From assembly GCA_013373375.1 (NCBI GenBank), contig JABXHY010000035.1:1-64000 (forward strand): a stretch of 64,000 nucleotides of DNA, written 5' to 3'. The stretch is from Gammaproteobacteria bacterium. Lineage in GTDB: Bacteria > Pseudomonadota > Gammaproteobacteria > Enterobacterales > Kangiellaceae. The notes beneath the pieces are model-generated. The model saw only the letters and a list, made by a program, of their open reading frames with translations. It searched no databases and was not told where the DNA came from. Of this stretch, positions 1 through 64,000 are shown piece by piece (position 1 is the first letter of the stretch; each line of letters begins with the position of its first letter). A program made the translations under genes and the position numbers.

Positions 1-547
1 CACGCTCTGCACTGTTTTCATCTTCGATAACACTTCGACGTGAAACAACAACGTTGTTGCGTTTTTGATCAAGCTTGATAACTTTGAACTCAAGCTCTTT
101 GTTTTCTAGGTGAGCGGTGTCACGTAAAGGACGAACGTCAACTAAAGAACCAGGCAAGAATGCACGGATTTTGTTGATTTCAACAGTAAATCCACCTTTA
201 ACTTTGCCAGTAATAACGCCGATGACTTTCTCACCTGCTTCATGTGCTTTCTCAAGCTCTTTCCAAGTTTCGAAACGCTTAGCACGCTCACGAGATAGAC
301 GAGTTTCACCGAAGCCATCTTCAATTGCATCAAGTGCAACTTCAACGGTATCGCCAACTTCAACTTCTAGCTCGCCAGCAGAATTCGTGAATTGGTCGCG
401 CGGAATAACACCTTCCGACTTAAGACCTGCGTTTACAGTTACCATTTCGCTATCGATAGCAACAACAGTACCTGTGATGATTGCGCCTGGACGCATTTCG
501 ACTTCTTGTAGACTCTGTTCAAACAGTTCTGCGAAATTTTCGCTCAT
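1..547 (-). CDS. rpsA: 30S ribosomal protein S1, N-terminal part (runs off the window)
   Basis: The reverse strand from 547 opens with [13 protein letters not shown] and reads without a stop to base 1, so only about the first 182 residues are present. It is absent from the ORF track because it is open-ended. S1 binds mRNA at the 30S subunit through repeated OB-fold S1 domains; the first repeat ([18 protein letters not shown]) and the start of the second ([20 protein letters not shown]) are visible. It lies downstream of cmk on the same strand with a gap of about 135 bp, the usual cmk-rpsA arrangement. Identification is very secure; the C-terminal repeats lie outside the window. Confidence 0.97.
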
Positions 548-682
548 TACCTGATTCCTAATTTAAGACTCACGTTTAATTGATGAGTCATTGTTCGTCC
601 AATCATTCTAATCCTGAATGCTCGGGGTCATTAAAATACTTACTCTCGTCCTTGTAGTAAGAGTAACCTTCTAAAAAATGCT

Positions 683-1393
683 TTACATACCAAGCACTTT
701 CTTCGAATATTCAAACACTTGCGAAAACACCTCGTCGATAGACAAATTTGAGCTATCAACGACAAAAGCACCCTCCGCAGGTACCAAAGGAGCCACGGTT
801 CGAGTGCGATCGCGCTCATCGCGCGCTTTTATGCTTTCTAAAAGGGCGCATAGACTAGCATCAATTCCCTTTTGTTTCAACTGCTCAAACCTTCTATTGG
901 CGCGGGTTTCAGCGCTAGCAGTAAGAAAAATTTTGACTGGAGCGTCAGCAAATACAATGGTCCCCATATCGCGTCCATCAGCAATTAATCCGGGAAACTT
1001 TCGAAAGTCTCGCTGTCGTTGCAGCAATGCTGTGCGCACCTCTGGGATTTTTGCCACTTCACTGGCTCGTACCCCGGCTTCATCCGACCGAATTAAGTCC
1101 CCGACGGCTTCACCATCTAATACTGCGACTACCTCTCCAGTTTCTGGCTCGGCTTCAAAGGTTAAAGGTAACGACTCTGCTAGTTGAACTATTTCACCGA
1201 CATTATCTGGGTTAGTCGGGTCAATGTTCGCTCGATGTACTGCGAGCCCAAGCACCCTATAAATAGCGCCTGAGTCTAAAATGGGCCATTGGAGTTCTTG
1301 AGCCATACGAAAAGCAACAGTACCTTTACCTGAACCTGAAGGTCCATCGATAGTAATAACCGGAGGGATTTGACCTGATTGAGTAGCGCTCAT
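683..1393 (-). CDS. cmk: Cytidylate kinase
   Basis: This cytoplasmic kinase phosphorylates CMP and dCMP with ATP in nucleotide salvage and RNA turnover. The 236-residue length is normal for the family. The N-terminal P-loop GPSGSGKGTVA (about residues 17-27) and the DGRDMGT motif near residue 140 are present, as is the RRFEQL lid region. The start at MSATQSGQIPPVITIDG puts the P-loop at the expected distance. It sits between serC and rpsA on the minus strand. In many gammaproteobacteria aroA or ihfB is also close, but neither is seen here. Confidence 0.97.
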   Translation of the reverse strand: MSATQSGQIPPVITIDGPSGSGKGTVAFRMAQELQWPILDSGAIYRVLGLAVHRANIDPTNPDNVGEIVQLAESLPLTFEAEPETGEVVAVLDGEAVGDLIRSDEAGVRASEVAKIPEVRTALLQRQRDFRKFPGLIADGRDMGTIVFADAPVKIFLTASAETRANRRFEQLKQKGIDASLCALLESIKARDERDRTRTVAPLVPAEGAFVVDSSNLSIDEVFSQVFEYSKKVLGM

Positions 1394-1580
1394 CGAATAA
1401 ATAAAATGTGGTTCACTAAAAATGTGGCGCTATTGTACTCAATGATTATTAAAAAGCTAGCGCAACCCTTAAGAACTAGGCGAAATGAAAGAAATATCGC
1501 TAAAAAGCAAACTTTTTTGCAATATTCCTCGGGTCGCAGAATGTGTACCGATACCAGATATTTCCAGTCGTTAGATATTA

Positions 1581-2684
1581 CTAAGCGTTTCTTTGCTCAA
1601 AGGCCTGCATAAATTCGATTAAGGCCTCGACACCCGCGATGGGCATGGCGTTGTACAAACTCGCCCGCATTCCACCAACACTACGGTGACCTTTGAGATA
1701 ACAAAGACCGCAAGATTCCGCCTCAAAAAGAAACTTCTCATTTAAAGACTCATCGGCAAGGATAAAAGGAATATTCATTCTCGAGCGAAACTTAGAAAGG
1801 TTTGGGTTTGAATAAAAGCGACTGTTATCAATAAAGCTGTACAGCATAGACGATCGTTGCTCGGCTCTCTTTGCCATTTCTGCGACACCACCTTGCTGTT
1901 TTATCCAGTCAAACACGAGACCGGCCAAGTACCACGAGTAAGTTGGCGGCGTGTTGTACATGCTGTCATTTTCGGCCATTAATTTATACTGCATCAAGCT
2001 TGGAACGTATTCAGGAACAGAGTTCTCTAAAACATCCTCTCTTACAATAACAATCGATAAACCAGCAGGTCCGATATTCTTTTGAGCACCCGCATAAATA
2101 ACCGAGAAATCTTCAACGTTTATCGGCTGCGATAAGATATTGGACGACATATCAGCAACTAAGCGCCCCTTTGCGACTCCAGGAGTCTCAGGAAACTCAA
2201 TTCCTCCAATAGTTTCATTGGTTGTAAAATGTAAATAATCGAATGAATCGGGTAACCGCCATCGTGACTCAGATTGAATTGAAGTCAGACCATTTTCTTG
2301 TTCAAGTGCAGAAATAACCGATACATCTCCGTACTTCGACGCTTCTGCAATCGCTTTTTTGCCCCAGATTCCAGTATCAACATACACAGCTTTATTTCTT
2401 AGTAAGTTCATCGGTACAGTTGCAAATTGAAATGAGGCGCCGCCTGAGCAGAATAAAACTTTATAGTGCTCAGGAATTGCCATGAGCTCTCTTAAATCAG
2501 CTTCAGCTTTTTCAGCAATTGATAAAAAGTCTTTGCCGCGATGACTAAAGTCCATAACTGAGAGGCCTGTGCCATGCCAGTCAGTGAATTCTTGTTGAGC
2601 TTTGTCCATGACAGCTTTGGGTAACATGGCTGGACCAGCACTAAAGTTATAGGGCGGCCAATTAGAAAGTGATGATTGCGTCAT
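1581..2684 (-). CDS. serC: Phosphoserine aminotransferase
   Basis: SerC is a PLP enzyme that converts 3-phosphohydroxypyruvate to phosphoserine in serine synthesis and also acts in pyridoxine synthesis. The 367-residue protein begins with the family signature YNFSAGPAMLP and contains the PLP-lysine region YAGAQKNIGPAGL (about residues 193-205) and the C-terminal GHRSVGGMRASLYNAM motif. It follows gyrA by 89 bp on the same strand, with a strong hairpin between them. The pheA, hisC and aroA genes that follow serC in Pseudomonas-type clusters are missing, and cmk comes next after 187 bp. Confidence 0.97.
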   Translation of the reverse strand: MTQSSLSNWPPYNFSAGPAMLPKAVMDKAQQEFTDWHGTGLSVMDFSHRGKDFLSIAEKAEADLRELMAIPEHYKVLFCSGGASFQFATVPMNLLRNKAVYVDTGIWGKKAIAEASKYGDVSVISALEQENGLTSIQSESRWRLPDSFDYLHFTTNETIGGIEFPETPGVAKGRLVADMSSNILSQPINVEDFSVIYAGAQKNIGPAGLSIVIVREDVLENSVPEYVPSLMQYKLMAENDSMYNTPPTYSWYLAGLVFDWIKQQGGVAEMAKRAEQRSSMLYSFIDNSRFYSNPNLSKFRSRMNIPFILADESLNEKFLFEAESCGLCYLKGHRSVGGMRASLYNAMPIAGVEALIEFMQAFEQRNA

Positions 2685-2725
2685 TGAATGTGATTACTGT
2701 TGGTCATAAAAAATGAAAGACGAGA

Positions 2726-2759
2726 ATGAGTGAAGAGTAACAGAAAACTCTTCACTCAC
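2726..2759 (-). terminator. Hairpin after gyrA, probable terminator or attenuator
   Basis: A near-perfect inverted repeat, TGAGTGAAGAGT and ACTCTTCACTCA, encloses an 8-nt A-rich loop in the 89 bp between gyrA and serC. On the minus strand the stem is followed by a T-rich but interrupted stretch (TTCTCGTCTTTCATTTTTT). This suggests a weak intrinsic terminator that could set the gyrA to serC read-through ratio. The T tract is imperfect, so the strength is uncertain. Confidence 0.5.
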
Positions 2760-2773
2760 ACGATAACTAAAAG

Positions 2774-5395
2774 TTATTCTTCAGAGGGAGCGTCTTGTGA
2801 CGAGTCGTCACTGACACCTTCTCCACTTTGAAGCTCCTCTTCACCTTGAGCGTCCTCATCAACTGAGTCTAACTCTTCGATTCGCTCGAGACCAACTAAT
2901 GCATCACCTTCATCCAATCGAATTAGGCGAACGCCTTGAGTATTTCGACCCATAACACGCATTTCGTCTACTCGAGTTCTGACTAATGTTCCGTTACTGG
3001 TAATAAGCATTATTTCGTTACCATCCTGACAAGGTACCGCGCTTATCACTTTACCGTTTCGCTCGCTGCAAACAATCGAAATAACACCTTGTCCACCACG
3101 ACCTCGGACAGGATGATCTTCCATCGCAGTACGTTTACCGTATCCGTTTTCTGTTGCAGTAAGGACTTCACCTTCATTAGATGCAACAACTAGAGATACA
3201 ACTTGTTGGCCATCTTGCAATCGCATGCCACGAACACCACGTGCCGTACGCCCCATTGCCCGAACATCTTCTTCACTGAAACGGATAACCTTTCCAGCAT
3301 CACTGAATAACATTAACTGATCGTTTCCAGCAGTGATTACCGTGCCAATTAGACGATCATCGTCATCCAGTCCAACCGCAATAATGCCGCCTTTGCGAGG
3401 ACGTGAGAACTGCTCCAGAGATGTTTTCTTAACGGTGCCCGATGCCATTGCCATGAAAACGTATTTATCTTCATCATACTCATTAACAGGCAATATACTT
3501 GATATTCTCTCTCCTGCTTCTAACGGCAGGACATTCACAATTGGCTTACCACGTGAGCCTCGGCCTGCTTGAGGCAACTCAAAAGTTCTCAACCAATAGA
3601 CTTTTCCAAACGATGAGAAACACAAAATCGTGTCATGGGTACTGCACACTAATAGCTTTTCTATGAAGTCTTCATCTTTCATCTTGGTCGCTGACTTACC
3701 TCGACCACCGCGCCTTTGCGCTTCATAATCTGTCAGTGGTTGATACTTCACATAACCGTGATGCGACAAGGTAACCACAACATCTTCTTCCGTGATTAAA
3801 TCTTCAATTAGTAGATCAGCACTACTGTTGGTAATTTCTGTTCGCCGTTCATCACCAAACTCTTCTCGAATCGCTTCAAGCTCTTCGCGAATAACTTCAA
3901 GCAACCGCTCATTACTTGATAAGATGGCCAATAACTCAGCAATAATGCCTAGTAAGTCTTTGTACTCGCTTATTAATTTTTCGTGCTCAAGGCCGGTTAA
4001 TTTATGTAAACGAAGATCAAGAATAGCTTGTGCTTGTTCAGGAGATAGATAGTAAAGTCCATCTCGGAAACCATAACTGGCATCAAGTCCTTCTGGTCGG
4101 CAAGCGTCAGTTCCCGCTCGCTCCAACATTTCAACGACTTGTCCCGGTGTCCACCCCTTTGCGACTAACTCTTGTTTCGCTTCAGCTGGACTTGGCGAAC
4201 GTTTGATTAAAGCGATGATTTCATCAATGTTCGCTAACGCTATGGCTAAGCCTTCTAATACATGAGCCTTTTCTCGCGCTTTACGTAATTCGAAAATGGT
4301 TCTTCTTGTCACCACTTCACGACGATGCTTCACGAATGCATCGAGCATTTCTTTTAGGTTAAAAATACGTGGCTGATTATTTTCTAACGCAACCATGTTG
4401 ATCCCAAACACGGTTTGCATCTGTGTTTGCGCGTATAAATTGTTTAAAACTACGTCCGGCACTTCGCCCTTACGAAGCTCGATAACCATGCGCATTCCGT
4501 CTTTGTCTGACTCATCGCGTAAGCCAGTAATGCCCTCAAGTTTTTTATCTTTAACTAATTCTGCAATCTTTTCGATGAGACGAGCCTTGTTAACCTGATA
4601 AGGAAGTTCGGTAACAATAATGCTGTCTTTACCCGACCTTTCGTCTGTTTCAATGTGGTGAAGTGAGCGAATATGAATACGGCCGCGACCAGTACGATAA
4701 GCTTCGATAATTCCAGCTCTACCATTAATGATCCCCGCAGTTGGGAAGTCGGGCCCAGGAATATGCTCCATCAACTCAGTAAATTCAATATCAGGGTTGT
4801 CGATTAGAGCTAAGCAACCATTGATAACTTCATTTAAGTTATGTGGCGGAATATTGGTTGCCATACCGACTGCAATACCTGAAGAGCCATTAACCAATAA
4901 GTTCGGCACGCGAGTCGGAAGAACCGTTGGCTCTGATTCACTACCATCGTAGTTTTCTTCAAAATCGACGGTTTCTTTATCAAGATCCGCAAGCAAGCGA
5001 TGCGCCATTTTTGCCATACGAACTTCTGTATAACGCATTGCAGCAGGTGAGTCGCCATCAACTGAGCCGAAGTTTCCTTGTCCATCAACCAGCATGTAAC
5101 GTAACGAAAATGGTTGTGCCATACGAACGATGGTGTCGTATACCGCAGTATCGCCGTGAGGATGGTATTTACCGATGACATCCCCCACCACACGAGCCGA
5201 CTTTTTATAAGGCTTGTTAAAGTCGTTACCCAACTCGTTCATCGCATATAAAACCCGTCGGTGAACAGGCTTTAAACCATCTCGCACATCAGGCAATGCA
5301 CGACCCACAATTACACTCATTGCGTAATCTAAGTAGGAATTTTTTAGCTCGTCTTCGATGTTGATCGGAAGGACTTCTTTAGCAAACTCACCCAT
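2774..5395 (-). CDS. gyrA: DNA gyrase subunit A
   Basis: GyrA is the DNA-cleaving subunit of the A2B2 type II topoisomerase that supercoils DNA. The 873-residue protein has the winged-helix active site with Tyr122 (AMRYTE), the quinolone-resistance region [13 protein letters not shown], the GyrA box QRRGGRGKS near residue 560, and six beta-pinwheel repeats in the C-terminal half. It ends in an acidic tail of about 45 residues. E. coli position 83 is Thr here and position 87 is Asp; Thr83 is the wild-type residue in some gammaproteobacteria. An extended -10 element lies about 65 bp upstream. Confidence 0.98.
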
Positions 5396-5459
5396 AAACG
5401 AAAAAACCTTGTTTTTCAGTTAGTTATTATCAATTGACTAATCCTTGCACAAGCCGGTG

Positions 5460-5468
5460 ATTATACCA
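5460..5468 (-). promoter_or_regulatory. Extended -10 promoter element for gyrA
   Basis: On the minus strand the sequence TGGTATAAT is a consensus -10 hexamer preceded by the TGn extension. It lies 65-73 bp upstream of the gyrA start. No good -35 hexamer is seen at 17 bp, as is usual for extended -10 promoters. Confidence 0.55.
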
Positions 5469-5670
5469 CAATGAGCGATGTAGTAGCGAAAAAAATATCG
5501 CTTTTGAGCTGCTTTTCGGAGAGGTAAATAACCTGCCAAATCAAATCGTTCAAATATTCATCAAATAATGAATTACGAAGAGAAAATTAGTGATCAGATA
5601 GTGATTTTTGTTTTGTTATAAAACATTCAGACATCACGTTGAATCAACTGTCTAATTTCGAAATAACCAA

Positions 5671-5679
5671 TGGTATACT
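5671..5679 (+). promoter_or_regulatory. Extended -10 promoter element for mtaD-ubiG-mupP
   Basis: TGGTATACT matches an extended -10 element and lies 31 bp upstream of the mtaD start. No convincing -35 is present. The other sequence between gyrA and mtaD (5396-5709, 314 bp) shows only this element and the divergent gyrA -10; I see no further gene or RNA in it. Confidence 0.45.
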
Positions 5680-5709
5680 TCGCGCAAAATTTAAAAGCTA
5701 AGGGCGCTT

Positions 5710-7026
5710 ATGTCTCAGTCAATTGATCAACTCATTTTTGCAAAATGGATATTCACAGCAGACCACAATTCTGAAGTGTTGGAAAACTATGGGATCGCCA
5801 TTCACGACGGAAAAATTATCGATGTCGATCAACACGAAAACTTAAAATCCAATTATTCAGCAAAACAAGAATTCAACTTAACCGAGCACATTTTAGTGCC
5901 TGGATTTATAAATGCTCACACTCATGCTGCAATGAATCTACTCAAAGGCTATGCGAATGATCTACCTTTAATGACCTGGCTCGAACAACATATCTGGCCT
6001 GCTGAAGGAAAATGGATGAGCGACGAGTTTGTTTATCAGGGTACTAAGCTCGCGATAGCGGAAATGTTAAAAGGAGGCACAACCTGCTTTAATGACATGT
6101 ATTTTATGCCTCACCAAACAGCAGAGGCGGCATTAGACACAGGCATAAGAACAAATGTGGGACTTACCGTGCTCGATTTTCCAACCAAGTGGGGAAAAGA
6201 CGCTGACGATTACATTACCAAGGGTTTAGAAGTTTATGACCAATACAAACATCATCCGACCATAAATTTCAGCTTTGCACCCCATGCCCCCTATACAGTA
6301 TCCGATGAGCCGCTCAAGAAAATTGCCACGTTAGCATCACAACTGGATCTAACGATTCAAATGCATATGCATGAAACACAACATGAAGTTACCGAAGCTT
6401 TAAAAAATACTGGGCAACGACCATTAGCACGCTTACACCAACTGGGTTTACTCTCTCCAAGATTTCAAGCCGTGCATATGACGGCTTTAGATGAACAAGA
6501 CATCGAATTAGCTGCGAATGAAGGTATTCATTTGATTCACTGCCCGGAATCTAATATGAAATTGGCCAGTGGCATTTGCCCTATCGACGCAGTTAATCAA
6601 GCTGGAATCAACATCGCTCTAGGCACCGATGGAAGTGCAAGCAACAATGATCTCGATATGATCGGCGAAATGCGATCTGCAGCGCTTCTGGCAAAAGTAG
6701 GCTCCGGTAAAGCCGACTGCTTCTCTGCTAAACAAGTATTAGCCGCGGCCACTCTCGGAGGAGCGAAAGCACTCGGTATTGACGAACTGTGCGGAAGTAT
6801 CGAGCAAGGTAAGTTTGCCGATTTATGTGCCGTTGACTTAAGCCACATTGCAACACAACCAGTATTCGATCCTGTTTCTCAATTGGTGTACAGTGCTTCA
6901 CGAGATCAGGTCTCTCATGTTTGGACGAGTGGAAAACTTCAAGTCGAAAATTTTAAACTTAAACATATCGATGAGAACGAATGTCGAAGTATTGCTGATC
7001 ATTGGCGTGAAAAATTAAAAAACTGA
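5710..7026 (+). CDS. mtaD: 5-methylthioadenosine/S-adenosylhomocysteine deaminase (TRZ/ATZ amidohydrolase)
   Basis: The 438-residue protein belongs to the metal-dependent amidohydrolase superfamily. It carries the first metal motif GFINAHTHAAM (about residues 64-74), the HMHET motif near residue 218, a third His in AVHMTA, and the catalytic Asp in LGTDGSASNN. Family relatives deaminate methylthioadenosine to methylthioinosine in purine and methionine salvage; the Pseudomonas homologue in the same gene order has that role. It is followed 42 bp later by ubiG, so the three genes mtaD-ubiG-mupP probably form an operon. The precise substrate is inferred from synteny. Confidence 0.85.
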   Translation: MSQSIDQLIFAKWIFTADHNSEVLENYGIAIHDGKIIDVDQHENLKSNYSAKQEFNLTEHILVPGFINAHTHAAMNLLKGYANDLPLMTWLEQHIWPAEGKWMSDEFVYQGTKLAIAEMLKGGTTCFNDMYFMPHQTAEAALDTGIRTNVGLTVLDFPTKWGKDADDYITKGLEVYDQYKHHPTINFSFAPHAPYTVSDEPLKKIATLASQLDLTIQMHMHETQHEVTEALKNTGQRPLARLHQLGLLSPRFQAVHMTALDEQDIELAANEGIHLIHCPESNMKLASGICPIDAVNQAGINIALGTDGSASNNDLDMIGEMRSAALLAKVGSGKADCFSAKQVLAAATLGGAKALGIDELCGSIEQGKFADLCAVDLSHIATQPVFDPVSQLVYSASRDQVSHVWTSGKLQVENFKLKHIDENECRSIADHWREKLKN

Positions 7027-7068
7027 ATTTAAGATAAAGTGACTCTAGTTTGAATAAGCGAAATAACT

Positions 7069-7803
7069 ATGAATAATCAAAATTCAAATAGCAAAGCGAA
7101 TGTCGATGCCGACGAGATAAAAAAATTTGAACAACTTGCCGATCGTTGGTGGGATAAAACAAGTGAATTCAAACCACTGCACGATATAAATCCACTTCGA
7201 GTCGACTTTATCGTACAGCAAGTTTCTGGAGTCGAAGGAAAGCGGATTCTTGATGTCGGCTGCGGCGGTGGCATTTTAGCAGATGCATTAAGCCAACTTG
7301 GCGCAGAAGTCACCGGTATTGATATGGGAGAAGCGCCACTCAATGTTGCCAAGCTGCACCAACTCGAGAGCGGACAGTCAGTTGAATATAAGCAAATTAC
7401 TGCAGAAGAGCTAGCGGAACAACAACCCGAGTCTTTCGACATAGTCACTTGTCTTGAGATGCTGGAACATGTTCCTGATCCATCCTCAATTGTTCGAGCT
7501 TGTCATAAATTAGTTAAGCCAAGTGGCGATGTGTTTTTTTCTACAATCAACCGCAATCCAAAAAGTTTTTTGATGGCCATTGTTGGTGCAGAATATATTC
7601 TAAACATGTTACCGAAAGGCACTCACGAATACGCAAAGTTTATCCGCCCTTCAGAACTTGATCGCTGGGCCAGAGACAATCAACTGAAATTAAAAAATAT
7701 GACCGGTATGCATTACAACCCTATTACCAAACAATACTGGCTATCTCCGAAAAATGTCGATGTTAATTATCTGTGCCATTATCAAAAATCATTGTGCAAT
7801 TAA
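7069..7803 (+). CDS. ubiG: Ubiquinone biosynthesis O-methyltransferase
   Basis: UbiG carries out both O-methylations of the ubiquinone ring using SAM. The 244-residue protein has the N-terminal family segment [10 protein letters not shown], motif [13 protein letters not shown] (about residues 61-72), and the post-motif [11 protein letters not shown]. Length and motifs match the family. It is flanked by mtaD upstream and mupP 13 bp downstream, which suggests co-transcription. Confidence 0.96.
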
Positions 7804-7816
7804 GCGCGGGAATTAA

Positions 7817-8491
7817 ATGCAAACTCTAACTCGACCCGCTTCGGTTTTATTTGACTTAGACGGAACTCTTGCCGATACAGCGCTTGACCTTGGTGAAGCG
7901 CTCAATAACCTTCTTTCTTCACAAGGTAAAGCAACATTGGCATTTTCGGACATTCGTCCTTTAGTATCGAAAGGGGCTCCGGGATTACTTAAACTTGGGT
8001 TCGACTTAGATCCAGGCGATCCATTTTATGAGCAGTTAAGAGAACGCTTATTGCATATTTATCAAATGAACATTTGTCGAAAAACTTGTTTGTTTGATGG
8101 ACTGGAAAAATCGCTAACAATACTCGAGCAACATTCTATTCCTTGGGGAATCGTAACCAATAAGCCTGGTTTTTTGACCGATTACCTCCTTACAAAATTG
8201 AAACTTCCAAATAGACCATCAGTGGTAGTGAGCGGCGACACTTTCGAACAGAAAAAGCCACATCCAATGCCACTTTTAGAAGCTGTAAAAAAAATCGGCG
8301 TTGATGCCAATAAAACTTGGTACGTGGGCGACGACCGCAGAGATATGGAAGCAGCAAAAGCAGCTACTATGCCAGCCATTGCTGCTTTATGGGGTTACAT
8401 TCCAGAAGATGACGATCCGAAAAGCTGGCCTGCAGATTATTACTGCAAAACCAGCGAGAGTTTTCTAAAACTAATTGAGTCTGTTCTCTAA
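7817..8491 (+). CDS. mupP: HAD phosphatase, probable N-acetylmuramic acid 6-phosphate phosphatase
   Basis: This 224-residue HAD hydrolase has motif I DLDGTLADT, motif II Thr in IVTNKPG, and motif III/IV KPHPMPL...GDDRRDM. It is related to phosphoglycolate phosphatase, but its position directly after ubiG is that of MupP in Pseudomonas, which dephosphorylates MurNAc-6-phosphate in peptidoglycan recycling. The assignment to MupP rather than Gph rests on synteny. In Pseudomonas yciK follows directly; here yciK lies about 6.3 kb further on. Confidence 0.78.
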   Translation: MQTLTRPASVLFDLDGTLADTALDLGEALNNLLSSQGKATLAFSDIRPLVSKGAPGLLKLGFDLDPGDPFYEQLRERLLHIYQMNICRKTCLFDGLEKSLTILEQHSIPWGIVTNKPGFLTDYLLTKLKLPNRPSVVVSGDTFEQKKPHPMPLLEAVKKIGVDANKTWYVGDDRRDMEAAKAATMPAIAALWGYIPEDDDPKSWPADYYCKTSESFLKLIESVL

Positions 8492-8537
8492 AGTCGAAGT
8501 TTTTACATTCAAATTTTTGATTTTTAGACTACCAAAC

Positions 8538-9731
8538 TTAACCACAAACTTTTTTCAGAGCCTGCGCCACATACTCTAGACATTGAGTATTTAATCCTGC
8601 GACATTTATTCGGCTCGAATCTGCCATGTAAATACTAAAATCATTTCTTAACTGAGTGACCTGCTCTTTCGAAATACCCAGGTAAGAAAACATTCCTTTT
8701 TGCTCAGTAATAAAGTCAAAATTTTGAGATACTCCCTGCGCTTTTATTTGCTCGAGCAATCCATGTCGCAAACTTTTTACTCGCGTTGCCATTGCATCGA
8801 GCTCTTCTTTCCACTCTCTATTTAATGCTTCGTTATGTAATACGATATCTACCAAAAAACCACCGTACGCTGGAGACATCGAATAGTTGGCTCGCGCAAC
8901 GTCTTGAATTTGAGTTTGAATAGCCTTTGCTGTTTGAGCTGACTCAGTTTGAATGAGTAAACAACCTGTTCGCTCTCGATACAAACCAAAGTTTTTTGAG
9001 CAAGACGTTGCAATAACCATTTCCGGGACTCGCTCTGATAAATAACGAACGCCAGCAACATCTTCTTCCAAGCCATCACCCAATCCCTGATAAGCGATAT
9101 CAACATAAGGAATAAAACCGGTTTCAAGAGCCCTCTCGGTAATTGTTTTCCAATGGTCAAAGGACAAGTCAGCACCAGTTGGGTTGTGACAGCATCCATG
9201 CAACAGGACAACATCATTCGGTCCAAGTTTAGCGAGCTGCTCATCCATTGCATCAAAATTAACGGCACCCGTCGATGTGTCAAAGTATGGATAGGTTTTA
9301 ATCGTCAAACCCGCAGAACGAATCAAAGGAATGTGATTGGCCCAAGTCGGGTCACTTACCCAGACTGTGAAGTCACTATTGAGACGCTTTAAAAATTCCG
9401 AGCCGACTCTCAAGGCACCGCAACCACCAGGTGTTTGAATCGCGGCGATACGATTATCTTTAATCGTCGCAGAGTCATTTCCCAGCACTAACCCTTTTAT
9501 TCCTTCAACAAACCCAGGAACCCCAACAGGACCTATATAAGTCTTTGAGTCTTCTTGGTCTAAATGCATCTGCTGAGCTTTTTGAACTGCCTTCATAATT
9601 GCGGTATGGCCTGCTTCATCTCGATATACACCCACTCCCAAATCTACTTTTTTAGGATTAGTATCATCTCGAAACATAGAGATCAGTCCCAACAAAGAGT
9701 CCGCAGGTAATTCAGGTAATCGATCAAACAT
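8538..9731 (-). CDS. Aspartate/aromatic amino acid aminotransferase (class I PLP)
   Basis: The enzyme transfers an amino group between aspartate or aromatic amino acids and 2-oxo acids. The ORF track starts at 9884, but the family N-terminus MFDRLPELPADSLLGL begins at the ATG at 9731, giving 397 residues; the extra 51 residues upstream are unlike any family member. Visible are GVGVYRDEAG, the HGCCHNPTGADL motif, the Tyr of VDIAYQGLGDG, the PLP lysine in TSCSKNFGLYRERTG, and the C-terminal Arg in SSRINVAGL. AspC and TyrB cannot be separated by eye. It stands convergent to mupP and 155 bp after pdsS. Confidence 0.92.
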   Translation of the reverse strand: MFDRLPELPADSLLGLISMFRDDTNPKKVDLGVGVYRDEAGHTAIMKAVQKAQQMHLDQEDSKTYIGPVGVPGFVEGIKGLVLGNDSATIKDNRIAAIQTPGGCGALRVGSEFLKRLNSDFTVWVSDPTWANHIPLIRSAGLTIKTYPYFDTSTGAVNFDAMDEQLAKLGPNDVVLLHGCCHNPTGADLSFDHWKTITERALETGFIPYVDIAYQGLGDGLEEDVAGVRYLSERVPEMVIATSCSKNFGLYRERTGCLLIQTESAQTAKAIQTQIQDVARANYSMSPAYGGFLVDIVLHNEALNREWKEELDAMATRVKSLRHGLLEQIKAQGVSQNFDFITEQKGMFSYLGISKEQVTQLRNDFSIYMADSSRINVAGLNTQCLEYVAQALKKVCG

Positions 9732-9886
9732 TTTCTCACAGCTCCATAAAGCAACATTTTCCGTTATTGTACCTTTCAGAGTGGACAGCACGCCAGCCTT
9801 TCGAGGTCTGATTTTCGGCCTTATTCCAAATAGCTCTCTATAAAAAGCAGTTGAGTGATTCAGGCAAATGGAAGAGTTGAGCAATA

Positions 9887-12046
9887 CTAGCGATGCTTTG
9901 GTCTTTTTCTTGGTAAATTAACGCCAATAATCACACCCGATATCTCAGAGTCTGAGCGCCAGTTTCTTGCGAAATAAGTAGCGCCATGATGTTCTGCGAT
10001 TAAGCGAACAATATATAAACCTAATCCTAAATGCGATTGCGAATCTGATCGAAAACTCTCTTCGCGCTCTGACGTCATCAAAGCAAATAATTCTTGCTCA
10101 GATATCTCTGGCAAAGGAGGCCCAATGTTAGCAACAGCAACCGACACATGCGAATCATTAAACTCTGTAATCACTTCGATTTCTGAGCCTGTTTCTGCAA
10201 AATCCACAGCGTTAGATATTAGTTTATCCAACAGTTGTGCTAACAACTCTTCTGAACTGCGAACTTTTGGGTAACGGTTTTCTTCAAACTGTTGCTCGTC
10301 GTATTTCGATGCATTAGAAATTTGAATTCCGTTTACTTTAATGCTCATTATATTTTCCGCATGCATTGCTTGACTTGCTGCATAATAGTTTCGAATAAAG
10401 GCGATTAAATCAATTTCTTGTAATTCGACATTTAAAATACTCTGCTCAACACGAGCTGCCTCACGCATTCGAGAAATTAACTGGCTTAACCTGTCTACTC
10501 CTTGCTGCGCATGCTTCAACAAAGGCTCATCCGACAAATCATTTTGCAAGGAAAGGTTATCGAGAGATGTGCGAACAATTGCCAAAGGAGTACGAATTTC
10601 ATGGGTTAAACGAGACGCCAGTTTTTCAAGATACTCATTGTAATCACTTAATCGCCCGGTCATGCTCGAAAAGCTATTGCTCAACTGCCCAAGCTCATCT
10701 CTTTTTCCATCAGGCTTTATAAGCTTTTTAACTCGACCGTAGTCGTCTACAGCTTCTAATGCCTGTCCATTGAGTCGGCTCACCCTTGAAGTAAACCTTA
10801 TTGCTAACACCATGAGAACAACAATCACGATTAGCATCACGAGCAACACTGTGTTGACATAAATATTCATTGCTTCTCTTTGTAATACTTGAACAGAGGC
10901 AACTGTTTGTTCTATCAATGTTGCGCCAACTATCGTGTTATCAAAAACAATTGGATGTACCGCCATAGCAATAGCCGTTTTATTATCCGTAAAAACCTCT
11001 AACATTGATGACGGCTCACCTGTTAGCGCTTTCTTTAGTAGAGGAGTGTCAAACTCAATAGCTTTAGCTCGCGCGTCAACTAACTCTTCTCCAGGTGGTG
11101 CGAGAAAGAAGTGAATTAACGGGTTTATTGGTTGAATATTCAGTTGAGTGTTTAGCGTTCCTGAGCGAGCTCTAACCTGCCCATACCGATCGACAACCCA
11201 AACTCTCTTGCCAGGCGGAATGTCCAGTTTATCAAGTTGTGACTGCACTAATTGGTCTGGCCACAATAAATCACTCAATTCAGACTCATAACTTTGAGCC
11301 GTTGAAATATTATTAACAGTAGAATCAAAATCTACGACTTTTAATCCAAGCTTACGCCAATTAAAACGTGCGGATAACTTGAGCTCTAATGTGTATCCTT
11401 TTGCCGTTTCTTGCCAGGATGATTGTGATAACCAAAAATTCTCAATTTGATTTTGTTCAGTGGTTGGACGCACTCTTCCAACTGCAACAGGTGCAAAACG
11501 CAATGATACTTGTTGACCTTGAGCATTCTTTAAAACAATTAAAACTTGATCACTATTATCTAACTGTTCAACTGACTCTCGATACCTTACTTCGTTGTCA
11601 ACAACCTCAACCAATAGGTAGAAATCTTTTCCGTTGCTCGCAGTCTGAACTGAAAAGCTGTCTTTTGATTTCACAAAAGAAAAATACTTCTCAAAGCCAC
11701 GTTGTGCCACCCAATCATCTGCATAACCATCAATCGTAATTTCTTGATGAGCAATTGGCACATAAATTTTGTTTGTCCCTACAGCAGGAGTTTGGTTTTC
11801 AATAAAGGAAGTGTTCTTAAGATCGCCACTGGCAATTATATAACTGACCATGTTTGCGTAGTTCGCCAAAGATTCTCGTAAATTATCAACGAGAACTGAC
11901 TCCATTTGGCGTAAAAAACTCAGGCTAACAACTGGAATAGCGAAGAGTACTACTGTGAAAACAATTAACTTTCGCTTAATCGTCCAAAAACCTAACGCAC
12001 TCAACTTTTCCAACGATACCCCATCCCATAAACTGTATCGATACAA
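9887..12046 (-). CDS. pdsS: Sensor histidine kinase of the proteobacterial dedicated sortase system
   Basis: The protein of up to 719 residues has a first membrane helix (about 27-45), a very long periplasmic region, a second helix (about 396-417), HAMP, HisKA with His482 (LTHEIRTPLAIV), and an ATPase domain with KLISNAVDF and GLGLYIVRLI. The long sensory part, the partner regulator and the adjacent pdsO match the Pds (dedicated sortase) kinase family. The annotated ATG overlaps the regulator gene by 46 bp; TTG codons nearer the pdsR stop are alternative starts. Its signal is unknown. I rate kinase certain, Pds family likely. Confidence 0.85.
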   Translation of the reverse strand: MYRYSLWDGVSLEKLSALGFWTIKRKLIVFTVVLFAIPVVSLSFLRQMESVLVDNLRESLANYANMVSYIIASGDLKNTSFIENQTPAVGTNKIYVPIAHQEITIDGYADDWVAQRGFEKYFSFVKSKDSFSVQTASNGKDFYLLVEVVDNEVRYRESVEQLDNSDQVLIVLKNAQGQQVSLRFAPVAVGRVRPTTEQNQIENFWLSQSSWQETAKGYTLELKLSARFNWRKLGLKVVDFDSTVNNISTAQSYESELSDLLWPDQLVQSQLDKLDIPPGKRVWVVDRYGQVRARSGTLNTQLNIQPINPLIHFFLAPPGEELVDARAKAIEFDTPLLKKALTGEPSSMLEVFTDNKTAIAMAVHPIVFDNTIVGATLIEQTVASVQVLQREAMNIYVNTVLLVMLIVIVVLMVLAIRFTSRVSRLNGQALEAVDDYGRVKKLIKPDGKRDELGQLSNSFSSMTGRLSDYNEYLEKLASRLTHEIRTPLAIVRTSLDNLSLQNDLSDEPLLKHAQQGVDRLSQLISRMREAARVEQSILNVELQEIDLIAFIRNYYAASQAMHAENIMSIKVNGIQISNASKYDEQQFEENRYPKVRSSEELLAQLLDKLISNAVDFAETGSEIEVITEFNDSHVSVAVANIGPPLPEISEQELFALMTSEREESFRSDSQSHLGLGLYIVRLIAEHHGATYFARNWRSDSEISGVIIGVNLPRKRPKHR

Positions 12047-12693
12047 TCAAAGCTATCGTCTAACTCAACAAATTTTTTCCTGATACGTTTAACGTGAGAC
12101 GTAATGGTAGAATCGTCAACGATTACATTGGCAATACTCATTAATTGCTCGCGAGTTTTTACATGACCAGGCGACTTAGCCAATGCATGAACTATCCAAA
12201 ACTCGGTTAACGTCAAATCAACGATCAAGTCGTTCCAGGAAACTTTTATTCTATCGAGATCGAGATAAAGAGAACCAACGGTTAAACTCTCAACTAGTTC
12301 ATCGGCTTTTCCCATCGCTTCTACTCGTCGGAATAAAGCTCCAACTCGAGCCATAAAGTGCGGCAAACTAATATCTTTTGTAACATAGTCGTCGGCACCA
12401 AGTCGCAAACCTGAAATCACATCAAAATCCGAATCCAGAGCCGTCAAAAACATTATCGGCAAACCTTTTGAACTTGCTCTTAGTTGTTGACACAGCTTAA
12501 AGCCTCCCTCGGGTTCACTTGGTAATCCAACATCAAGAATGGCTAAATCAGGCAACGCCTGTTTAAAGCCTTCTTCAGCGTCGCGATACGTACCATATGC
12601 GGTTACTTTATAACCATATTTAGAGAGTGCCTGAACATAGTTTTCTCGAATGGTTGCTTCATCCTCGACCAAAACAATATGTTTTTCCATCAT
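12001..12693 (-). CDS. pdsR: Response regulator of the proteobacterial dedicated sortase system (OmpR type)
   Basis: The 230-residue protein has a receiver domain with acidic pocket VEDE, phosphorylatable Asp in AILDVGLP (about residue 54), Thr in FLTALDS and Lys in VTKDIS, then an OmpR-type winged helix ending in GMGYRWKS. It precedes pdsS and overlaps it, so the two are translationally coupled. A Shine-Dalgarno-like AGGA precedes the tandem ATG ATG start. Its divergent neighbour pdsO is the obvious target. Regulator identity is certain and Pds family membership follows from the partner genes. Confidence 0.88.
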   Translation of the reverse strand: MMEKHIVLVEDEATIRENYVQALSKYGYKVTAYGTYRDAEEGFKQALPDLAILDVGLPSEPEGGFKLCQQLRASSKGLPIMFLTALDSDFDVISGLRLGADDYVTKDISLPHFMARVGALFRRVEAMGKADELVESLTVGSLYLDLDRIKVSWNDLIVDLTLTEFWIVHALAKSPGHVKTREQLMSIANVIVDDSTITSHVKRIRKKFVELDDSFDCIDTVYGMGYRWKS

Positions 12694-12861
12694 GTTGATC
12701 CTGTTTAATTATCTTATGACTAAAACTATTGAAAACATTTTAAAGCAATTCAACACAAAAACAGCTGTTTCACCACCATTGCCATAATGTTGCCACATTC
12801 TTTATCCGCTTCGCCATTTTTCGACTCTTATATCGCCTCATTAGTTCGGTTTAATAGCACT

Positions 12862-12948
12862 GTGTCCAACGAAAGGACACTTCCCGTAGCAATAGTCGCT
12901 ACCTTAACACGGTAGCATTTTTGGCCAAGGACGGCACTTTTGAAAAGT
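12862..12948 (+). promoter_or_regulatory. Structured pdsO leader with alternative hairpins
   Basis: The 315-bp space between pdsR and pdsO contains a run of palindromes. GTGTCC/GGACAC (12862-12880) has a 7-nt loop. GTAGC/GCTAC (12886-12902) and GCTACC/GGTAGC (12898-12916) share the same GCTAC strand, so they cannot form together, and the second is followed by ATTTTT like a weak terminator. TTGGCCAA and ACTTTTGAAAAGT follow. This arrangement resembles an attenuator or riboswitch expression platform. No known riboswitch consensus is recognised, and the promoter is not clear. The rest of the gap shows nothing else. Confidence 0.5.
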
Positions 12949-13008
12949 TTTGTTGTGAGTTACGGGGAGTTGAGTTGATTTTAAATTTAAACAAAGAGGA
13001 AAAATACC

Positions 13009-13698
13009 ATGAAAAAACTTGCCATCATTTCTGCACTGGTCATTACCGCGGTTTCTCACACAGCTCCTGCAAATGCAGAGTCACACAAAGAACAACAGAC
13101 TGGCGCTGTTAGTGGCGCCTTCATTGGCGCAGCCGCAGGTGGTCCAATCGGCTTCATTTTGGGCGCCGCATTCGGAGGTTTAATTGGCGATAACGTTGCA
13201 AGTAAAAAGGAGAATGAGCAATTAACCGCAAAAGTTGAAGAAGCAGAGGTTTACCAGTCACAACTTCAACTGGAAGTTGAAAATTTACAATCACAAGTAT
13301 CAACTACTAGCGACACTTCTTTTAACGACAGCGAGTTATTGCAAATGGATGTACTTTTTCACACAGCAGCGGCAGATTTAGACGATCTTGATCGTGAACG
13401 AGTCACTCAACTGGCAAGTTTCTTGAAAAAATACCCTGATTTATCAATCAAACTAGATGGCTTTGCCGACCCTCGAGGAAACGCAGATAAAAATAAGGCG
13501 CTGTCTATGGAGCGCATTAATTCAGTGAAAACCATGTTGACGGAAAATGGGGTTAATCCTGAACGAATCATTGCGACCGCGCACGGTGAGACTGCCAATG
13601 CCGCGCCAGAAGGCGACCTTGATGCTTATGCTTTAGAACGACGTGTGAGTATTCGATTTCTACCTAAAGAAGTATCAACCGAATTAGCAGAAAAATAG
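13009..13698 (+). CDS. pdsO: Sortase-associated OmpA-like protein
   Basis: The 229-residue protein has a signal peptide ending in ANAES, a glycine-rich segment (about 33-66: GAFIGAAAGGPIGFILGAAF) like glycine-zipper membrane segments, a short coiled coil (about 68-100), and a C-terminal OmpA peptidoglycan-binding domain with LDGFADPRGNADKNKALSMERINSV. This architecture next to PdsR/PdsS is the PdsO family, which accompanies a class of gammaproteobacterial sortases and their target protein. The start has a clear AGAGG ribosome-binding site. Neither sortase nor target gene lies in this window. An intrinsic terminator follows. Confidence 0.85.
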   Translation: MKKLAIISALVITAVSHTAPANAESHKEQQTGAVSGAFIGAAAGGPIGFILGAAFGGLIGDNVASKKENEQLTAKVEEAEVYQSQLQLEVENLQSQVSTTSDTSFNDSELLQMDVLFHTAAADLDDLDRERVTQLASFLKKYPDLSIKLDGFADPRGNADKNKALSMERINSVKTMLTENGVNPERIIATAHGETANAAPEGDLDAYALERRVSIRFLPKEVSTELAEK

Positions 13699-13766
13699 GC
13701 AAAAATAAAACACCATTTTTCAAAACTCTACTTTAACTCTTACAGTTATTAACCTCTCCACCCCTT

Positions 13767-13802
13767 GGGTACTGCAGTTATAAAGGCTCAGTACCCTTTT
13801 TT
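13767..13802 (+). terminator. Intrinsic terminator of pdsO
   Basis: An 8-bp stem GGGTACTG/CAGTACCC with a 14-nt loop is followed directly by six T residues, 69 bp after the pdsO stop. Confidence 0.85.
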
Positions 13803-13832
13803 AATTCACTTAACAATTAATTCACTTAACAA
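13801..13832. repeat. Perfect 16-bp tandem duplication
   Basis: TTAATTCACTTAACAA occurs twice head to tail with no mismatch, immediately after the pdsO terminator T tract and upstream of the next gene. It looks like a recent slippage duplication. Confidence 0.9.
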
Positions 13833-13924
13833 TGTTTGCCCAGAGTTTATTTTATACAACTTTTACTTTGGTATGCTATCAAGCTATGTCAGACTCAATA
13901 CTCATTATCCCAGACTAAATTATT

Positions 13925-14641
13925 GTGGCTGAATTAGACTCGAATATACTCGATGAAGACTTACTGTTCGCGCTGACGATATCGTCAGAAGCGAAAGCAC
14001 TGCGTCTACAAAAAATGGCTGTTTTTAATAAAGTCATCACAAAATCCATTTGGCTTACTGACCATTCGACATCGATTGCAAAACTTGCATTCTGGTGCGA
14101 TCAATTAAATCAACAACATTTCAAAGCACTGAGCATTCCAGACTCAGAAATGGCTACCATAAAGCCATGGTTAATCAATAACTTTACGCCTTTACTCAAC
14201 AAGTTGGCAAAAACGATGATTAATATCAATCACCCACTAGCCGACCTCTCACAAATACTGACAGAAGCAATATATTTATTGGTGAGCACCAAGCAATTCA
14301 ACTGCGATATAAAAGATGTTCATAACGATACAGGAGCAATATATTTATTGAAATTTAGTTTTTATTTTCAATCGAGTTGGTTATCAAAGCTTATTATTCA
14401 CACGCTCTCATTAACTGACTTTAACTTTCCCTTTTCCAAGCCGAGAGAAAAAGCCGCCCCCTGCTTCTTATTGTATCGCCAGCTTTTGCAACTCTGGTTA
14501 AAAACAAATCTTCCGGCTTTACGTTGCTTAAGAGATCACAAACTCTCAAAACAAATTTTTGTTATCGAACCAGCCTCTTGGCGCAAACTGTTTTTAGTGT
14601 GTTATTACTATATAAAAAAGAAATTGAGATTTAATCCATAA
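13925..14641 (+). CDS. Hypothetical protein, possible divergent squalene/phytoene-synthase-like fold
   Basis: I do not firmly recognise this 238-residue, helix-rich protein. It starts with GTG because an in-frame TAA lies just upstream, and no strong ribosome-binding site is visible. The opening (EAKALRLQKMAVFNKVITKS followed by KLAFWCDQL) resembles the start of non-catalytic squalene/phytoene-synthase relatives, which have a basic ALR...F pattern and a KLxWW.EEL helix. The DxxxD metal motifs of true synthases are not evident. It lies between pdsO and yciK on the plus strand. Reality as a gene is likely from its codon-rich open frame; function is unknown. Confidence 0.6.
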   Translation: MAELDSNILDEDLLFALTISSEAKALRLQKMAVFNKVITKSIWLTDHSTSIAKLAFWCDQLNQQHFKALSIPDSEMATIKPWLINNFTPLLNKLAKTMININHPLADLSQILTEAIYLLVSTKQFNCDIKDVHNDTGAIYLLKFSFYFQSSWLSKLIIHTLSLTDFNFPFSKPREKAAPCFLLYRQLLQLWLKTNLPALRCLRDHKLSKQIFVIEPASWRKLFLVCYYYIKKKLRFNP

Positions 14642-14794
14642 AGAAGTTGGATCAACTTATTTGTCTTCTGCTTTTTGGCTTATGTTTATTAGCGTTATCA
14701 CTGAATAAGATTTGTGACAATTTGAATCATATCTTTATGGTTTATTCGCTCACATGCTAAAATTGCACTATCACGATTTTAATTATTGCGACTT

Positions 14795-15529
14795 ATGACT
14801 GACTATAAACTACCCAACAACGCTCTGAGCGGAAAAGTAATACTGGTGACTGGTGCCGGAGATGGTATCGGTAAACAAGCTGCGATAAATTACGCAAAAT
14901 ACGGCGCAACCGTTATTTTATTGGGACGTACCACTGAAAAACTGGAACAAGTTTACGATGAAATCGAGTCTGCAGGAGGCCCGCAACCAGCGATCATCCC
15001 ACTCAATTTATTACACCTGTCGGAAGAGCAAGCACATCAAATTGCCGAAACTATAGAACAAGAGTTTGGTCGACTTGATGGCCTGTTACATAATGCCAGT
15101 ACGCTGGGTGAAATGACCCCCATCGCAAACTACCCGGTTGAAACCTGGCTTAATGTAATGCAGGTGAACGTAAATTCAGCATTTGTTTTGACCCAGGCCT
15201 TGTTACCGGTTTTGCGTAACGCAGACAAAGCGTCAATCGTATTTACCAGCTCGGGAGTTGGCAATAAAGGACGTGCCTACTGGGGAGCATACTCGGTTTC
15301 AAAGTTTGCCACAGAAGGTTTCGCACAAGTGCTTGCAGATGAGCTTGAAAACACCAATGTTCGAGTAAATGTGATTAATCCTGGAGCTACCCGGACTAAA
15401 ATGAGAGCGAAGGCTTATCCCGCCGAAGACAGTAATCAGTTAAAAACACCTGACACCTTAATGCCGCTATACACTTACTTGATGAGCGATGAAAGTCTGG
15501 AAGTAAAAGGTGAAAGATTTAACGGATAG
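14795..15529 (+). CDS. yciK: YciK-type short-chain dehydrogenase/reductase
   Basis: This SDR oxidoreductase has the cofactor motif TGAGDGIGKQAA near residue 20, the NNAG-equivalent HNAS, catalytic Ser in FTSSGVGNKG and the YxxxK motif YSVSKFATEG, and ends in the family segment MPLYTYLMSDES. The track starts at TTG 14786, but the ATG at 14795 (MTDYKLPNN) fits the family better and gives 244 residues. The substrate of YciK is not known. In Pseudomonas it directly follows mupP; here five genes intervene. The 326-bp gap that follows (15530-15855) holds only the possible sigma-54 site described separately. Confidence 0.9.
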   Translation: MTDYKLPNNALSGKVILVTGAGDGIGKQAAINYAKYGATVILLGRTTEKLEQVYDEIESAGGPQPAIIPLNLLHLSEEQAHQIAETIEQEFGRLDGLLHNASTLGEMTPIANYPVETWLNVMQVNVNSAFVLTQALLPVLRNADKASIVFTSSGVGNKGRAYWGAYSVSKFATEGFAQVLADELENTNVRVNVINPGATRTKMRAKAYPAEDSNQLKTPDTLMPLYTYLMSDESLEVKGERFNG

Positions 15530-15807
15530 TATCCTACGCATAACATTGCTTTTTTGCTTAATTACCTTAGCATTGCCTTAGCTGCGAAAAAACAAGAGCT
15601 TCTTAAGCCTGGGAGCTCTGTTATTAGCAGTAAATTAATGACTTTAGCGGGTCAAGTTAACGGCTAATTCAAAGGTCAAATTACTGGCAATTACCTTAAA
15701 AAAAACCACCCCAAGAGCAAGTCAATCTTTTGACAATAGTAATTGTCACCTCAAATCTATCAACTTATCTATATGAAATATAAAGATTTTTAATAAAAAT
15801 TCAGTAT

Positions 15808-15823
15808 TGGCACGTTATTGGCA
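15808..15823 (+). promoter_or_regulatory. Possible sigma-54 promoter upstream of the diguanylate cyclase
   Basis: TGGCACGTTATTGGCA matches the sigma-54 pattern TGGCACGnnnnTTGCA with one mismatch, keeping the -24 GG and -12 GC at correct spacing. It lies 33 bp before the start codon. This is a sequence match only. Confidence 0.5.
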
Positions 15824-15855
15824 AAGACAACATCATTAGATTTTTAAGGTATCAA

Positions 15856-16767
15856 ATGATGGAACTAGCAAAGCAAAAAATTATCGACGGCAAAGCACAA
15901 AACTTAAGCTACATCGCCAGTCGCATGCAACACCAGCAAGATGAAATAATTCTTGCGGCACACAGGTTATCGCTTAACTTGCAACAAACCCTAAATATTG
16001 AAGCGCTGATAACAGCCTTTTGCGCTGAATCTGTGAGTCTAATTCCCTGTGCCAGCGTCGCCTACCGAAACGACTCATTAAAACTTTTTATCTATCACGG
16101 TGATAAAGAACAGCATTTATGCCGCTACTCACTGGAAATTGAAAAAGAAAAGCTTGGAGAAATTGAATGTACTTCAGCTCGCCCATTTACTGAGCAAGAG
16201 CTAATGCGACTCGAACACTTATTATCAGTGCTGGTTTTTCCATTAAGAAACGCACTTATGTATAACCTTGCGGTGCAAAGCGCCAAACAGGATCCTCTTA
16301 CACGACTATTCAATCGCGCAGCATTTAATGAGATGGCAGAATCCGAAGTAAGCCGCGCAACTCGCCAGTGCACCGGGCTTTGTATGCTTGTGCTGGACAT
16401 CGATCATTTTAAATCTATTAACGATAACTATGGTCACCTGATGGGCGATGAAGTACTTAAGGAAATTGCAACCCGATTAAAACTCTCCTTACGCACCGAA
16501 GATCATGTTTTTCGTTATGGCGGAGAAGAGTTCGTCATACTTCTTAGTGCTACAGACTTACCATCCGCAAGATTAACGGCAGAGCGTATAAGAATGATGG
16601 TTGAACAAAAACCAATTAAGAAACTGGGAGTAAGTTTGAATATCTCCACTAGTATTGGCGTGACTGAGTGGCAGCGCGGAGAATCCAGTAGCTCATTGTT
16701 CCAAAGAGCGGACCAAGCCCTTTACGCTGCGAAAACTGGAGGACGCAATCAAGTTAAAGTTGCGTAA
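15856..16767 (+). CDS. Diguanylate cyclase, soluble, GAF-like N-terminus plus GGDEF domain
   Basis: The 303-residue protein has an N-terminal region of about 135 residues with a GAF-like pattern and no membrane helix, then a full GGDEF domain. The active-site motif is GGEEF (222-226), and the inhibitory I-site RTED (213-216) stands five residues before it, so c-di-GMP synthesis with product inhibition is expected. DIDHFKSINDNYGH is the metal and substrate motif. The gene stands alone on the plus strand, with a possible sigma-54 promoter before it. The sensed signal is unknown. Confidence 0.92.
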   Translation: MMELAKQKIIDGKAQNLSYIASRMQHQQDEIILAAHRLSLNLQQTLNIEALITAFCAESVSLIPCASVAYRNDSLKLFIYHGDKEQHLCRYSLEIEKEKLGEIECTSARPFTEQELMRLEHLLSVLVFPLRNALMYNLAVQSAKQDPLTRLFNRAAFNEMAESEVSRATRQCTGLCMLVLDIDHFKSINDNYGHLMGDEVLKEIATRLKLSLRTEDHVFRYGGEEFVILLSATDLPSARLTAERIRMMVEQKPIKKLGVSLNISTSIGVTEWQRGESSSSLFQRADQALYAAKTGGRNQVKVA

Positions 16768-16896
16768 ACCAATAAACGAAAGCCTTCAATCATATAAAAT
16801 CCATAGTCTATCGAGTATGAGACGCTATATTTTGCATTCATCGAGATGTTGAACGAGGAATGCCCTCTGCCCCATTCAGCCAAGGTTAAGTAAACA

Positions 16897-16926
16897 TTTA
16901 CAACAATTAGCCCCGACCTTTAAAAT
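16897..16926 (+). promoter_or_regulatory. Probable sigma-70 promoter of the RND exporter gene
   Basis: TTTACA and TAAAAT are separated by 18 bp, 77 bp upstream of the exporter start. Both hexamers match five of six consensus bases. Confidence 0.5.
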
Positions 16927-17002
16927 AGCCAGCTATGCATCCGCTCGTAAGTGTTGCACGTAAATAACTAGCTGATAAACAATTATTACATTTGGGGAAT
17001 TC

Positions 17003-19492
17003 ATGGAATCTCGTTCAAAAATCGGTCAATGGATCGCCAACCTTGCACTGAATCGAACTATTTTGGTGCTCTTGCTCTTAGTCGTTTGTGTGTTTGGCTT
17101 ATCATTCAAAATAGGCAACTTCCGACTCGATGCATCAGCAGACTCTTTGCTTTTAGAGAATGACCCAACACTTACCGAATATCGAAAGACTTACCTCGAG
17201 TACGGTAGCGACGACTACCTGTTTCTATTATTCGATACTGATGGCGAACTGTTTACCTCAAAAAATATTCAATTACTTGAAGATTTACAAAATAAAATTG
17301 TCAAAGTTCCAGCTGTAGCATCAGTAACCTCTATTTTAGATATCCCACTATTCGATCCAAAAGAAGCCGATATATTTACGGTTGAAAGCAAGTCTTCAAC
17401 CTTGCGTGACGGCGACTTTGAATTAGCTGAAGCAAAGGCAATTCTCACCAAAAATCCGATTTACAAAAACTTAATTATTTCTGAAGACGGCTCTCTCACA
17501 GCTTTGCAGATTAACTTGGAGATTCCAGAAACTTTAAAAACCAGTTTACGCGAGATGACAGAGTTTCAAGTGGCAACGGCAGGTAAAACGCTGACTGAGC
17601 AACAACAAATTAAAAAAGAACAATTAAAGTTGAAAGTTAGAGCCGAAACCCAGTCTTATAGTCAAACCACAGAAGCCACTATCAAGTCTCTTAGAGCAAT
17701 TATTGCCGATGGTCCTTCAGATGTTAGGTTGTTTTTGGGTGGTGTGCCTATGATTGCAAATGACTTAATGGAGTATGTCGAAAATGATCTTACGGTTTTT
17801 GGAACTGCAATAATCTTTATTCTAATTTTAATTTTAACCTTACTATTCCGACAAAGTCATTGGATTGTTTTACCGCTCGGTATTTGTGCGCTTGTTGTAG
17901 CGGCAATGGTTGGGTTGCTAGGTTGGTTAGATTGGCCTGCCACGGTTATTTCATCAAACTTTATCGCTCTCCTATTGATTATGACCATGTCTCTTGCGAT
18001 TCATTTGATTGTGCGTTTTAGAGAGTTATCGCAGAAACACTCGACAATGTCAGTCAATGAAAAGCTCCAAAGAACATTAAGCACTATGTTTGTTCCCTGC
18101 TTGTTCACGGCAGTGACTACTATGGTTGCGTTTGGCTCTCTAGTTGTTAGTGACATTCGTCCAGTAAAAGACTTTGGCCTCATGATGTCGATGGGTCTTG
18201 CCATCGCGTTTGTCATTACCTTTTTTGCTTTTCCTGTTTTTGTGAAACTCACCTACGGCAATTTAAAAGAAAAAGCCTTGAGCTCAAAGCTGACTGATTT
18301 TACATCAGCACTTGGTAGATGGACCCTTAAAAATCGAGTGATCATTTTTACTCTTTCAACATTGATTGCAACGTTCGCTATTTCAGGGCTTTTCCGTTTG
18401 AGCGTTGATAATCGATTTATTGATTACTTCCGGTCACACACCGATATTTATCAAGGTATGAAGACTATCGACGACAAACTCGGTGGAACGACACCTCTAG
18501 ATATCGTTATAAAAACAGATGCACTTCTACCTGAACCGCCAGCAGACGAATTTGATGATGGATTTAGTGAATTCGAAGAAACCGATCCGGTACCACAAGC
18601 ATTTACGCAAAACGGTGTCGATAAACTATCGCAGGTTCATAGTTACCTTGAGCAATATGATGTTACGGGTAAAGTACTCTCTCTTACTTCAAGCTTTCGA
18701 CTGCTCAATGATTTAAATGGCGGGAAAACGCTGGACGATTTTTTACTTGGTCTTTTTTATAAACGTATGTCAGCGGACATTCGACGACAACTGATTGATC
18801 CCTACTTAAAAGAAGATGGTTCCGAGGTTCATTATTCAATTCGAATGATCGACTCTCATCCTAATTTAAAACGCGGAGCATTTTTAGCCGACCTTGATAA
18901 TTACTTTAAAGAAGATTTAGGTTTAAAAGATGGCCAGTACGCAATAACGGGTATGTTTGTACTTTACAACAATATGCTCGCCAGCTTATTCGACTCACAA
19001 ATAAAAACGATTGCCACTGTGTTTCTCGCAATTTTTATTATGTTCGTATTTATTTTTCGATCGCTCACTCTCGCAATTTTAGGCTTACTACCAAACGCAC
19101 TTGCTGCAGCGATGGTACTCGGTGCAATGGGCTGGTTTAATATTCCATTAGATATGATGACCATAATGATTGCTGCAATTGCGATAGGTATAGGTGTCGA
19201 CAACACGATTCACTATATTTTTAGATTTCGAAGAGAGTTTGATAATAAACCCGATTACGAAAGTTGTGTTCAGGCTTGTCACGATTCAATAGGAAAAGCC
19301 TTGTATTACACCTCGTTGACCGTCATTGCTGGATTCTCAGTTTTAGTGTTCTCAAACTTTATTCCAACAATCTACTTTGGAATATTAACCAGTATTGCAA
19401 TGGGAACAGCCCTTCTGGCGAACTTAACTTTACTTCCTAGATTGATTTTATTATTCAAGCCCAAAATTCCGAGTTTAACTTCGAAGAAATAA
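17003..19492 (+). CDS. RND-superfamily exporter (MMPL/HAE3 type)
   Basis: The 829-residue inner-membrane protein has two halves, each with one helix, a large periplasmic loop and a bundle of five helices. TM1 is near residues 18-35. The first bundle lies near 255-410 and includes FRQSHWIVLPL, and the second near 665-820 includes IGVDNTIHYIFRFRREF. This is the MMPL/HAE3 (hydrophobe/amphiphile efflux-3) type, often linked to export of lipids or hopanoid-like molecules. No periplasmic adaptor or outer-membrane channel gene is adjacent. The start has a GGGGAA ribosome-binding site. The substrate cannot be deduced. Confidence 0.9.
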   Translation: MESRSKIGQWIANLALNRTILVLLLLVVCVFGLSFKIGNFRLDASADSLLLENDPTLTEYRKTYLEYGSDDYLFLLFDTDGELFTSKNIQLLEDLQNKIVKVPAVASVTSILDIPLFDPKEADIFTVESKSSTLRDGDFELAEAKAILTKNPIYKNLIISEDGSLTALQINLEIPETLKTSLREMTEFQVATAGKTLTEQQQIKKEQLKLKVRAETQSYSQTTEATIKSLRAIIADGPSDVRLFLGGVPMIANDLMEYVENDLTVFGTAIIFILILILTLLFRQSHWIVLPLGICALVVAAMVGLLGWLDWPATVISSNFIALLLIMTMSLAIHLIVRFRELSQKHSTMSVNEKLQRTLSTMFVPCLFTAVTTMVAFGSLVVSDIRPVKDFGLMMSMGLAIAFVITFFAFPVFVKLTYGNLKEKALSSKLTDFTSALGRWTLKNRVIIFTLSTLIATFAISGLFRLSVDNRFIDYFRSHTDIYQGMKTIDDKLGGTTPLDIVIKTDALLPEPPADEFDDGFSEFEETDPVPQAFTQNGVDKLSQVHSYLEQYDVTGKVLSLTSSFRLLNDLNGGKTLDDFLLGLFYKRMSADIRRQLIDPYLKEDGSEVHYSIRMIDSHPNLKRGAFLADLDNYFKEDLGLKDGQYAITGMFVLYNNMLASLFDSQIKTIATVFLAIFIMFVFIFRSLTLAILGLLPNALAAAMVLGAMGWFNIPLDMMTIMIAAIAIGIGVDNTIHYIFRFRREFDNKPDYESCVQACHDSIGKALYYTSLTVIAGFSVLVFSNFIPTIYFGILTSIAMGTALLANLTLLPRLILLFKPKIPSLTSKK

Positions 19493-19513
19493 TCTATAAA
19501 AATGATTAAGTAT

Positions 19514-19541
19514 AAAAAAAGCGGGTAATCCCGCTTTTTTT
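19514..19541. terminator. Bidirectional terminator between exporter and barrel gene
   Basis: AAAAAAGCGGG and CCCGCTTTTTT form a stem around a TAAT loop between two convergent genes; the T tract overlaps the stop codon of the minus-strand gene. Confidence 0.9.
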
Positions 19542-20139
19542 ATTTACCAGAAGTAAATCGCACGCCCAAAAATAATCGATCTTGGTCTAGCCAGTTATCC
19601 CAATCAAGCGTTACAGCAAAGGTTGGCGAAGTGTAATAGTGAAGACCTAGTTTATATCCAGCTTCTTCTAACTTTGCTCCTTCGTAATCGGTGCCGGTTA
19701 AATCTGCGTTATCCAGATTAGTCGAATTGTACTCAGCTAAAATTTCCAGTTGTCTCGAAAAACGACTGCGCCAACCTATAGCATATTGAGTATTGTCTTT
19801 TATTTTTAGCGTATTAAATTCTAAATCGACTTTGGTATAACTTAAATACATTGAATTAGTTTCTGTTGTGGACCAGAAAAATCCACCTCCAACTTCTTTT
19901 GTTTTGTAATCATCTTCTGAAGCTTGGTCTCCAGCAAAATTTGTTTTCGAAACGACAACAAATAAACCTTTCCTTACTGGTAACTTTAATGTGTATCTTT
20001 CACCAGTTACCTCTGGATCTGATCCTTGGCCATAAGCCACATCGATAATTGCTTGATGTGGTTGCTGAGCAAAACTTGGGACTGATAATAAGAGCATTGT
20101 TGAGCCAATACTCAAATATTTACTTAACTTTAACGTCAT
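19540..20139 (-). CDS. Putative outer-membrane beta-barrel protein
   Basis: The protein is about 199 residues from MTLKLSKYLSIG; the track start five codons upstream is possible but less signal-like. A signal peptide ends at SFAQ. The mature part alternates hydrophobic and polar residues in about eight strands (for example TQYAIGWRSRF, GYKLGLHYYT, LFLGVRFTSGK), as in small eight-stranded barrels. The C-terminus ends in Lys rather than Phe, which is unusual for a BAM substrate. I do not recognise a specific family. It is downstream of the M14 peptidase gene on the same strand. Confidence 0.7.
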   Translation of the reverse strand: MTLKLSKYLSIGSTMLLLSVPSFAQQPHQAIIDVAYGQGSDPEVTGERYTLKLPVRKGLFVVVSKTNFAGDQASEDDYKTKEVGGGFFWSTTETNSMYLSYTKVDLEFNTLKIKDNTQYAIGWRSRFSRQLEILAEYNSTNLDNADLTGTDYEGAKLEEAGYKLGLHYYTSPTFAVTLDWDNWLDQDRLFLGVRFTSGK

Positions 20140-20264
20140 AACCCTAAAACCCACACTCTATAAAATATTAATCTTCGCTTATTTTAAGCATCTTAGTTGG
20201 GTGAGAATGGTAAGTATCACCCTTTGATCTCTTCGCTCATAGTAACACTCTCCACAGCACAGAG

Positions 20265-20301
20265 CACTGACTAGATTTGCTGTGCTTAATCTAGCTCAGT
20301 G
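20265..20301. other. Long imperfect hairpin between M14 peptidase and barrel genes
   Basis: CACTGA-CTAGATT pairs with AATCTAG-C-TCAGTG, a 13-bp stem with one bulged C and a 10-nt loop. The overlapping AGCACAG and CTGTGCT offer an alternative pairing. TCAGTGCCAC is repeated directly at 20296 and 20330. No T tract follows. Confidence 0.45.
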
Positions 20302-20378
20302 CCACTCAGTTTACCCTGCCATACAGTTTTCAGTGCCACGGGGTTCACAATGCCTTTGAGCTTAGAGAACAACTATGT

Positions 20379-23276
20379 TTATAACTCGACCAGTGGTGCA
20401 GTTCCCAAGCCCGGTCCATAAACAATTGCATTTAAAAGCATTCGATTAGTACCTAACGTACTGCCTCTAAAATTGGGGGAGGTCGCAAATAAAATAATTT
20501 GCCCTTTGCCCAAAGCTTCGCGAGTCGTATGTGCGGCATTGAGCATCCTTTGAGCAGCCTCCGGCCATAGTAAACCACTCATGCGGACATGAGCGGTCGT
20601 TTCCGCAGGAAGCGTTGACCAGCCCAACGCTTTTGGCTCATCCATTACCGACTCAGCTAATTTAGACAGAGCGCCCTTTTCTTCTTTCTGTAACTTTCCA
20701 ACTCGAACAACAGCTTCACTTTCTTCAGCCGACATAAAAAGAGGGTTATTCGAAAATAGTAATGGCAAATCCTCTGACACACCAAAGGTTAACCAATGCC
20801 TTTGATCCGTGCGACCCGCAACAAATGCACCGGAAGGCATAAAGTTACGTTGCCAGTTATCCCGCTTCACTAACTGTTGCTGATTGAGCCGTTGTACCTT
20901 TTGATGCCAAGGATAATCCACTTCTAGTGGAACTTGATGTGACAAAATTGCCTCCATTTCAAGCTCGATATTATTCGCCATCCACTCTCGCTGTATCGCA
21001 ATGTCAAACTGCTCAGCATTCTCAAAAGAGTTTTCGAGTAATGTAACTGATGAAATATCACTGCCAATCAAAGAACGAGCTGAGCGATCAAATGCTATAA
21101 GAGTTCCACCGTTTGAGACCCAGGTTTTCAAAGTCTGGTATGCACCTTCGGACAAACTATTCATAAACTGTGTCGGTAAAATTATGACGTTGTAACGCCT
21201 TAAATCGCTGTAACTGAATGTCAAACTGTTTAACTTCGAATGTCGGATCGCTAAGTGATGATCAAGTGAATACCAAGTAGCCCCAACATCGTAGAACGCA
21301 AAACCGCCTCTTGAAACTAAGCCGACTCTTGGTTTAGTTAACAACCGAAAGTGAGCGCCTCCCCAATCGGGCAAGTCACCGTCACCAAATCCACTGCTTA
21401 TGCTAAGGGGCGTCAGGTTCAATTGATGAGCTTGAACTTTTATCTGCTCTAATGCAGTAGTCCAGTTTGGGTTATCCGTTTTGGTAACAACCACTGTTCC
21501 CCGCGGCAATGCTTGCTGACTCAATTCCGTTGCTTTATCTACCACTCTTACCTGTAATCCCAGCTCCATAAGTCGAGCTGCAAATGAAACCGAAGCATCG
21601 TCTTCTCCGTTTACCGCTATTGCGATGGTATCTTTTGCCTGTGCTTCTGGATTCAGCTCCCATTCTGGACTCGCAGCAGCGTAACTTTCTAAATTTGAAT
21701 TGATATGCTTTTTGACAATAACAGCTTCTAATCCGTACATCATAGTTAGATTCCACGCCGTTGTGTCGTACATCAACGAAGACCCGTCTCTTAAAGTTCG
21801 GTGCCGCTCTTCTTTCAGAACTTCAGGTTTTATATCGACATCAAATTCCAACATTGTGGCAATCAATCGAGCTTCTTGCTGTCGATTTGGTACTATGAGA
21901 GTACCTTTAGGTAAGATAGTCGAAACACCTTTACCTCCCAATTGGGTATCCGCCGACACACGCATTTGTTTCGTCAGTTGAAATACTTCTATGTTTTGAA
22001 ATTTTAAGGTGTCGACAAGTTGATGCAATCTTGTTTTGTTGTCTGTGGGTAAAATGGCAAAACTGCGATCAGCATAAGGACCTGAACTGGATAAGCTTTC
22101 ACGACGCTCTGCCAGAAAATCTTGGTACATTTCTTTACTGTGCTTCGCCAAAGTGCGTAGGTTTTCTATGGTACTAACAAATTGATGGTGTACTGATTGC
22201 TGATAAGTCACCACATTTCCATCTGGTCGCTTTACGCCGTCTTCAGCAATTCGAGCTTGTTCATAAAGAATATGCACAGCACCTCGATATTCTGCGTAAT
22301 TAGAATAGCCAGGATAAAGATTTTCAAACCACTCTCCGGTGTAATATCGCCAAGCATTGTTATCAAAAGCAGATGCTTGATCTTGTGCGAATTTCCAGCC
22401 CCATTTTTTTCGTGTTTTAGGTAAATGAGGATTCACAGGCTCTCTGGCTGGTGCGAATAAATAAGTATCTTGTGCTCCCATTTCATGACCATCAATCATT
22501 AACTGGGGATACCATTGATTTATAATCGCAACCCGACCCCGAGTTTCTGGTTGAGTTAAATAAATAAAGTCCCGGTTTAAATCAAAATAATAATGATTAG
22601 TTCTACCATAAGGCCAAGAGCCAGTATGTAATAAAGATTGATCGTCCACATTTGGTGCAACGCCTCGGTGCTCTTCAAGCTCTTTTGAAAAACGAGCACG
22701 ACCATCCGGATTCATCATTGGATCAATAATAATGACTTGCTGCCCGAGCAATTGTTTTACATCATCACTTTCAGAAGCGATCAAATGATAAATTGCAGTC
22801 AGTGCAGCGTCCGCTCCGGAAGATTCATTGCCATGAATGGAATATGCCATCCAAGCAATGGCAGGCAATCGACCAATGATATTTTTGGCATCTGCATCGG
22901 ATAAGTTAACCGGGTTTGCCAATTGCTGAACATCTTTTTGAATATTCTCCAAGTTTGCCAAGTGAGCAGGTGTTGTTATCACCACGTAAAATAAGGGGCG
23001 TCCTTCGTGGGTTCGTCCATATTCCACAACTTTGAGCCGATCAGACTCTTTCTGCCAAATGCTAAGAGCATTAGCAATTTGTTCTGGAGAAGCGACTCTC
23101 TGGCCTGGTGCAAAGCCAAGTATCTTTTTGGGTTCAGTAACGCCATCTTTATACGGGCCCGACAATATTTCGCCCTTATATTTCAAATCTGGGTATTCGG
23201 TGGGCGTCAATTTAATTGCAGCGCTTGCAGTAAAACTGGTGATGGCTAGCACAAATAGGATCGATATTATTCTCAT
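20379..23276 (-). CDS. Secreted M14-family zinc carboxypeptidase with C-terminal amidotransferase-like domain
   Basis: The protein is about 965 residues from MRIISILFVLAITSFTASAA, a clean signal peptide preceded by AAGGAG; the track start 11 codons upstream lacks such support. The M14 domain shows the zinc motif HGNESSG near residue 150 and a further HEMG segment. The long C-terminal half includes RRYNVIILPTQF and LKTWVSNGGTLIAFD, which resembles a class I glutamine-amidotransferase-like fold seen in large bacterial M14 proteins. It likely trims peptides in the periplasm or outside the cell. It is one of four peptidase-like proteins in the window. Confidence 0.88.
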   Translation of the reverse strand: MRIISILFVLAITSFTASAAIKLTPTEYPDLKYKGEILSGPYKDGVTEPKKILGFAPGQRVASPEQIANALSIWQKESDRLKVVEYGRTHEGRPLFYVVITTPAHLANLENIQKDVQQLANPVNLSDADAKNIIGRLPAIAWMAYSIHGNESSGADAALTAIYHLIASESDDVKQLLGQQVIIIDPMMNPDGRARFSKELEEHRGVAPNVDDQSLLHTGSWPYGRTNHYYFDLNRDFIYLTQPETRGRVAIINQWYPQLMIDGHEMGAQDTYLFAPAREPVNPHLPKTRKKWGWKFAQDQASAFDNNAWRYYTGEWFENLYPGYSNYAEYRGAVHILYEQARIAEDGVKRPDGNVVTYQQSVHHQFVSTIENLRTLAKHSKEMYQDFLAERRESLSSSGPYADRSFAILPTDNKTRLHQLVDTLKFQNIEVFQLTKQMRVSADTQLGGKGVSTILPKGTLIVPNRQQEARLIATMLEFDVDIKPEVLKEERHRTLRDGSSLMYDTTAWNLTMMYGLEAVIVKKHINSNLESYAAASPEWELNPEAQAKDTIAIAVNGEDDASVSFAARLMELGLQVRVVDKATELSQQALPRGTVVVTKTDNPNWTTALEQIKVQAHQLNLTPLSISSGFGDGDLPDWGGAHFRLLTKPRVGLVSRGGFAFYDVGATWYSLDHHLAIRHSKLNSLTFSYSDLRRYNVIILPTQFMNSLSEGAYQTLKTWVSNGGTLIAFDRSARSLIGSDISSVTLLENSFENAEQFDIAIQREWMANNIELEMEAILSHQVPLEVDYPWHQKVQRLNQQQLVKRDNWQRNFMPSGAFVAGRTDQRHWLTFGVSEDLPLLFSNNPLFMSAEESEAVVRVGKLQKEEKGALSKLAESVMDEPKALGWSTLPAETTAHVRMSGLLWPEAAQRMLNAAHTTREALGKGQIILFATSPNFRGSTLGTNRMLLNAIVYGPGLGTAPLVEL

Positions 23277-23524
23277 TATGACAAAACTCCTTAAATGTTC
23301 TGATGGCACTATACAAGTGGGCTAGCATCAATACAACTCGGTGCTTTGCAACAATTAATGAATAAAATCTTGTTTGCTTACGGCAAGCTGGCCTACCAAC
23401 GCAAACAAATCACCAATCTCCAACCCCCAACCATCAATCTCTATTTGAGTTTATTGTAAATTTGTCGACCTTTGTCTTTCGATTTTTATCTCGCTTGATC
23501 GTACACTCTGACCATTCAACGAAA

Positions 23525-23549
23525 AACAACAAACAACAAACAACAAAGG
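23525..23549 (+). repeat. CAA-rich tandem repeat in the mscS leader
   Basis: The 7-bp unit AACAACA/ACAACAA is repeated three times just before the AAAGGA ribosome-binding site of the MscS gene. CA-rich leaders can aid ribosome loading; slippage could change the spacing upstream of the Shine-Dalgarno sequence. Confidence 0.7.
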
Positions 23550-23556
23550 AATCGAT

Positions 23557-24396
23557 ATGGAAAAAATGACTGAGTTTGTTCAAGGTATGGCCGATCAAGC
23601 GATTGAGTGGGTTCAGACTAACTACATCGCGGTTATTTTGGCTGTCTTAGTATTTTTTATCGGTAAGTGGATTGCGAATCTAATTACCAAAGCGACCAAA
23701 ACACTTCTCAGAAAAGCAAGCGTCGATCCTATTTTAGTCGACTTTTTAGCCGGAATAACAAAAACCGTACTGATGATTTTTGTTATTGTTGCAGCGCTAA
23801 ACGAGCTTGGCGTCGCAACCACTTCGTTAGTCGCGATCATTGGTGCAGCAGGTCTGGCAGTGGGTTTAGCCCTGAAAGACTCACTGCAAAATTTTGCTTC
23901 TGGCGTGATGTTGATATTGTTTAAGCCGTTCAAAGCAGGTGATTTTATTGAAGCCGCGGGAGTAACAGGTGTCGTTGAGAAGATCGCGATCTTTTCAACC
24001 ATTATGCGTTCGGGTGACAATAAAGAAATCATAGTGCCGAACGGAGCGATTTATGGCGATACTATCACCAATTATTCAGCACGTCCGACGCGACGTGTCG
24101 ACATGGTGTTTGGAATTGGCTATGGCGACGACATCAAAAAAGCGAAAGAAGTCTTGATCAATCTTTTGAAAGAAGATGAGCGCATCCTGGAAGAACCTGC
24201 GCCTGTGGTTGCGGTTTCTGAACTCGCAGATAGCTCTGTAAACTTTATCGTTCGACCCTGGGTTAACTCAGCTGACTATTGGGCTGTGTATTGGGATACT
24301 CATGAAAAAGTAAAATTAACGTTTGATGAGCAAGGCATCTCTATTCCATTTCCACAAATGGATGTACACCTGGAAAAGCTTGAAACACAAAGCTAG
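23557..24396 (+). CDS. mscS: Small-conductance mechanosensitive channel
   Basis: The 279-residue protein is the short MscS type: three membrane helices (about 20-42, 65-83, and the pore helix near 90-115), then the cytoplasmic beta and alpha/beta cage. The TM3 region LVAIIGAAGLAVGLALKDSL and the FKPFKAGDFIEAAGVTG motif are diagnostic. It opens on membrane tension to protect cells from osmotic downshock. The AAAGGAATCGAT ribosome-binding site supports the start. Identification is secure at the family level. Confidence 0.95.
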   Translation: MEKMTEFVQGMADQAIEWVQTNYIAVILAVLVFFIGKWIANLITKATKTLLRKASVDPILVDFLAGITKTVLMIFVIVAALNELGVATTSLVAIIGAAGLAVGLALKDSLQNFASGVMLILFKPFKAGDFIEAAGVTGVVEKIAIFSTIMRSGDNKEIIVPNGAIYGDTITNYSARPTRRVDMVFGIGYGDDIKKAKEVLINLLKEDERILEEPAPVVAVSELADSSVNFIVRPWVNSADYWAVYWDTHEKVKLTFDEQGISIPFPQMDVHLEKLETQS

Positions 24397-24409
24397 TTTC
24401 AGGCCCTGC

Positions 24410-24446
24410 GGCGCTTAAGCGAATTGAACTTTAATCCTTAAGCGCC
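24410..24446. other. Perfect 10-bp inverted repeat after mscS
   Basis: GGCGCTTAAG and CTTAAGCGCC enclose a 17-nt loop just after the mscS stop. No T tract follows, so it may be an mRNA 3'-end stabiliser or Rho-related site rather than an intrinsic terminator. Confidence 0.5.
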
Positions 24447-24625
24447 CGATTAAGGCTCCCTACGTTTCTAACTTCTGCTCCACTACTTTTCAACATTAAC
24501 AGCGATGTTGCTGACTAGGACAAACCAAACGGTTTTCTTCGGGCAATTGGAGGTGACAAACAAGATAAGTTTGTGCATTATTAAAAGCAAATTTCTATTT
24601 GTGAAGCCCCGAAAGAGTACTTCAT

Positions 24626-25354
24626 TTGCCTAATATAGCTCCCCTCTCAAAAAATAATTGGTTAATCACTTGCAGCGGTGCGCCTGAAGAAATTACAGCC
24701 GAATGGTTTACACCTGAGTTCTGGATGAATCATGAATGGATAACGGGCAGTTCGTTTGGTCGAAATAAAACCTATTTTTGCCAATATCCGAAAAACGACA
24801 ATGGCTACCTAGAACTTGTTTTGCGACACTACTTTAGAGGGGGCCTTGTTGGAAAAATAAACAATGACGCTTATCACTTTAGTTCTATCGAATCCACTCG
24901 ACCTTACCGTGAATTAAGTATTCTTGAATCCATACAGAACAAACAACTCCCAGGTCCAAAACCGATCGGAGGATATGTAATCAAACACCGAGGATTTTAT
25001 CGCGCTGATATTTTGATCGAAAAAATACCAGATGCTAAAGATGCTTATCAAATATTAATAGAACAAGAGGTATCAGAATCAACTTGGATAAAAATGGGAC
25101 AATGCATTCGTAATTTTCATGATGCAGGAATTTTTCACGCTGATTTAAATATCCATAATATTATGCTAAATGAAGATGGCGACACTTGGCTAATCGACTT
25201 TGACAAAGGAGAAGAAAGAGCCCCCAGTAAAAAGTGGCAAAGTGTAAATTTAGAGCGCTTACTTCGATCATTAAATAAAGAAAAAGCCAAACATCCAGAA
25301 TTTAATTTTGCTGCTGAACGCTGGCAATGGTTACTCAATGGATATTATGGCTAG
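24626..25354 (+). CDS. kdkA: 3-deoxy-D-manno-octulosonic acid kinase
   Basis: KdkA phosphorylates the KDO residue of lipid A-KDO at the inner membrane, in lipopolysaccharide core assembly. The 242-residue protein has the kinase-like motifs FHADLNIHNIML (catalytic loop) and WLIDFDKGEERAP (metal-binding Asp), and the N-terminal RHYFRGGLVGKINNDAY nucleotide-binding part. The start appears to be TTG with an AAAGAG ribosome-binding site; the next ATG would lose conserved sequence. It overlaps the next gene by 28 bp, implying coupling. Confidence 0.9.
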   Translation: MPNIAPLSKNNWLITCSGAPEEITAEWFTPEFWMNHEWITGSSFGRNKTYFCQYPKNDNGYLELVLRHYFRGGLVGKINNDAYHFSSIESTRPYRELSILESIQNKQLPGPKPIGGYVIKHRGFYRADILIEKIPDAKDAYQILIEQEVSESTWIKMGQCIRNFHDAGIFHADLNIHNIMLNEDGDTWLIDFDKGEERAPSKKWQSVNLERLLRSLNKEKAKHPEFNFAAERWQWLLNGYYG

Positions 25355-26277
25355 CAACCAAGCTGAGTGGTAAATTCGATACAATGAAGCGTACACAACA
25401 AAGCCCCTTTTTTGAACTTGCAACCCTAATTGACGCGGGAATTCCTCCTGAAAAAGCAATTCACTCATTAAATCGACCAGATAATCGTTGGCAACATGCA
25501 GGCCAATTAATTAGTGAAGGAAAGACTTTAAGTTCGGCACTGTTCAACAGTAAATTAATCCAACCCTTTGAACATGAGTTACTAAAAGTCTCTGAAGCGT
25601 CAGGTCGACTTAATTATGGGCTTCATGAACTTGCAAAAATAAGTACAGAACGAGAAGCGTCAATTAGTCGAATTAAAGCTAAATTATTTTTACCATTTGC
25701 TGTTTTGTTAGTTGCGATTACCGTATCAACATTACTGAGTTTGCTAGCGCAATCGGCCTCCGTTGCATCAGTAATTGTCGAAGGCGTTATTCAACTTCTA
25801 GTTGCTATTGCGATAATAAAACTCTGTTTTAATGTTATTCGCGCCGATACCACTAAAAAATTGTCTTGGTTTTCCAGCTTTAATAGTTTTAGTTGGTATA
25901 AAATTTATTTCCAGCAAACACTCTTTCAAGCAATTTTGTGGCAACTTGATTCGGGCATTGATATAAAATCTGCCCTACAACGAATTTCTATGCTATTTAA
26001 CAAGCCAATCAAAAATAAACTTATTCAAGTTGCAAAACAATGTGCAAAAGGCTCTCCACTAGGAGATGCACTTAAACGCTCAGGTTTGCCGATAGAGTCA
26101 CACTTTATTGAGCTTATTCGAACCGCAGATGAAACAGGAACTTGGTCCTCAGTTTTAACCAACCAATTAAAACTTAATAAAGAGCTTTTAGAGTTACAGC
26201 TGAATACTTTAGTGGAATGGTTGCCCAGAATTTTTTACGCAATGGTCGTCGTCATTGCCATTCGAACAATTTTATAA
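25327..26277 (+). CDS. Orphan type II secretion F-family membrane protein
   Basis: The 316-residue protein has two GspF/PilC-type domains: the first (about 27-125) with FFELATLIDAGIPPEKAIHSL and GKTLSSALF, the second (about 195-300) with AILWQLDSGIDIKSAL and GSPLGDALKRSGL. Three hydrophobic helices lie near 119-140, 145-165 and 297-315. Full GspF/PilC proteins have about 400 residues; this one lacks much of the usual N-terminal extension. It starts inside kdkA (ATG at 25327); ATG 25384 is an alternative. No GspE, GspG or pilin gene is nearby, so its machine is unknown. Confidence 0.85.
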   Translation: MVTQWILWLATKLSGKFDTMKRTQQSPFFELATLIDAGIPPEKAIHSLNRPDNRWQHAGQLISEGKTLSSALFNSKLIQPFEHELLKVSEASGRLNYGLHELAKISTEREASISRIKAKLFLPFAVLLVAITVSTLLSLLAQSASVASVIVEGVIQLLVAIAIIKLCFNVIRADTTKKLSWFSSFNSFSWYKIYFQQTLFQAILWQLDSGIDIKSALQRISMLFNKPIKNKLIQVAKQCAKGSPLGDALKRSGLPIESHFIELIRTADETGTWSSVLTNQLKLNKELLELQLNTLVEWLPRIFYAMVVVIAIRTIL

Positions 26278-26300
26278 TGACTGATTAATTTAGTTACCGC

Positions 26301-27635
26301 TTAACTCTGAGCAGTTTTTTTAAAAAAGTCTTTCACCAAAGATAAAGCTTCATTTTTATCGATGTTGTGTTGACGAGAAAACTGAGCCGCAATTTGCTTT
26401 AAAGAACGTTGACCATTAACTTGCTTTGCCAACTCCAGGTAAATCTGATGACTGTAAGCGATCGACTGGATTTGTCTTGTATTAGGAATGGGCTGTTCGG
26501 AATCCAGAAGCCAATTCGGCAAATTTTGTAAGTCTTGAGATTGCTTTACATGTTTAACTTTTTTCGCTCGCCAAGACCAAACCGTTTCAACTCGGTGTCC
26601 AGCATTATACGGTGACTTCAAATAAGCCATTTCAGTATGATGAACAGCTTCCACTTCAAAGCCTGCCTCTGCAGCGACATGCTTAATTTCTTCTGGTGAA
26701 TAACACAGACTATCTCGAGCTTGTTGAAAAACCAAGCTACCAAAATTGACCCAGTAACCGCCTATTGGTAAATAATGATTTATTGCCGCCAGAAACTTTT
26801 CTAGCGCGAAAGGCTGAATATCAATTAGCCAAGGTGTTACGACAGTATCGACTGACTCTGGCTTTAAAGCGGGTTTTACAGCATCTGCAAATAGTAAGTG
26901 AAAATTGTCAGGAGCATTGATTGGCTCAATCTTATGGCTTATCGCAACAGCATCTAAGCTTTTAGGGTGCATTGGAAACTCATCTATCTCCAGTCCATTA
27001 CCGAATAAAATTTCTTTAGCTGCAAAAATAAGGAGCGGATTAATATCACTCGCAATAGTTAACTTGGGATTAGTATGGCAATGCAAATCAAAAGCTAACT
27101 TACCACTCCCCGCACCGAGCACCAAAATTTTCTCAGGTGAATAACCGCTGAGAGCCTCTACAACAACTGACGCTGAATCCTGATTCTCTTGTTCTCCCCA
27201 TACCCAATCGCGATAGAGATTGGCTTCATAACTTAGTAAGTTTTGAGTCGTTGGAGCTCTGTCACTTAACGCATCATTGATCGGCTTTCCACTAACTTTA
27301 GCCGTTAAAATTGGCGCAATGAGCGATGATATGGTTAATTGAAAAGACTTTTTGTGCTGTAAGAGTTTTTGCAATCGTTGCAAAGTAAAACCTGTCGATT
27401 TTTTGCAGGCATGTTCAAGCTGTTGAATTTCAGCACTTAACACTTGCTGGAAGTGGTTAAGCTTAATACTCCAATCCACCATCGAGTGTAGAGGATTCGG
27501 CAATAACCAGGGAATCCCATTAATTATTGGATAGTGCTCTCCTTGCTCTGAGCGTAACTGAACACCGTCCTCCGAAATACCTGAGCGAGTCTTTGGGCAG
27601 TAAAGTAGATCGATAAAATCAGTATGAGCAGACAT
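26301..27635 (-). CDS. Three-part SAM methyltransferase (Trm112-like + N2227-like + PqqD-like)
   Basis: The 444-residue protein opens with a Trm112/YcaR-like segment (DLLYCPKTRSGI ... YPIINGIPWLLP, about 8-46), though only one Cys of the zinc knuckle is present. The central class I methyltransferase domain has motif I KILVLGAGSGKLAFDL (169-184) and GGYWVNFGSLVFQQ (292-305), which resembles the N2227 family that includes carnosine N-methyltransferase. The C-terminal 75 residues (QIYLELAKQVNGQRSLKQIA) resemble a PqqD-type peptide-binding helix-turn-helix. The methyl acceptor is unknown. It converges on the orphan F gene. Confidence 0.75.
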   Translation of the reverse strand: MSAHTDFIDLLYCPKTRSGISEDGVQLRSEQGEHYPIINGIPWLLPNPLHSMVDWSIKLNHFQQVLSAEIQQLEHACKKSTGFTLQRLQKLLQHKKSFQLTISSLIAPILTAKVSGKPINDALSDRAPTTQNLLSYEANLYRDWVWGEQENQDSASVVVEALSGYSPEKILVLGAGSGKLAFDLHCHTNPKLTIASDINPLLIFAAKEILFGNGLEIDEFPMHPKSLDAVAISHKIEPINAPDNFHLLFADAVKPALKPESVDTVVTPWLIDIQPFALEKFLAAINHYLPIGGYWVNFGSLVFQQARDSLCYSPEEIKHVAAEAGFEVEAVHHTEMAYLKSPYNAGHRVETVWSWRAKKVKHVKQSQDLQNLPNWLLDSEQPIPNTRQIQSIAYSHQIYLELAKQVNGQRSLKQIAAQFSRQHNIDKNEALSLVKDFFKKTAQS

Positions 27636-27798
27636 AATCCATCTTAATTAAGTGAAAAAGAAGAGCGTGATAGAAAAAACTTACCTAACGCCTTTGATTG
27701 TACAGAGATAATAATAGCACCTTCGAACTATCATGAAATGACAATTGCTTCAAAAAACCAATAAAACTTTTTAAATTCAAAGCTCGCTATTTTAATAT

Positions 27799-28419
27799 TC
27801 AGCAGTAATAAAAAGCCTCAAGAAATAACTCTGGCTTTTCCGACTGCTGCTTATCACTTTGTAATTGCTTTAAAACGCCACCAAAAGTATGCTCTTTTGG
27901 TTCCAATACATTATCATTTTTTGCATGAGCAATAATGCACTTCTGCTCTGATAAATTGTCATATACTTCATAAACATTATACTTTTCCATTATCGGAATC
28001 ATACTAAACGTCATGACTTTTCCTGCCATAATTGGAATCATAATAAAGCCTGACAACTTTGTTTTATCATCAATGAATTTTGGTACGCCTTTAATAAGGG
28101 TCGCTTCGCCTGAAGTACCTTGGGACTTTGCCTCACTTGGAGAATAAAATTTAGGAGCATATTCTGAGTAGAGTTGTCGTAAATCCGGAGACATTGCACT
28201 TTTGATTTGTTGCTTGTCACTTTCATCTAATTGAGACAGTGCCAGTTCAAAAAATAAAAACATTCGCTGACGATCACCAATTACGCCAGCTACTTTACTG
28301 AGTTCTGCCGAGTCGACTAAACCGTCACCCGCTTTAGAAAAAAAGTTATAAAATCGACCTCCATTATCCAGGGTGGTCAAAGCAGTCTGCAGAGATGAGT
28401 AAGGTTCAATATGTTTCAT
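27799..28419 (-). CDS. Hypothetical protein with one EF-hand-like loop
   Basis: This 206-residue protein matches no family I know. It has no signal peptide. Near residues 27-42 the stretch FFSKAGDGLVDSAEL resembles an EF-hand loop with the Gly6, hydrophobic 8, Asp9 and Glu12 positions kept, but positions 1 and 3 are not acidic, so calcium binding is doubtful. The centre is hydrophobic and Met-rich (GFIMIPIMAGKVMTFSMIPIM). It ends in FYYC. The gene stands alone on the minus strand, with a Fur-box-like sequence about 90 bp upstream. Confidence 0.6.
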   Translation of the reverse strand: MKHIEPYSSLQTALTTLDNGGRFYNFFSKAGDGLVDSAELSKVAGVIGDRQRMFLFFELALSQLDESDKQQIKSAMSPDLRQLYSEYAPKFYSPSEAKSQGTSGEATLIKGVPKFIDDKTKLSGFIMIPIMAGKVMTFSMIPIMEKYNVYEVYDNLSEQKCIIAHAKNDNVLEPKEHTFGGVLKQLQSDKQQSEKPELFLEAFYYC

Positions 28420-28508
28420 AGTTTCTCACTATTTCACAACTTATGAGGTTTGATTCTCAACTTCATTCTTGCTAATTTTTTTGGCTGAGTGTTGGGTAAG
28501 TCTATGGA

Positions 28509-28523
28509 TGATAATCAATCTCA
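28509..28523. promoter_or_regulatory. Fur-box-like sequence
   Basis: TGATAATCAATCTCA matches the 7-1-7 Fur pattern TGATAATnATTATCA at 12 of 14 defined positions. It lies in the 385-bp divergent space (28420-28804) between the EF-hand-like gene and the DUF2959 gene, which otherwise holds only the promoter noted next. Confidence 0.35.
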
Positions 28524-28735
28524 GTATTGAAACCAATATCAATTAACCTATAACAATAAACCTACATAAATTAACTAATTTCGAGTAATTCATGATTTGT
28601 AATTGATATGATTAAAATTCGCACATTACTTAATCCATCCTAACCCGATCCGCAAAATATTACCAGTCAGAGCAAGGTAAAGGTAAGCTTTGAACTGCAT
28701 TGGTTTAAAAAGGCCAGTGTTGTAACTCGACAAAT

Positions 28736-28765
28736 ACGACAATATTTGGTTATCTTAGCTAGAAT
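28736..28765 (+). promoter_or_regulatory. Probable sigma-70 promoter of the DUF2959 gene
   Basis: ACGACA and TAGAAT are spaced 18 bp apart, 39 bp upstream of the start codon. The -10 matches five of six consensus bases and the -35 four. Confidence 0.4.
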
Positions 28766-28804
28766 CACTACCTTATTTTAAAGAGTTAAAGCTCAGGATC
28801 ACCC

Positions 28805-29461
28805 ATGCAAACCAGTAAATCCACGACACGAATTATATCAATCTCATTTTTCACATTAGCTCTTCTAGGATGTCAGTCCGCCTACTATGGCGCATTAGAA
28901 AAAGTAGGAATACACAAACGTGATGTTATGGTTTCACGGGTAGAAAGTGCTAACGAAACACAACTAGAAGCCAAGCAACAATTCCAAACGGCGCTACAAA
29001 AATTTAAGTCCGTACGACAATTTAATGGTGGTAATCTCGAAAATATTTATGAAACGTTAAACGATGAGTATGAGACTAGTGCTGCTTTAGCAGACAAAAT
29101 TAACAGTCGGATAAACGACATTGAAAGCGTTTCAGATGCGTTATTTGAAGAGTGGGAAAAAGAACTCAGCGAATATACGAGCGAATCATTAAAACAAAAA
29201 AGCGCTCAACAGTTAACAAAAACAAAAAGCCAATACCGTCGCTTAATCCGAGCTATGAAAAATGCAGAAACAAGCATGAAACCTGTGTTAAACGTATTTA
29301 AAGATCAAGTGCTTTTTCTTAAGCATAATTTAAATGCTCAAGCTATAGCGTCCTTAAAAGGTGAGTTGAATAATATCGAGTCAAATGTCGCGACATTAAT
29401 CAAACAAATGAATAAGTCGATTGATGAAGCGAATCAGTTTATTAAAACGATGAGTCAGTAA
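28805..29461 (+). CDS. DUF2959 lipoprotein
   Basis: The 218-residue protein has a lipoprotein signal ending in LLGCQSAYYGALEKVG, which is typical of DUF2959 proteins. The rest is almost all alpha-helical and strongly charged, with heptad-like coiled coils (about 45-75, 95-135, 150-215). No enzymatic motif is visible. It is a predicted outer- or inner-membrane-anchored periplasmic protein of unknown role. It ends at a shared terminator facing purL. Confidence 0.85.
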   Translation: MQTSKSTTRIISISFFTLALLGCQSAYYGALEKVGIHKRDVMVSRVESANETQLEAKQQFQTALQKFKSVRQFNGGNLENIYETLNDEYETSAALADKINSRINDIESVSDALFEEWEKELSEYTSESLKQKSAQQLTKTKSQYRRLIRAMKNAETSMKPVLNVFKDQVLFLKHNLNAQAIASLKGELNNIESNVATLIKQMNKSIDEANQFIKTMSQ

Positions 29462-29476
29462 TAAAAGAGGTTAATG

Positions 29477-29504
29477 AAAAAAGCCGGCGTCTGCCGGCTT
29501 TTTT
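29477..29504. terminator. Bidirectional terminator between DUF2959 gene and purL
   Basis: AAAAAAGCCGGC and GCCGGCTTTTTT form a 12-bp stem around a GTCT loop between two convergent genes. Confidence 0.93.
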
Positions 29505-29511
29505 GCTTAAA

Positions 29512-32500
29512 TTACCCCACCCAACGGCGAGCATTTCGAAACATTCTGGCCCAAGGTCCATCTTCACCCCATTCTGAAGGGCTCCAGCTATTTTGAACAC
29601 TCCGCTGAACTCGCTCTGGATGTGGCATCATAATGGTAACTCGTCCACTTTCATTGGTAAGCGCGGTAATTCCATAAGGAGAACCGTTTGGATTAGCAGG
29701 ATACTGCTCAGCCTGCTGCCCATAATTGTCAATAAAACGAGCTGCTATTAAACCACTCTCATTGGTTGTCTTAGCCGCAACACTTGAAGAAAACTCAGCT
29801 CTACCTTCTCCATGTGACACTGCAATAGGTAACTCAGAGCCTTCCATACCCGTTAAAAATATTGAAGGCGACGGTTCCACTTTTACCATAGCGAAACGTG
29901 CTTCAAACTGTTCCGATTTGTTTCGAACAAAGTGTGGCCAATGGTCAGTTCCGGGGATTAACTCTTTCAAGTTCGACAGCATTTGGCAACCATTACAAAT
30001 ACCAAGCGCGAATGCATCTTCTCTTTGGAAAAAAGCAGCAAATTGCTCGCGTGCCACAGGGTTAAATAAAATTGATTTTGCCCAGCCCTCACCAGCGCCG
30101 AGTACATCACCGTAAGAAAAGCCACCGCAAGCAACTAGTCCTTTAAACTTATCTAAAGTTACTCGACCTGCAAGAATATCGCTCATATGAACATCAATTG
30201 CAGTAAAGCCTGCTTTTAAAAATGCCGCAGCCATTTCGAGGTGACTGTTAACACCTTGCTCTCTTAAAATCGCAACCAAAGGTTTATCGGAGGTGAGTTC
30301 AGAAGTAATATCTTCCGATGGATCGAACGTGAGCTTCGGCGTTATTCCTGGATTAAATTCATCAAGTTTCGCCATATACTCTTGCTCGGCACATTCAGGA
30401 TTGTCTCTCATTGACTGCATCTTGAAAGTCGTTTCTGACCAGATTTTTTTCAAGTCAATCATGCGCTCATCAATCAAAGATGTACCTTCACAAATAACAG
30501 TGACTCGCTTATGACTGCCAACAGTTCCAATTTTATGAGTCATATCGGACAAATTAAACTGAGCAATAACCGCATCAACTTTTGCTCGATCGCTTGAGCG
30601 AATCTGAATCACCGCACCCAACTCTTCATTAAATAAAATATCGAGTCCGTTGTCCGACAATTCAGATAAATCAACATCAACACCTGTGTGACCAGCAAAT
30701 GCCATTTCAACAAGCGTTGTCGCAAGTCCGCCGTCACTTCGATCATGGTAAGCCTGAATGAGCTTTTGCTCATTTAGCAGCTGAACGGCATCGAAAAAGT
30801 TTTTCAATGACTGCGGATCGTCAACATCTGGAACTGTCTCTCCAAGTTGATTGTAAACCTGCGCTAATGCAGACGCACCAAGACGATTTTGTCCTTTACC
30901 TAGATCGATTAATAAAAGTTCTGTGTCGCCTAGGTCTGTTTTTAACTGTGGTGTTAATGACTTACGAATATCCAGCACTGGCGCAAAACCTGTAATGATC
31001 AACGACATAGGCGCAGTAACTGATCGATGCTCTCCATCTTGTTGCCAAACCGTTCGCATTGACATTGAGTCTTTACCAACCGGTATCGTTATTCCCAGCG
31101 CCGGACAAAGTTCCATTCCAATAGCTTCGACCGCTTCGTATAAATTTGCATCTTCACCATTAAATCCTGCCGCACACATCCAATTCGCAGATAAACGGAC
31201 TTTCGAAAGGTCGCTTATGCGAGCAGCGGCTATATTAGTAATTGCCTCACCAACGGCCATTCGAGCCGATGCAGCTGCATTTAACAAAGCAGCAGGAGTA
31301 CGCTCTCCCATTGCCATGGCTTCACCGGTGTATGCCTGTAGAGTCGACGCAGTCACTGCACAATCCGCCACTGGTACTTGCCATGGACCTACCATCTGAT
31401 CGCGATTGACCAGGCCGCCAACCGTTCGATCGCCAATGGAAATTAAGAAAGTCTTATCGGCAACCGCTGGCAAAGACAGAACACGCTCAAGCGCAGAAGA
31501 AACATCATCTTCAATCTTCAACGGTTGTTTTGGAGAAATAATTGATTGAGCTTCACGATGCATTTTCGGTGGCTTGCCAAACAAGACATCCATCGGCAAG
31601 TCGATTGGCTTATTGTCAAACTCTTCATCTGTAAGAGTTAAATGCAAAGCTTCTGTTGCTTCACCGACTATAGCGAAAGGACATCTTTCTCGCTCACAGA
31701 TTTCTGTAAAACGCTCCACACTCTCCGGTTTAATCGCTAACACATAGCGCTCTTGCGCTTCGTTACACCAAATTTCAACTGGGCTCATTCCGGGTTCGTC
31801 ATTCGGTACTCGACGGAGCTCAAATCGGCCACCTTTCTCACCATCGTGAACCAATTCTGGAATGGCGTTAGAGAGTCCACCAGCTCCAACGTCGTGAATA
31901 AATTCGATCGGATTCTGATCCATCGACCAGCAAGTGTCGATAACTTCCTGACAGCGACGCTCTATTTCTGGGTTATCGCGTTGTACTGATGCAAAGTCCA
32001 AATCTTCCTGGCTAGTACCAGAAGCCATCGAAGAGGCAGCGCCTCCACCAAGCCCGATTAACATGGCCGGTCCACCTAGAACGACAACTTTGTACCCATC
32101 TTTTATTTCATTTTTTTCCACATGCTGAGCGCGAATATTACCCATTCCGCCAGCAATCATAATGGGTTTGTGATAACCCCGAACTTCTTTACCGTAGGAA
32201 AACTCATGAGCTTGCTCGTAGGTTCTAAAATAACCACAAACGTTTGGTCGGCCGAATTCATTATTAAATGCAGCGCCTCCAATAGGCCCTTCTAACATAA
32301 TATCGAGTGCCGAAACGATTCGCTCAGGCTTACCGTATTCAATTTCCCAAGGCTGTACCAACTGTGGAATTTTCAAATTCGACACGCTAAACCCGGTCAA
32401 ACCAACCTTTGGCTTGCCGCCTATTCCTGTCGCCCCCTCATCACGAATTTCACCACCGGATCCGGTCGCCGCGCCGGGGAAAGGTGAAATCGCAGTAGGA

Positions 32501-33399
32501 TGATTATGAGTTTCCACTTTCATTAAGATATGGACTGGCTCCAGGTGATATTCATATTCGTGGGAATCTGCATCCGGCCATAACCGAGGTTGCTCAAACC
32601 CTTCGATTACCGCGGCATTATCACGGTAAGCCGACAAAACACCTTCATGACCAACTTCGTAAGTGTTTTTAATCATCTTGAACAACGAACGTTGTTTGTC
32701 TTCACCATCAATGGTCCAGGACGCATTAAATATCTTGTGACGACAGTGTTCGGAGTTAGCTTGAGCGAACATCATCAACTCAACGTCGACTGGATTTCGA
32801 TTCAACCCTTGAAATTGTTCTACTAAATAATCTATTTCGTCATCGGCAAGTGCCAAGCCCAGCGATTCATTGGCTTGCTCCAGCGCTGCTTTACCGCCAC
32901 TTAAAATATCGACAGTGGTAAATGGCTTTGGCTTCTCGGCTTGAAACAGCACTTCGGCTTCTGAAAACTCGCGAAATACAGCTTCGACCATACGATCGTG
33001 CAAAAATGTTTGCGCTTGCTGAAGCTGCTCGTCACTGAGCGATCCTTGAGTTTGCTCTAACAAATAAAAAGCAATACCTCTCTCCAACCGTCGAACTTTA
33101 CTTAATCCACAGTTATGAGCTATGTCTGTTGCTTTTGAAGACCAAGGAGAAATAGTGCCAGGTCTGGGAACAACCACTCGGAGAGCGCCTTCGGGTTCAT
33201 GACTCGGTATCGAGGGCCCATAAGTTAGCAATCGCTCCAGCGTGGCTCGCTCAGTTGGGTCTAAGTCACTTGAAATATCAGCGAAATGTACAAACTCCGC
33301 ATAAATTTCACCGACAGGAATGTCGCTTTCTTGGCAATTCTTCAGTATTTTGTTTAACCGAAAATCAGAAAAGGCGGGGGCTCCACGCAGGATCAACAT
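29512..33399 (-). CDS. purL: Phosphoribosylformylglycinamidine synthase
   Basis: PurL (FGAR amidotransferase) makes FGAM from FGAR, glutamine and ATP in step four of purine synthesis. The 1295-residue length equals that of the large single-chain gammaproteobacterial enzyme. Visible are the N-terminal domain, the linker and ATP-binding synthetase repeats ([29 protein letters not shown]), and the C-terminal glutaminase with the nucleophile in [11 protein letters not shown] and the catalytic MPHPERVQR. The gene is single, with its own likely promoter. Confidence 0.98.
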
Positions 33400-33466
33400 C
33401 TGGTCTACTCTCTATTAGGTGCGGCTGGTGTAATGTCAAAGGACATCAGGTATTGATTGAGGCGCA

Positions 33467-33495
33467 ATTCTACTGCAATTGACTGATTTTGATAA
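33467..33495 (-). promoter_or_regulatory. Probable purL promoter
   Basis: On the minus strand TTATCA and TAGAAT are 17 bp apart, and the -10 lies 68 bp upstream of the purL start. No clear PurR box is seen. Confidence 0.45.
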
Positions 33496-33664
33496 GATCT
33501 GAGCACCCTTAGAATCAAATAATTACTCGATCTAGAGCCATATTCAGGCACCGTTCATCCAGTTTCGTTTAATTTTCACGCTACTTTTTCTTGCGATATT
33601 GCTTGTGAAAGCAGATAATTTAGTGACGCAATTCACAGAAATCTCGTAAAAGGATGCTCGAGCT

Positions 33665-35194
33665 ATGGCGTACATAAATGGGTTTAAAGCGAAATTAGGT
33701 GGTTATTTGAAACATTTAGCAGCATTTACAGCCACATTTGGAATTCTTCTACTGACGCTGACAGGATTGTCCGGCTGTCAGGACACTCAGCTGAATAAAT
33801 TAGAGCAAATCAAAAAGTCGGGGATTTTAAGAATCGCTACCCGTAACAGCCCGACAACCTATTACATCCAAAATGAATCAGCGGCAGGCGTTGAATATGA
33901 ACTCGCCACCGCTTTCGCCGAGCGACTGGGCGTCACCCCGGTATTTGTTGCAGAAGATAATTTATCGGATATCTTTAATGCACTCGACACCGGACGTGCT
34001 GATATCGCAGCCGCAGGATTAACAGCTTCCTCAGAACGAAAAAAACACTACCTTTTTGGCCCGCCCTACCAAGAAATTTCTGCAAAATTAGTTTTCAAGC
34101 AAGGTAAAAGTTGGCCACGGCACTTTGGCCAGTTAGACGGAGATTTAAGAGTTATCGCTAATTCGAGCCATGCTCACATGTTGCTCGATGTTAAAAAAGA
34201 GTTTTCTAATTTAAGCTGGCGTGAAACCGAGGAGCACACTCCAGAAGAGCTACTGGACATGGTGCTCGACGAGACGATCGACTACACCATTACGGATTCA
34301 GTCGAACTCAATCTAAACCGACGGTTTAAGACCGAACTCGCGATAGCATTTACAGTTGGCGATCCACAGCAACTTGCTTGGGCTTTACCGAAAAATAACG
34401 ATTATTCTTTACTTCAAGAGGTCGTGCAGTTTTTCGGCCAACAACAGCAGCAAGGAACGGTCGCTCAAGTAATCGATCAGTATTATGGACACGTCGATGA
34501 TTTTGATTACGTTGGAGCGAAAGCCTTTATGGAAGCCGCTCAAAGTGAACTAAAAGATTTTGAAGGTTATTTCAAACAAGCTGGCAATTCCACTGAACTC
34601 GACTGGCGTCTACTCGCTGCTATGGGTTACCAAGAATCTCACTGGAACCCCAAAGCTCGCTCTCATACTGGAGTGCGAGGAATGATGATGTTAACCAAGA
34701 ATACGGCAAAACAACTCGGTATAAAAAGCCGTCTTGATCCGCAACAGAGCATTGATGGTGGTGCTGAATATTTCAAATTAATGCATAGCCGAATACCAGA
34801 GCGAATTTCAGAGCCAGATAGAACCTGGCTAGCATTAGCGGCATACAATATTGGTTGGGGACATCTTGAAGATGCTCGAGTTATCACGGAACGACAAGGT
34901 GGTGACCCAGATAAATGGGTTGATGTAAAAGAACGCTTACCACTTCTTAAACAAAAAAAATATTATAAGCAAACCAAATACGGCTACGCTCGAGGTGACG
35001 AACCTGTACATTATGTTACTAATATAAGACGCTATTTCGATGTACTTGTTTGGTTAGACGAAGAGAAACCGCAATCTATAGACTTGCTCGACGCTGGAGA
35101 GATGATGGCAGACGCGAGACCCAATAATCAGAATGTCGAATCGGATAACACTTCTTCGAATTCAGACAGTGACGAAGCTAAAACGATAGATTAG
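33665..35194 (+). CDS. mltF: Membrane-bound lytic murein transglycosylase F
   Basis: MltF cleaves the MurNAc-GlcNAc bond of peptidoglycan to form 1,6-anhydro ends at the outer membrane. The 509-residue protein has a lipobox LSGC (Cys38), a family 3 solute-binding module (about 55-275), and a C-terminal SLT domain with catalytic Glu324 in MGYQESHWNP plus the GVRGMMMLT and AAYNIGWGH motifs. It is divergent from purL, as often seen. A Ser/Asn-rich tail of about 40 residues follows the catalytic domain. The ORF ends just before an intrinsic terminator. Confidence 0.96.
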   Translation: MAYINGFKAKLGGYLKHLAAFTATFGILLLTLTGLSGCQDTQLNKLEQIKKSGILRIATRNSPTTYYIQNESAAGVEYELATAFAERLGVTPVFVAEDNLSDIFNALDTGRADIAAAGLTASSERKKHYLFGPPYQEISAKLVFKQGKSWPRHFGQLDGDLRVIANSSHAHMLLDVKKEFSNLSWRETEEHTPEELLDMVLDETIDYTITDSVELNLNRRFKTELAIAFTVGDPQQLAWALPKNNDYSLLQEVVQFFGQQQQQGTVAQVIDQYYGHVDDFDYVGAKAFMEAAQSELKDFEGYFKQAGNSTELDWRLLAAMGYQESHWNPKARSHTGVRGMMMLTKNTAKQLGIKSRLDPQQSIDGGAEYFKLMHSRIPERISEPDRTWLALAAYNIGWGHLEDARVITERQGGDPDKWVDVKERLPLLKQKKYYKQTKYGYARGDEPVHYVTNIRRYFDVLVWLDEEKPQSIDLLDAGEMMADARPNNQNVESDNTSSNSDSDEAKTID

Positions 35195-35221
35195 TGTAAA
35201 AATGCATTAAACTCACCACAC

Positions 35222-35247
35222 AAAAAGGAGCGATTGCTCCTTTTTTT
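35222..35247 (+). terminator. Intrinsic terminator of mltF
   Basis: AAAAAGGAGC and GCTCCTTTTT form a 10-bp stem around GATT, followed by further T residues, 28 bp after the mltF stop. Confidence 0.92.
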
Positions 35248-35305
35248 AATTTGATGCAAATGCTTTAATACAACCCTTAAAAATTTTGACCCGTCAGGAA
35301 TAAAA

Positions 35306-35857
35306 ATGGGCAATCGACTTTCCAAGTTAGTCACAAAAACAGGCGATGACGGTACTACCGGAATTGGTTCGAATAAACGAGTCGCTAAAGACTCTGCGCG
35401 AATCGAAGCGATAGGTGTGGTTGATGAGCTAAACTCTACCATTGGCATGGTTTTGTCCTGCTGTAACAATCAAACAGTCAATGATGTTCTATCTCCAATT
35501 CAGCATATATTATTTAATCTTGGAGGAGAGCTGGCCATGCCAGAATATCAACTGGTTAAAGATGACGACCTGTTGAAAATCGAACAGCAAGTAGAAGAGC
35601 TCAATGGAGAATTGCCGCCTCTAAAAGAATTTATTTTGCCAAAAGGTGACTTAGCAACCACAACTTGTCATTTAGCACGCACAGTTTGTAGAAGAGCAGA
35701 AAGAAGGATGGTCACACTGGCTCGCGAAGAAACTATCTCAAAAACAGGACAGACTTATTTAAATCGTTTATCGGACTTACTATTTGTTTGTTGCCGGATA
35801 CTTGGCCAGTCTGCAGATGTAAAAGAAGAAATGTGGCAGTCCCATCGCACAAAATAA
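35306..35857 (+). CDS. Cob(I)alamin adenosyltransferase, PduO type
   Basis: The enzyme transfers the adenosyl group of ATP to cob(I)alamin to give coenzyme B12. The 183-residue protein has the ATP-binding N-terminus TKTGDDGTTG, the family Arg/Asp helices DSARIEAIGVVDELNS, and the C-terminal signature RTVCRRAERRMV and YLNRLSDLLFVCCR. It implies that an adenosylcobalamin-dependent enzyme exists elsewhere in the genome; none is seen here. It stands alone after the mltF terminator, with AGGA before the ATG. Confidence 0.94.
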   Translation: MGNRLSKLVTKTGDDGTTGIGSNKRVAKDSARIEAIGVVDELNSTIGMVLSCCNNQTVNDVLSPIQHILFNLGGELAMPEYQLVKDDDLLKIEQQVEELNGELPPLKEFILPKGDLATTTCHLARTVCRRAERRMVTLAREETISKTGQTYLNRLSDLLFVCCRILGQSADVKEEMWQSHRTK

Positions 35858-36022
35858 TAAAGCAACTGAAATTTCTCTATCTAAAAATTGAGACAGAAAA
35901 CACAATCTAAAGCAAGATAACAGGATAATGTTAAACAACTTTAGCTCAATTGTCGCGAGAGACGCAATTTCATCTTTTCTCAAAGTTTAATGGGTAAAAG
36001 CAAACTCACTTAGGAACACATT

Positions 36023-36223
36023 ATGAAATCATTAACACCTGCACTCTTGTCTATTTTTCTAATAATTGGATGCAGCGATAGCTCTCAAGAAGCAAAAGAA
36101 GACAATCCAATAATTCCTAAAAGTAGTTCAGAAACCCTAAAGAAAGCAAAAGAAGTCGAGCAAAAACTTAAAGAAGCTGCAGAAAAAAGAAAAGCACAAA
36201 TTGAAAATTCAGAAACTGACTAA
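36023..36223 (+). CDS. Small helical lipoprotein
   Basis: The 66-residue product has a lipoprotein signal ending in IIGCSDSS and a mature part of about 48 residues dominated by a Lys/Glu-rich helix (LKKAKEVEQKLKEAAEKRK). A TAGGA ribosome-binding site precedes the ATG. Nothing indicates its function; the composition suggests a short coiled-coil periplasmic peptide anchored in a membrane. The signal, start site and codon pattern argue that it is real. Confidence 0.65.
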   Translation: MKSLTPALLSIFLIIGCSDSSQEAKEDNPIIPKSSSETLKKAKEVEQKLKEAAEKRKAQIENSETD

Positions 36224-36382
36224 ACCTGGCAGTAAAATAAACTAAAGTCGATTTACTTGAGTTAATCTTTTAGATTATAAAAATCTTTTTTATATTACAT
36301 CGACTTGATGAAAAGTAATATTTTAAAAGTCCATTAGAAAAAGCTTAAAGCTCAACTCGCTTTTTAGTTTTCACTCGACTCA

Positions 36383-36488
36383 GCAAAAAATCTCATATCG
36401 CCGAAATTAAAAAACAGTCACCATCTTCAAACCTGATATTTATCTGATATTGGCGAAATCAAGCACATTTCCTTGCAAAAAATCTCAT
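36383..36488. repeat. Paired 14-bp direct repeats upstream of the GGDEF/EAL gene
   Basis: GCAAAAAATCTCAT occurs at 36383 and 36475, 92 bp apart. Between them CTGATATT is repeated at close spacing. The repeats lie in a 368-bp AT-rich intergenic stretch (36224-36591) that otherwise shows no gene or RNA. They may be binding sites for a regulator. Confidence 0.6.
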
Positions 36489-36591
36489 TGAAAATTGTAG
36501 AATTGAGTCTTATTTTTCAACTTATCGAGTACGGCACTCTACTTTTCACTTTCCTTGTGGAGTACCTTAGTTTTACTTAAAAGAGATTCCC

Positions 36592-38385
36592 TTGAATAAC
36601 GATCATTTGCAGCGATTGAACATTCCTAATACGACTGCGGTAGCAATTGCTTTAATACTTTTAGTCCCAATTGTTTTTTTCGCTTTTAAACATTTGCTGT
36701 TCGACAATACGGTTATTGGTATAGGCCTTTCTTTTGCGGCTATTTCTTTAGTTGTCGCAGCTATCTTACGTATCACAAATAGAAACTATATTTACTGGTT
36801 AGTTGTATTTTTATTATTAGTTGGCGTTACGCTACTCCTTACAACCTATTATTACGGCTTTCGTGGCCTAATATTTTTATTTCCTTATATTGCCGCATTA
36901 TTTTACTTGCTTCCAACAAAGTTAGCTTTAATAACTGGCACCATCATTTCCTTGGTCGGTACTTATTCAGCAACTTATTCTGTTGCAGATTATCTTATAT
37001 GGAGAACTCTTCTTGCGCTTGGGTTTACACTGTTACTGTCCTACTTTTTCTCAACAATTATCTCAAGGGAACGGTCAAAAATGCTCTCGGATCTGGAAGA
37101 AGATTACTTAACTGGAGCACTTAATAAGCGAGCTTTCCGCTCCTTTTTGGATAAAGTGTTACAGTCTTCAGAAAGAAGCCATCAAGTAAGCGCACTATTT
37201 TATATTGATATAAATGACTTCAAAAATATCAATGATACTTACGGACATGAAGTCGGGGATCTATTGTTACAAGAATCCAGCAATAGAATGCAATCGATAG
37301 TCCGCTCTAACGACATGCTCTTTAAAACTAAAAAGTTATCTGGCTTAGCTCGGTTAGCTGGGGATGAGTTTGCTTTATTTTTATCTCATATCGAGTCTGT
37401 CGACAACATTAGAGAAATTGCTGTGAGATTATCGGCAGAACTACAAAAACCATACGTATTCAAACGCCAAACGATAAATGCCAACGCCAGTATAGGTATT
37501 GCAATTATGGGTAAAGATGGAAACTCCGTTGATGAGCTGCTTCGAAATGCAGACGCGGCTATGTATCTGTCCAAGACTTCTAAAGATTGTTCATTTCAAT
37601 TTTTTGATAAGACATTATCAAGTACTAACAATGATTTATTGAAAATTGATGCCACCGTCCAACAACTTAAATCACAAGAAGACATTATCTTACAACAAAC
37701 TCCGATAATAAACTCACTTACGTCAGAGTTACGAGGGGTAGTGTATTCTGCCGAATTAACGAACTCCTTAGGTGAAGTACTTACGAGTACGGCTATAGAG
37801 CACTATTTCGATAATAGCGTGATAAAAACCGAAGCATTATTGATTTATATCGAGACTGTATTTAAACAAATAAAACTTAGTTTTTACGACGATACAACGA
37901 ATTATTACTCTCTTCATATTCCGGTTCGAGCATTTAACTCGGAAGCATTTTTAAATGGTATAGATAACTTGCTGTCAAAATATAATATAGCAGCCACATC
38001 GGTAGAGTTATTAGTTGATGGTCTAAATATTAAAAATAACTTGCGGAATATTTCGATCTACATGGATAAAGCACGAGCTATGGGATTTCGGTTAGCATTA
38101 AGGAACTACGGACTCGATGATCTACCAATCGGAAAGCTTATTAGTTATTCGTTTGATGCATTTTTCATCCCGAGAAGTATAGTTTCAGCGATGAAAGAGA
38201 CTCATGATTTAGAAAAAATCGACGTGTTATTTCGCGAGTTTATCGACATTTGTGTGGCTGTTGCCAAAGTCAACAACGCAGATGTTATAGTGACTGGCAT
38301 AGAAGATAAACGTGATATCGAGTTGTTGAAAAATCATGACATGTTGTACTTTGAAACTTTCAACAGTATTGACGACCACCAATAA
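36592..38385 (+). CDS. Membrane GGDEF protein with degenerate EAL domain
   Basis: The 597-residue protein has about six membrane helices (residues 14-155), a GGDEF domain with AGDEF (256-260), and a C-terminal EAL-fold region. AGDEF can be active in some cyclases. The usual DxxARLGGDEF spacing is broken by about ten extra residues between RSND (238-241) and AGDEF. The EAL domain lacks the EAL triad and has RNYGLDDL in place of DDFGTG, so phosphodiesterase activity is unlikely and it may only bind c-di-GMP or a partner. The start is TTG with AAGAGA before it. Confidence 0.85.
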   Translation: MNNDHLQRLNIPNTTAVAIALILLVPIVFFAFKHLLFDNTVIGIGLSFAAISLVVAAILRITNRNYIYWLVVFLLLVGVTLLLTTYYYGFRGLIFLFPYIAALFYLLPTKLALITGTIISLVGTYSATYSVADYLIWRTLLALGFTLLLSYFFSTIISRERSKMLSDLEEDYLTGALNKRAFRSFLDKVLQSSERSHQVSALFYIDINDFKNINDTYGHEVGDLLLQESSNRMQSIVRSNDMLFKTKKLSGLARLAGDEFALFLSHIESVDNIREIAVRLSAELQKPYVFKRQTINANASIGIAIMGKDGNSVDELLRNADAAMYLSKTSKDCSFQFFDKTLSSTNNDLLKIDATVQQLKSQEDIILQQTPIINSLTSELRGVVYSAELTNSLGEVLTSTAIEHYFDNSVIKTEALLIYIETVFKQIKLSFYDDTTNYYSLHIPVRAFNSEAFLNGIDNLLSKYNIAATSVELLVDGLNIKNNLRNISIYMDKARAMGFRLALRNYGLDDLPIGKLISYSFDAFFIPRSIVSAMKETHDLEKIDVLFREFIDICVAVAKVNNADVIVTGIEDKRDIELLKNHDMLYFETFNSIDDHQ

Positions 38386-38408
38386 TATCATTTGTTGTTA
38401 TCCGCAGT

Positions 38409-39092
38409 TTAAACATAATTATCGCCTACGCCAAAGGCAATGATTTGACTAATTTCCTGCAGAGAACGTCCACTTTGCTCCGACCATTCGTTAAAGCATT
38501 GTTGAATGGTGGATAACGATTTTTTAGTATTGAGTCCACCATCAATAAGTTTAAAGTTTCTAAAATAAGCCTCTACGTCTCGGCTCAATATAAATGTGTC
38601 CTTACCTAACGCTCTAAGACTGTAGGGACCTGTATTTCCCCCTAATCGATCACCTCTTTTTTTAAGCTCTTGCCATAACCCAATAATATTATCAGTCGGC
38701 CAGTGTGCTACCCACTTTCCAAATGAGCCGTGTTCTCTTCTAATTTCATCTATCATAAGAGCATTGTTCTGAATGGTTTTTACTTTCCTTAAATTCCTAA
38801 TAATCCTTTCATCAGATGCTTTTCTTTCAATCATATCTGGAGGCATCATCAGTATTTTATCAATATCAAATTCGAAAAAAATCTCCTCAAAAGCAGGCCA
38901 TTTTGCACGGACAACTCGCCAGACAAATCCAGATTGAAATATCTTTTTTGATATCTCCGCCAAAAATCGATCATCACCAATACGGCTGATCTGCTTTACA
39001 GTAAGAGGTTGAGAAACAAGTGACTCTAATCCTTTCTTGCCACCCTTTCGTTTAGCCGCTCTAGAATAAATATCTGAAAACTTTTCCATCAT
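38409..39092 (-). CDS. DNA-3-methyladenine glycosylase I-like protein
   Basis: The 227-residue protein resembles the Tag family of helix-hairpin-helix-like glycosylases: FLAEISKKIFQSGFVWRVV and the following KWPAFEEIFFEFD and ERIIRNLRKVKTIQNNA segments follow the family order. However, the catalytic Glu of E. coli Tag appears as Lys here, and the Cys/His zinc ligands at both ends are absent. It may be a divergent base-repair glycosylase or a non-enzymatic relative. It lies downstream of rpoS, beyond a terminator, and converges on the GGDEF/EAL gene. Confidence 0.75.
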   Translation of the reverse strand: MMEKFSDIYSRAAKRKGGKKGLESLVSQPLTVKQISRIGDDRFLAEISKKIFQSGFVWRVVRAKWPAFEEIFFEFDIDKILMMPPDMIERKASDERIIRNLRKVKTIQNNALMIDEIRREHGSFGKWVAHWPTDNIIGLWQELKKRGDRLGGNTGPYSLRALGKDTFILSRDVEAYFRNFKLIDGGLNTKKSLSTIQQCFNEWSEQSGRSLQEISQIIAFGVGDNYV

Positions 39093-39130
39093 TAATAAGT
39101 ATTATTTGAAGTGACGATAATTAAACCAAT

Positions 39131-39158
39131 AAAAAAGCCCGTTGTAACGGGCTTTTTT
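39131..39158 (-). terminator. Intrinsic terminator of rpoS
   Basis: AAAAAAGCCCGTT and AACGGGCTTTTTT form a stem 65-92 bp beyond the rpoS stop. The A and T tracts make it usable in both directions. Confidence 0.88.
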
Positions 39159-39222
39159 AATTTGGAGATGAATTGTTTAAATAACGTTTAGCAACTAACC
39201 TATGTCCTATCTTCGAAGAGTC

Positions 39223-40173
39223 TTATGCTCTGAACAAAGCTTCTAATGATAAACCTTGCTTCTCAAGTAGTTGTCGAAGTCTACGCAATGCTTCAACCTG
39301 AATTTGACGTACTCGCTCACGAGTGAGCCCAATTTCAACACCCACTTCTTCCAATGTCGACGGTTCGTAATTAAGCAAACCAAAGCGTCGAGCGATGACT
39401 TCGCGTTGCTTGTCACCAAGCTCACCTAGCCAAAACTCAATATTGTTTTTAAGATCGTCATCTTGTAATTGCTCTGCAGGACCGAGATCTCTTTCATCTG
39501 CAATCGTGTCTAACAACGACTTATCTGAATCCGACATAAAGGGAGTATCAACAGATGCAATACGCTCGTTTAACCCTAATAAACGAGAAACATCCTCTAC
39601 CGGTTTATCAAGTTTTTGAGCTATATCTTCTGCTGTAGGCTCATGATCTAAAGTCTGCGCGAGCTCTCTTGAGGCACGCAAATAAACATTGAGCTCTTTA
39701 ACCACATGAATAGGCAAACGAATAGTGCGAGTTTGGTTCATAATTGCACGTTCAATCGTTTGTCGTATCCACCAAGTGGCGTAAGTTGAAAAGCGAAAAC
39801 CTCGTTCAGGATCGAATTTTTCAACAGCACGAATGAGTCCTAGATTACCTTCTTCAATCAAATCGAGTAATGCAAGACCACGATTACTGTAACGACGGGC
39901 AATTTTGACGACTAGCCTAAGATTACTTTCGATCATTTTTGCTCGCGATCGTTCACAACCTTTCTGGGCTTTTCGAGAATAGAAAACTTCTTCTTCGGCG
40001 GTGAGTAAGGCATTGACACCAATTTCACCGAGATACAATTGAGTTGCATCTAATGATTTTTCATGAACCTTGCGATATTCGGCGTACTCTTCCGATAAAT
40101 TATCGAAAACCGAATCACTTTCATCCGTAACGCTACTGCTGTCCTCAACCACTGCTTCTAGTTCTTTGCTCAT
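39223..40173 (-). CDS. rpoS: RNA polymerase sigma factor RpoS
   Basis: The stationary-phase and general-stress sigma factor. The 316-residue protein has region 1.2 ([21 protein letters not shown]), region 2 ([33 protein letters not shown] and [17 protein letters not shown]), region 3 and region 4 with [20 protein letters not shown]. The short acidic N-terminus is RpoS-like, with no sigma-70 region 1.1 or non-conserved insert. It follows nlpD, as in most gammaproteobacteria; a promoter inside nlpD is usual in relatives but was not located here. Confidence 0.97.
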
Positions 40174-40268
40174 AACTCACCTCTCCACCAAAATAACGGT
40201 TTGACCGTTTGAACATTCGCACCAGCCACCGTATCCATTCGGCACCAATGCAAAAAAACTTTGTTTTG

Positions 40269-41219
40269 TTATAGCTTTGGTAAGTACTTTATCGGATCGA
40301 CAGGCTTACCTCGGTAACGGATTTCAAAGTGTAATTTATTTTGTTCCGCACCACTGTTACCTATATCGGCAATAATCTGTCCAGCTTTAACGATTTCGTT
40401 CTCCTGAACATGAATTTTGCTGTTGTGTGCATAGGCACTTAAATAATCATCGTTATGTTTTACGATTATTAAGTTACCGTAACCCTTTAATGAGTTACCC
40501 CTATACACTACACGACCCGGAGCGGCAGCCCTAACGGCTTGCCCTGGTTTCCCGGAAATATCGAGGCCTTTATTGCCTAATACTGATCCCGAAAACCCAT
40601 CTAAAATCTGTCCTCTTACTGGCCATAGCCAGCGAGAGACTTTTGAAGCGCTAGGTAGACCATTACCTGAATGCGAGGATGTTTGTCGAGTGTTTTTTTT
40701 CTCGACCAATCTGGTCGGAGGAGTTTGAACAACAGGTTGCGGGGTTTGTTGCGAGCGATTGCTCACCACCTTTTGAGATGAAGTTGATTCTTCTTTTTGT
40801 TCGACCAGTGTGGGAACAGAAGTCTCTATACCTAGTGCGACTAAAACCGAGCTTCTCAATGCATTAGAGTCAAAACTGCCATCGCTTGGCTGATCTTGTA
40901 TTGGTGCAAAGAACAGTTTTTGGCCGGGATAAATTCTAAAGCTGTCAGCTATTCCATTTATTTCAGCTAGCTCCCGGTAGTCAACACCATAACGCCAAGC
41001 AATCGAAAAAAGCGTGTCGCCTTTTACAACGTAATGAAACTCAGGAGCATCATCATCCGAATGTAAATTTGGCGGCGCTTTATATTCAAGCGGTGAAGAC
41101 AGATGAATCACAGGAGCTGGACCATACTTACTGCAAGAAGCAATCAACGCCCCCACTAAAATAGTGGAGACAGTTTTGCAGAGTTGCTTTCTATTAGTGG
41201 CAGTCTGTAAAAGCATCAC
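40269..41219 (-). CDS. nlpD: Murein hydrolase activator NlpD (LysM + degenerate LytM)
   Basis: The 316-residue lipoprotein has a lipobox LIASC (about residue 29), one LysM domain (YVVKGDTLFSIAWRYGVDYRELAEINGI, about 63-105), a Ser/Thr/Pro/Gln-rich linker, and a C-terminal LytM/M23 domain. The first zinc ligand position reads KGLDI and the site is degenerate, as in E. coli NlpD, which activates the amidase AmiC at the septum rather than cutting peptidoglycan itself. It sits between yqaA and rpoS in the conserved order. Confidence 0.95.
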   Translation of the reverse strand: MMLLQTATNRKQLCKTVSTILVGALIASCSKYGPAPVIHLSSPLEYKAPPNLHSDDDAPEFHYVVKGDTLFSIAWRYGVDYRELAEINGIADSFRIYPGQKLFFAPIQDQPSDGSFDSNALRSSVLVALGIETSVPTLVEQKEESTSSQKVVSNRSQQTPQPVVQTPPTRLVEKKNTRQTSSHSGNGLPSASKVSRWLWPVRGQILDGFSGSVLGNKGLDISGKPGQAVRAAAPGRVVYRGNSLKGYGNLIIVKHNDDYLSAYAHNSKIHVQENEIVKAGQIIADIGNSGAEQNKLHFEIRYRGKPVDPIKYLPKL

Positions 41220-41364
41220 AATGTTAAAACACCGACATTATTGGATTGAAACAACCTAGAGCGTGCCCGTTAGCAGGCGCGAATAGCTCAAAATCAGATA
41301 TATCACTGACAGTTTAACAAATAATTTAAAATATTACTTTAATAAATGCCAGTAACTTTATGAT

Positions 41365-41949
41365 TTACATATATTTGTATACTAAATATCCAACAACTGC
41401 AAGTAGAATTACGACCCAGCCTAACCAATCAATTGTTTGCTTAAGTTTTCGGTCGATGGCTTCTCCACCCCAATAAACTATTGCAGCCACCAAATAGAAC
41501 CGAGCACCACGTCCAATAATCGAGGCAACGAGAAAAATTATCAGTGACATCTCGATTACCCCGGCGGTAATCGTGATTAACTTATAGGGGATTGGAGAAA
41601 AGCCTGCGGTGAAAACCACTACATAACCAAGCTCTGAATTCATTCTCTCTTGCAGGCTAGTAAAGGTATCCCGATATCCAAACTGATCGATTAGCGGCTG
41701 GATTAATTCAATTAAAGTCATTCCTAATAAATAACCCAAAATGCCACCAACCACAGAGCATGCGGTACAGACTGTTGCGTAAAACCAAGCTTTTTCACGT
41801 TTCGCCATCGCCATTGGCGCAAGCATGACGTCGACTGGGATCGGAAAAAAGATTGATTCAGCAACGCTCATTCCGCCAAGGTAATAGACTGCATGACGAT
41901 GTCCCGCTAATAGCAAGCACCGCTCATACATTTTGCTAAACAGCTTCAT
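41365..41949 (-). CDS. yqaA: YqaA-family inner-membrane protein (SNARE-associated/DedA-like)
   Basis: The 194-residue protein has four or five hydrophobic helices and the DedA-related motif VAESIFFPIPVDVMLAPMA, plus GFSPIPYKLITITAGV. DedA-family members are implicated in membrane lipid or proton homeostasis; the role of the YqaA branch is not settled. Its place between pcm and nlpD is conserved among gammaproteobacteria. Confidence 0.88.
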   Translation of the reverse strand: MKLFSKMYERCLLLAGHRHAVYYLGGMSVAESIFFPIPVDVMLAPMAMAKREKAWFYATVCTACSVVGGILGYLLGMTLIELIQPLIDQFGYRDTFTSLQERMNSELGYVVVFTAGFSPIPYKLITITAGVIEMSLIIFLVASIIGRGARFYLVAAIVYWGGEAIDRKLKQTIDWLGWVVILLAVVGYLVYKYM

Positions 41950-41990
41950 AAGGAGAACTATCCGTGTGAATTGATAAAAAGATAAAAGGT

Positions 41991-42659
41991 TTAATCGATA
42001 GTGCCAGTCACTAATGGCACGAACTTTACTTTCTCCAAGGAAAGCTGCTCAAGTTCTCCATCGATTTTCTGCAACAACACAAGATCTTGAACGTCATTTT
42101 GTGCGCCTACGGGTATCACCATCCTTCCACCTTCCGCTAACTGTTCAATCAATTGTTCTGGAATGTTTTCTGGTGCCGCAGTCACAATAATGGCGTCGAA
42201 CGGTGCTTTTTCTTGCCAACCCAAATAACCATCACCGTGTCGATAAAAAATATTAAATAACCGCAAATTACGCAGTCTTTTTTGGGCAGCTCTTTGGAGG
42301 GGGCCGATTCTTTCGACTGAATAGACTTCTTTAAACATTTGCGACAACACTGCCGTTTGGTATCCGGAACCAGTGCCAATTTCAAGTACGGTATCTAGCT
42401 TACCTGAGTCCAATAACAACTCACTCATGCGAGCGACAATAAATGGCTGAGAGATTGTTTGCCCCATACCAATAGGCAATGCAGTATCTTCGTAAGCTCG
42501 ATGAGAAATCGCTTCATCAACAAATAAATGCCGAGGTGTTTGACTCATTATATCAAGCACAGCTTGCTTACTAATGCCTTCCTGTTTTAGGCGGCTCACC
42601 AGTCGCTCACGTGTTCGCTGCGACGTCATTCCGATCCCGGATCGTTGAAATGAATTCAT
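41991..42659 (-). CDS. pcm: Protein-L-isoaspartate O-methyltransferase
   Basis: Pcm methylates isoaspartyl residues in aged proteins with SAM, starting their repair. Motifs seen are [27 protein letters not shown], motif [16 protein letters not shown] and [13 protein letters not shown]. The track start at 42674 would overlap surE by 19 bp; ATG 42659 (MNSFQ) gives the typical ATGA overlap with the surE stop and about 222 residues. ATG at [10 protein letters not shown] is another option, closest to the E. coli N-terminus. Confidence 0.93.
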
Positions 42660-43402
42660 AACTCCGACATCCACTCCCCAACTTGTTCAAAGCAATCGTG
42701 TGCGGTGAGATCGACCGATAATGGAGTTATCGAAACGTAACCATTGTCCACCGCGTAAAAATCAGTCCCTTCAGATTCATCCTGTGCGCCCGGAGTTGGG
42801 CCGATCCAGTAAACTCTTCGTCCTTTGGGATCTTCTGCTGGAATAATAGTATCAGCTCTGTGCCGACTTCCCAAGCGAGTTAATTGATATCCAGCAATTT
42901 CTTCAAACGGAATATCAGGAATATTAATATTCAAAATTTTATTTAACGGTAACGGGTTAGTTTTTAATCGCTCGAGAACCTTCACTACCACACGAGCCGC
43001 GGTCTCGAAATGTTGACAATCAGGTCCAAGCAGCGACACTGCAATTGCGGGTAAACCAAGTGATCTTCCTTCCATGGCTGCTGCAACAGTACCACTGTAA
43101 AGGACATCATCGCCTAAGTTGGCACCATTATTTATACCGGCAACAACAATATCAGGCGCTTGCTCACAAATATGATAAGTACCAACATGAACGCAATCGG
43201 TCGGTGTTCCAGACACTGAGAAAAAGCCATTTGTTCGAGGAGTCACTCGTATTGGAACCTCAAGAGTTAATGAGTTTGAAGCTCCAGAGCAGTTTCTATC
43301 AGGGGCGATAACAGTGACATTGTGTAGCTCACGCAAATACTCGTACAAACACTCCAGTCCTGGCGCAAAGTATCCATCGTCATTACTCAACAAAATATTC
43401 AT
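42656..43402 (-). CDS. surE: 5'/3'-nucleotidase SurE
   Basis: SurE is a survival-protein nucleotidase that dephosphorylates nucleoside monophosphates and short polyphosphates. The 248-residue protein begins [15 protein letters not shown] with the metal-binding NDD, and shows [22 protein letters not shown] and [24 protein letters not shown]. It is upstream of pcm with stop/start overlap and 28 bp after truD, the usual truD-surE-pcm arrangement. Confidence 0.97.
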
Positions 43403-43430
43403 GATTTTTGGCTCTCGATTAATTTACTCT

Positions 43431-44483
43431 TTAAGCTCGTTTGAAGCCTGTTGACTGATCATTAATATTGCCAAGCTCAGTTAATAACTCAGTCGCATAA
43501 CTTCCGCTGGATAAGGAAAATCTTAATCTTAAATCAGAATTAGAGTGCCACTCCCACTGTAAATTGTCTGGGATTACCCTTAGCGGCCTAAAGTCTGACT
43601 TTACTCTTAACTGTTTAAGTGCAGGTAAGTAATCTTCCCACAACGACTCATAAATGCTTACGAGTTCATCAGTTAGATATTCTGCATAATCCTGTCCGGG
43701 CATAATTCCGCAAATATGAACATCGCCAGATTCAAGTCTTGATTCGATAGACTCATCATTTTGTTCATACTCAAAAAAAGAACGACTGCCAGACAAATTG
43801 ATTTTGTCATTTTCACCAGGCTGTAACCAAGTACCTTGCTCTATTCGAAACCCCAAAACTTGATTAAAACACCATGAACGCAAAGCAGAGAAATAAATGG
43901 ATTCTTGATGTCGTTTTACACGACGCTTGTCGACCAACACGTCATGCGCGCGCTTTATGTTCTGCATATCGTGACCAAAGCGCTGAGTACCAAAATAGTT
44001 AGGATAACCGGATAATTTTATTTTACTTAAATGCCGTTCAATCGCATCGGTTTCACCTTCAACTTCACGAAGTACAATATCAAATTGATTTCTCGCTATA
44101 GCACCTTGTCGTAATTTTTTGTTATTTCGCACTTGTTTGATCAATCGACAACCTTCTATTGCGTCTATTGCTTCAGGTTCGATCAAAGAGTCCTTTGTCA
44201 GGCTGAACCATTGCTGAGTAACCGCATGACGATCTTTAAGTCCGGCATAACCGATATCCCGTTCTTTACACCCGACTAATTTTGCCAGCTGTTGCGCCAC
44301 CCAATTAGTGTTTGCGCCACGCTTTTCAATCAGCAAAAAAAGATGTTCACCTTCATTACTAGGGTCAAAACTTAATATTTCATTGACCAAAAAGTCGTCA
44401 GGGCTACTTTTCAGCTTTGCAGAAGTAATCGATGACTCAAGTGTTTTCGGCCAATTGTAACGAATGATTGTTTCATTATTCAT
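43431..44483 (-). CDS. truD: tRNA pseudouridine(13) synthase
   Basis: TruD isomerises U13 in tRNA-Glu. The 350-residue protein carries the TruD catalytic motif GYAGLKDRHAVTQQW with Asp84, the NYFGTQRFG segment, and a central insertion domain that distinguishes TruD from other pseudouridine synthases. It lies between ispF and surE on the same strand, 64 bp after ispF. Confidence 0.96.
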   Translation of the reverse strand: MNNETIIRYNWPKTLESSITSAKLKSSPDDFLVNEILSFDPSNEGEHLFLLIEKRGANTNWVAQQLAKLVGCKERDIGYAGLKDRHAVTQQWFSLTKDSLIEPEAIDAIEGCRLIKQVRNNKKLRQGAIARNQFDIVLREVEGETDAIERHLSKIKLSGYPNYFGTQRFGHDMQNIKRAHDVLVDKRRVKRHQESIYFSALRSWCFNQVLGFRIEQGTWLQPGENDKINLSGSRSFFEYEQNDESIESRLESGDVHICGIMPGQDYAEYLTDELVSIYESLWEDYLPALKQLRVKSDFRPLRVIPDNLQWEWHSNSDLRLRFSLSSGSYATELLTELGNINDQSTGFKRA

Positions 44484-44547
44484 ATGCGCATTAACTTTTT
44501 GGTAGAATTAATACAAATTTTCAGTAGAAGAATCAATTAAAGATCGC

Positions 44548-45030
44548 TTAAAAAGATTCACTGGTTAGTAATACAACTGCATGAACAGCGATACCTTCTT
44601 TACGACCAACGTATCCCATACCTTCAGTCGTAGTTGCTTTTACATTCAGTTGTGAAAGATTACATTTTAGGTCATCAGCTAAATGGTTTTTCATTGCAGA
44701 AATGTGTGGTGCCATTTTGGGCGTTTGAGCAACTATGGTGACATCTAAATTACCTACCGCCAAACCTTTGGACTGGACCATTTTAAAAACGCGTTGCAGT
44801 AACAGTCGACTATTAATATTGGAAAATTCCGCGCACTGATCCGAAAAATGTGTACCAATATCACCTTCTCCGATGGCGCCTAATAACGCATCGCAAACTG
44901 CATGCAACACAACATCTCCATCAGAATGTGCCAGCAACCCAATATTCGAATCAATCGTCACACCACCTAAAATAAGCGGTGATTCACCACCGAATTTATG
45001 AGCATCGAAACCATGGCCAATTTTAATCAT
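44548..45030 (-). CDS. ispF: 2-C-methyl-D-erythritol 2,4-cyclodiphosphate synthase
   Basis: IspF forms the cyclic diphosphate in the non-mevalonate isoprenoid pathway. The 160-residue trimer subunit has the metal motif [27 protein letters not shown], and the C-terminal [19 protein letters not shown]. It follows ispD with only one base between the frames, so the two are coupled as usual. Confidence 0.98.
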
Positions 45031-45031
45031 T

Positions 45032-45757
45032 TTAATTCTCTGATAATTTATTTTTGTTTTGTGACTGATGAGATTGAAGAATTAACTCTGCCAACACTAA
45101 GTCGTCGGGATAGGTAATTTTAATATTATCTTGTCGACCTTCTATAATATTCAAATGATAACCAATTCGTTCGATTGCTTGAGCCTCATCCGTCGGAATA
45201 AAAGCTTCATCTCGACAGCTCGACAATGCTCGAATGAGTAACTCAGATCTTACGAGCTGTGGAGTAAATGCCCTAAATAAATTATCTCTGCTAACAGTCG
45301 AAAGGCTTTCATTTTCATGACGCTTTTTCAAAGTATCAACAACCGGACCGGCCAATAAAGCGCCTGCTTTAAAGTTTTCTCGTTGCTTCAATAAACGGCA
45401 CAAGTCGGCTTGATGTAAACAAGGCCTTGCGGCATCGTGCACTAATATCCAATCAGCATTGCAATTGTCAGAAATGTATTGGCATCCCGACAATACCGAG
45501 TCTATTCGCTCATTGCCGCCCGGAACACAAATTACTTTTTGATACTTATTAAGTAATACAGAAAGAAAGTTATTGGTCGAATCACCGACCACCACAATGC
45601 CTGCGATGTCGGCTTGCAATAAAAAAAGCTCTAGAGAATATTCGATAACAAGCTTTTGATTGATGGTTAAAAATTGCTTTGGAGTTTCAGATTGCATTCG
45701 CGAACCAGAGCCAGCTGCGGGTAACACCACCCACACATTTGCTTTGGACGAACTCAT
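45032..45757 (-). CDS. ispD: 2-C-methyl-D-erythritol 4-phosphate cytidylyltransferase
   Basis: IspD joins CMP to methylerythritol phosphate. The 241-residue protein has the CTP-binding [19 protein letters not shown] near the N-terminus, VHDAARPCL near residue 108, and the [10 protein letters not shown] and [11 protein letters not shown] segments. It sits between ftsB and ispF with spacings of a few bases, typical of one operon. Confidence 0.98.
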
Positions 45758-45761
45758 ATCT

Positions 45762-46052
45762 TTATTGTTTCACATTTTTCTTTGAGGGAACGAAGCGGTA
45801 GAAAGTCTCTCCAGGCTTAATCATACCAAGGTGAAAACGTGCATACTGCTCGATAGCATCGTTATTGTCTCTTAACGCTTTTACCTGGCGCAATAGTTCA
45901 TCATTACGGGCCCGTAGCTGCTTATTAGCATTGCGCTGATCAGCCACTTGCTGTTCCAGTTGGCGTAATTCAATAAAGCCACCGTCAGAAGACCACAAGC
46001 GGACTTGTAATCCGATCAACATCACTGTTAAAACTAATGCCCACCACTTCAT
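45762..46052 (-). CDS. ftsB: Cell division protein FtsB
   Basis: FtsB is a bitopic membrane protein of the divisome that forms the FtsQLB complex. The track start at 46094 has no ribosome-binding site, whereas ATG 46052 (MKWWALVLTVMLIGLQVRLW) follows GGAAG and aligns with E. coli FtsB, giving 96 residues. One N-terminal helix is followed by a coiled coil (EQQVADQRNANKQLRARND) and the conserved RFHLGMIKPGETFYRFV. It stands between eno and ispD as in most relatives. Confidence 0.94.
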   Translation of the reverse strand: MKWWALVLTVMLIGLQVRLWSSDGGFIELRQLEQQVADQRNANKQLRARNDELLRQVKALRDNNDAIEQYARFHLGMIKPGETFYRFVPSKKNVKQ

Positions 46053-46097
46053 ATGTCTACTTCCGAGGCGCAATAAGCGCCTCATATCAATCAACGA

Positions 46098-47402
<1,305 letters not shown>

Positions 47403-47457
47403 CTATTCAGAGCTGGATAGCTGTATTTGTTAAAAGTTTAATTAGTGAACTTTCGAT

Positions 47458-48297
47458 TTAATTCATCAATTCGTGTTCAATAAATGGTGCTGATTTTACC
47501 GTTTGATCGATTTGTTTAAGCATTTCGAGCATCGATTCAATTCGTTTCATTGGGAAAGAGTTAGGCCCATCACTTTTCGCGTTCTCAGGATCAGGATGAG
47601 TTTCCATAAACAATCCAGAAATGCCGGCCGCCATCGCTGCTCGCGCTAAAACAGGAACGAATTCTCTCTGGCCACCACTTTTAGCTCCTAAACCACCTGG
47701 TTGTTGCACCGAATGGGTTGCATCATAAACCACCGGGCAACCGGTTTCTCTCATAATTGCCATACCGCGCATGTCAGATACCAAAGTGTTGTATCCAAAA
47801 CTAACACCTCGTTCACACACCATAATGTTTTCGTTACCAGTTGCTTTTGCTTTGTTTACCACATTGACCATGTCCCACGGCGCCTGGAACTGTCCTTTTT
47901 TAATATTTACTGGAATGCCCGCTTCACAAACTCGCTGAATGAAATTGGTTTGACGAACCAAAAAAGCCGGTGTTTGAATGACATCCACAACTGCCGCAAC
48001 CTGATCAATTGGCGTGTCTTCGTGAACATCGGTCAACACCGGAACGTTAATTTGTTTTTTCACTTTATCAAGAATTTTTAAGCCTTGTTCTAAGCCAGGA
48101 CCACGAAAGCTGGTATGAGACGAGCGATTGGCTTTGTCAAAACTCGATTTATAGATAAACGGAATACCTAATTTATCGGTGACTTCTTTCAAGTAGCCAG
48201 CTGTGTCTAACGCAAGTTGCTCGCTTTCGATCACACAAGGTCCTGCAATCAAGAAAAATGGTTGGTCAATACCAACATCAAATCCACACAGTTTCAT
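47458..48297 (-). CDS. kdsA: 3-deoxy-8-phosphooctulonate synthase
   Basis: KdsA condenses arabinose-5-phosphate with PEP to KDO-8-phosphate for lipopolysaccharide. The track start at 48312 is a TTG; the ATG at 48297 ([11 protein letters not shown]) is preceded by AGGAGG at ideal spacing, giving 279 residues. Family motifs [34 protein letters not shown] and [11 protein letters not shown] are present. It follows pyrG by 15 bp. With kdkA elsewhere in the window it shows a KDO-containing lipopolysaccharide core. Confidence 0.97.
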
Positions 48298-48312
48298 ATT
48301 GCCTCCTGACAA

Positions 48313-49965
<1,653 letters not shown>

Positions 49966-49973
49966 TCACCAGC

Positions 49974-49979
49974 TTTATA
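49974..49979 (-). promoter_or_regulatory. Possible pyrG -10 element
   Basis: On the minus strand TATAAA lies 33 bp before the pyrG start, but its -35 region is poor. It is one of two candidate promoters in the 308-bp divergent gap 49942-50249. Confidence 0.3.
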
Positions 49980-50151
49980 TGGCCTCAAACCATACACCTA
50001 AATGCGACTATTAACGCCGGTAAGTCACTGTAATATGAACGCTTTTTAGATAATTTTGTAAAGATGCAGGAAACCACATCAAGACGGGACGATAGTATAT
50101 CAAATAAACTCACTCTGTTTCGACAAAAATTCCTTTTTGGATAGCTTTTTA

Positions 50152-50179
50152 TTGGTTATGGTAGCGAAATATTTATAAC
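50152..50179 (+). promoter_or_regulatory. Possible promoter of the S9 peptidase gene
   Basis: TTGGTT and TATAAC are 16 bp apart, 71 bp upstream of the peptidase start. The remaining sequence of the divergent gap shows no gene or RNA. Confidence 0.4.
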
Positions 50180-50249
50180 TTCCGCTTCACAAGCGCTTGC
50201 CAGAGTTACCCACCTTGGTCAGCACATCAGCGATTGGAGAATACTTTAC

Positions 50250-52451
50250 ATGCAAAAGCATATTGTACTCTTTGGCATTGGGCTTGCCATTTGTGCCTGC
50301 TCAGATAACAACCAGGTTGCTAATGACGACTCACTGGCTGGCAATGCAAGCAATAACTCAGGAACAACAATGGTTAATAATACTGTCCAAAAAGTTCAAC
50401 CTCCGGTAGCCAAGAAAATACCCCATAAACTTGTACAACACGGTAATACCAGAATTGATAATTATTATTGGATGCGAGACGACTCGAGAAAAAGCCCAGA
50501 AGTGATTGAGCATTTACAGCGTGAAAACGAATTTGCAGCTCAACAACTTGAGCCGATGGAAGATTTAAAAAACAAAATTTTAGCTGAAATAAATGGTCGT
50601 ATAGAAAAAGATGACTCTAGTGTTCCTTATCTCGACAGAGGGTACTACTACTATTCACAATTTAAAGGTGACCAAGAATACCCTGTATACGCTAGACGTA
50701 AAGGCTCGCTTTCGGCCCCCGAAGAAATACTTTTAGATGGCAACCAAATGGCAGCCGAGCATGAATATTTTAATATCGGTGATCTAGAAGTAAGCCAAAA
50801 TAATCAATTACTCGCCTTCTCCACCGATACCCTTAGCCGCCGAGTTTACACCATTCAATTTAAAGATCTTCAATCAGGGAAGTTATTGAACGACTCGATT
50901 AAAGAAACAAATGGTCAAGTTATTTGGGCAAACGATAATAAAAATCTTTTTTATATCCGCAAAGACCCTCAGACATTATTAGGATATCAGGTTTATCGCC
51001 ATACTTTAGGAACCCCGCAAGAAAGTGACACCTTAGTATATGAAGAAAACGATCTCACCTATTACACTTCTCTAGGCAAAACCAAAGACGACTCCATAAT
51101 CTATATATATCACGACAGTACCACGACACGCGGAGCATCGATCGTTGACGCAAATAATCCTGAAGCTTCATTTGTACCTTTTACAGAACTGGAAGATAAC
51201 CACGAATACGAATTCGATAAAATTGGCGAGTACTTTTATATACTGACGAATTGGCAAGCCAAAAACTATCGAATTATGAAAGTGCATCAGTCAAATCATG
51301 CCGACCGAAGTAAGTGGCAAACAGTGGTAGAACATAATGACGATATTTTCTTAACTGATTTTGAGCTGTTAAAAGACTTTCTTGTAATCGAGCAAAAGCA
51401 ACGTGGAGTTAGCGAGATCAACATTCGAAAGTATGACAATGCAGAGACAGAGTCATTACAGTTTGACGATCCGATATTTGTTGCAGGGTTTAGCAACAAT
51501 GTATCACTGGGCAGCAATACACTTCGCCTCTACTACAGTTCAATGACAACACCAACAACGATCTTTGATATCAACTTGGACTCTGGTAAACGTGAGACTT
51601 TAAAACAACAAAAGGTTTTAGATAACGATTTTCATCCCAGCAATTACGAAAGCAAAAGAATTTTTGTTAAAGCAAGAGATGGCGTTGAAGTTCCAGTATC
51701 CTTAGTGTATCGAAAAAATACTTTCAAGCAGGATGGAAAAAATCCACTTTATGTTTACGCCTATGGCTCTTATGGAATAACCATAGAACCATCGTTTTCT
51801 GCCAGTCTTTTATCTTTGTTGGATCGAGGGTTTGTTTACGCAATCGCTCATATTCGTGGTGGCCAAATGTTAGGAGTTCCTTGGTACGATGGAGGAAAGC
51901 TAAAAAACAAGCGAAATTCCTTCACCGACTTTATCGATGTCACTAATAATTTGCTCGAACTTAAATATGGTTCAAAGGAAAAAGTATTCGCAGCCGGAGG
52001 AAGTGCAGGAGGATTACTAATGGGCGGAGTTATTAATATGGCTCCTGAACTGTATACCGGCGTTGCTGCACACGTTCCTTTTGTTGATGTTGTCACAACC
52101 ATGTCAGACCCATCAATTCCTTTAACTACCAACGAATACGATGAATGGGGTAACCCTGCCAATAAAGACGATTATGAATACATCTTGTCTTATTCGCCTT
52201 ACGACCAAGTATCGAAACAAGATTATCCAAACTTATTAGTGACGACAGGCCTTCACGACTCACAAGTGCAGTACTTCGAACCAATGAAATGGGTTGCCAA
52301 ACTTAGAGAGTACAAATCTAATGACAACCTACTTATCTTTAAAACCGATATGGAGGCAGGCCATGGCGGTGCATCGGGTCGCTTTAAGCAAAATGAAACC
52401 AAAGCACTTGAGTATGCCTTTTTTGCCTATTTGGCAGGAAAAACGGAATAA
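50250..52451 (+). CDS. S9A oligopeptidase (protease II-like), predicted lipoprotein
   Basis: This 733-residue serine peptidase begins with a lipoprotein-type signal (LAICACSDNN) and then the S9A beta-propeller opening PHKLVQHGNTRIDNYYWMRDDSR. The catalytic domain shows FAAGGSAGGLLMGG with the nucleophilic Ser (about residue 585), the Asp in VTTGLHDSQVQYFEP and the His in MEAGHGGASGR. OpdB/PtrB relatives cut after Lys and Arg in short peptides. A lipidated, exported form would act in the periplasm; the lipobox has Cys at -2, so lipidation is likely but not certain. Confidence 0.92.
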   Translation: MQKHIVLFGIGLAICACSDNNQVANDDSLAGNASNNSGTTMVNNTVQKVQPPVAKKIPHKLVQHGNTRIDNYYWMRDDSRKSPEVIEHLQRENEFAAQQLEPMEDLKNKILAEINGRIEKDDSSVPYLDRGYYYYSQFKGDQEYPVYARRKGSLSAPEEILLDGNQMAAEHEYFNIGDLEVSQNNQLLAFSTDTLSRRVYTIQFKDLQSGKLLNDSIKETNGQVIWANDNKNLFYIRKDPQTLLGYQVYRHTLGTPQESDTLVYEENDLTYYTSLGKTKDDSIIYIYHDSTTTRGASIVDANNPEASFVPFTELEDNHEYEFDKIGEYFYILTNWQAKNYRIMKVHQSNHADRSKWQTVVEHNDDIFLTDFELLKDFLVIEQKQRGVSEINIRKYDNAETESLQFDDPIFVAGFSNNVSLGSNTLRLYYSSMTTPTTIFDINLDSGKRETLKQQKVLDNDFHPSNYESKRIFVKARDGVEVPVSLVYRKNTFKQDGKNPLYVYAYGSYGITIEPSFSASLLSLLDRGFVYAIAHIRGGQMLGVPWYDGGKLKNKRNSFTDFIDVTNNLLELKYGSKEKVFAAGGSAGGLLMGGVINMAPELYTGVAAHVPFVDVVTTMSDPSIPLTTNEYDEWGNPANKDDYEYILSYSPYDQVSKQDYPNLLVTTGLHDSQVQYFEPMKWVAKLREYKSNDNLLIFKTDMEAGHGGASGRFKQNETKALEYAFFAYLAGKTE

Positions 52452-52559
52452 AAAATAAATTGTATAAGAATATAAAATTAGTTCATTTAGTTCGGTTGGA
52501 TTTATTTTGGATTGCAAAATCTATCTGATAGTTTCAAGTTTAGCTTCTTTTTTTCAATA

Positions 52560-52588
52560 CGCACCAGCCTAATCAATAGGCTGGTGCG
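52560..52588. terminator. Strong 12-bp hairpin between convergent peptidase genes
   Basis: CGCACCAGCCTA and TAGGCTGGTGCG pair perfectly around a 5-nt loop, between the S9 and M16 stop codons. It is not followed by a T run on either strand, so it may end transcription with help or only protect the mRNA ends. Confidence 0.6.
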
Positions 52589-52603
52589 CTGAACATACAT
52601 TCT

Positions 52604-55471
52604 TTATTGGAGTTTTTTAGTTACGCACTTCGAAGTTGAACAGAATTGATAATTAGCAATGTCTGCTTGTTCTCTATGCGCATTCCCAATATTCCAACCA
52701 ATCATCGAGCGCTTTTGTTCTGACAAAATAGTCGTTTTAAAAAATTCCAGAATATCCGCACGCGAGAGCGCGTTTATCTCTTTAATAAGATTATCTCGAG
52801 TATCAAACGCATAATTGTCTTCAAGTAATTCAGAATGATAATAAAAAACCTTTTCGCCCACATTCTTAAATTTCTTATCAATATCAGACAATAAACCTTC
52901 ACGATGTTGGTCAAACTCCTGCTGAGAAACCGTCGATAAAAAAGATTCTTGCTCTAAAAGAAACTCCTCCATCTTTACCTTTAGCTCAGCAGGGTGAGCT
53001 TTAGGTGATTGTATATGCATCATAATTGAAGGCGTTTTATCAATAGCACGTCTGGTTAAGCCAACGATATAACCATACTGCTGATCGGTACGTAATGATT
53101 TGTAAAAACGCTGTCGCAAAACCTGCGCTAGCATCCTAAACTTCACATCTTCTTTAATTGATTCGGTCTCTCCGCTGATAACATATAAAATTGAGGAGTC
53201 ATCATGATCAATCTTAACGTTTCGAATTGGCTGAATTGACTGTTTCAACTTCACTGTCTCAAGTTTAGGCTTAGCGTTTTCAGTAAGCGAGCCATCAAAT
53301 TTTTTCTTAAGTAGATCACCAACGCTTTCAACTTCGGCTTTACTCACGTTCCCAGAGTAAACTCCATCAATTTCAATTTTTGATAGTAAAGTTCTAATTT
53401 CCGATTGAAACTGCTCAAACTCTAAGTCACTCAACAACTCGAACTTGGCTTGTGGAGTAAGGCCGTCGCTGTAAAGCTCAGTCAATGTTGCGGTATACAC
53501 TTGTTGTATAGGATAACTAAACTTAAAGTTTTGATACTCTTGTAACTTGTTCAGTTTGATTCTCTCAAACACGTCTTTGGGAATTGTAGAAGCATTAAAA
53601 TTTTCAAGTAAACTTGATAATAACAAGTCGACTTTCTCATCAAACCCACTCACACTCAAGCCATAGCCCAAAGGAGAACTCCATATGTTATAATACAATC
53701 CAGCAAGGCTAGCGTTATAGGCGTCTGTGTTTGCAATATCACTAATAATTTCAGCGTGAAGCTCCTGTACAACTTGTGATAACTTTGACTGTTGAAGCTC
53801 TGGGCTATAAATATTGAAAGATAAAGCCGCTTTTGGAAGACCAAACTCATTTTCATTTGTCATCCAAAGTTTAATCCCTTTAGACTCATAAGTAAGCTCG
53901 GGTTTAACAACAGAATTATCTTTTTCCAAACTCAAATTCTCAGCTATGTATGGGTTTGCTTTTGGTAATGAAAACTCTGAATAAATACTTACATTGCGCC
54001 ATTTTTCTACTCTTTCCTCCTGAATCTTACTCATAGAGTAAGAGACATCGTAAAGAGGCTCGTTCTTATCTCCTTTCACATCGGGAGAAGTAACAATGAT
54101 TCTTGCGTTTTCAGGAGTGATGTAGGACAAGAACTCTTGTATCATCTTGGGATTAAACTGCTCATAAACTCGCCAGTGATCAAGGGCGTGTTCAGCCGGA
54201 TAGTGCTGTAAACCAGACGCAATATTTGCAGCTAAGTAAGACGCTGTATATTTCTCTTGAAACTCAAATTGATTATGTGCAATTTGGGCCTTTTCAGAAA
54301 AAATAGATTCTTGAATCCCCTGCTCCCTGATTAACTTTATGTAGCTGAAAAATAATTCTATGACCTCTTCTCGATTCTCATATCCTTTGTTGGTCAACTC
54401 TATATCCACTCCGAGACGTGTGAAGTCATGAGGTCCCCAGGTGGGTATTGAAAGTGATTTAACATAACCTTTTTTCTTCAGAACGCCATAAAGCGAACCT
54501 TCGACTTCATGACCGACTAAGTGGCTTAGGTAGTTAATGGGTTTTTCTTTAAAAAACGGCATGCTATCTGGTAAAGCAAAACGTATAGTGAGATTACGCT
54601 TGTTCTCGAGTGTCTGAACAAAAACTTCTACGCCTCTTTGCGAAGGAAGGTAAGGCTCAGGTCGATCATAGGATTTTTCAAATCCATTATTAGGTACGTC
54701 GGAAAATTTATTCTCAGCCCAACTCATTAATTCTTGAGTTGAGTAATTCCCTACAACCACAAGCGTCATGATACCTGCGGAGTAATATGACTTATAATGC
54801 TCTATCACATCATCATAAATCGAGCTATTCTTGTTGTCACTCAAGGTATCCAAGTTACCAACAGAAAACTGAGTCATTGGATGTTCAGGGTTTGCCGTTT
54901 GTTTAACCGCTTCATTAAAACGGCGCCAATTGTCTTTAATTTTTAACTTGTACTCAGAGTGAACTGCTTCGCGTTCTTTTTGTACGAACTCCTTATCGAA
55001 TAATGGATCGATGAAAAAGCGAGAAAAGCGGTCGAGTGCAGGTTCAAACTGCTCGTTATTAATTTCAAAGAAATAAGTTGTATGCTCCATTCCAGTGCTG
55101 GCATTTTGACTACCGCCGTGCTTCTCGATGAACTCACTGTACTCTTCAACTTTGGGATATTTCTTGGTACCGAGAAAAAGCATATGCTCCAGATAGTGAC
55201 TAAGACCCTCTCTGTCTTTAGGGTCGGCCAGGTGCCCTACATGTACATCTAAAGCAGCAGCAGCTTTATCCGCATCCGGATCAGAAATTACAACCACCTT
55301 TAAACCATTCTCAAGAGTTTGAAAAGCATATGAGCGATCATCAATTTCTGGTTTAATTACTGTTACGGCCGACGTTGCACCGATAGAAGAGGTACTCTGG
55401 CAGCCGACCAAACTTAAAGAAACACCGGTTGTCAACAGAACAGCAGAAACAATAGTTTTAATGCGAAACAT
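52604..55471 (-). CDS. M16 family metallopeptidase (pitrilysin/insulinase type), lipoprotein
   Basis: The 955-residue protein has a lipobox SLVGC (Cys24), the inverted zinc motif HYLEH (His92, Glu95, His96) in GLSHYLEHMLFLGT, and the distal zinc Glu in EREAVHSEY, followed by three further M16-fold domains. The size and order match protease III/insulinase rather than the smaller YmxG types. It should degrade peptides at the envelope. The start is preceded by a tandem 18-bp duplication in the leader. Confidence 0.94.
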   Translation of the reverse strand: MFRIKTIVSAVLLTTGVSLSLVGCQSTSSIGATSAVTVIKPEIDDRSYAFQTLENGLKVVVISDPDADKAAAALDVHVGHLADPKDREGLSHYLEHMLFLGTKKYPKVEEYSEFIEKHGGSQNASTGMEHTTYFFEINNEQFEPALDRFSRFFIDPLFDKEFVQKEREAVHSEYKLKIKDNWRRFNEAVKQTANPEHPMTQFSVGNLDTLSDNKNSSIYDDVIEHYKSYYSAGIMTLVVVGNYSTQELMSWAENKFSDVPNNGFEKSYDRPEPYLPSQRGVEVFVQTLENKRNLTIRFALPDSMPFFKEKPINYLSHLVGHEVEGSLYGVLKKKGYVKSLSIPTWGPHDFTRLGVDIELTNKGYENREEVIELFFSYIKLIREQGIQESIFSEKAQIAHNQFEFQEKYTASYLAANIASGLQHYPAEHALDHWRVYEQFNPKMIQEFLSYITPENARIIVTSPDVKGDKNEPLYDVSYSMSKIQEERVEKWRNVSIYSEFSLPKANPYIAENLSLEKDNSVVKPELTYESKGIKLWMTNENEFGLPKAALSFNIYSPELQQSKLSQVVQELHAEIISDIANTDAYNASLAGLYYNIWSSPLGYGLSVSGFDEKVDLLLSSLLENFNASTIPKDVFERIKLNKLQEYQNFKFSYPIQQVYTATLTELYSDGLTPQAKFELLSDLEFEQFQSEIRTLLSKIEIDGVYSGNVSKAEVESVGDLLKKKFDGSLTENAKPKLETVKLKQSIQPIRNVKIDHDDSSILYVISGETESIKEDVKFRMLAQVLRQRFYKSLRTDQQYGYIVGLTRRAIDKTPSIMMHIQSPKAHPAELKVKMEEFLLEQESFLSTVSQQEFDQHREGLLSDIDKKFKNVGEKVFYYHSELLEDNYAFDTRDNLIKEINALSRADILEFFKTTILSEQKRSMIGWNIGNAHREQADIANYQFCSTSKCVTKKLQ

Positions 55472-55491
55472 TTCAATATCCTTGTATAAAT

Positions 55492-55527
55492 CAGTTGGTT
55501 TAAATACCGCAGTTGGTTTAAATACCG
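55492..55527. repeat. Perfect 18-bp tandem duplication in the M16 gene leader
   Basis: CAGTTGGTTTAAATACCG occurs twice in direct succession, 21-56 bp upstream of the M16 start codon. The rest of the 424-bp gap (55472-55895) between the M16 gene and the hybrid kinase is AT-rich with no gene or RNA that I can recognise. Confidence 0.92.
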
Positions 55528-55895
55528 TGAATGACTCATTTGCTCTTCATAACAACTAAATTTTAATTTTTCTCGAGTCAATTCATAACTTTCAATAAGA
55601 AAAGGATTTAACGAGACCAGTCATCAAAACGGTCTAATTCACCTTCTTAGTGATAAACGTATCACCTCAGATTGCCAGCATTACGCTTTCAGTTCCACCT
55701 CAAGTCCTATTTGCAACAAATATATTACTGTGAAAATTACCACACCTAACAAACATCTCAACCCTTGATTCAGTACTTTTTTTCATTTACTGCGAATAAG
55801 ATAAATGAATTTGATAGCCTAAAGTTAGAGATAAGAAAACCAAAAACAAACAGTAGATTCCTAAAATTCGAACGAATACGTATTGATAGGATTAA

Positions 55896-58571
55896 TCAGG
55901 AAGAGCTTAATAATGATGTCATTTCATTTATTACTTTGTAAAGTTTATCCAACTGGATTGGTTTTGCAATAAAATAGTCCATACCAGAAGCATAACAACG
56001 CTCAATATCATGCTTCATTGCATTTGCTGTCAAAGCAATAATAGGCGTCTTTTTCAAACGATTAATTTGCTCATGCTCACGAATTTTCTTTGTCGCTTGA
56101 TATCCGTCGAGGACTGGCATTTGACAATCCATAAATACGCAATCAAAACTGGTATTAATGAATTTTTCAAAGGCCTCTTCACCATTTTCTGCCACTTCAA
56201 TACTTTCTGCTACCTTGCCTAATATAGCTTTTGCGACTATTTGATTGGTTTTATTATCTTCGACCAACAAAATACGCTTCATGCTTGCTTTTTCTTTGGA
56301 GCTTGACTGCGTAACTACCTCTCCTAATTGAGCGGTATCAGCATAGGTTAACAATTGATTATTGCCGGATTGATAGAGTAATTGCTCAATCATACTCACA
56401 ATTCTCAGGCTTTCAGAAGGTTTTAATAAAAAACCATTTATTAAGCCATTATCGAGAACCTCACCTTTCACATTAGTGGATGATAGTAGAACTATCGGAT
56501 TATCAAATCCGCTAATTCGTAACTCCTTCGCTAAACTTACTCCATCCATATTGGGCATCATATAATCGGTGGATATCGCATCATATTTCTCTTTTTGAAC
56601 CGCATCAATTGCTTCTCTCGATGAAGCTACGGATGTCACAATAGCACCGTGATGAGTCATCAAGTTTGTCACTATTTCACGACCGACGTCGTTATCATCA
56701 ACCACTAGAATGCGCTTATCAATAAGATCAACTCTCCTATCATGTTCGGTAACCACTCCATTTGACTTCCCTACGATGATATTAAAAGTAAATACAGAAC
56801 CTTTCCCTTTTTTACTGGAACAATAAATTTCACCTCCCATCAACTGAACAAGTTTCCTTGAAATCGCGAGACCAAGACCCGAACCTCCGTATTTTCGTGT
56901 TGTAGATGCGTCCTCTTGCGAAAATTTATCAAAAATTGATGAAAGCTTATTTTCGTCAATTCCGATCCCAGTATCACTAACAGCAAACTCTAGTGTGCAG
57001 TCATCAGAGTTAATCTTTTTAATAGAAACGTCTATGCTTATCTGGCCTTCTTCAGTAAATTTAAGCGCATTATTTAGCAAATTATGCAGCACCTGTCTTA
57101 CTCGAATAGGATCAGAGTGTATTCCGTTCGGTACATCGGGACTAATGTTTAGTAGCACCTTTACCTTATTATTTAAAACATTCATTGCTGCAATTTCAGC
57201 GAGCTCTTCTAAAAGCGGCCGCAACTCAAAACTCACATAATCCAGCTCTAACTTATTTGCTTCAATTTTTGAGAAGTCAAGGATATCATTTAATAAGTGG
57301 AGCAACGTTTCTGAGGAGCTACGAATAATGTTAGTAAACTTTTTTTGTTCTTTATTTAATTCGGTTTCTTGTAAAAGAGCATTCATTCCCATAATGCCAT
57401 TCATTGGCGTACGAATTTCATGACTCATATTTGCAAGAAACTCAGACTTTAACTTATTGGCTCGCTCGGCAGATATTCTAGCTTTCTCTAACTTTTTCGC
57501 TTCTTGTTTTTGTTCAGTAATATCATGAATAGTGCCTAAAAAATAAATACCATGAGGCAAGTGCATTTCACTAACACTAAGAATAATGGGAATTTCTTTA
57601 CCACTCTTGTGCAATACTGTCAGTTCTCGAGACTTACCGATTACCTTGGCTTGATTTGTCCTTAAGTACTTTTCAATGTATAGGTCATGTTGGCTCTTGT
57701 GAGGCTCTGGCATTAAAATAGAAATGTTTTTACCGATCACTTCATCAAGACTATAACCCAGCTCATCATAAACAGCTCTATTAGCAGATTGTACAATTCC
57801 ATTCTCATCAATGATTAAAGAAGGGGCGAGAGTGGAATTATAAATGGTTTCCATTTCAATTGCGGTTTTTACTTTCTCCGCTTCGTCATTTTTAACCTTT
57901 CTGAGCAAGAATACTCCATAGATAATAGCCAAAAATATAGTGCAAACGGTGATAGTACCAAATGTTAACTCGATGCGTTTTAAGTAAGCTGCATCTTCCA
58001 TTTGCTTGCCAATACGTATTGACTGTTTATTTTGAATGATTTTGATCGCATTGGAAATTTCTGTAGCCATCACTGCATACTGTTGGTCCATGAGAGCCAT
58101 ATGAGTTGCAGCATATTTAACTTTATTCTTCCTTATCTGCTGAAAAACCAGGAATACTTCAGCATCCAATACGCTAAAACTCTCTTTTGCTCGCTGTAAA
58201 GCTTGAAGTATGGCTTCTGGATTGTCTACTAAGGGATGATTTTCAATGGCTTTATCAACTCTTTGAAATTGAGTCAACAACTCTTGCTTAGATTCCAAGT
58301 ATTTATTCCATTCATTGACAACATCAAAAGAATTAAAAACATCATTACCTGGAGAATTAACTTTTAGTACTATTTCCGACAGTGAATACAATTCAGCCTC
58401 TAACTCGGTCCACAGCTTGTTCTCATTTACCGTTTCAAAATAAAGAGTATTAACTTCTTTATTGAGATAAAACTCAGAAAGAACGATAAATACAGAAATG
58501 CAGGCTACACCAAGATAAGCTAAAAACCATCGCGGTCTGTTAGAATTGTAGAGCTCTCGAGTCGTCGTCAA
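55896..58571 (-). CDS. Hybrid sensor histidine kinase with PAS and two receiver domains
   Basis: The 891-residue protein has two membrane helices (about 15-36 and 204-223) around a helical periplasmic sensor, a PAS domain (about 240-355), HisKA with His384 (MSHEIRTPMNGIMG), an ATPase domain (NLLNNALKF, GGSGLGLAISRKL) and two receivers with Asp in ISTDYMMPNMDG and VFMDCQMPVLDG. There is no Hpt domain, so a separate phosphotransfer protein is needed. TTG is the start: an in-frame TAA stands just before it and GGAGG lies 9-10 bases upstream. The signal is unknown. Confidence 0.93.
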   Translation of the reverse strand: MTTTRELYNSNRPRWFLAYLGVACISVFIVLSEFYLNKEVNTLYFETVNENKLWTELEAELYSLSEIVLKVNSPGNDVFNSFDVVNEWNKYLESKQELLTQFQRVDKAIENHPLVDNPEAILQALQRAKESFSVLDAEVFLVFQQIRKNKVKYAATHMALMDQQYAVMATEISNAIKIIQNKQSIRIGKQMEDAAYLKRIELTFGTITVCTIFLAIIYGVFLLRKVKNDEAEKVKTAIEMETIYNSTLAPSLIIDENGIVQSANRAVYDELGYSLDEVIGKNISILMPEPHKSQHDLYIEKYLRTNQAKVIGKSRELTVLHKSGKEIPIILSVSEMHLPHGIYFLGTIHDITEQKQEAKKLEKARISAERANKLKSEFLANMSHEIRTPMNGIMGMNALLQETELNKEQKKFTNIIRSSSETLLHLLNDILDFSKIEANKLELDYVSFELRPLLEELAEIAAMNVLNNKVKVLLNISPDVPNGIHSDPIRVRQVLHNLLNNALKFTEEGQISIDVSIKKINSDDCTLEFAVSDTGIGIDENKLSSIFDKFSQEDASTTRKYGGSGLGLAISRKLVQLMGGEIYCSSKKGKGSVFTFNIIVGKSNGVVTEHDRRVDLIDKRILVVDDNDVGREIVTNLMTHHGAIVTSVASSREAIDAVQKEKYDAISTDYMMPNMDGVSLAKELRISGFDNPIVLLSSTNVKGEVLDNGLINGFLLKPSESLRIVSMIEQLLYQSGNNQLLTYADTAQLGEVVTQSSSKEKASMKRILLVEDNKTNQIVAKAILGKVAESIEVAENGEEAFEKFINTSFDCVFMDCQMPVLDGYQATKKIREHEQINRLKKTPIIALTANAMKHDIERCYASGMDYFIAKPIQLDKLYKVINEMTSLLSSS

Positions 58572-58745
58572 TTACCATGCCTCCTTTCGACTCTTAAAGT
58601 TTAGTATGCGAGGGCTGATAATCAATATGCGGTGGTCGGATATTTCAAATACTATTCAGAGGACTCACAAGGAAAGTTGCCGAAAATGAAGTAATAGGAG
58701 ATTCAACACCAGAAAATATGACAAATTTTTGACGTAATTTAATTA

Positions 58746-58775
58746 TACATGCTTGAATTTTACATGCTTAAATTT
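58746..58775. repeat. 15-bp tandem duplication with one mismatch
   Basis: TACATGCTTGAATTT is followed directly by TACATGCTTAAATTT, just beyond the stop codon of the DUF885-like gene. Confidence 0.85.
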
Positions 58776-58778
58776 GAC

Positions 58779-60671
58779 CTACTCATCCTTACGTTTTACT
58801 TGGGTTGCCGTCCACCTACGTAAAACACCCTCCGTGATTTCGAGTGGTTTGGTGGAGTGAGAAAGTACAATCACATTAAATTTTTTCCAGTTGAATGGCT
58901 CACCAAAGTCTCGCTGGGCATTTTCAAGTAGCTGCATTAAATTAAAAAATCTCAAAGCTTCTTGCGACATCACACCTGGATTATTAACAGATTGCAAAAT
59001 AAGCATTTCTAATTCACTTTTATTAAACGGTGTATTTTGTTGTAAAATTCTAATTAAACTTTCTTTAGACCATTCTTTGTGATGCAAGCTTACGTCAACA
59101 AATAACCTTGTCGCCATCCATAACTCTTCAACACTGGCGCCTATTCTGTTTTTATCTGAAATAAATGGTTTGCTGAGCAACAACTCTCTACTGTACTTGC
59201 GCCATGCAAGTTCATTACTTTTGAGGTTCAAATGTACTTTATAAACAGGCTCTTCAGAGTTCTCGTTTCTGAAGGATTGATAAAAGTGCTGACCCGGAGC
59301 TCCAAATTCGACTAATTTCATTGGCATAAAATAAGGATTGCTCGTTAACGGATGTAATTTATTGACCACAACTCGAGCTGGCTTAAGCTCTTTAATGCCA
59401 ACTTCAATGTAAGCAAAAGGTAGTGATTGCTGGCTTTCGATCAGAGAAACCTGATAGGTATGTGTAGGAAAATAGTCAAATAACTCAGTACTCGCTCTGT
59501 TTATTTGCTTAACGACTGCATCCAACCGTTCACTATTATTTGTTTGAGCGTCGAATTGAGATTGATGTAATTCTTGCCAAAACCTTTTTGCATCAACTTT
59601 TGATATATCCATCTGTAAATCATTAGATATATCAGGCTTAGATTTATCAATCGCTGATACGTTGTTACTTTCCTCAGACTGACTTTCCAATTCATCTTTT
59701 AATAGAAGAGTCTTAAGCTTTGAGTAACTTGACTGTAATTTTTGATAGGCAAGTATTTGAATATTTTCCGTTGACTGCTCGCTTAGTGTTTCTGTCATTA
59801 ATTGTGAAAAATACAGAGACTCTCCAAATGGAACTTGATAAATACTCATGACATCTTTTGTCTTTGGCAGATAGTCACCTTCTAGAAAATCAATCAACTT
59901 CTGGGTAGCAGGAATAACTTTTGCTCGGATGACCTTTGAATATTGTAAAATTAAATACTGTTTCTGGTTTGCCAGAAAAAATGACGGCATCTCAGTAATC
60001 GGCTTGTAGAACAAGCTATTTTCATACTCTTCAACTTGTAATTGATTTAACTGCTTTATTTTTTCCTCTGTTAGCAGTCTCGACATTACAAAGCCATTTT
60101 CTACACCATACTTTAAATTTAAAATAACGTTATCTATAAAGTCTGGGTAAGTCTTAATTGTCTCCAACCATTGCTCGTAAGCCGAAATCGAATCGAACGG
60201 TATGGTAACTGAATCGTTAAATACACTGACTGATTGGCCACTTGCAAGCTGAAAAACTGTCACAACATCATTGCGATAAGGACCCAACGGAAATAAATAA
60301 TGAGGAAATTTAGCTTGCTCCGATAATTGGTGTGCGCGCAATTTAAGTTCAAGCAAATTTACTTGTGCTGAACTGTCCTTAGTTAATAGCTTTTTAGCTT
60401 TATTTGCAAACGATTCAAATTTATCTTGAGTGTTTTGATAAGCTTGGTCAGAGTAATTATAGAAACTTGTAATAGGCTGACCAATAGCATTACTTTCAAT
60501 TCGTACGCTATTGTTCAAAGCAGGAAGAAAGGGACTAGACAGAATAACACTTTCAAATTCTCGCTCAAGTTTCTCAACTCTTTGTGATGATGACTCCGCA
60601 GCTATTAGATGCATTGATAATAAAAGCGATACAAAAATGAGAGTTGATTTAAAAGCACTGTTTCTATTCAT
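58779..60671 (-). CDS. Exported DUF885-family protein lacking the metal-binding motif
   Basis: The 630-residue protein has a signal peptide ending near LIAAES. Its order of segments follows DUF885: YPDFIDNVILNLKYGVENGFV (about 175-195), DYLPKTKDVMSIYQVPFGESLYF (266-288), and WMATRLFVDVSLHHKEWSKE (518-537). DUF885 proteins are probable metallo-peptidases with an HExxPGH motif. Here the aligned site reads EFGAPGQH (455-462), so His and Glu of HE and the first His of GHH are gone. It is probably a pseudoenzyme or has a new role. It sits downstream of mazG. Confidence 0.75.
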   Translation of the reverse strand: MNRNSAFKSTLIFVSLLLSMHLIAAESSSQRVEKLEREFESVILSSPFLPALNNSVRIESNAIGQPITSFYNYSDQAYQNTQDKFESFANKAKKLLTKDSSAQVNLLELKLRAHQLSEQAKFPHYLFPLGPYRNDVVTVFQLASGQSVSVFNDSVTIPFDSISAYEQWLETIKTYPDFIDNVILNLKYGVENGFVMSRLLTEEKIKQLNQLQVEEYENSLFYKPITEMPSFFLANQKQYLILQYSKVIRAKVIPATQKLIDFLEGDYLPKTKDVMSIYQVPFGESLYFSQLMTETLSEQSTENIQILAYQKLQSSYSKLKTLLLKDELESQSEESNNVSAIDKSKPDISNDLQMDISKVDAKRFWQELHQSQFDAQTNNSERLDAVVKQINRASTELFDYFPTHTYQVSLIESQQSLPFAYIEVGIKELKPARVVVNKLHPLTSNPYFMPMKLVEFGAPGQHFYQSFRNENSEEPVYKVHLNLKSNELAWRKYSRELLLSKPFISDKNRIGASVEELWMATRLFVDVSLHHKEWSKESLIRILQQNTPFNKSELEMLILQSVNNPGVMSQEALRFFNLMQLLENAQRDFGEPFNWKKFNVIVLSHSTKPLEITEGVLRRWTATQVKRKDE

Positions 60672-60781
60672 ACGAAGTAATTAACCTTTTCTCTTATTAA
60701 TAATGAGAGTTTATGGATGAACTACCAAACTCGTAAATTATAAAGTCATAGCCTATCACTTTAATATCAAGGTATTTTCAA

Positions 60782-61588
60782 TTAAACCTCTGACTTTGCA
60801 CGCTGCCACAATAACTCAAGTTCTTCAATTGATAGATTTGCAAAGTCTTGATTTTTGTTTTTTACTAATGTTTCTACCACTCTAAACCGACTGTCAAATT
60901 TCTTCGTTGCTCGGCGCAACGCAGTTTCAGAATCAACGCCTAAATGTCGAGATAAATTTATAATTGAAAATAGAACATCTCCAAGCTCATCTTCAACTTG
61001 CTCATTACTGCCTTTTGCACTCTGTTGCTCAGCTACAGCATCCCTTAACTCTTCAACTTCTTCGTATAGCTTGTCCCAAACCCCTGAGTCATCAGGCCAG
61101 TCGAATCCCAATTTTGCTGCTCGCTTTTGTATTTTTTGAGCTCGAGCTAATGCTGGCAATGTAGCAGGCACATCATCCAGAATACTAGCAGATTGACTTT
61201 TTTCTTGTCTTTCACGATGCTTTTCTTTTTCCCAAGCTTGGTGCAATTCTTGTTCAGAGGTGAATTCTTTTTCACCAAATACATGGGGGTGTCGCCGCTC
61301 TAACTTATCGGCAATCGCGTTAACAATATCATCAAATTCGAAACGAGAGTCTTCTTTGGCCAGTTGAGCATAAAATACTACCTGGAACAACAAATCACCT
61401 AACTCAGACTTTAAATCGTGATAATCTTCTCGCTCAATAGCATCAGCGACCTCGTAAGTCTCTTCTATAGTATAAGGCACAATTGTTTTGTAGGTTTGCT
61501 TGAGATCCCAGGGACAGCCTGAATCAGGATCTCTTAACTGTGACATGATCGATAATAGTCTTTCGATCGAGCCTTTTGACATTTCCAT
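60782..61588 (-). CDS. mazG: Nucleoside triphosphate pyrophosphohydrolase MazG
   Basis: MazG hydrolyses NTPs and dNTPs to monophosphates and pyrophosphate, limits misincorporation and affects ppGpp levels. The 268-residue protein has two MazG helical domains, with EETYEVADAI and ELGDLLFQVVFYAQ in the first, and EEVEELRDAV and DELGDVLFSIINLSRHLG in the second. MSKG two codons inside is an alternative start. It lies 38 bp after relA, the conserved relA-mazG order. Confidence 0.97.
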   Translation of the reverse strand: MEMSKGSIERLLSIMSQLRDPDSGCPWDLKQTYKTIVPYTIEETYEVADAIEREDYHDLKSELGDLLFQVVFYAQLAKEDSRFEFDDIVNAIADKLERRHPHVFGEKEFTSEQELHQAWEKEKHRERQEKSQSASILDDVPATLPALARAQKIQKRAAKLGFDWPDDSGVWDKLYEEVEELRDAVAEQQSAKGSNEQVEDELGDVLFSIINLSRHLGVDSETALRRATKKFDSRFRVVETLVKNKNQDFANLSIEELELLWQRAKSEV

Positions 61589-61626
61589 TCCTTAATCCAT
61601 GTTTTAGTTCTGTTTAAACTAAAGTT

Positions 61627-63828
61627 TTAACGTTTACGTTTTACTTCAGTCACATTTGGCACCTGAGAAAGTTGCGCTAGCACTCTTGAAAGCTTATCCG
61701 TATTTTCCACATACATTCGAATATTTATCACGACACCTTGAGATTTTGTATTAGTTGACGTATTCATACTCTCAATACTAGCTTTCGCATTGGCAAACAC
61801 TGTGGTGATATCTTTCAATAAACCTTTTCGATCGTAAGCTTCAATTCCAATATCAACTTGGTAATCATCGTTTTGCTGATCACCCCATGATACTTTTATT
61901 AGCCTTTCTGGTGTCGTTTCAATTGCCTTTAAAATATATTGGCAATCTTTTCTATGAACAACTACGCCACGGCCTTGCGTTATATAACCTTGTATTGAGT
62001 CACCAGGAACAGGTTTACAGCAACCTGCAATCTTTGTTAACAAACTTCCCACACCTTCAATTTGAATATCTGATCCATCAGACTTTCGTTTCGAGTGTGG
62101 TTTAAACACAGATTTTTTCTTCGGCTCTACAGCACCTAACTGAGCTCTGGCACTATTAATAACCTGAGTCATTCCTATATCGCCAGCTCCAATAGCGGCA
62201 TACAACTCTTCAACCTGATGGAAGTTAAATTTTTGTGCGAGAGCTTTTAAGTCAACATCGTCCAAACTGTGTTGATGTAAATCTTTATCCAGTATGGTTC
62301 TTCCGGCAGCAGAATTTTTGTCTTTATCCTGATGCCTAAACCACTGATGAATTTTAGAACGAGCACGAGAAGATTTGATATAGCCGTTGTGAGGATTCAA
62401 CCAGTCGCGGCTGGGATGACCATTTTTTGTGGTCAGTATTTCAACTTGCTGTCCTGTTTTTAACCGATAAGTTAAAGGTACAATTCGTCCAGCAATTTTT
62501 GCCCCTCGACAATTATGTCCAACATCGGTATGGACGTGATAAGCAAAATCAATCGGCGTTGAGCCAATTGGTAAATCTATAACTTTTCCTTGAGGTGTAA
62601 ATACATAAATTCGATCTTCAACAACAGTACTTCGAAACTCATCGACCATTGCGTTTGAGTCTGCAACTTCGTCTTGCCATTCCAAGAGTTGTCGTAACCA
62701 TGCAATCTTTGCTTCAAAACCCGCTTGCTGCGCTTTTGCACCTTCTTTATAGCGCCAATGGGCTGCAACACCCAACTCAGACTCTTGATGCATTGCTTTA
62801 GTTCGAATTTGAATTTCTAAAGTTTTCCCCTCGGGTCCGACTACTGCGGTGTGTAATGATCGATAACCATTTTCCTTCGGTGTCGCAATGTAATCATCAA
62901 ACTCTTTTGGAATGTGTTTCCAAAGGCCATGAACAATGCCTAAAACTGCGTAGCAATGTGGAATTTCATCAACTAATACACGAACTGCACGAACATCATA
63001 AATTTCTTCAAAGCCGACATTCTTTCGCTTCATTTTACGCCAAATACTGTAAATATGTTTCGCGCGTCCCATAACTTCCGCGTGCTTAATGCCAAACTTA
63101 TCAATCTCAGCGTTGATCATATCCAGCACACGACTGACGTAGTCTTCTCGATCTAAACGTTTTTCATCCAGTTGTTTGGCAATTTTTTTATATTGCTCTG
63201 GTTCCAAGTATCGAAAAGAAAGGTCTTCCATTTCCCATTTTAATTGGCCAACGCCCAGTCGATTAGCCAATGGCGCATAGATATCTTTAATTTCTTTCGC
63301 GATTAAAGCCTTTTGTTCTGGCTTTGCTTTTTTAGCTAGTCGTAATACGGACAGACGTTCCGCTAGCTTGACTAAAACAATTCGAACATCATCGACCATT
63401 GCAAGAAGCATTTTACGAAAATTATCCAATTGCTGTGGGTCAAGGTGAGAGTCAGAAGTAGTCGACTGTAAGTTCTGTAAAGCGTCCATTTTACGAACAC
63501 CTTCGCATAACTTAGCGACATCTGAATTAAGTTTATTGCTTATGGTTTCGTTATCTAGCAACCCTAAATAAAAACAAGGATAAACCACAGCCGTTGCTAA
63601 GGTCGTTGCATCAACATGGAGTGGTGTAAGCGTATTGATAATATTATGACTTTCATTTAACAATTCATCATCATCAACAGAACTAATGACCTGATTGATT
63701 AAATCAATGCTGGCGATAACTAGATTTCGACGCTTCTGATTGTATTTCATTGGCAAACGATCTAGCCAATCTGTCGGCTCGCAATCGGCCGACAGATCGA
63801 CTGGAAAATATTCAGCAACTTTTACCAT
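61627..63828 (-). CDS. relA: GTP pyrophosphokinase RelA
   Basis: RelA makes (p)ppGpp on stalled ribosomes. The 733-residue protein has an N-terminal pseudo-hydrolase region without the HD metal motif, which separates it from SpoT, the synthetase domain (YDVRAVRVLVDEIPHCYAVLG and ATPKENGYRSLHTAV), TGS (VFTPQGKVIDLPIGSTPIDFAYHVHTDVG), a zinc-finger-like AGCCKPVPGD segment and a C-terminal ACT domain. It is followed by mazG and preceded 12 bp earlier by rlmD, as in E. coli. Confidence 0.98.
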   Translation of the reverse strand: MVKVAEYFPVDLSADCEPTDWLDRLPMKYNQKRRNLVIASIDLINQVISSVDDDELLNESHNIINTLTPLHVDATTLATAVVYPCFYLGLLDNETISNKLNSDVAKLCEGVRKMDALQNLQSTTSDSHLDPQQLDNFRKMLLAMVDDVRIVLVKLAERLSVLRLAKKAKPEQKALIAKEIKDIYAPLANRLGVGQLKWEMEDLSFRYLEPEQYKKIAKQLDEKRLDREDYVSRVLDMINAEIDKFGIKHAEVMGRAKHIYSIWRKMKRKNVGFEEIYDVRAVRVLVDEIPHCYAVLGIVHGLWKHIPKEFDDYIATPKENGYRSLHTAVVGPEGKTLEIQIRTKAMHQESELGVAAHWRYKEGAKAQQAGFEAKIAWLRQLLEWQDEVADSNAMVDEFRSTVVEDRIYVFTPQGKVIDLPIGSTPIDFAYHVHTDVGHNCRGAKIAGRIVPLTYRLKTGQQVEILTTKNGHPSRDWLNPHNGYIKSSRARSKIHQWFRHQDKDKNSAAGRTILDKDLHQHSLDDVDLKALAQKFNFHQVEELYAAIGAGDIGMTQVINSARAQLGAVEPKKKSVFKPHSKRKSDGSDIQIEGVGSLLTKIAGCCKPVPGDSIQGYITQGRGVVVHRKDCQYILKAIETTPERLIKVSWGDQQNDDYQVDIGIEAYDRKGLLKDITTVFANAKASIESMNTSTNTKSQGVVINIRMYVENTDKLSRVLAQLSQVPNVTEVKRKR

Positions 63829-63840
63829 ATCTCAATAAAT

Positions 63841-64000
63841 TTAATTGTTACGTTCAAAAACAGCAATTGATTCAACGTGTGCAGTATGAGGAAACATATC
63901 CATTACACCTGCTTTAACTAAACGATAGCCCTGCTCTTTCAAAACGCCAGCATCGCGAGCTAAAGTTGACGGATTACAAGAAACGTAGACCACGCGTGAA
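63841..64000 (-). CDS. rlmD: 23S rRNA (uracil-5-)-methyltransferase RlmD, C-terminal end
   Basis: The minus strand from the window end reads [18 protein letters not shown] and ends in FERNN-stop at 63841; this is the catalytic Cys motif (SCNP) and C-terminus of the RlmD/RumA family, which methylates U1939 of 23S rRNA. About 53 residues are present. It is too short and open-ended for the ORF track. Its place directly before relA is conserved. Confidence 0.93.

Follow-up and report, generated by a model that had tools for sequence, protein, structure and literature searches.

The window analysed here, a 64,000-nt stretch of DNA, covers nearly an entire contig (65,090 nt) of a draft genome (G000; 95.8% complete, 96 contigs). 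Two genes on its minus strand, pdsS (9887..12046) and pdsR (12001..12693), encode a sensor histidine kinase and an OmpR/PhoB-type response regulator respectively, and pdsO (13009..13698, plus strand) is transcribed divergently from them. PdsS consists of a first transmembrane segment, a periplasmic region with CBM9-like and Cache-type domains, a second transmembrane segment, and HisKA and HATPase domains. Its called start in the list of open reading frames is a TTG codon that creates a 46 nt overlap with pdsR, and the real start may be slightly further downstream. PdsO has a signal peptide without a lipobox cysteine, a glycine zipper, and an OmpA-like peptidoglycan-binding domain.

An earlier note on this DNA had identified the three genes as a PdsR/PdsS/PdsO module, and we confirm both the assignment and the gene positions, the three Pds models being the best NCBIfam matches of these open reading frames. 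PdsR exceeds the cut-off of TIGR03787 (363.2 bits against 335.7); PdsS matches TIGR03785 below its cut-off (438.1 bits against 612.2) although model positions 1–703 of 703 are covered, and PdsO is likewise below the cut-off of TIGR03789 (127.0 bits against 152.2). The doubt raised in the note, that such scores might place PdsS and PdsO outside the Pds families, is borne out as far as the cut-offs go, but a sortase-bearing sister species scores similarly low (477.1 bits for PdsS and 131.3 bits for PdsO), and the low scores therefore do not point to a different family. The TIGR03785 cut-off is passed by PdsS in none of the 40 genomes of the same family, whether a sortase is present or absent.

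The periplasmic region of PdsS (347 aa) was modelled from a 50-row alignment with a pLDDT of 92.2. CBM9 modules head the Foldseek matches of this model (E 2e-7, TM by target 0.63–0.66), ahead of weaker ones to Cache/WalK-type sensor domains, and the predicted fold suggests that what PdsS senses is probably a glycan of the envelope or the state of the envelope. In PdsO the glycine zipper is kept, as are D154 and R169 of the OmpA domain. The general properties of these domains suggest that PdsO ties envelope layers together. It shares the glycine zipper and the OmpA peptidoglycan-binding domain with YiaD-type envelope proteins, but differs from them in having no lipobox cysteine in any of the sequences checked and in its higher score to TIGR03789.

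The pdsR–pdsO intergenic region contains a direct repeat, TGCCATA-N4-TGCCACA, with 11-bp spacing (12780..12797, plus strand), which faces pdsO and is the distal repeat of a candidate PdsR box. It is the only box match in the window, where 0.05 are expected at one mismatch or fewer; a gapped exact pattern, a stricter string than the matrix described below, has no match in the window. A putative -10 element, TTTAAT (12850..12855, plus strand), stands at a position, counted from the box, that is shared by the pdsO promoters of several families. The conserved promoter can thus be described as the direct repeat TTGCCATATTGTTGCCACAAT, of 11 bp, and a TTTAAT at constant spacing from it, with additional half-sites at steps of about 21–22 bp after the first repeat. 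The matrix built from 26 pdsO promoters has the consensus CAATTGCCATATTGTTGCCACAATTGAT, and every pdsO promoter that was read far enough has TTTAAT, or a sequence with one mismatch to it, at the identical column.

The same repeat faces pdsO in the canonical pds loci (L195–L204), with the same spacing between box and -10 as in G000. When the matrix was trained on other families only, the box and -10 were found upstream of pdsO in 14/14 loci of the own family and upstream of 12/20 own-family and 2/7 other-family unlinked sortase targets, compared with 0/833 for other genes in the same loci, although the -10 requirement was chosen after viewing these promoters and that part of the four counts is not independent of the discovery. 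In three of the eight own-family unlinked targets that fail, an early called start truncates a box-like site. Another two of these eight, the targets of the species G177 and G178 (L137 and L138) of the same genus, have a variant box, TGCCATAATTCGTCAT, with a 10-bp half-site spacing and a -10 that is about 22 bp closer. In a scan of 29 genomes, all zero-mismatch boxes are at the pds locus with a single exception (G005, C1:1372432). Strict box patterns with two mismatches occur in the own genus about as often as a reversed-pattern control, and such sites were counted as part of the regulon only if conserved in sister species. The simplest reading of these sequence patterns is that the repeat is a PdsR box, to which PdsR would bind, and that the sortase is a trans-regulated, dispensable client.

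We scanned the full promoter model over 0.84 Mb, or about 18% of G000, and a high-scoring box and a -10 occur together at only two sites, one before pdsO (score 33.1) and one before a gene for a 63-aa basic protein (score 26.0), although the contig carrying the latter (C24) was picked since the gene was already known, and the scan is a test of specificity rather than an unbiased discovery. The 63-aa gene (L236, L288) is on the minus strand with its start codon at 17321 of C24, and the box is 109 nt upstream of the start. It follows the same SDR gene throughout the genus and in G162, its Shine-Dalgarno sequence is predicted to lie within a hairpin, and its product has no Pfam match. The box is present before this gene in five of six genomes (G000, G176 and G178, and in a weak form in G177 and G162) and absent in G179. 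These promoter matches suggest that in G000 PdsO and one small gene are still under the control of the two-component switch, which would therefore probably have a function other than that tied to the sortase. A relative of the 63-aa gene is located at C64:17400 and has no box.

Counted from the putative -10, the pdsO mRNA has a leader of 153 nt (12856..13008, plus strand) that is predicted to be structured. Leaders of pdsO are 112–280 nt long in the own family versus 22–98 nt in other families. The first hairpin, GTGTCC-AACGAAA-GGACAC (12862..12880, plus strand), has compensatory changes within the genus, and another, GCC[AAGGAC]GGC (12924..12935, plus strand), presents an A-N-GGA loop resembling a CsrA site; hairpins with such a loop are found in 13/14 own-family leaders versus 2.2 expected from mononucleotide shuffles. 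The folding energy of the full leader is modestly low (z -1.76), and a search of Rfam finds no known RNA in it, with weak matches below the gathering scores. We regard RNA-level control of pdsO through the leader structure or the CsrA-like hairpin as a lead, not a result.

In canonical families pdsO, the target and the sortase form a single row adjoining the divergent pdsSR genes, and the small gaps between them suggest a shared operon. G000 resembles this proteobacterial dedicated sortase system (TIGR03784, TIGR03785, TIGR03787, TIGR03788 and TIGR03789, for the class GN sortase, PdsS, PdsR, the target and PdsO respectively) in its orthologous PdsR, full-length PdsS and PdsO, its divergent pdsSR/pdsO layout, and its promoter geometry. 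It differs in that PdsS and PdsO are under the curated cut-offs, in having a long structured pdsO leader and a second box-bearing gene, and in having neither a sortase nor a target. Profile searches find no class GN sortase (TIGR03784) in the G000 assembly, no PF04203 sortase over the cut-off (best 12.9 bits against 26.6), and no VIT-domain target (TIGR03788, best 56.2 bits against 551.65); a quick look at candidate loci with readable ORF ends revealed no sorting-type C-terminus.

These searches bear out the observation in the earlier note that no sortase or target is present over the 50 kb downstream. The further thought that the two might be close by beyond the window finds no support, as the right edge of the window is nearly the contig end and the assembly is without a sortase; on the left the window and the contig end together, 9.9 kb away from pdsS. 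Of the two explanations offered in the note, that of a sortase pair encoded elsewhere fails for G000, where the profile searches are empty, but applies to many relatives, in which an unlinked target–sortase pair is preceded by a similar-looking promoter box.

The note had also implied that a module without a sortase is a rarity, and this is not so. Among 149 genomes of the order, PdsS is present in 54, a sortase in 31, and both in 28; the corresponding numbers among 369 genomes of the class are 76, 55 and 42. The association is strong, yet PdsS is without a sortase in about half of the cases (26/54 in the order, 34/76 in the class). Within the own family PdsS is nearly universal and syntenic (37/40 genomes) whereas the sortase is patchy (26/40), and in every own-family genome with mapped loci the sortase and target are unlinked to pdsRSO. 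Two of the five species of the genus, G177 and G178, have a sortase, and G000, G176 and G179 do not; the PdsS tree groups these three, whose genes are intact, in a single supported clade (96*) within the genus. Sortase presence switches at least 13 times along the PdsS tree. In the sortase tree, f1 sortases outside a genus that we provisionally call Kangiella-like (g2), and outside G163, cluster as one clade (99/97), which fits a history of inheritance plus repeated loss. The flanks of the target–sortase pair in G177 and G178 are not common to both, so that no empty site can be defined in G000. A class GN sortase without PdsS is seen in 13 genomes of the class, such as G194, G310 and G532.

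We consider it likely that G000 contains a retained PdsR/PdsS/PdsO orthologue that responds to envelope glycan, and that its sortase–target client was lost in the clade of three sampled species. The module would have been inherited in place within the family. PdsS would sense envelope glycan or envelope state through its periplasmic CBM9-like and Cache-type region, and phosphorylated PdsR would bind the tandem TTGCCATA repeats upstream of the TTTAAT -10 and activate pdsO and, in G000, also the 63-aa gene on another contig. Exported PdsO would then link the outer envelope to peptidoglycan by means of the glycine zipper and the OmpA domain. A promoter of this kind stands ahead of the target and sortase in relatives, either in a row behind pdsO or in trans elsewhere. 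The second explanation in the earlier note, recruitment of the module to another envelope function, is the closer of its two options, although the data favour loss of a client with control of pdsO kept over a new recruitment.

Other accounts of the locus explain parts of these observations. A draft assembly in 96 contigs could have a gap that contains the sortase and target, making this an ordinary split Pds system of the kind that is usual in the own family; this is improbable, as the same search recovers the sortases of G177 and G178, and the two other members of the sortase-less clade are nearly or fully complete (G179, 99%; G176, 100% in 3 contigs). The module could instead be a relic, with the regulator and pdsO decaying after sortase loss, which would agree with the PdsS and PdsO scores below the family cut-offs and with the G000 PdsS end branch, the longest in the genus (0.72 versus 0.43–0.50). 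However, the genes are intact and full-length in each of the three species without a sortase, and pdsO is preceded there by a box and -10, even though PdsS identity is only about 48%; the peptidoglycan-binding residues of PdsO are kept, and the sortase-bearing sister scores about the same. We therefore consider ongoing decay unlikely, if slightly less so than an assembly gap.

Somewhat more plausible, but still doubtful, is that a different regulator binds the repeat, with PdsR acting elsewhere and the box marking a non-PdsR regulon of pdsO and target genes. The link between PdsR and the box comes from sequence, and in some genomes PdsRS persist without pdsO, a sortase, or a box beside pdsR. 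Against this, the box is located between pdsR and pdsO, canonical genomes carry it almost exclusively at the pds locus, and its layout, an 11-bp direct repeat, is that of OmpR/PhoB-type regulators, as in the cre/blr tag (TTCAC-N6-TTCAC) of the nearest family, CreBC/BlrAB, which is linked to cell-wall signalling (PMC3660660). That family shares with the G000 module the direct-repeat operator logic and provides its nearest HMM relatives after Pds, CreB and CreC being second-best matches as YiaD is for PdsO. We find it very improbable, however, that the locus is a CreBC/BlrAB-type system adjoining an unrelated YiaD-like OmpA protein. The matches are far below the NCBIfam cut-offs (CreB 164.1 of 273, CreC 123.7 of 356) whereas PdsR passes that of its Pds model; the operator sequence and the targets are different, the sensor is CBM9-like, and the box is common to canonical Pds loci. 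There is no cre/blr tag at two mismatches or fewer in the intergenic region (12694–13008), and tag-like matches in the window are no more frequent than chance (68 versus 78 expected).

Beyond the favoured reading of a retained module with a lost client, it is possible, though we put it forward tentatively, that PdsRS is a glycan-sensing envelope-response system that is not dedicated to the sortase. Its lasting outputs in the genus would be PdsO and the small protein, the target–sortase pair would come and go as a movable client by virtue of a PdsR box that it carries, and the pdsO leader would provide a second, RNA-level control. To our knowledge, no role is well established for the sortases of Gram-negative bacteria, and we found no paper on regulation of the proteobacterial dedicated sortase system in the literature searched. 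By linking pdsO, unlinked target–sortase operons and a small new protein to a single putative regulator, the promoter signature gives a concrete candidate regulon, and in sortase-less strains PdsS, PdsR and PdsO can be studied apart from the sortase.

Gene order around the module is conserved across the genera of the own family as gyrA-mtaD-ubiG-gph-(tyrB)-pdsSR-(pdsO)-yciK, with local insertions. The Kangiella-like genus has pdsSR at the same place without pdsO, and some of its genomes (G122, G136) are also without a sortase, so that some other output must exist there. Between pdsO and yciK in G000 is a fast-evolving gene (13925–14641) with no Pfam or NCBIfam match; three of its positional counterparts likewise have no Pfam match, and in G162 as well as across the genus a gene occupies this place, including where pdsO has been lost. 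In two other families (L111–L117 and L125) a gene of cluster c10, encoding a membrane-type protein of 219 aa in L111, is located directly 3' of pdsS, and it is a possible alternative partner of orphan PdsRS.
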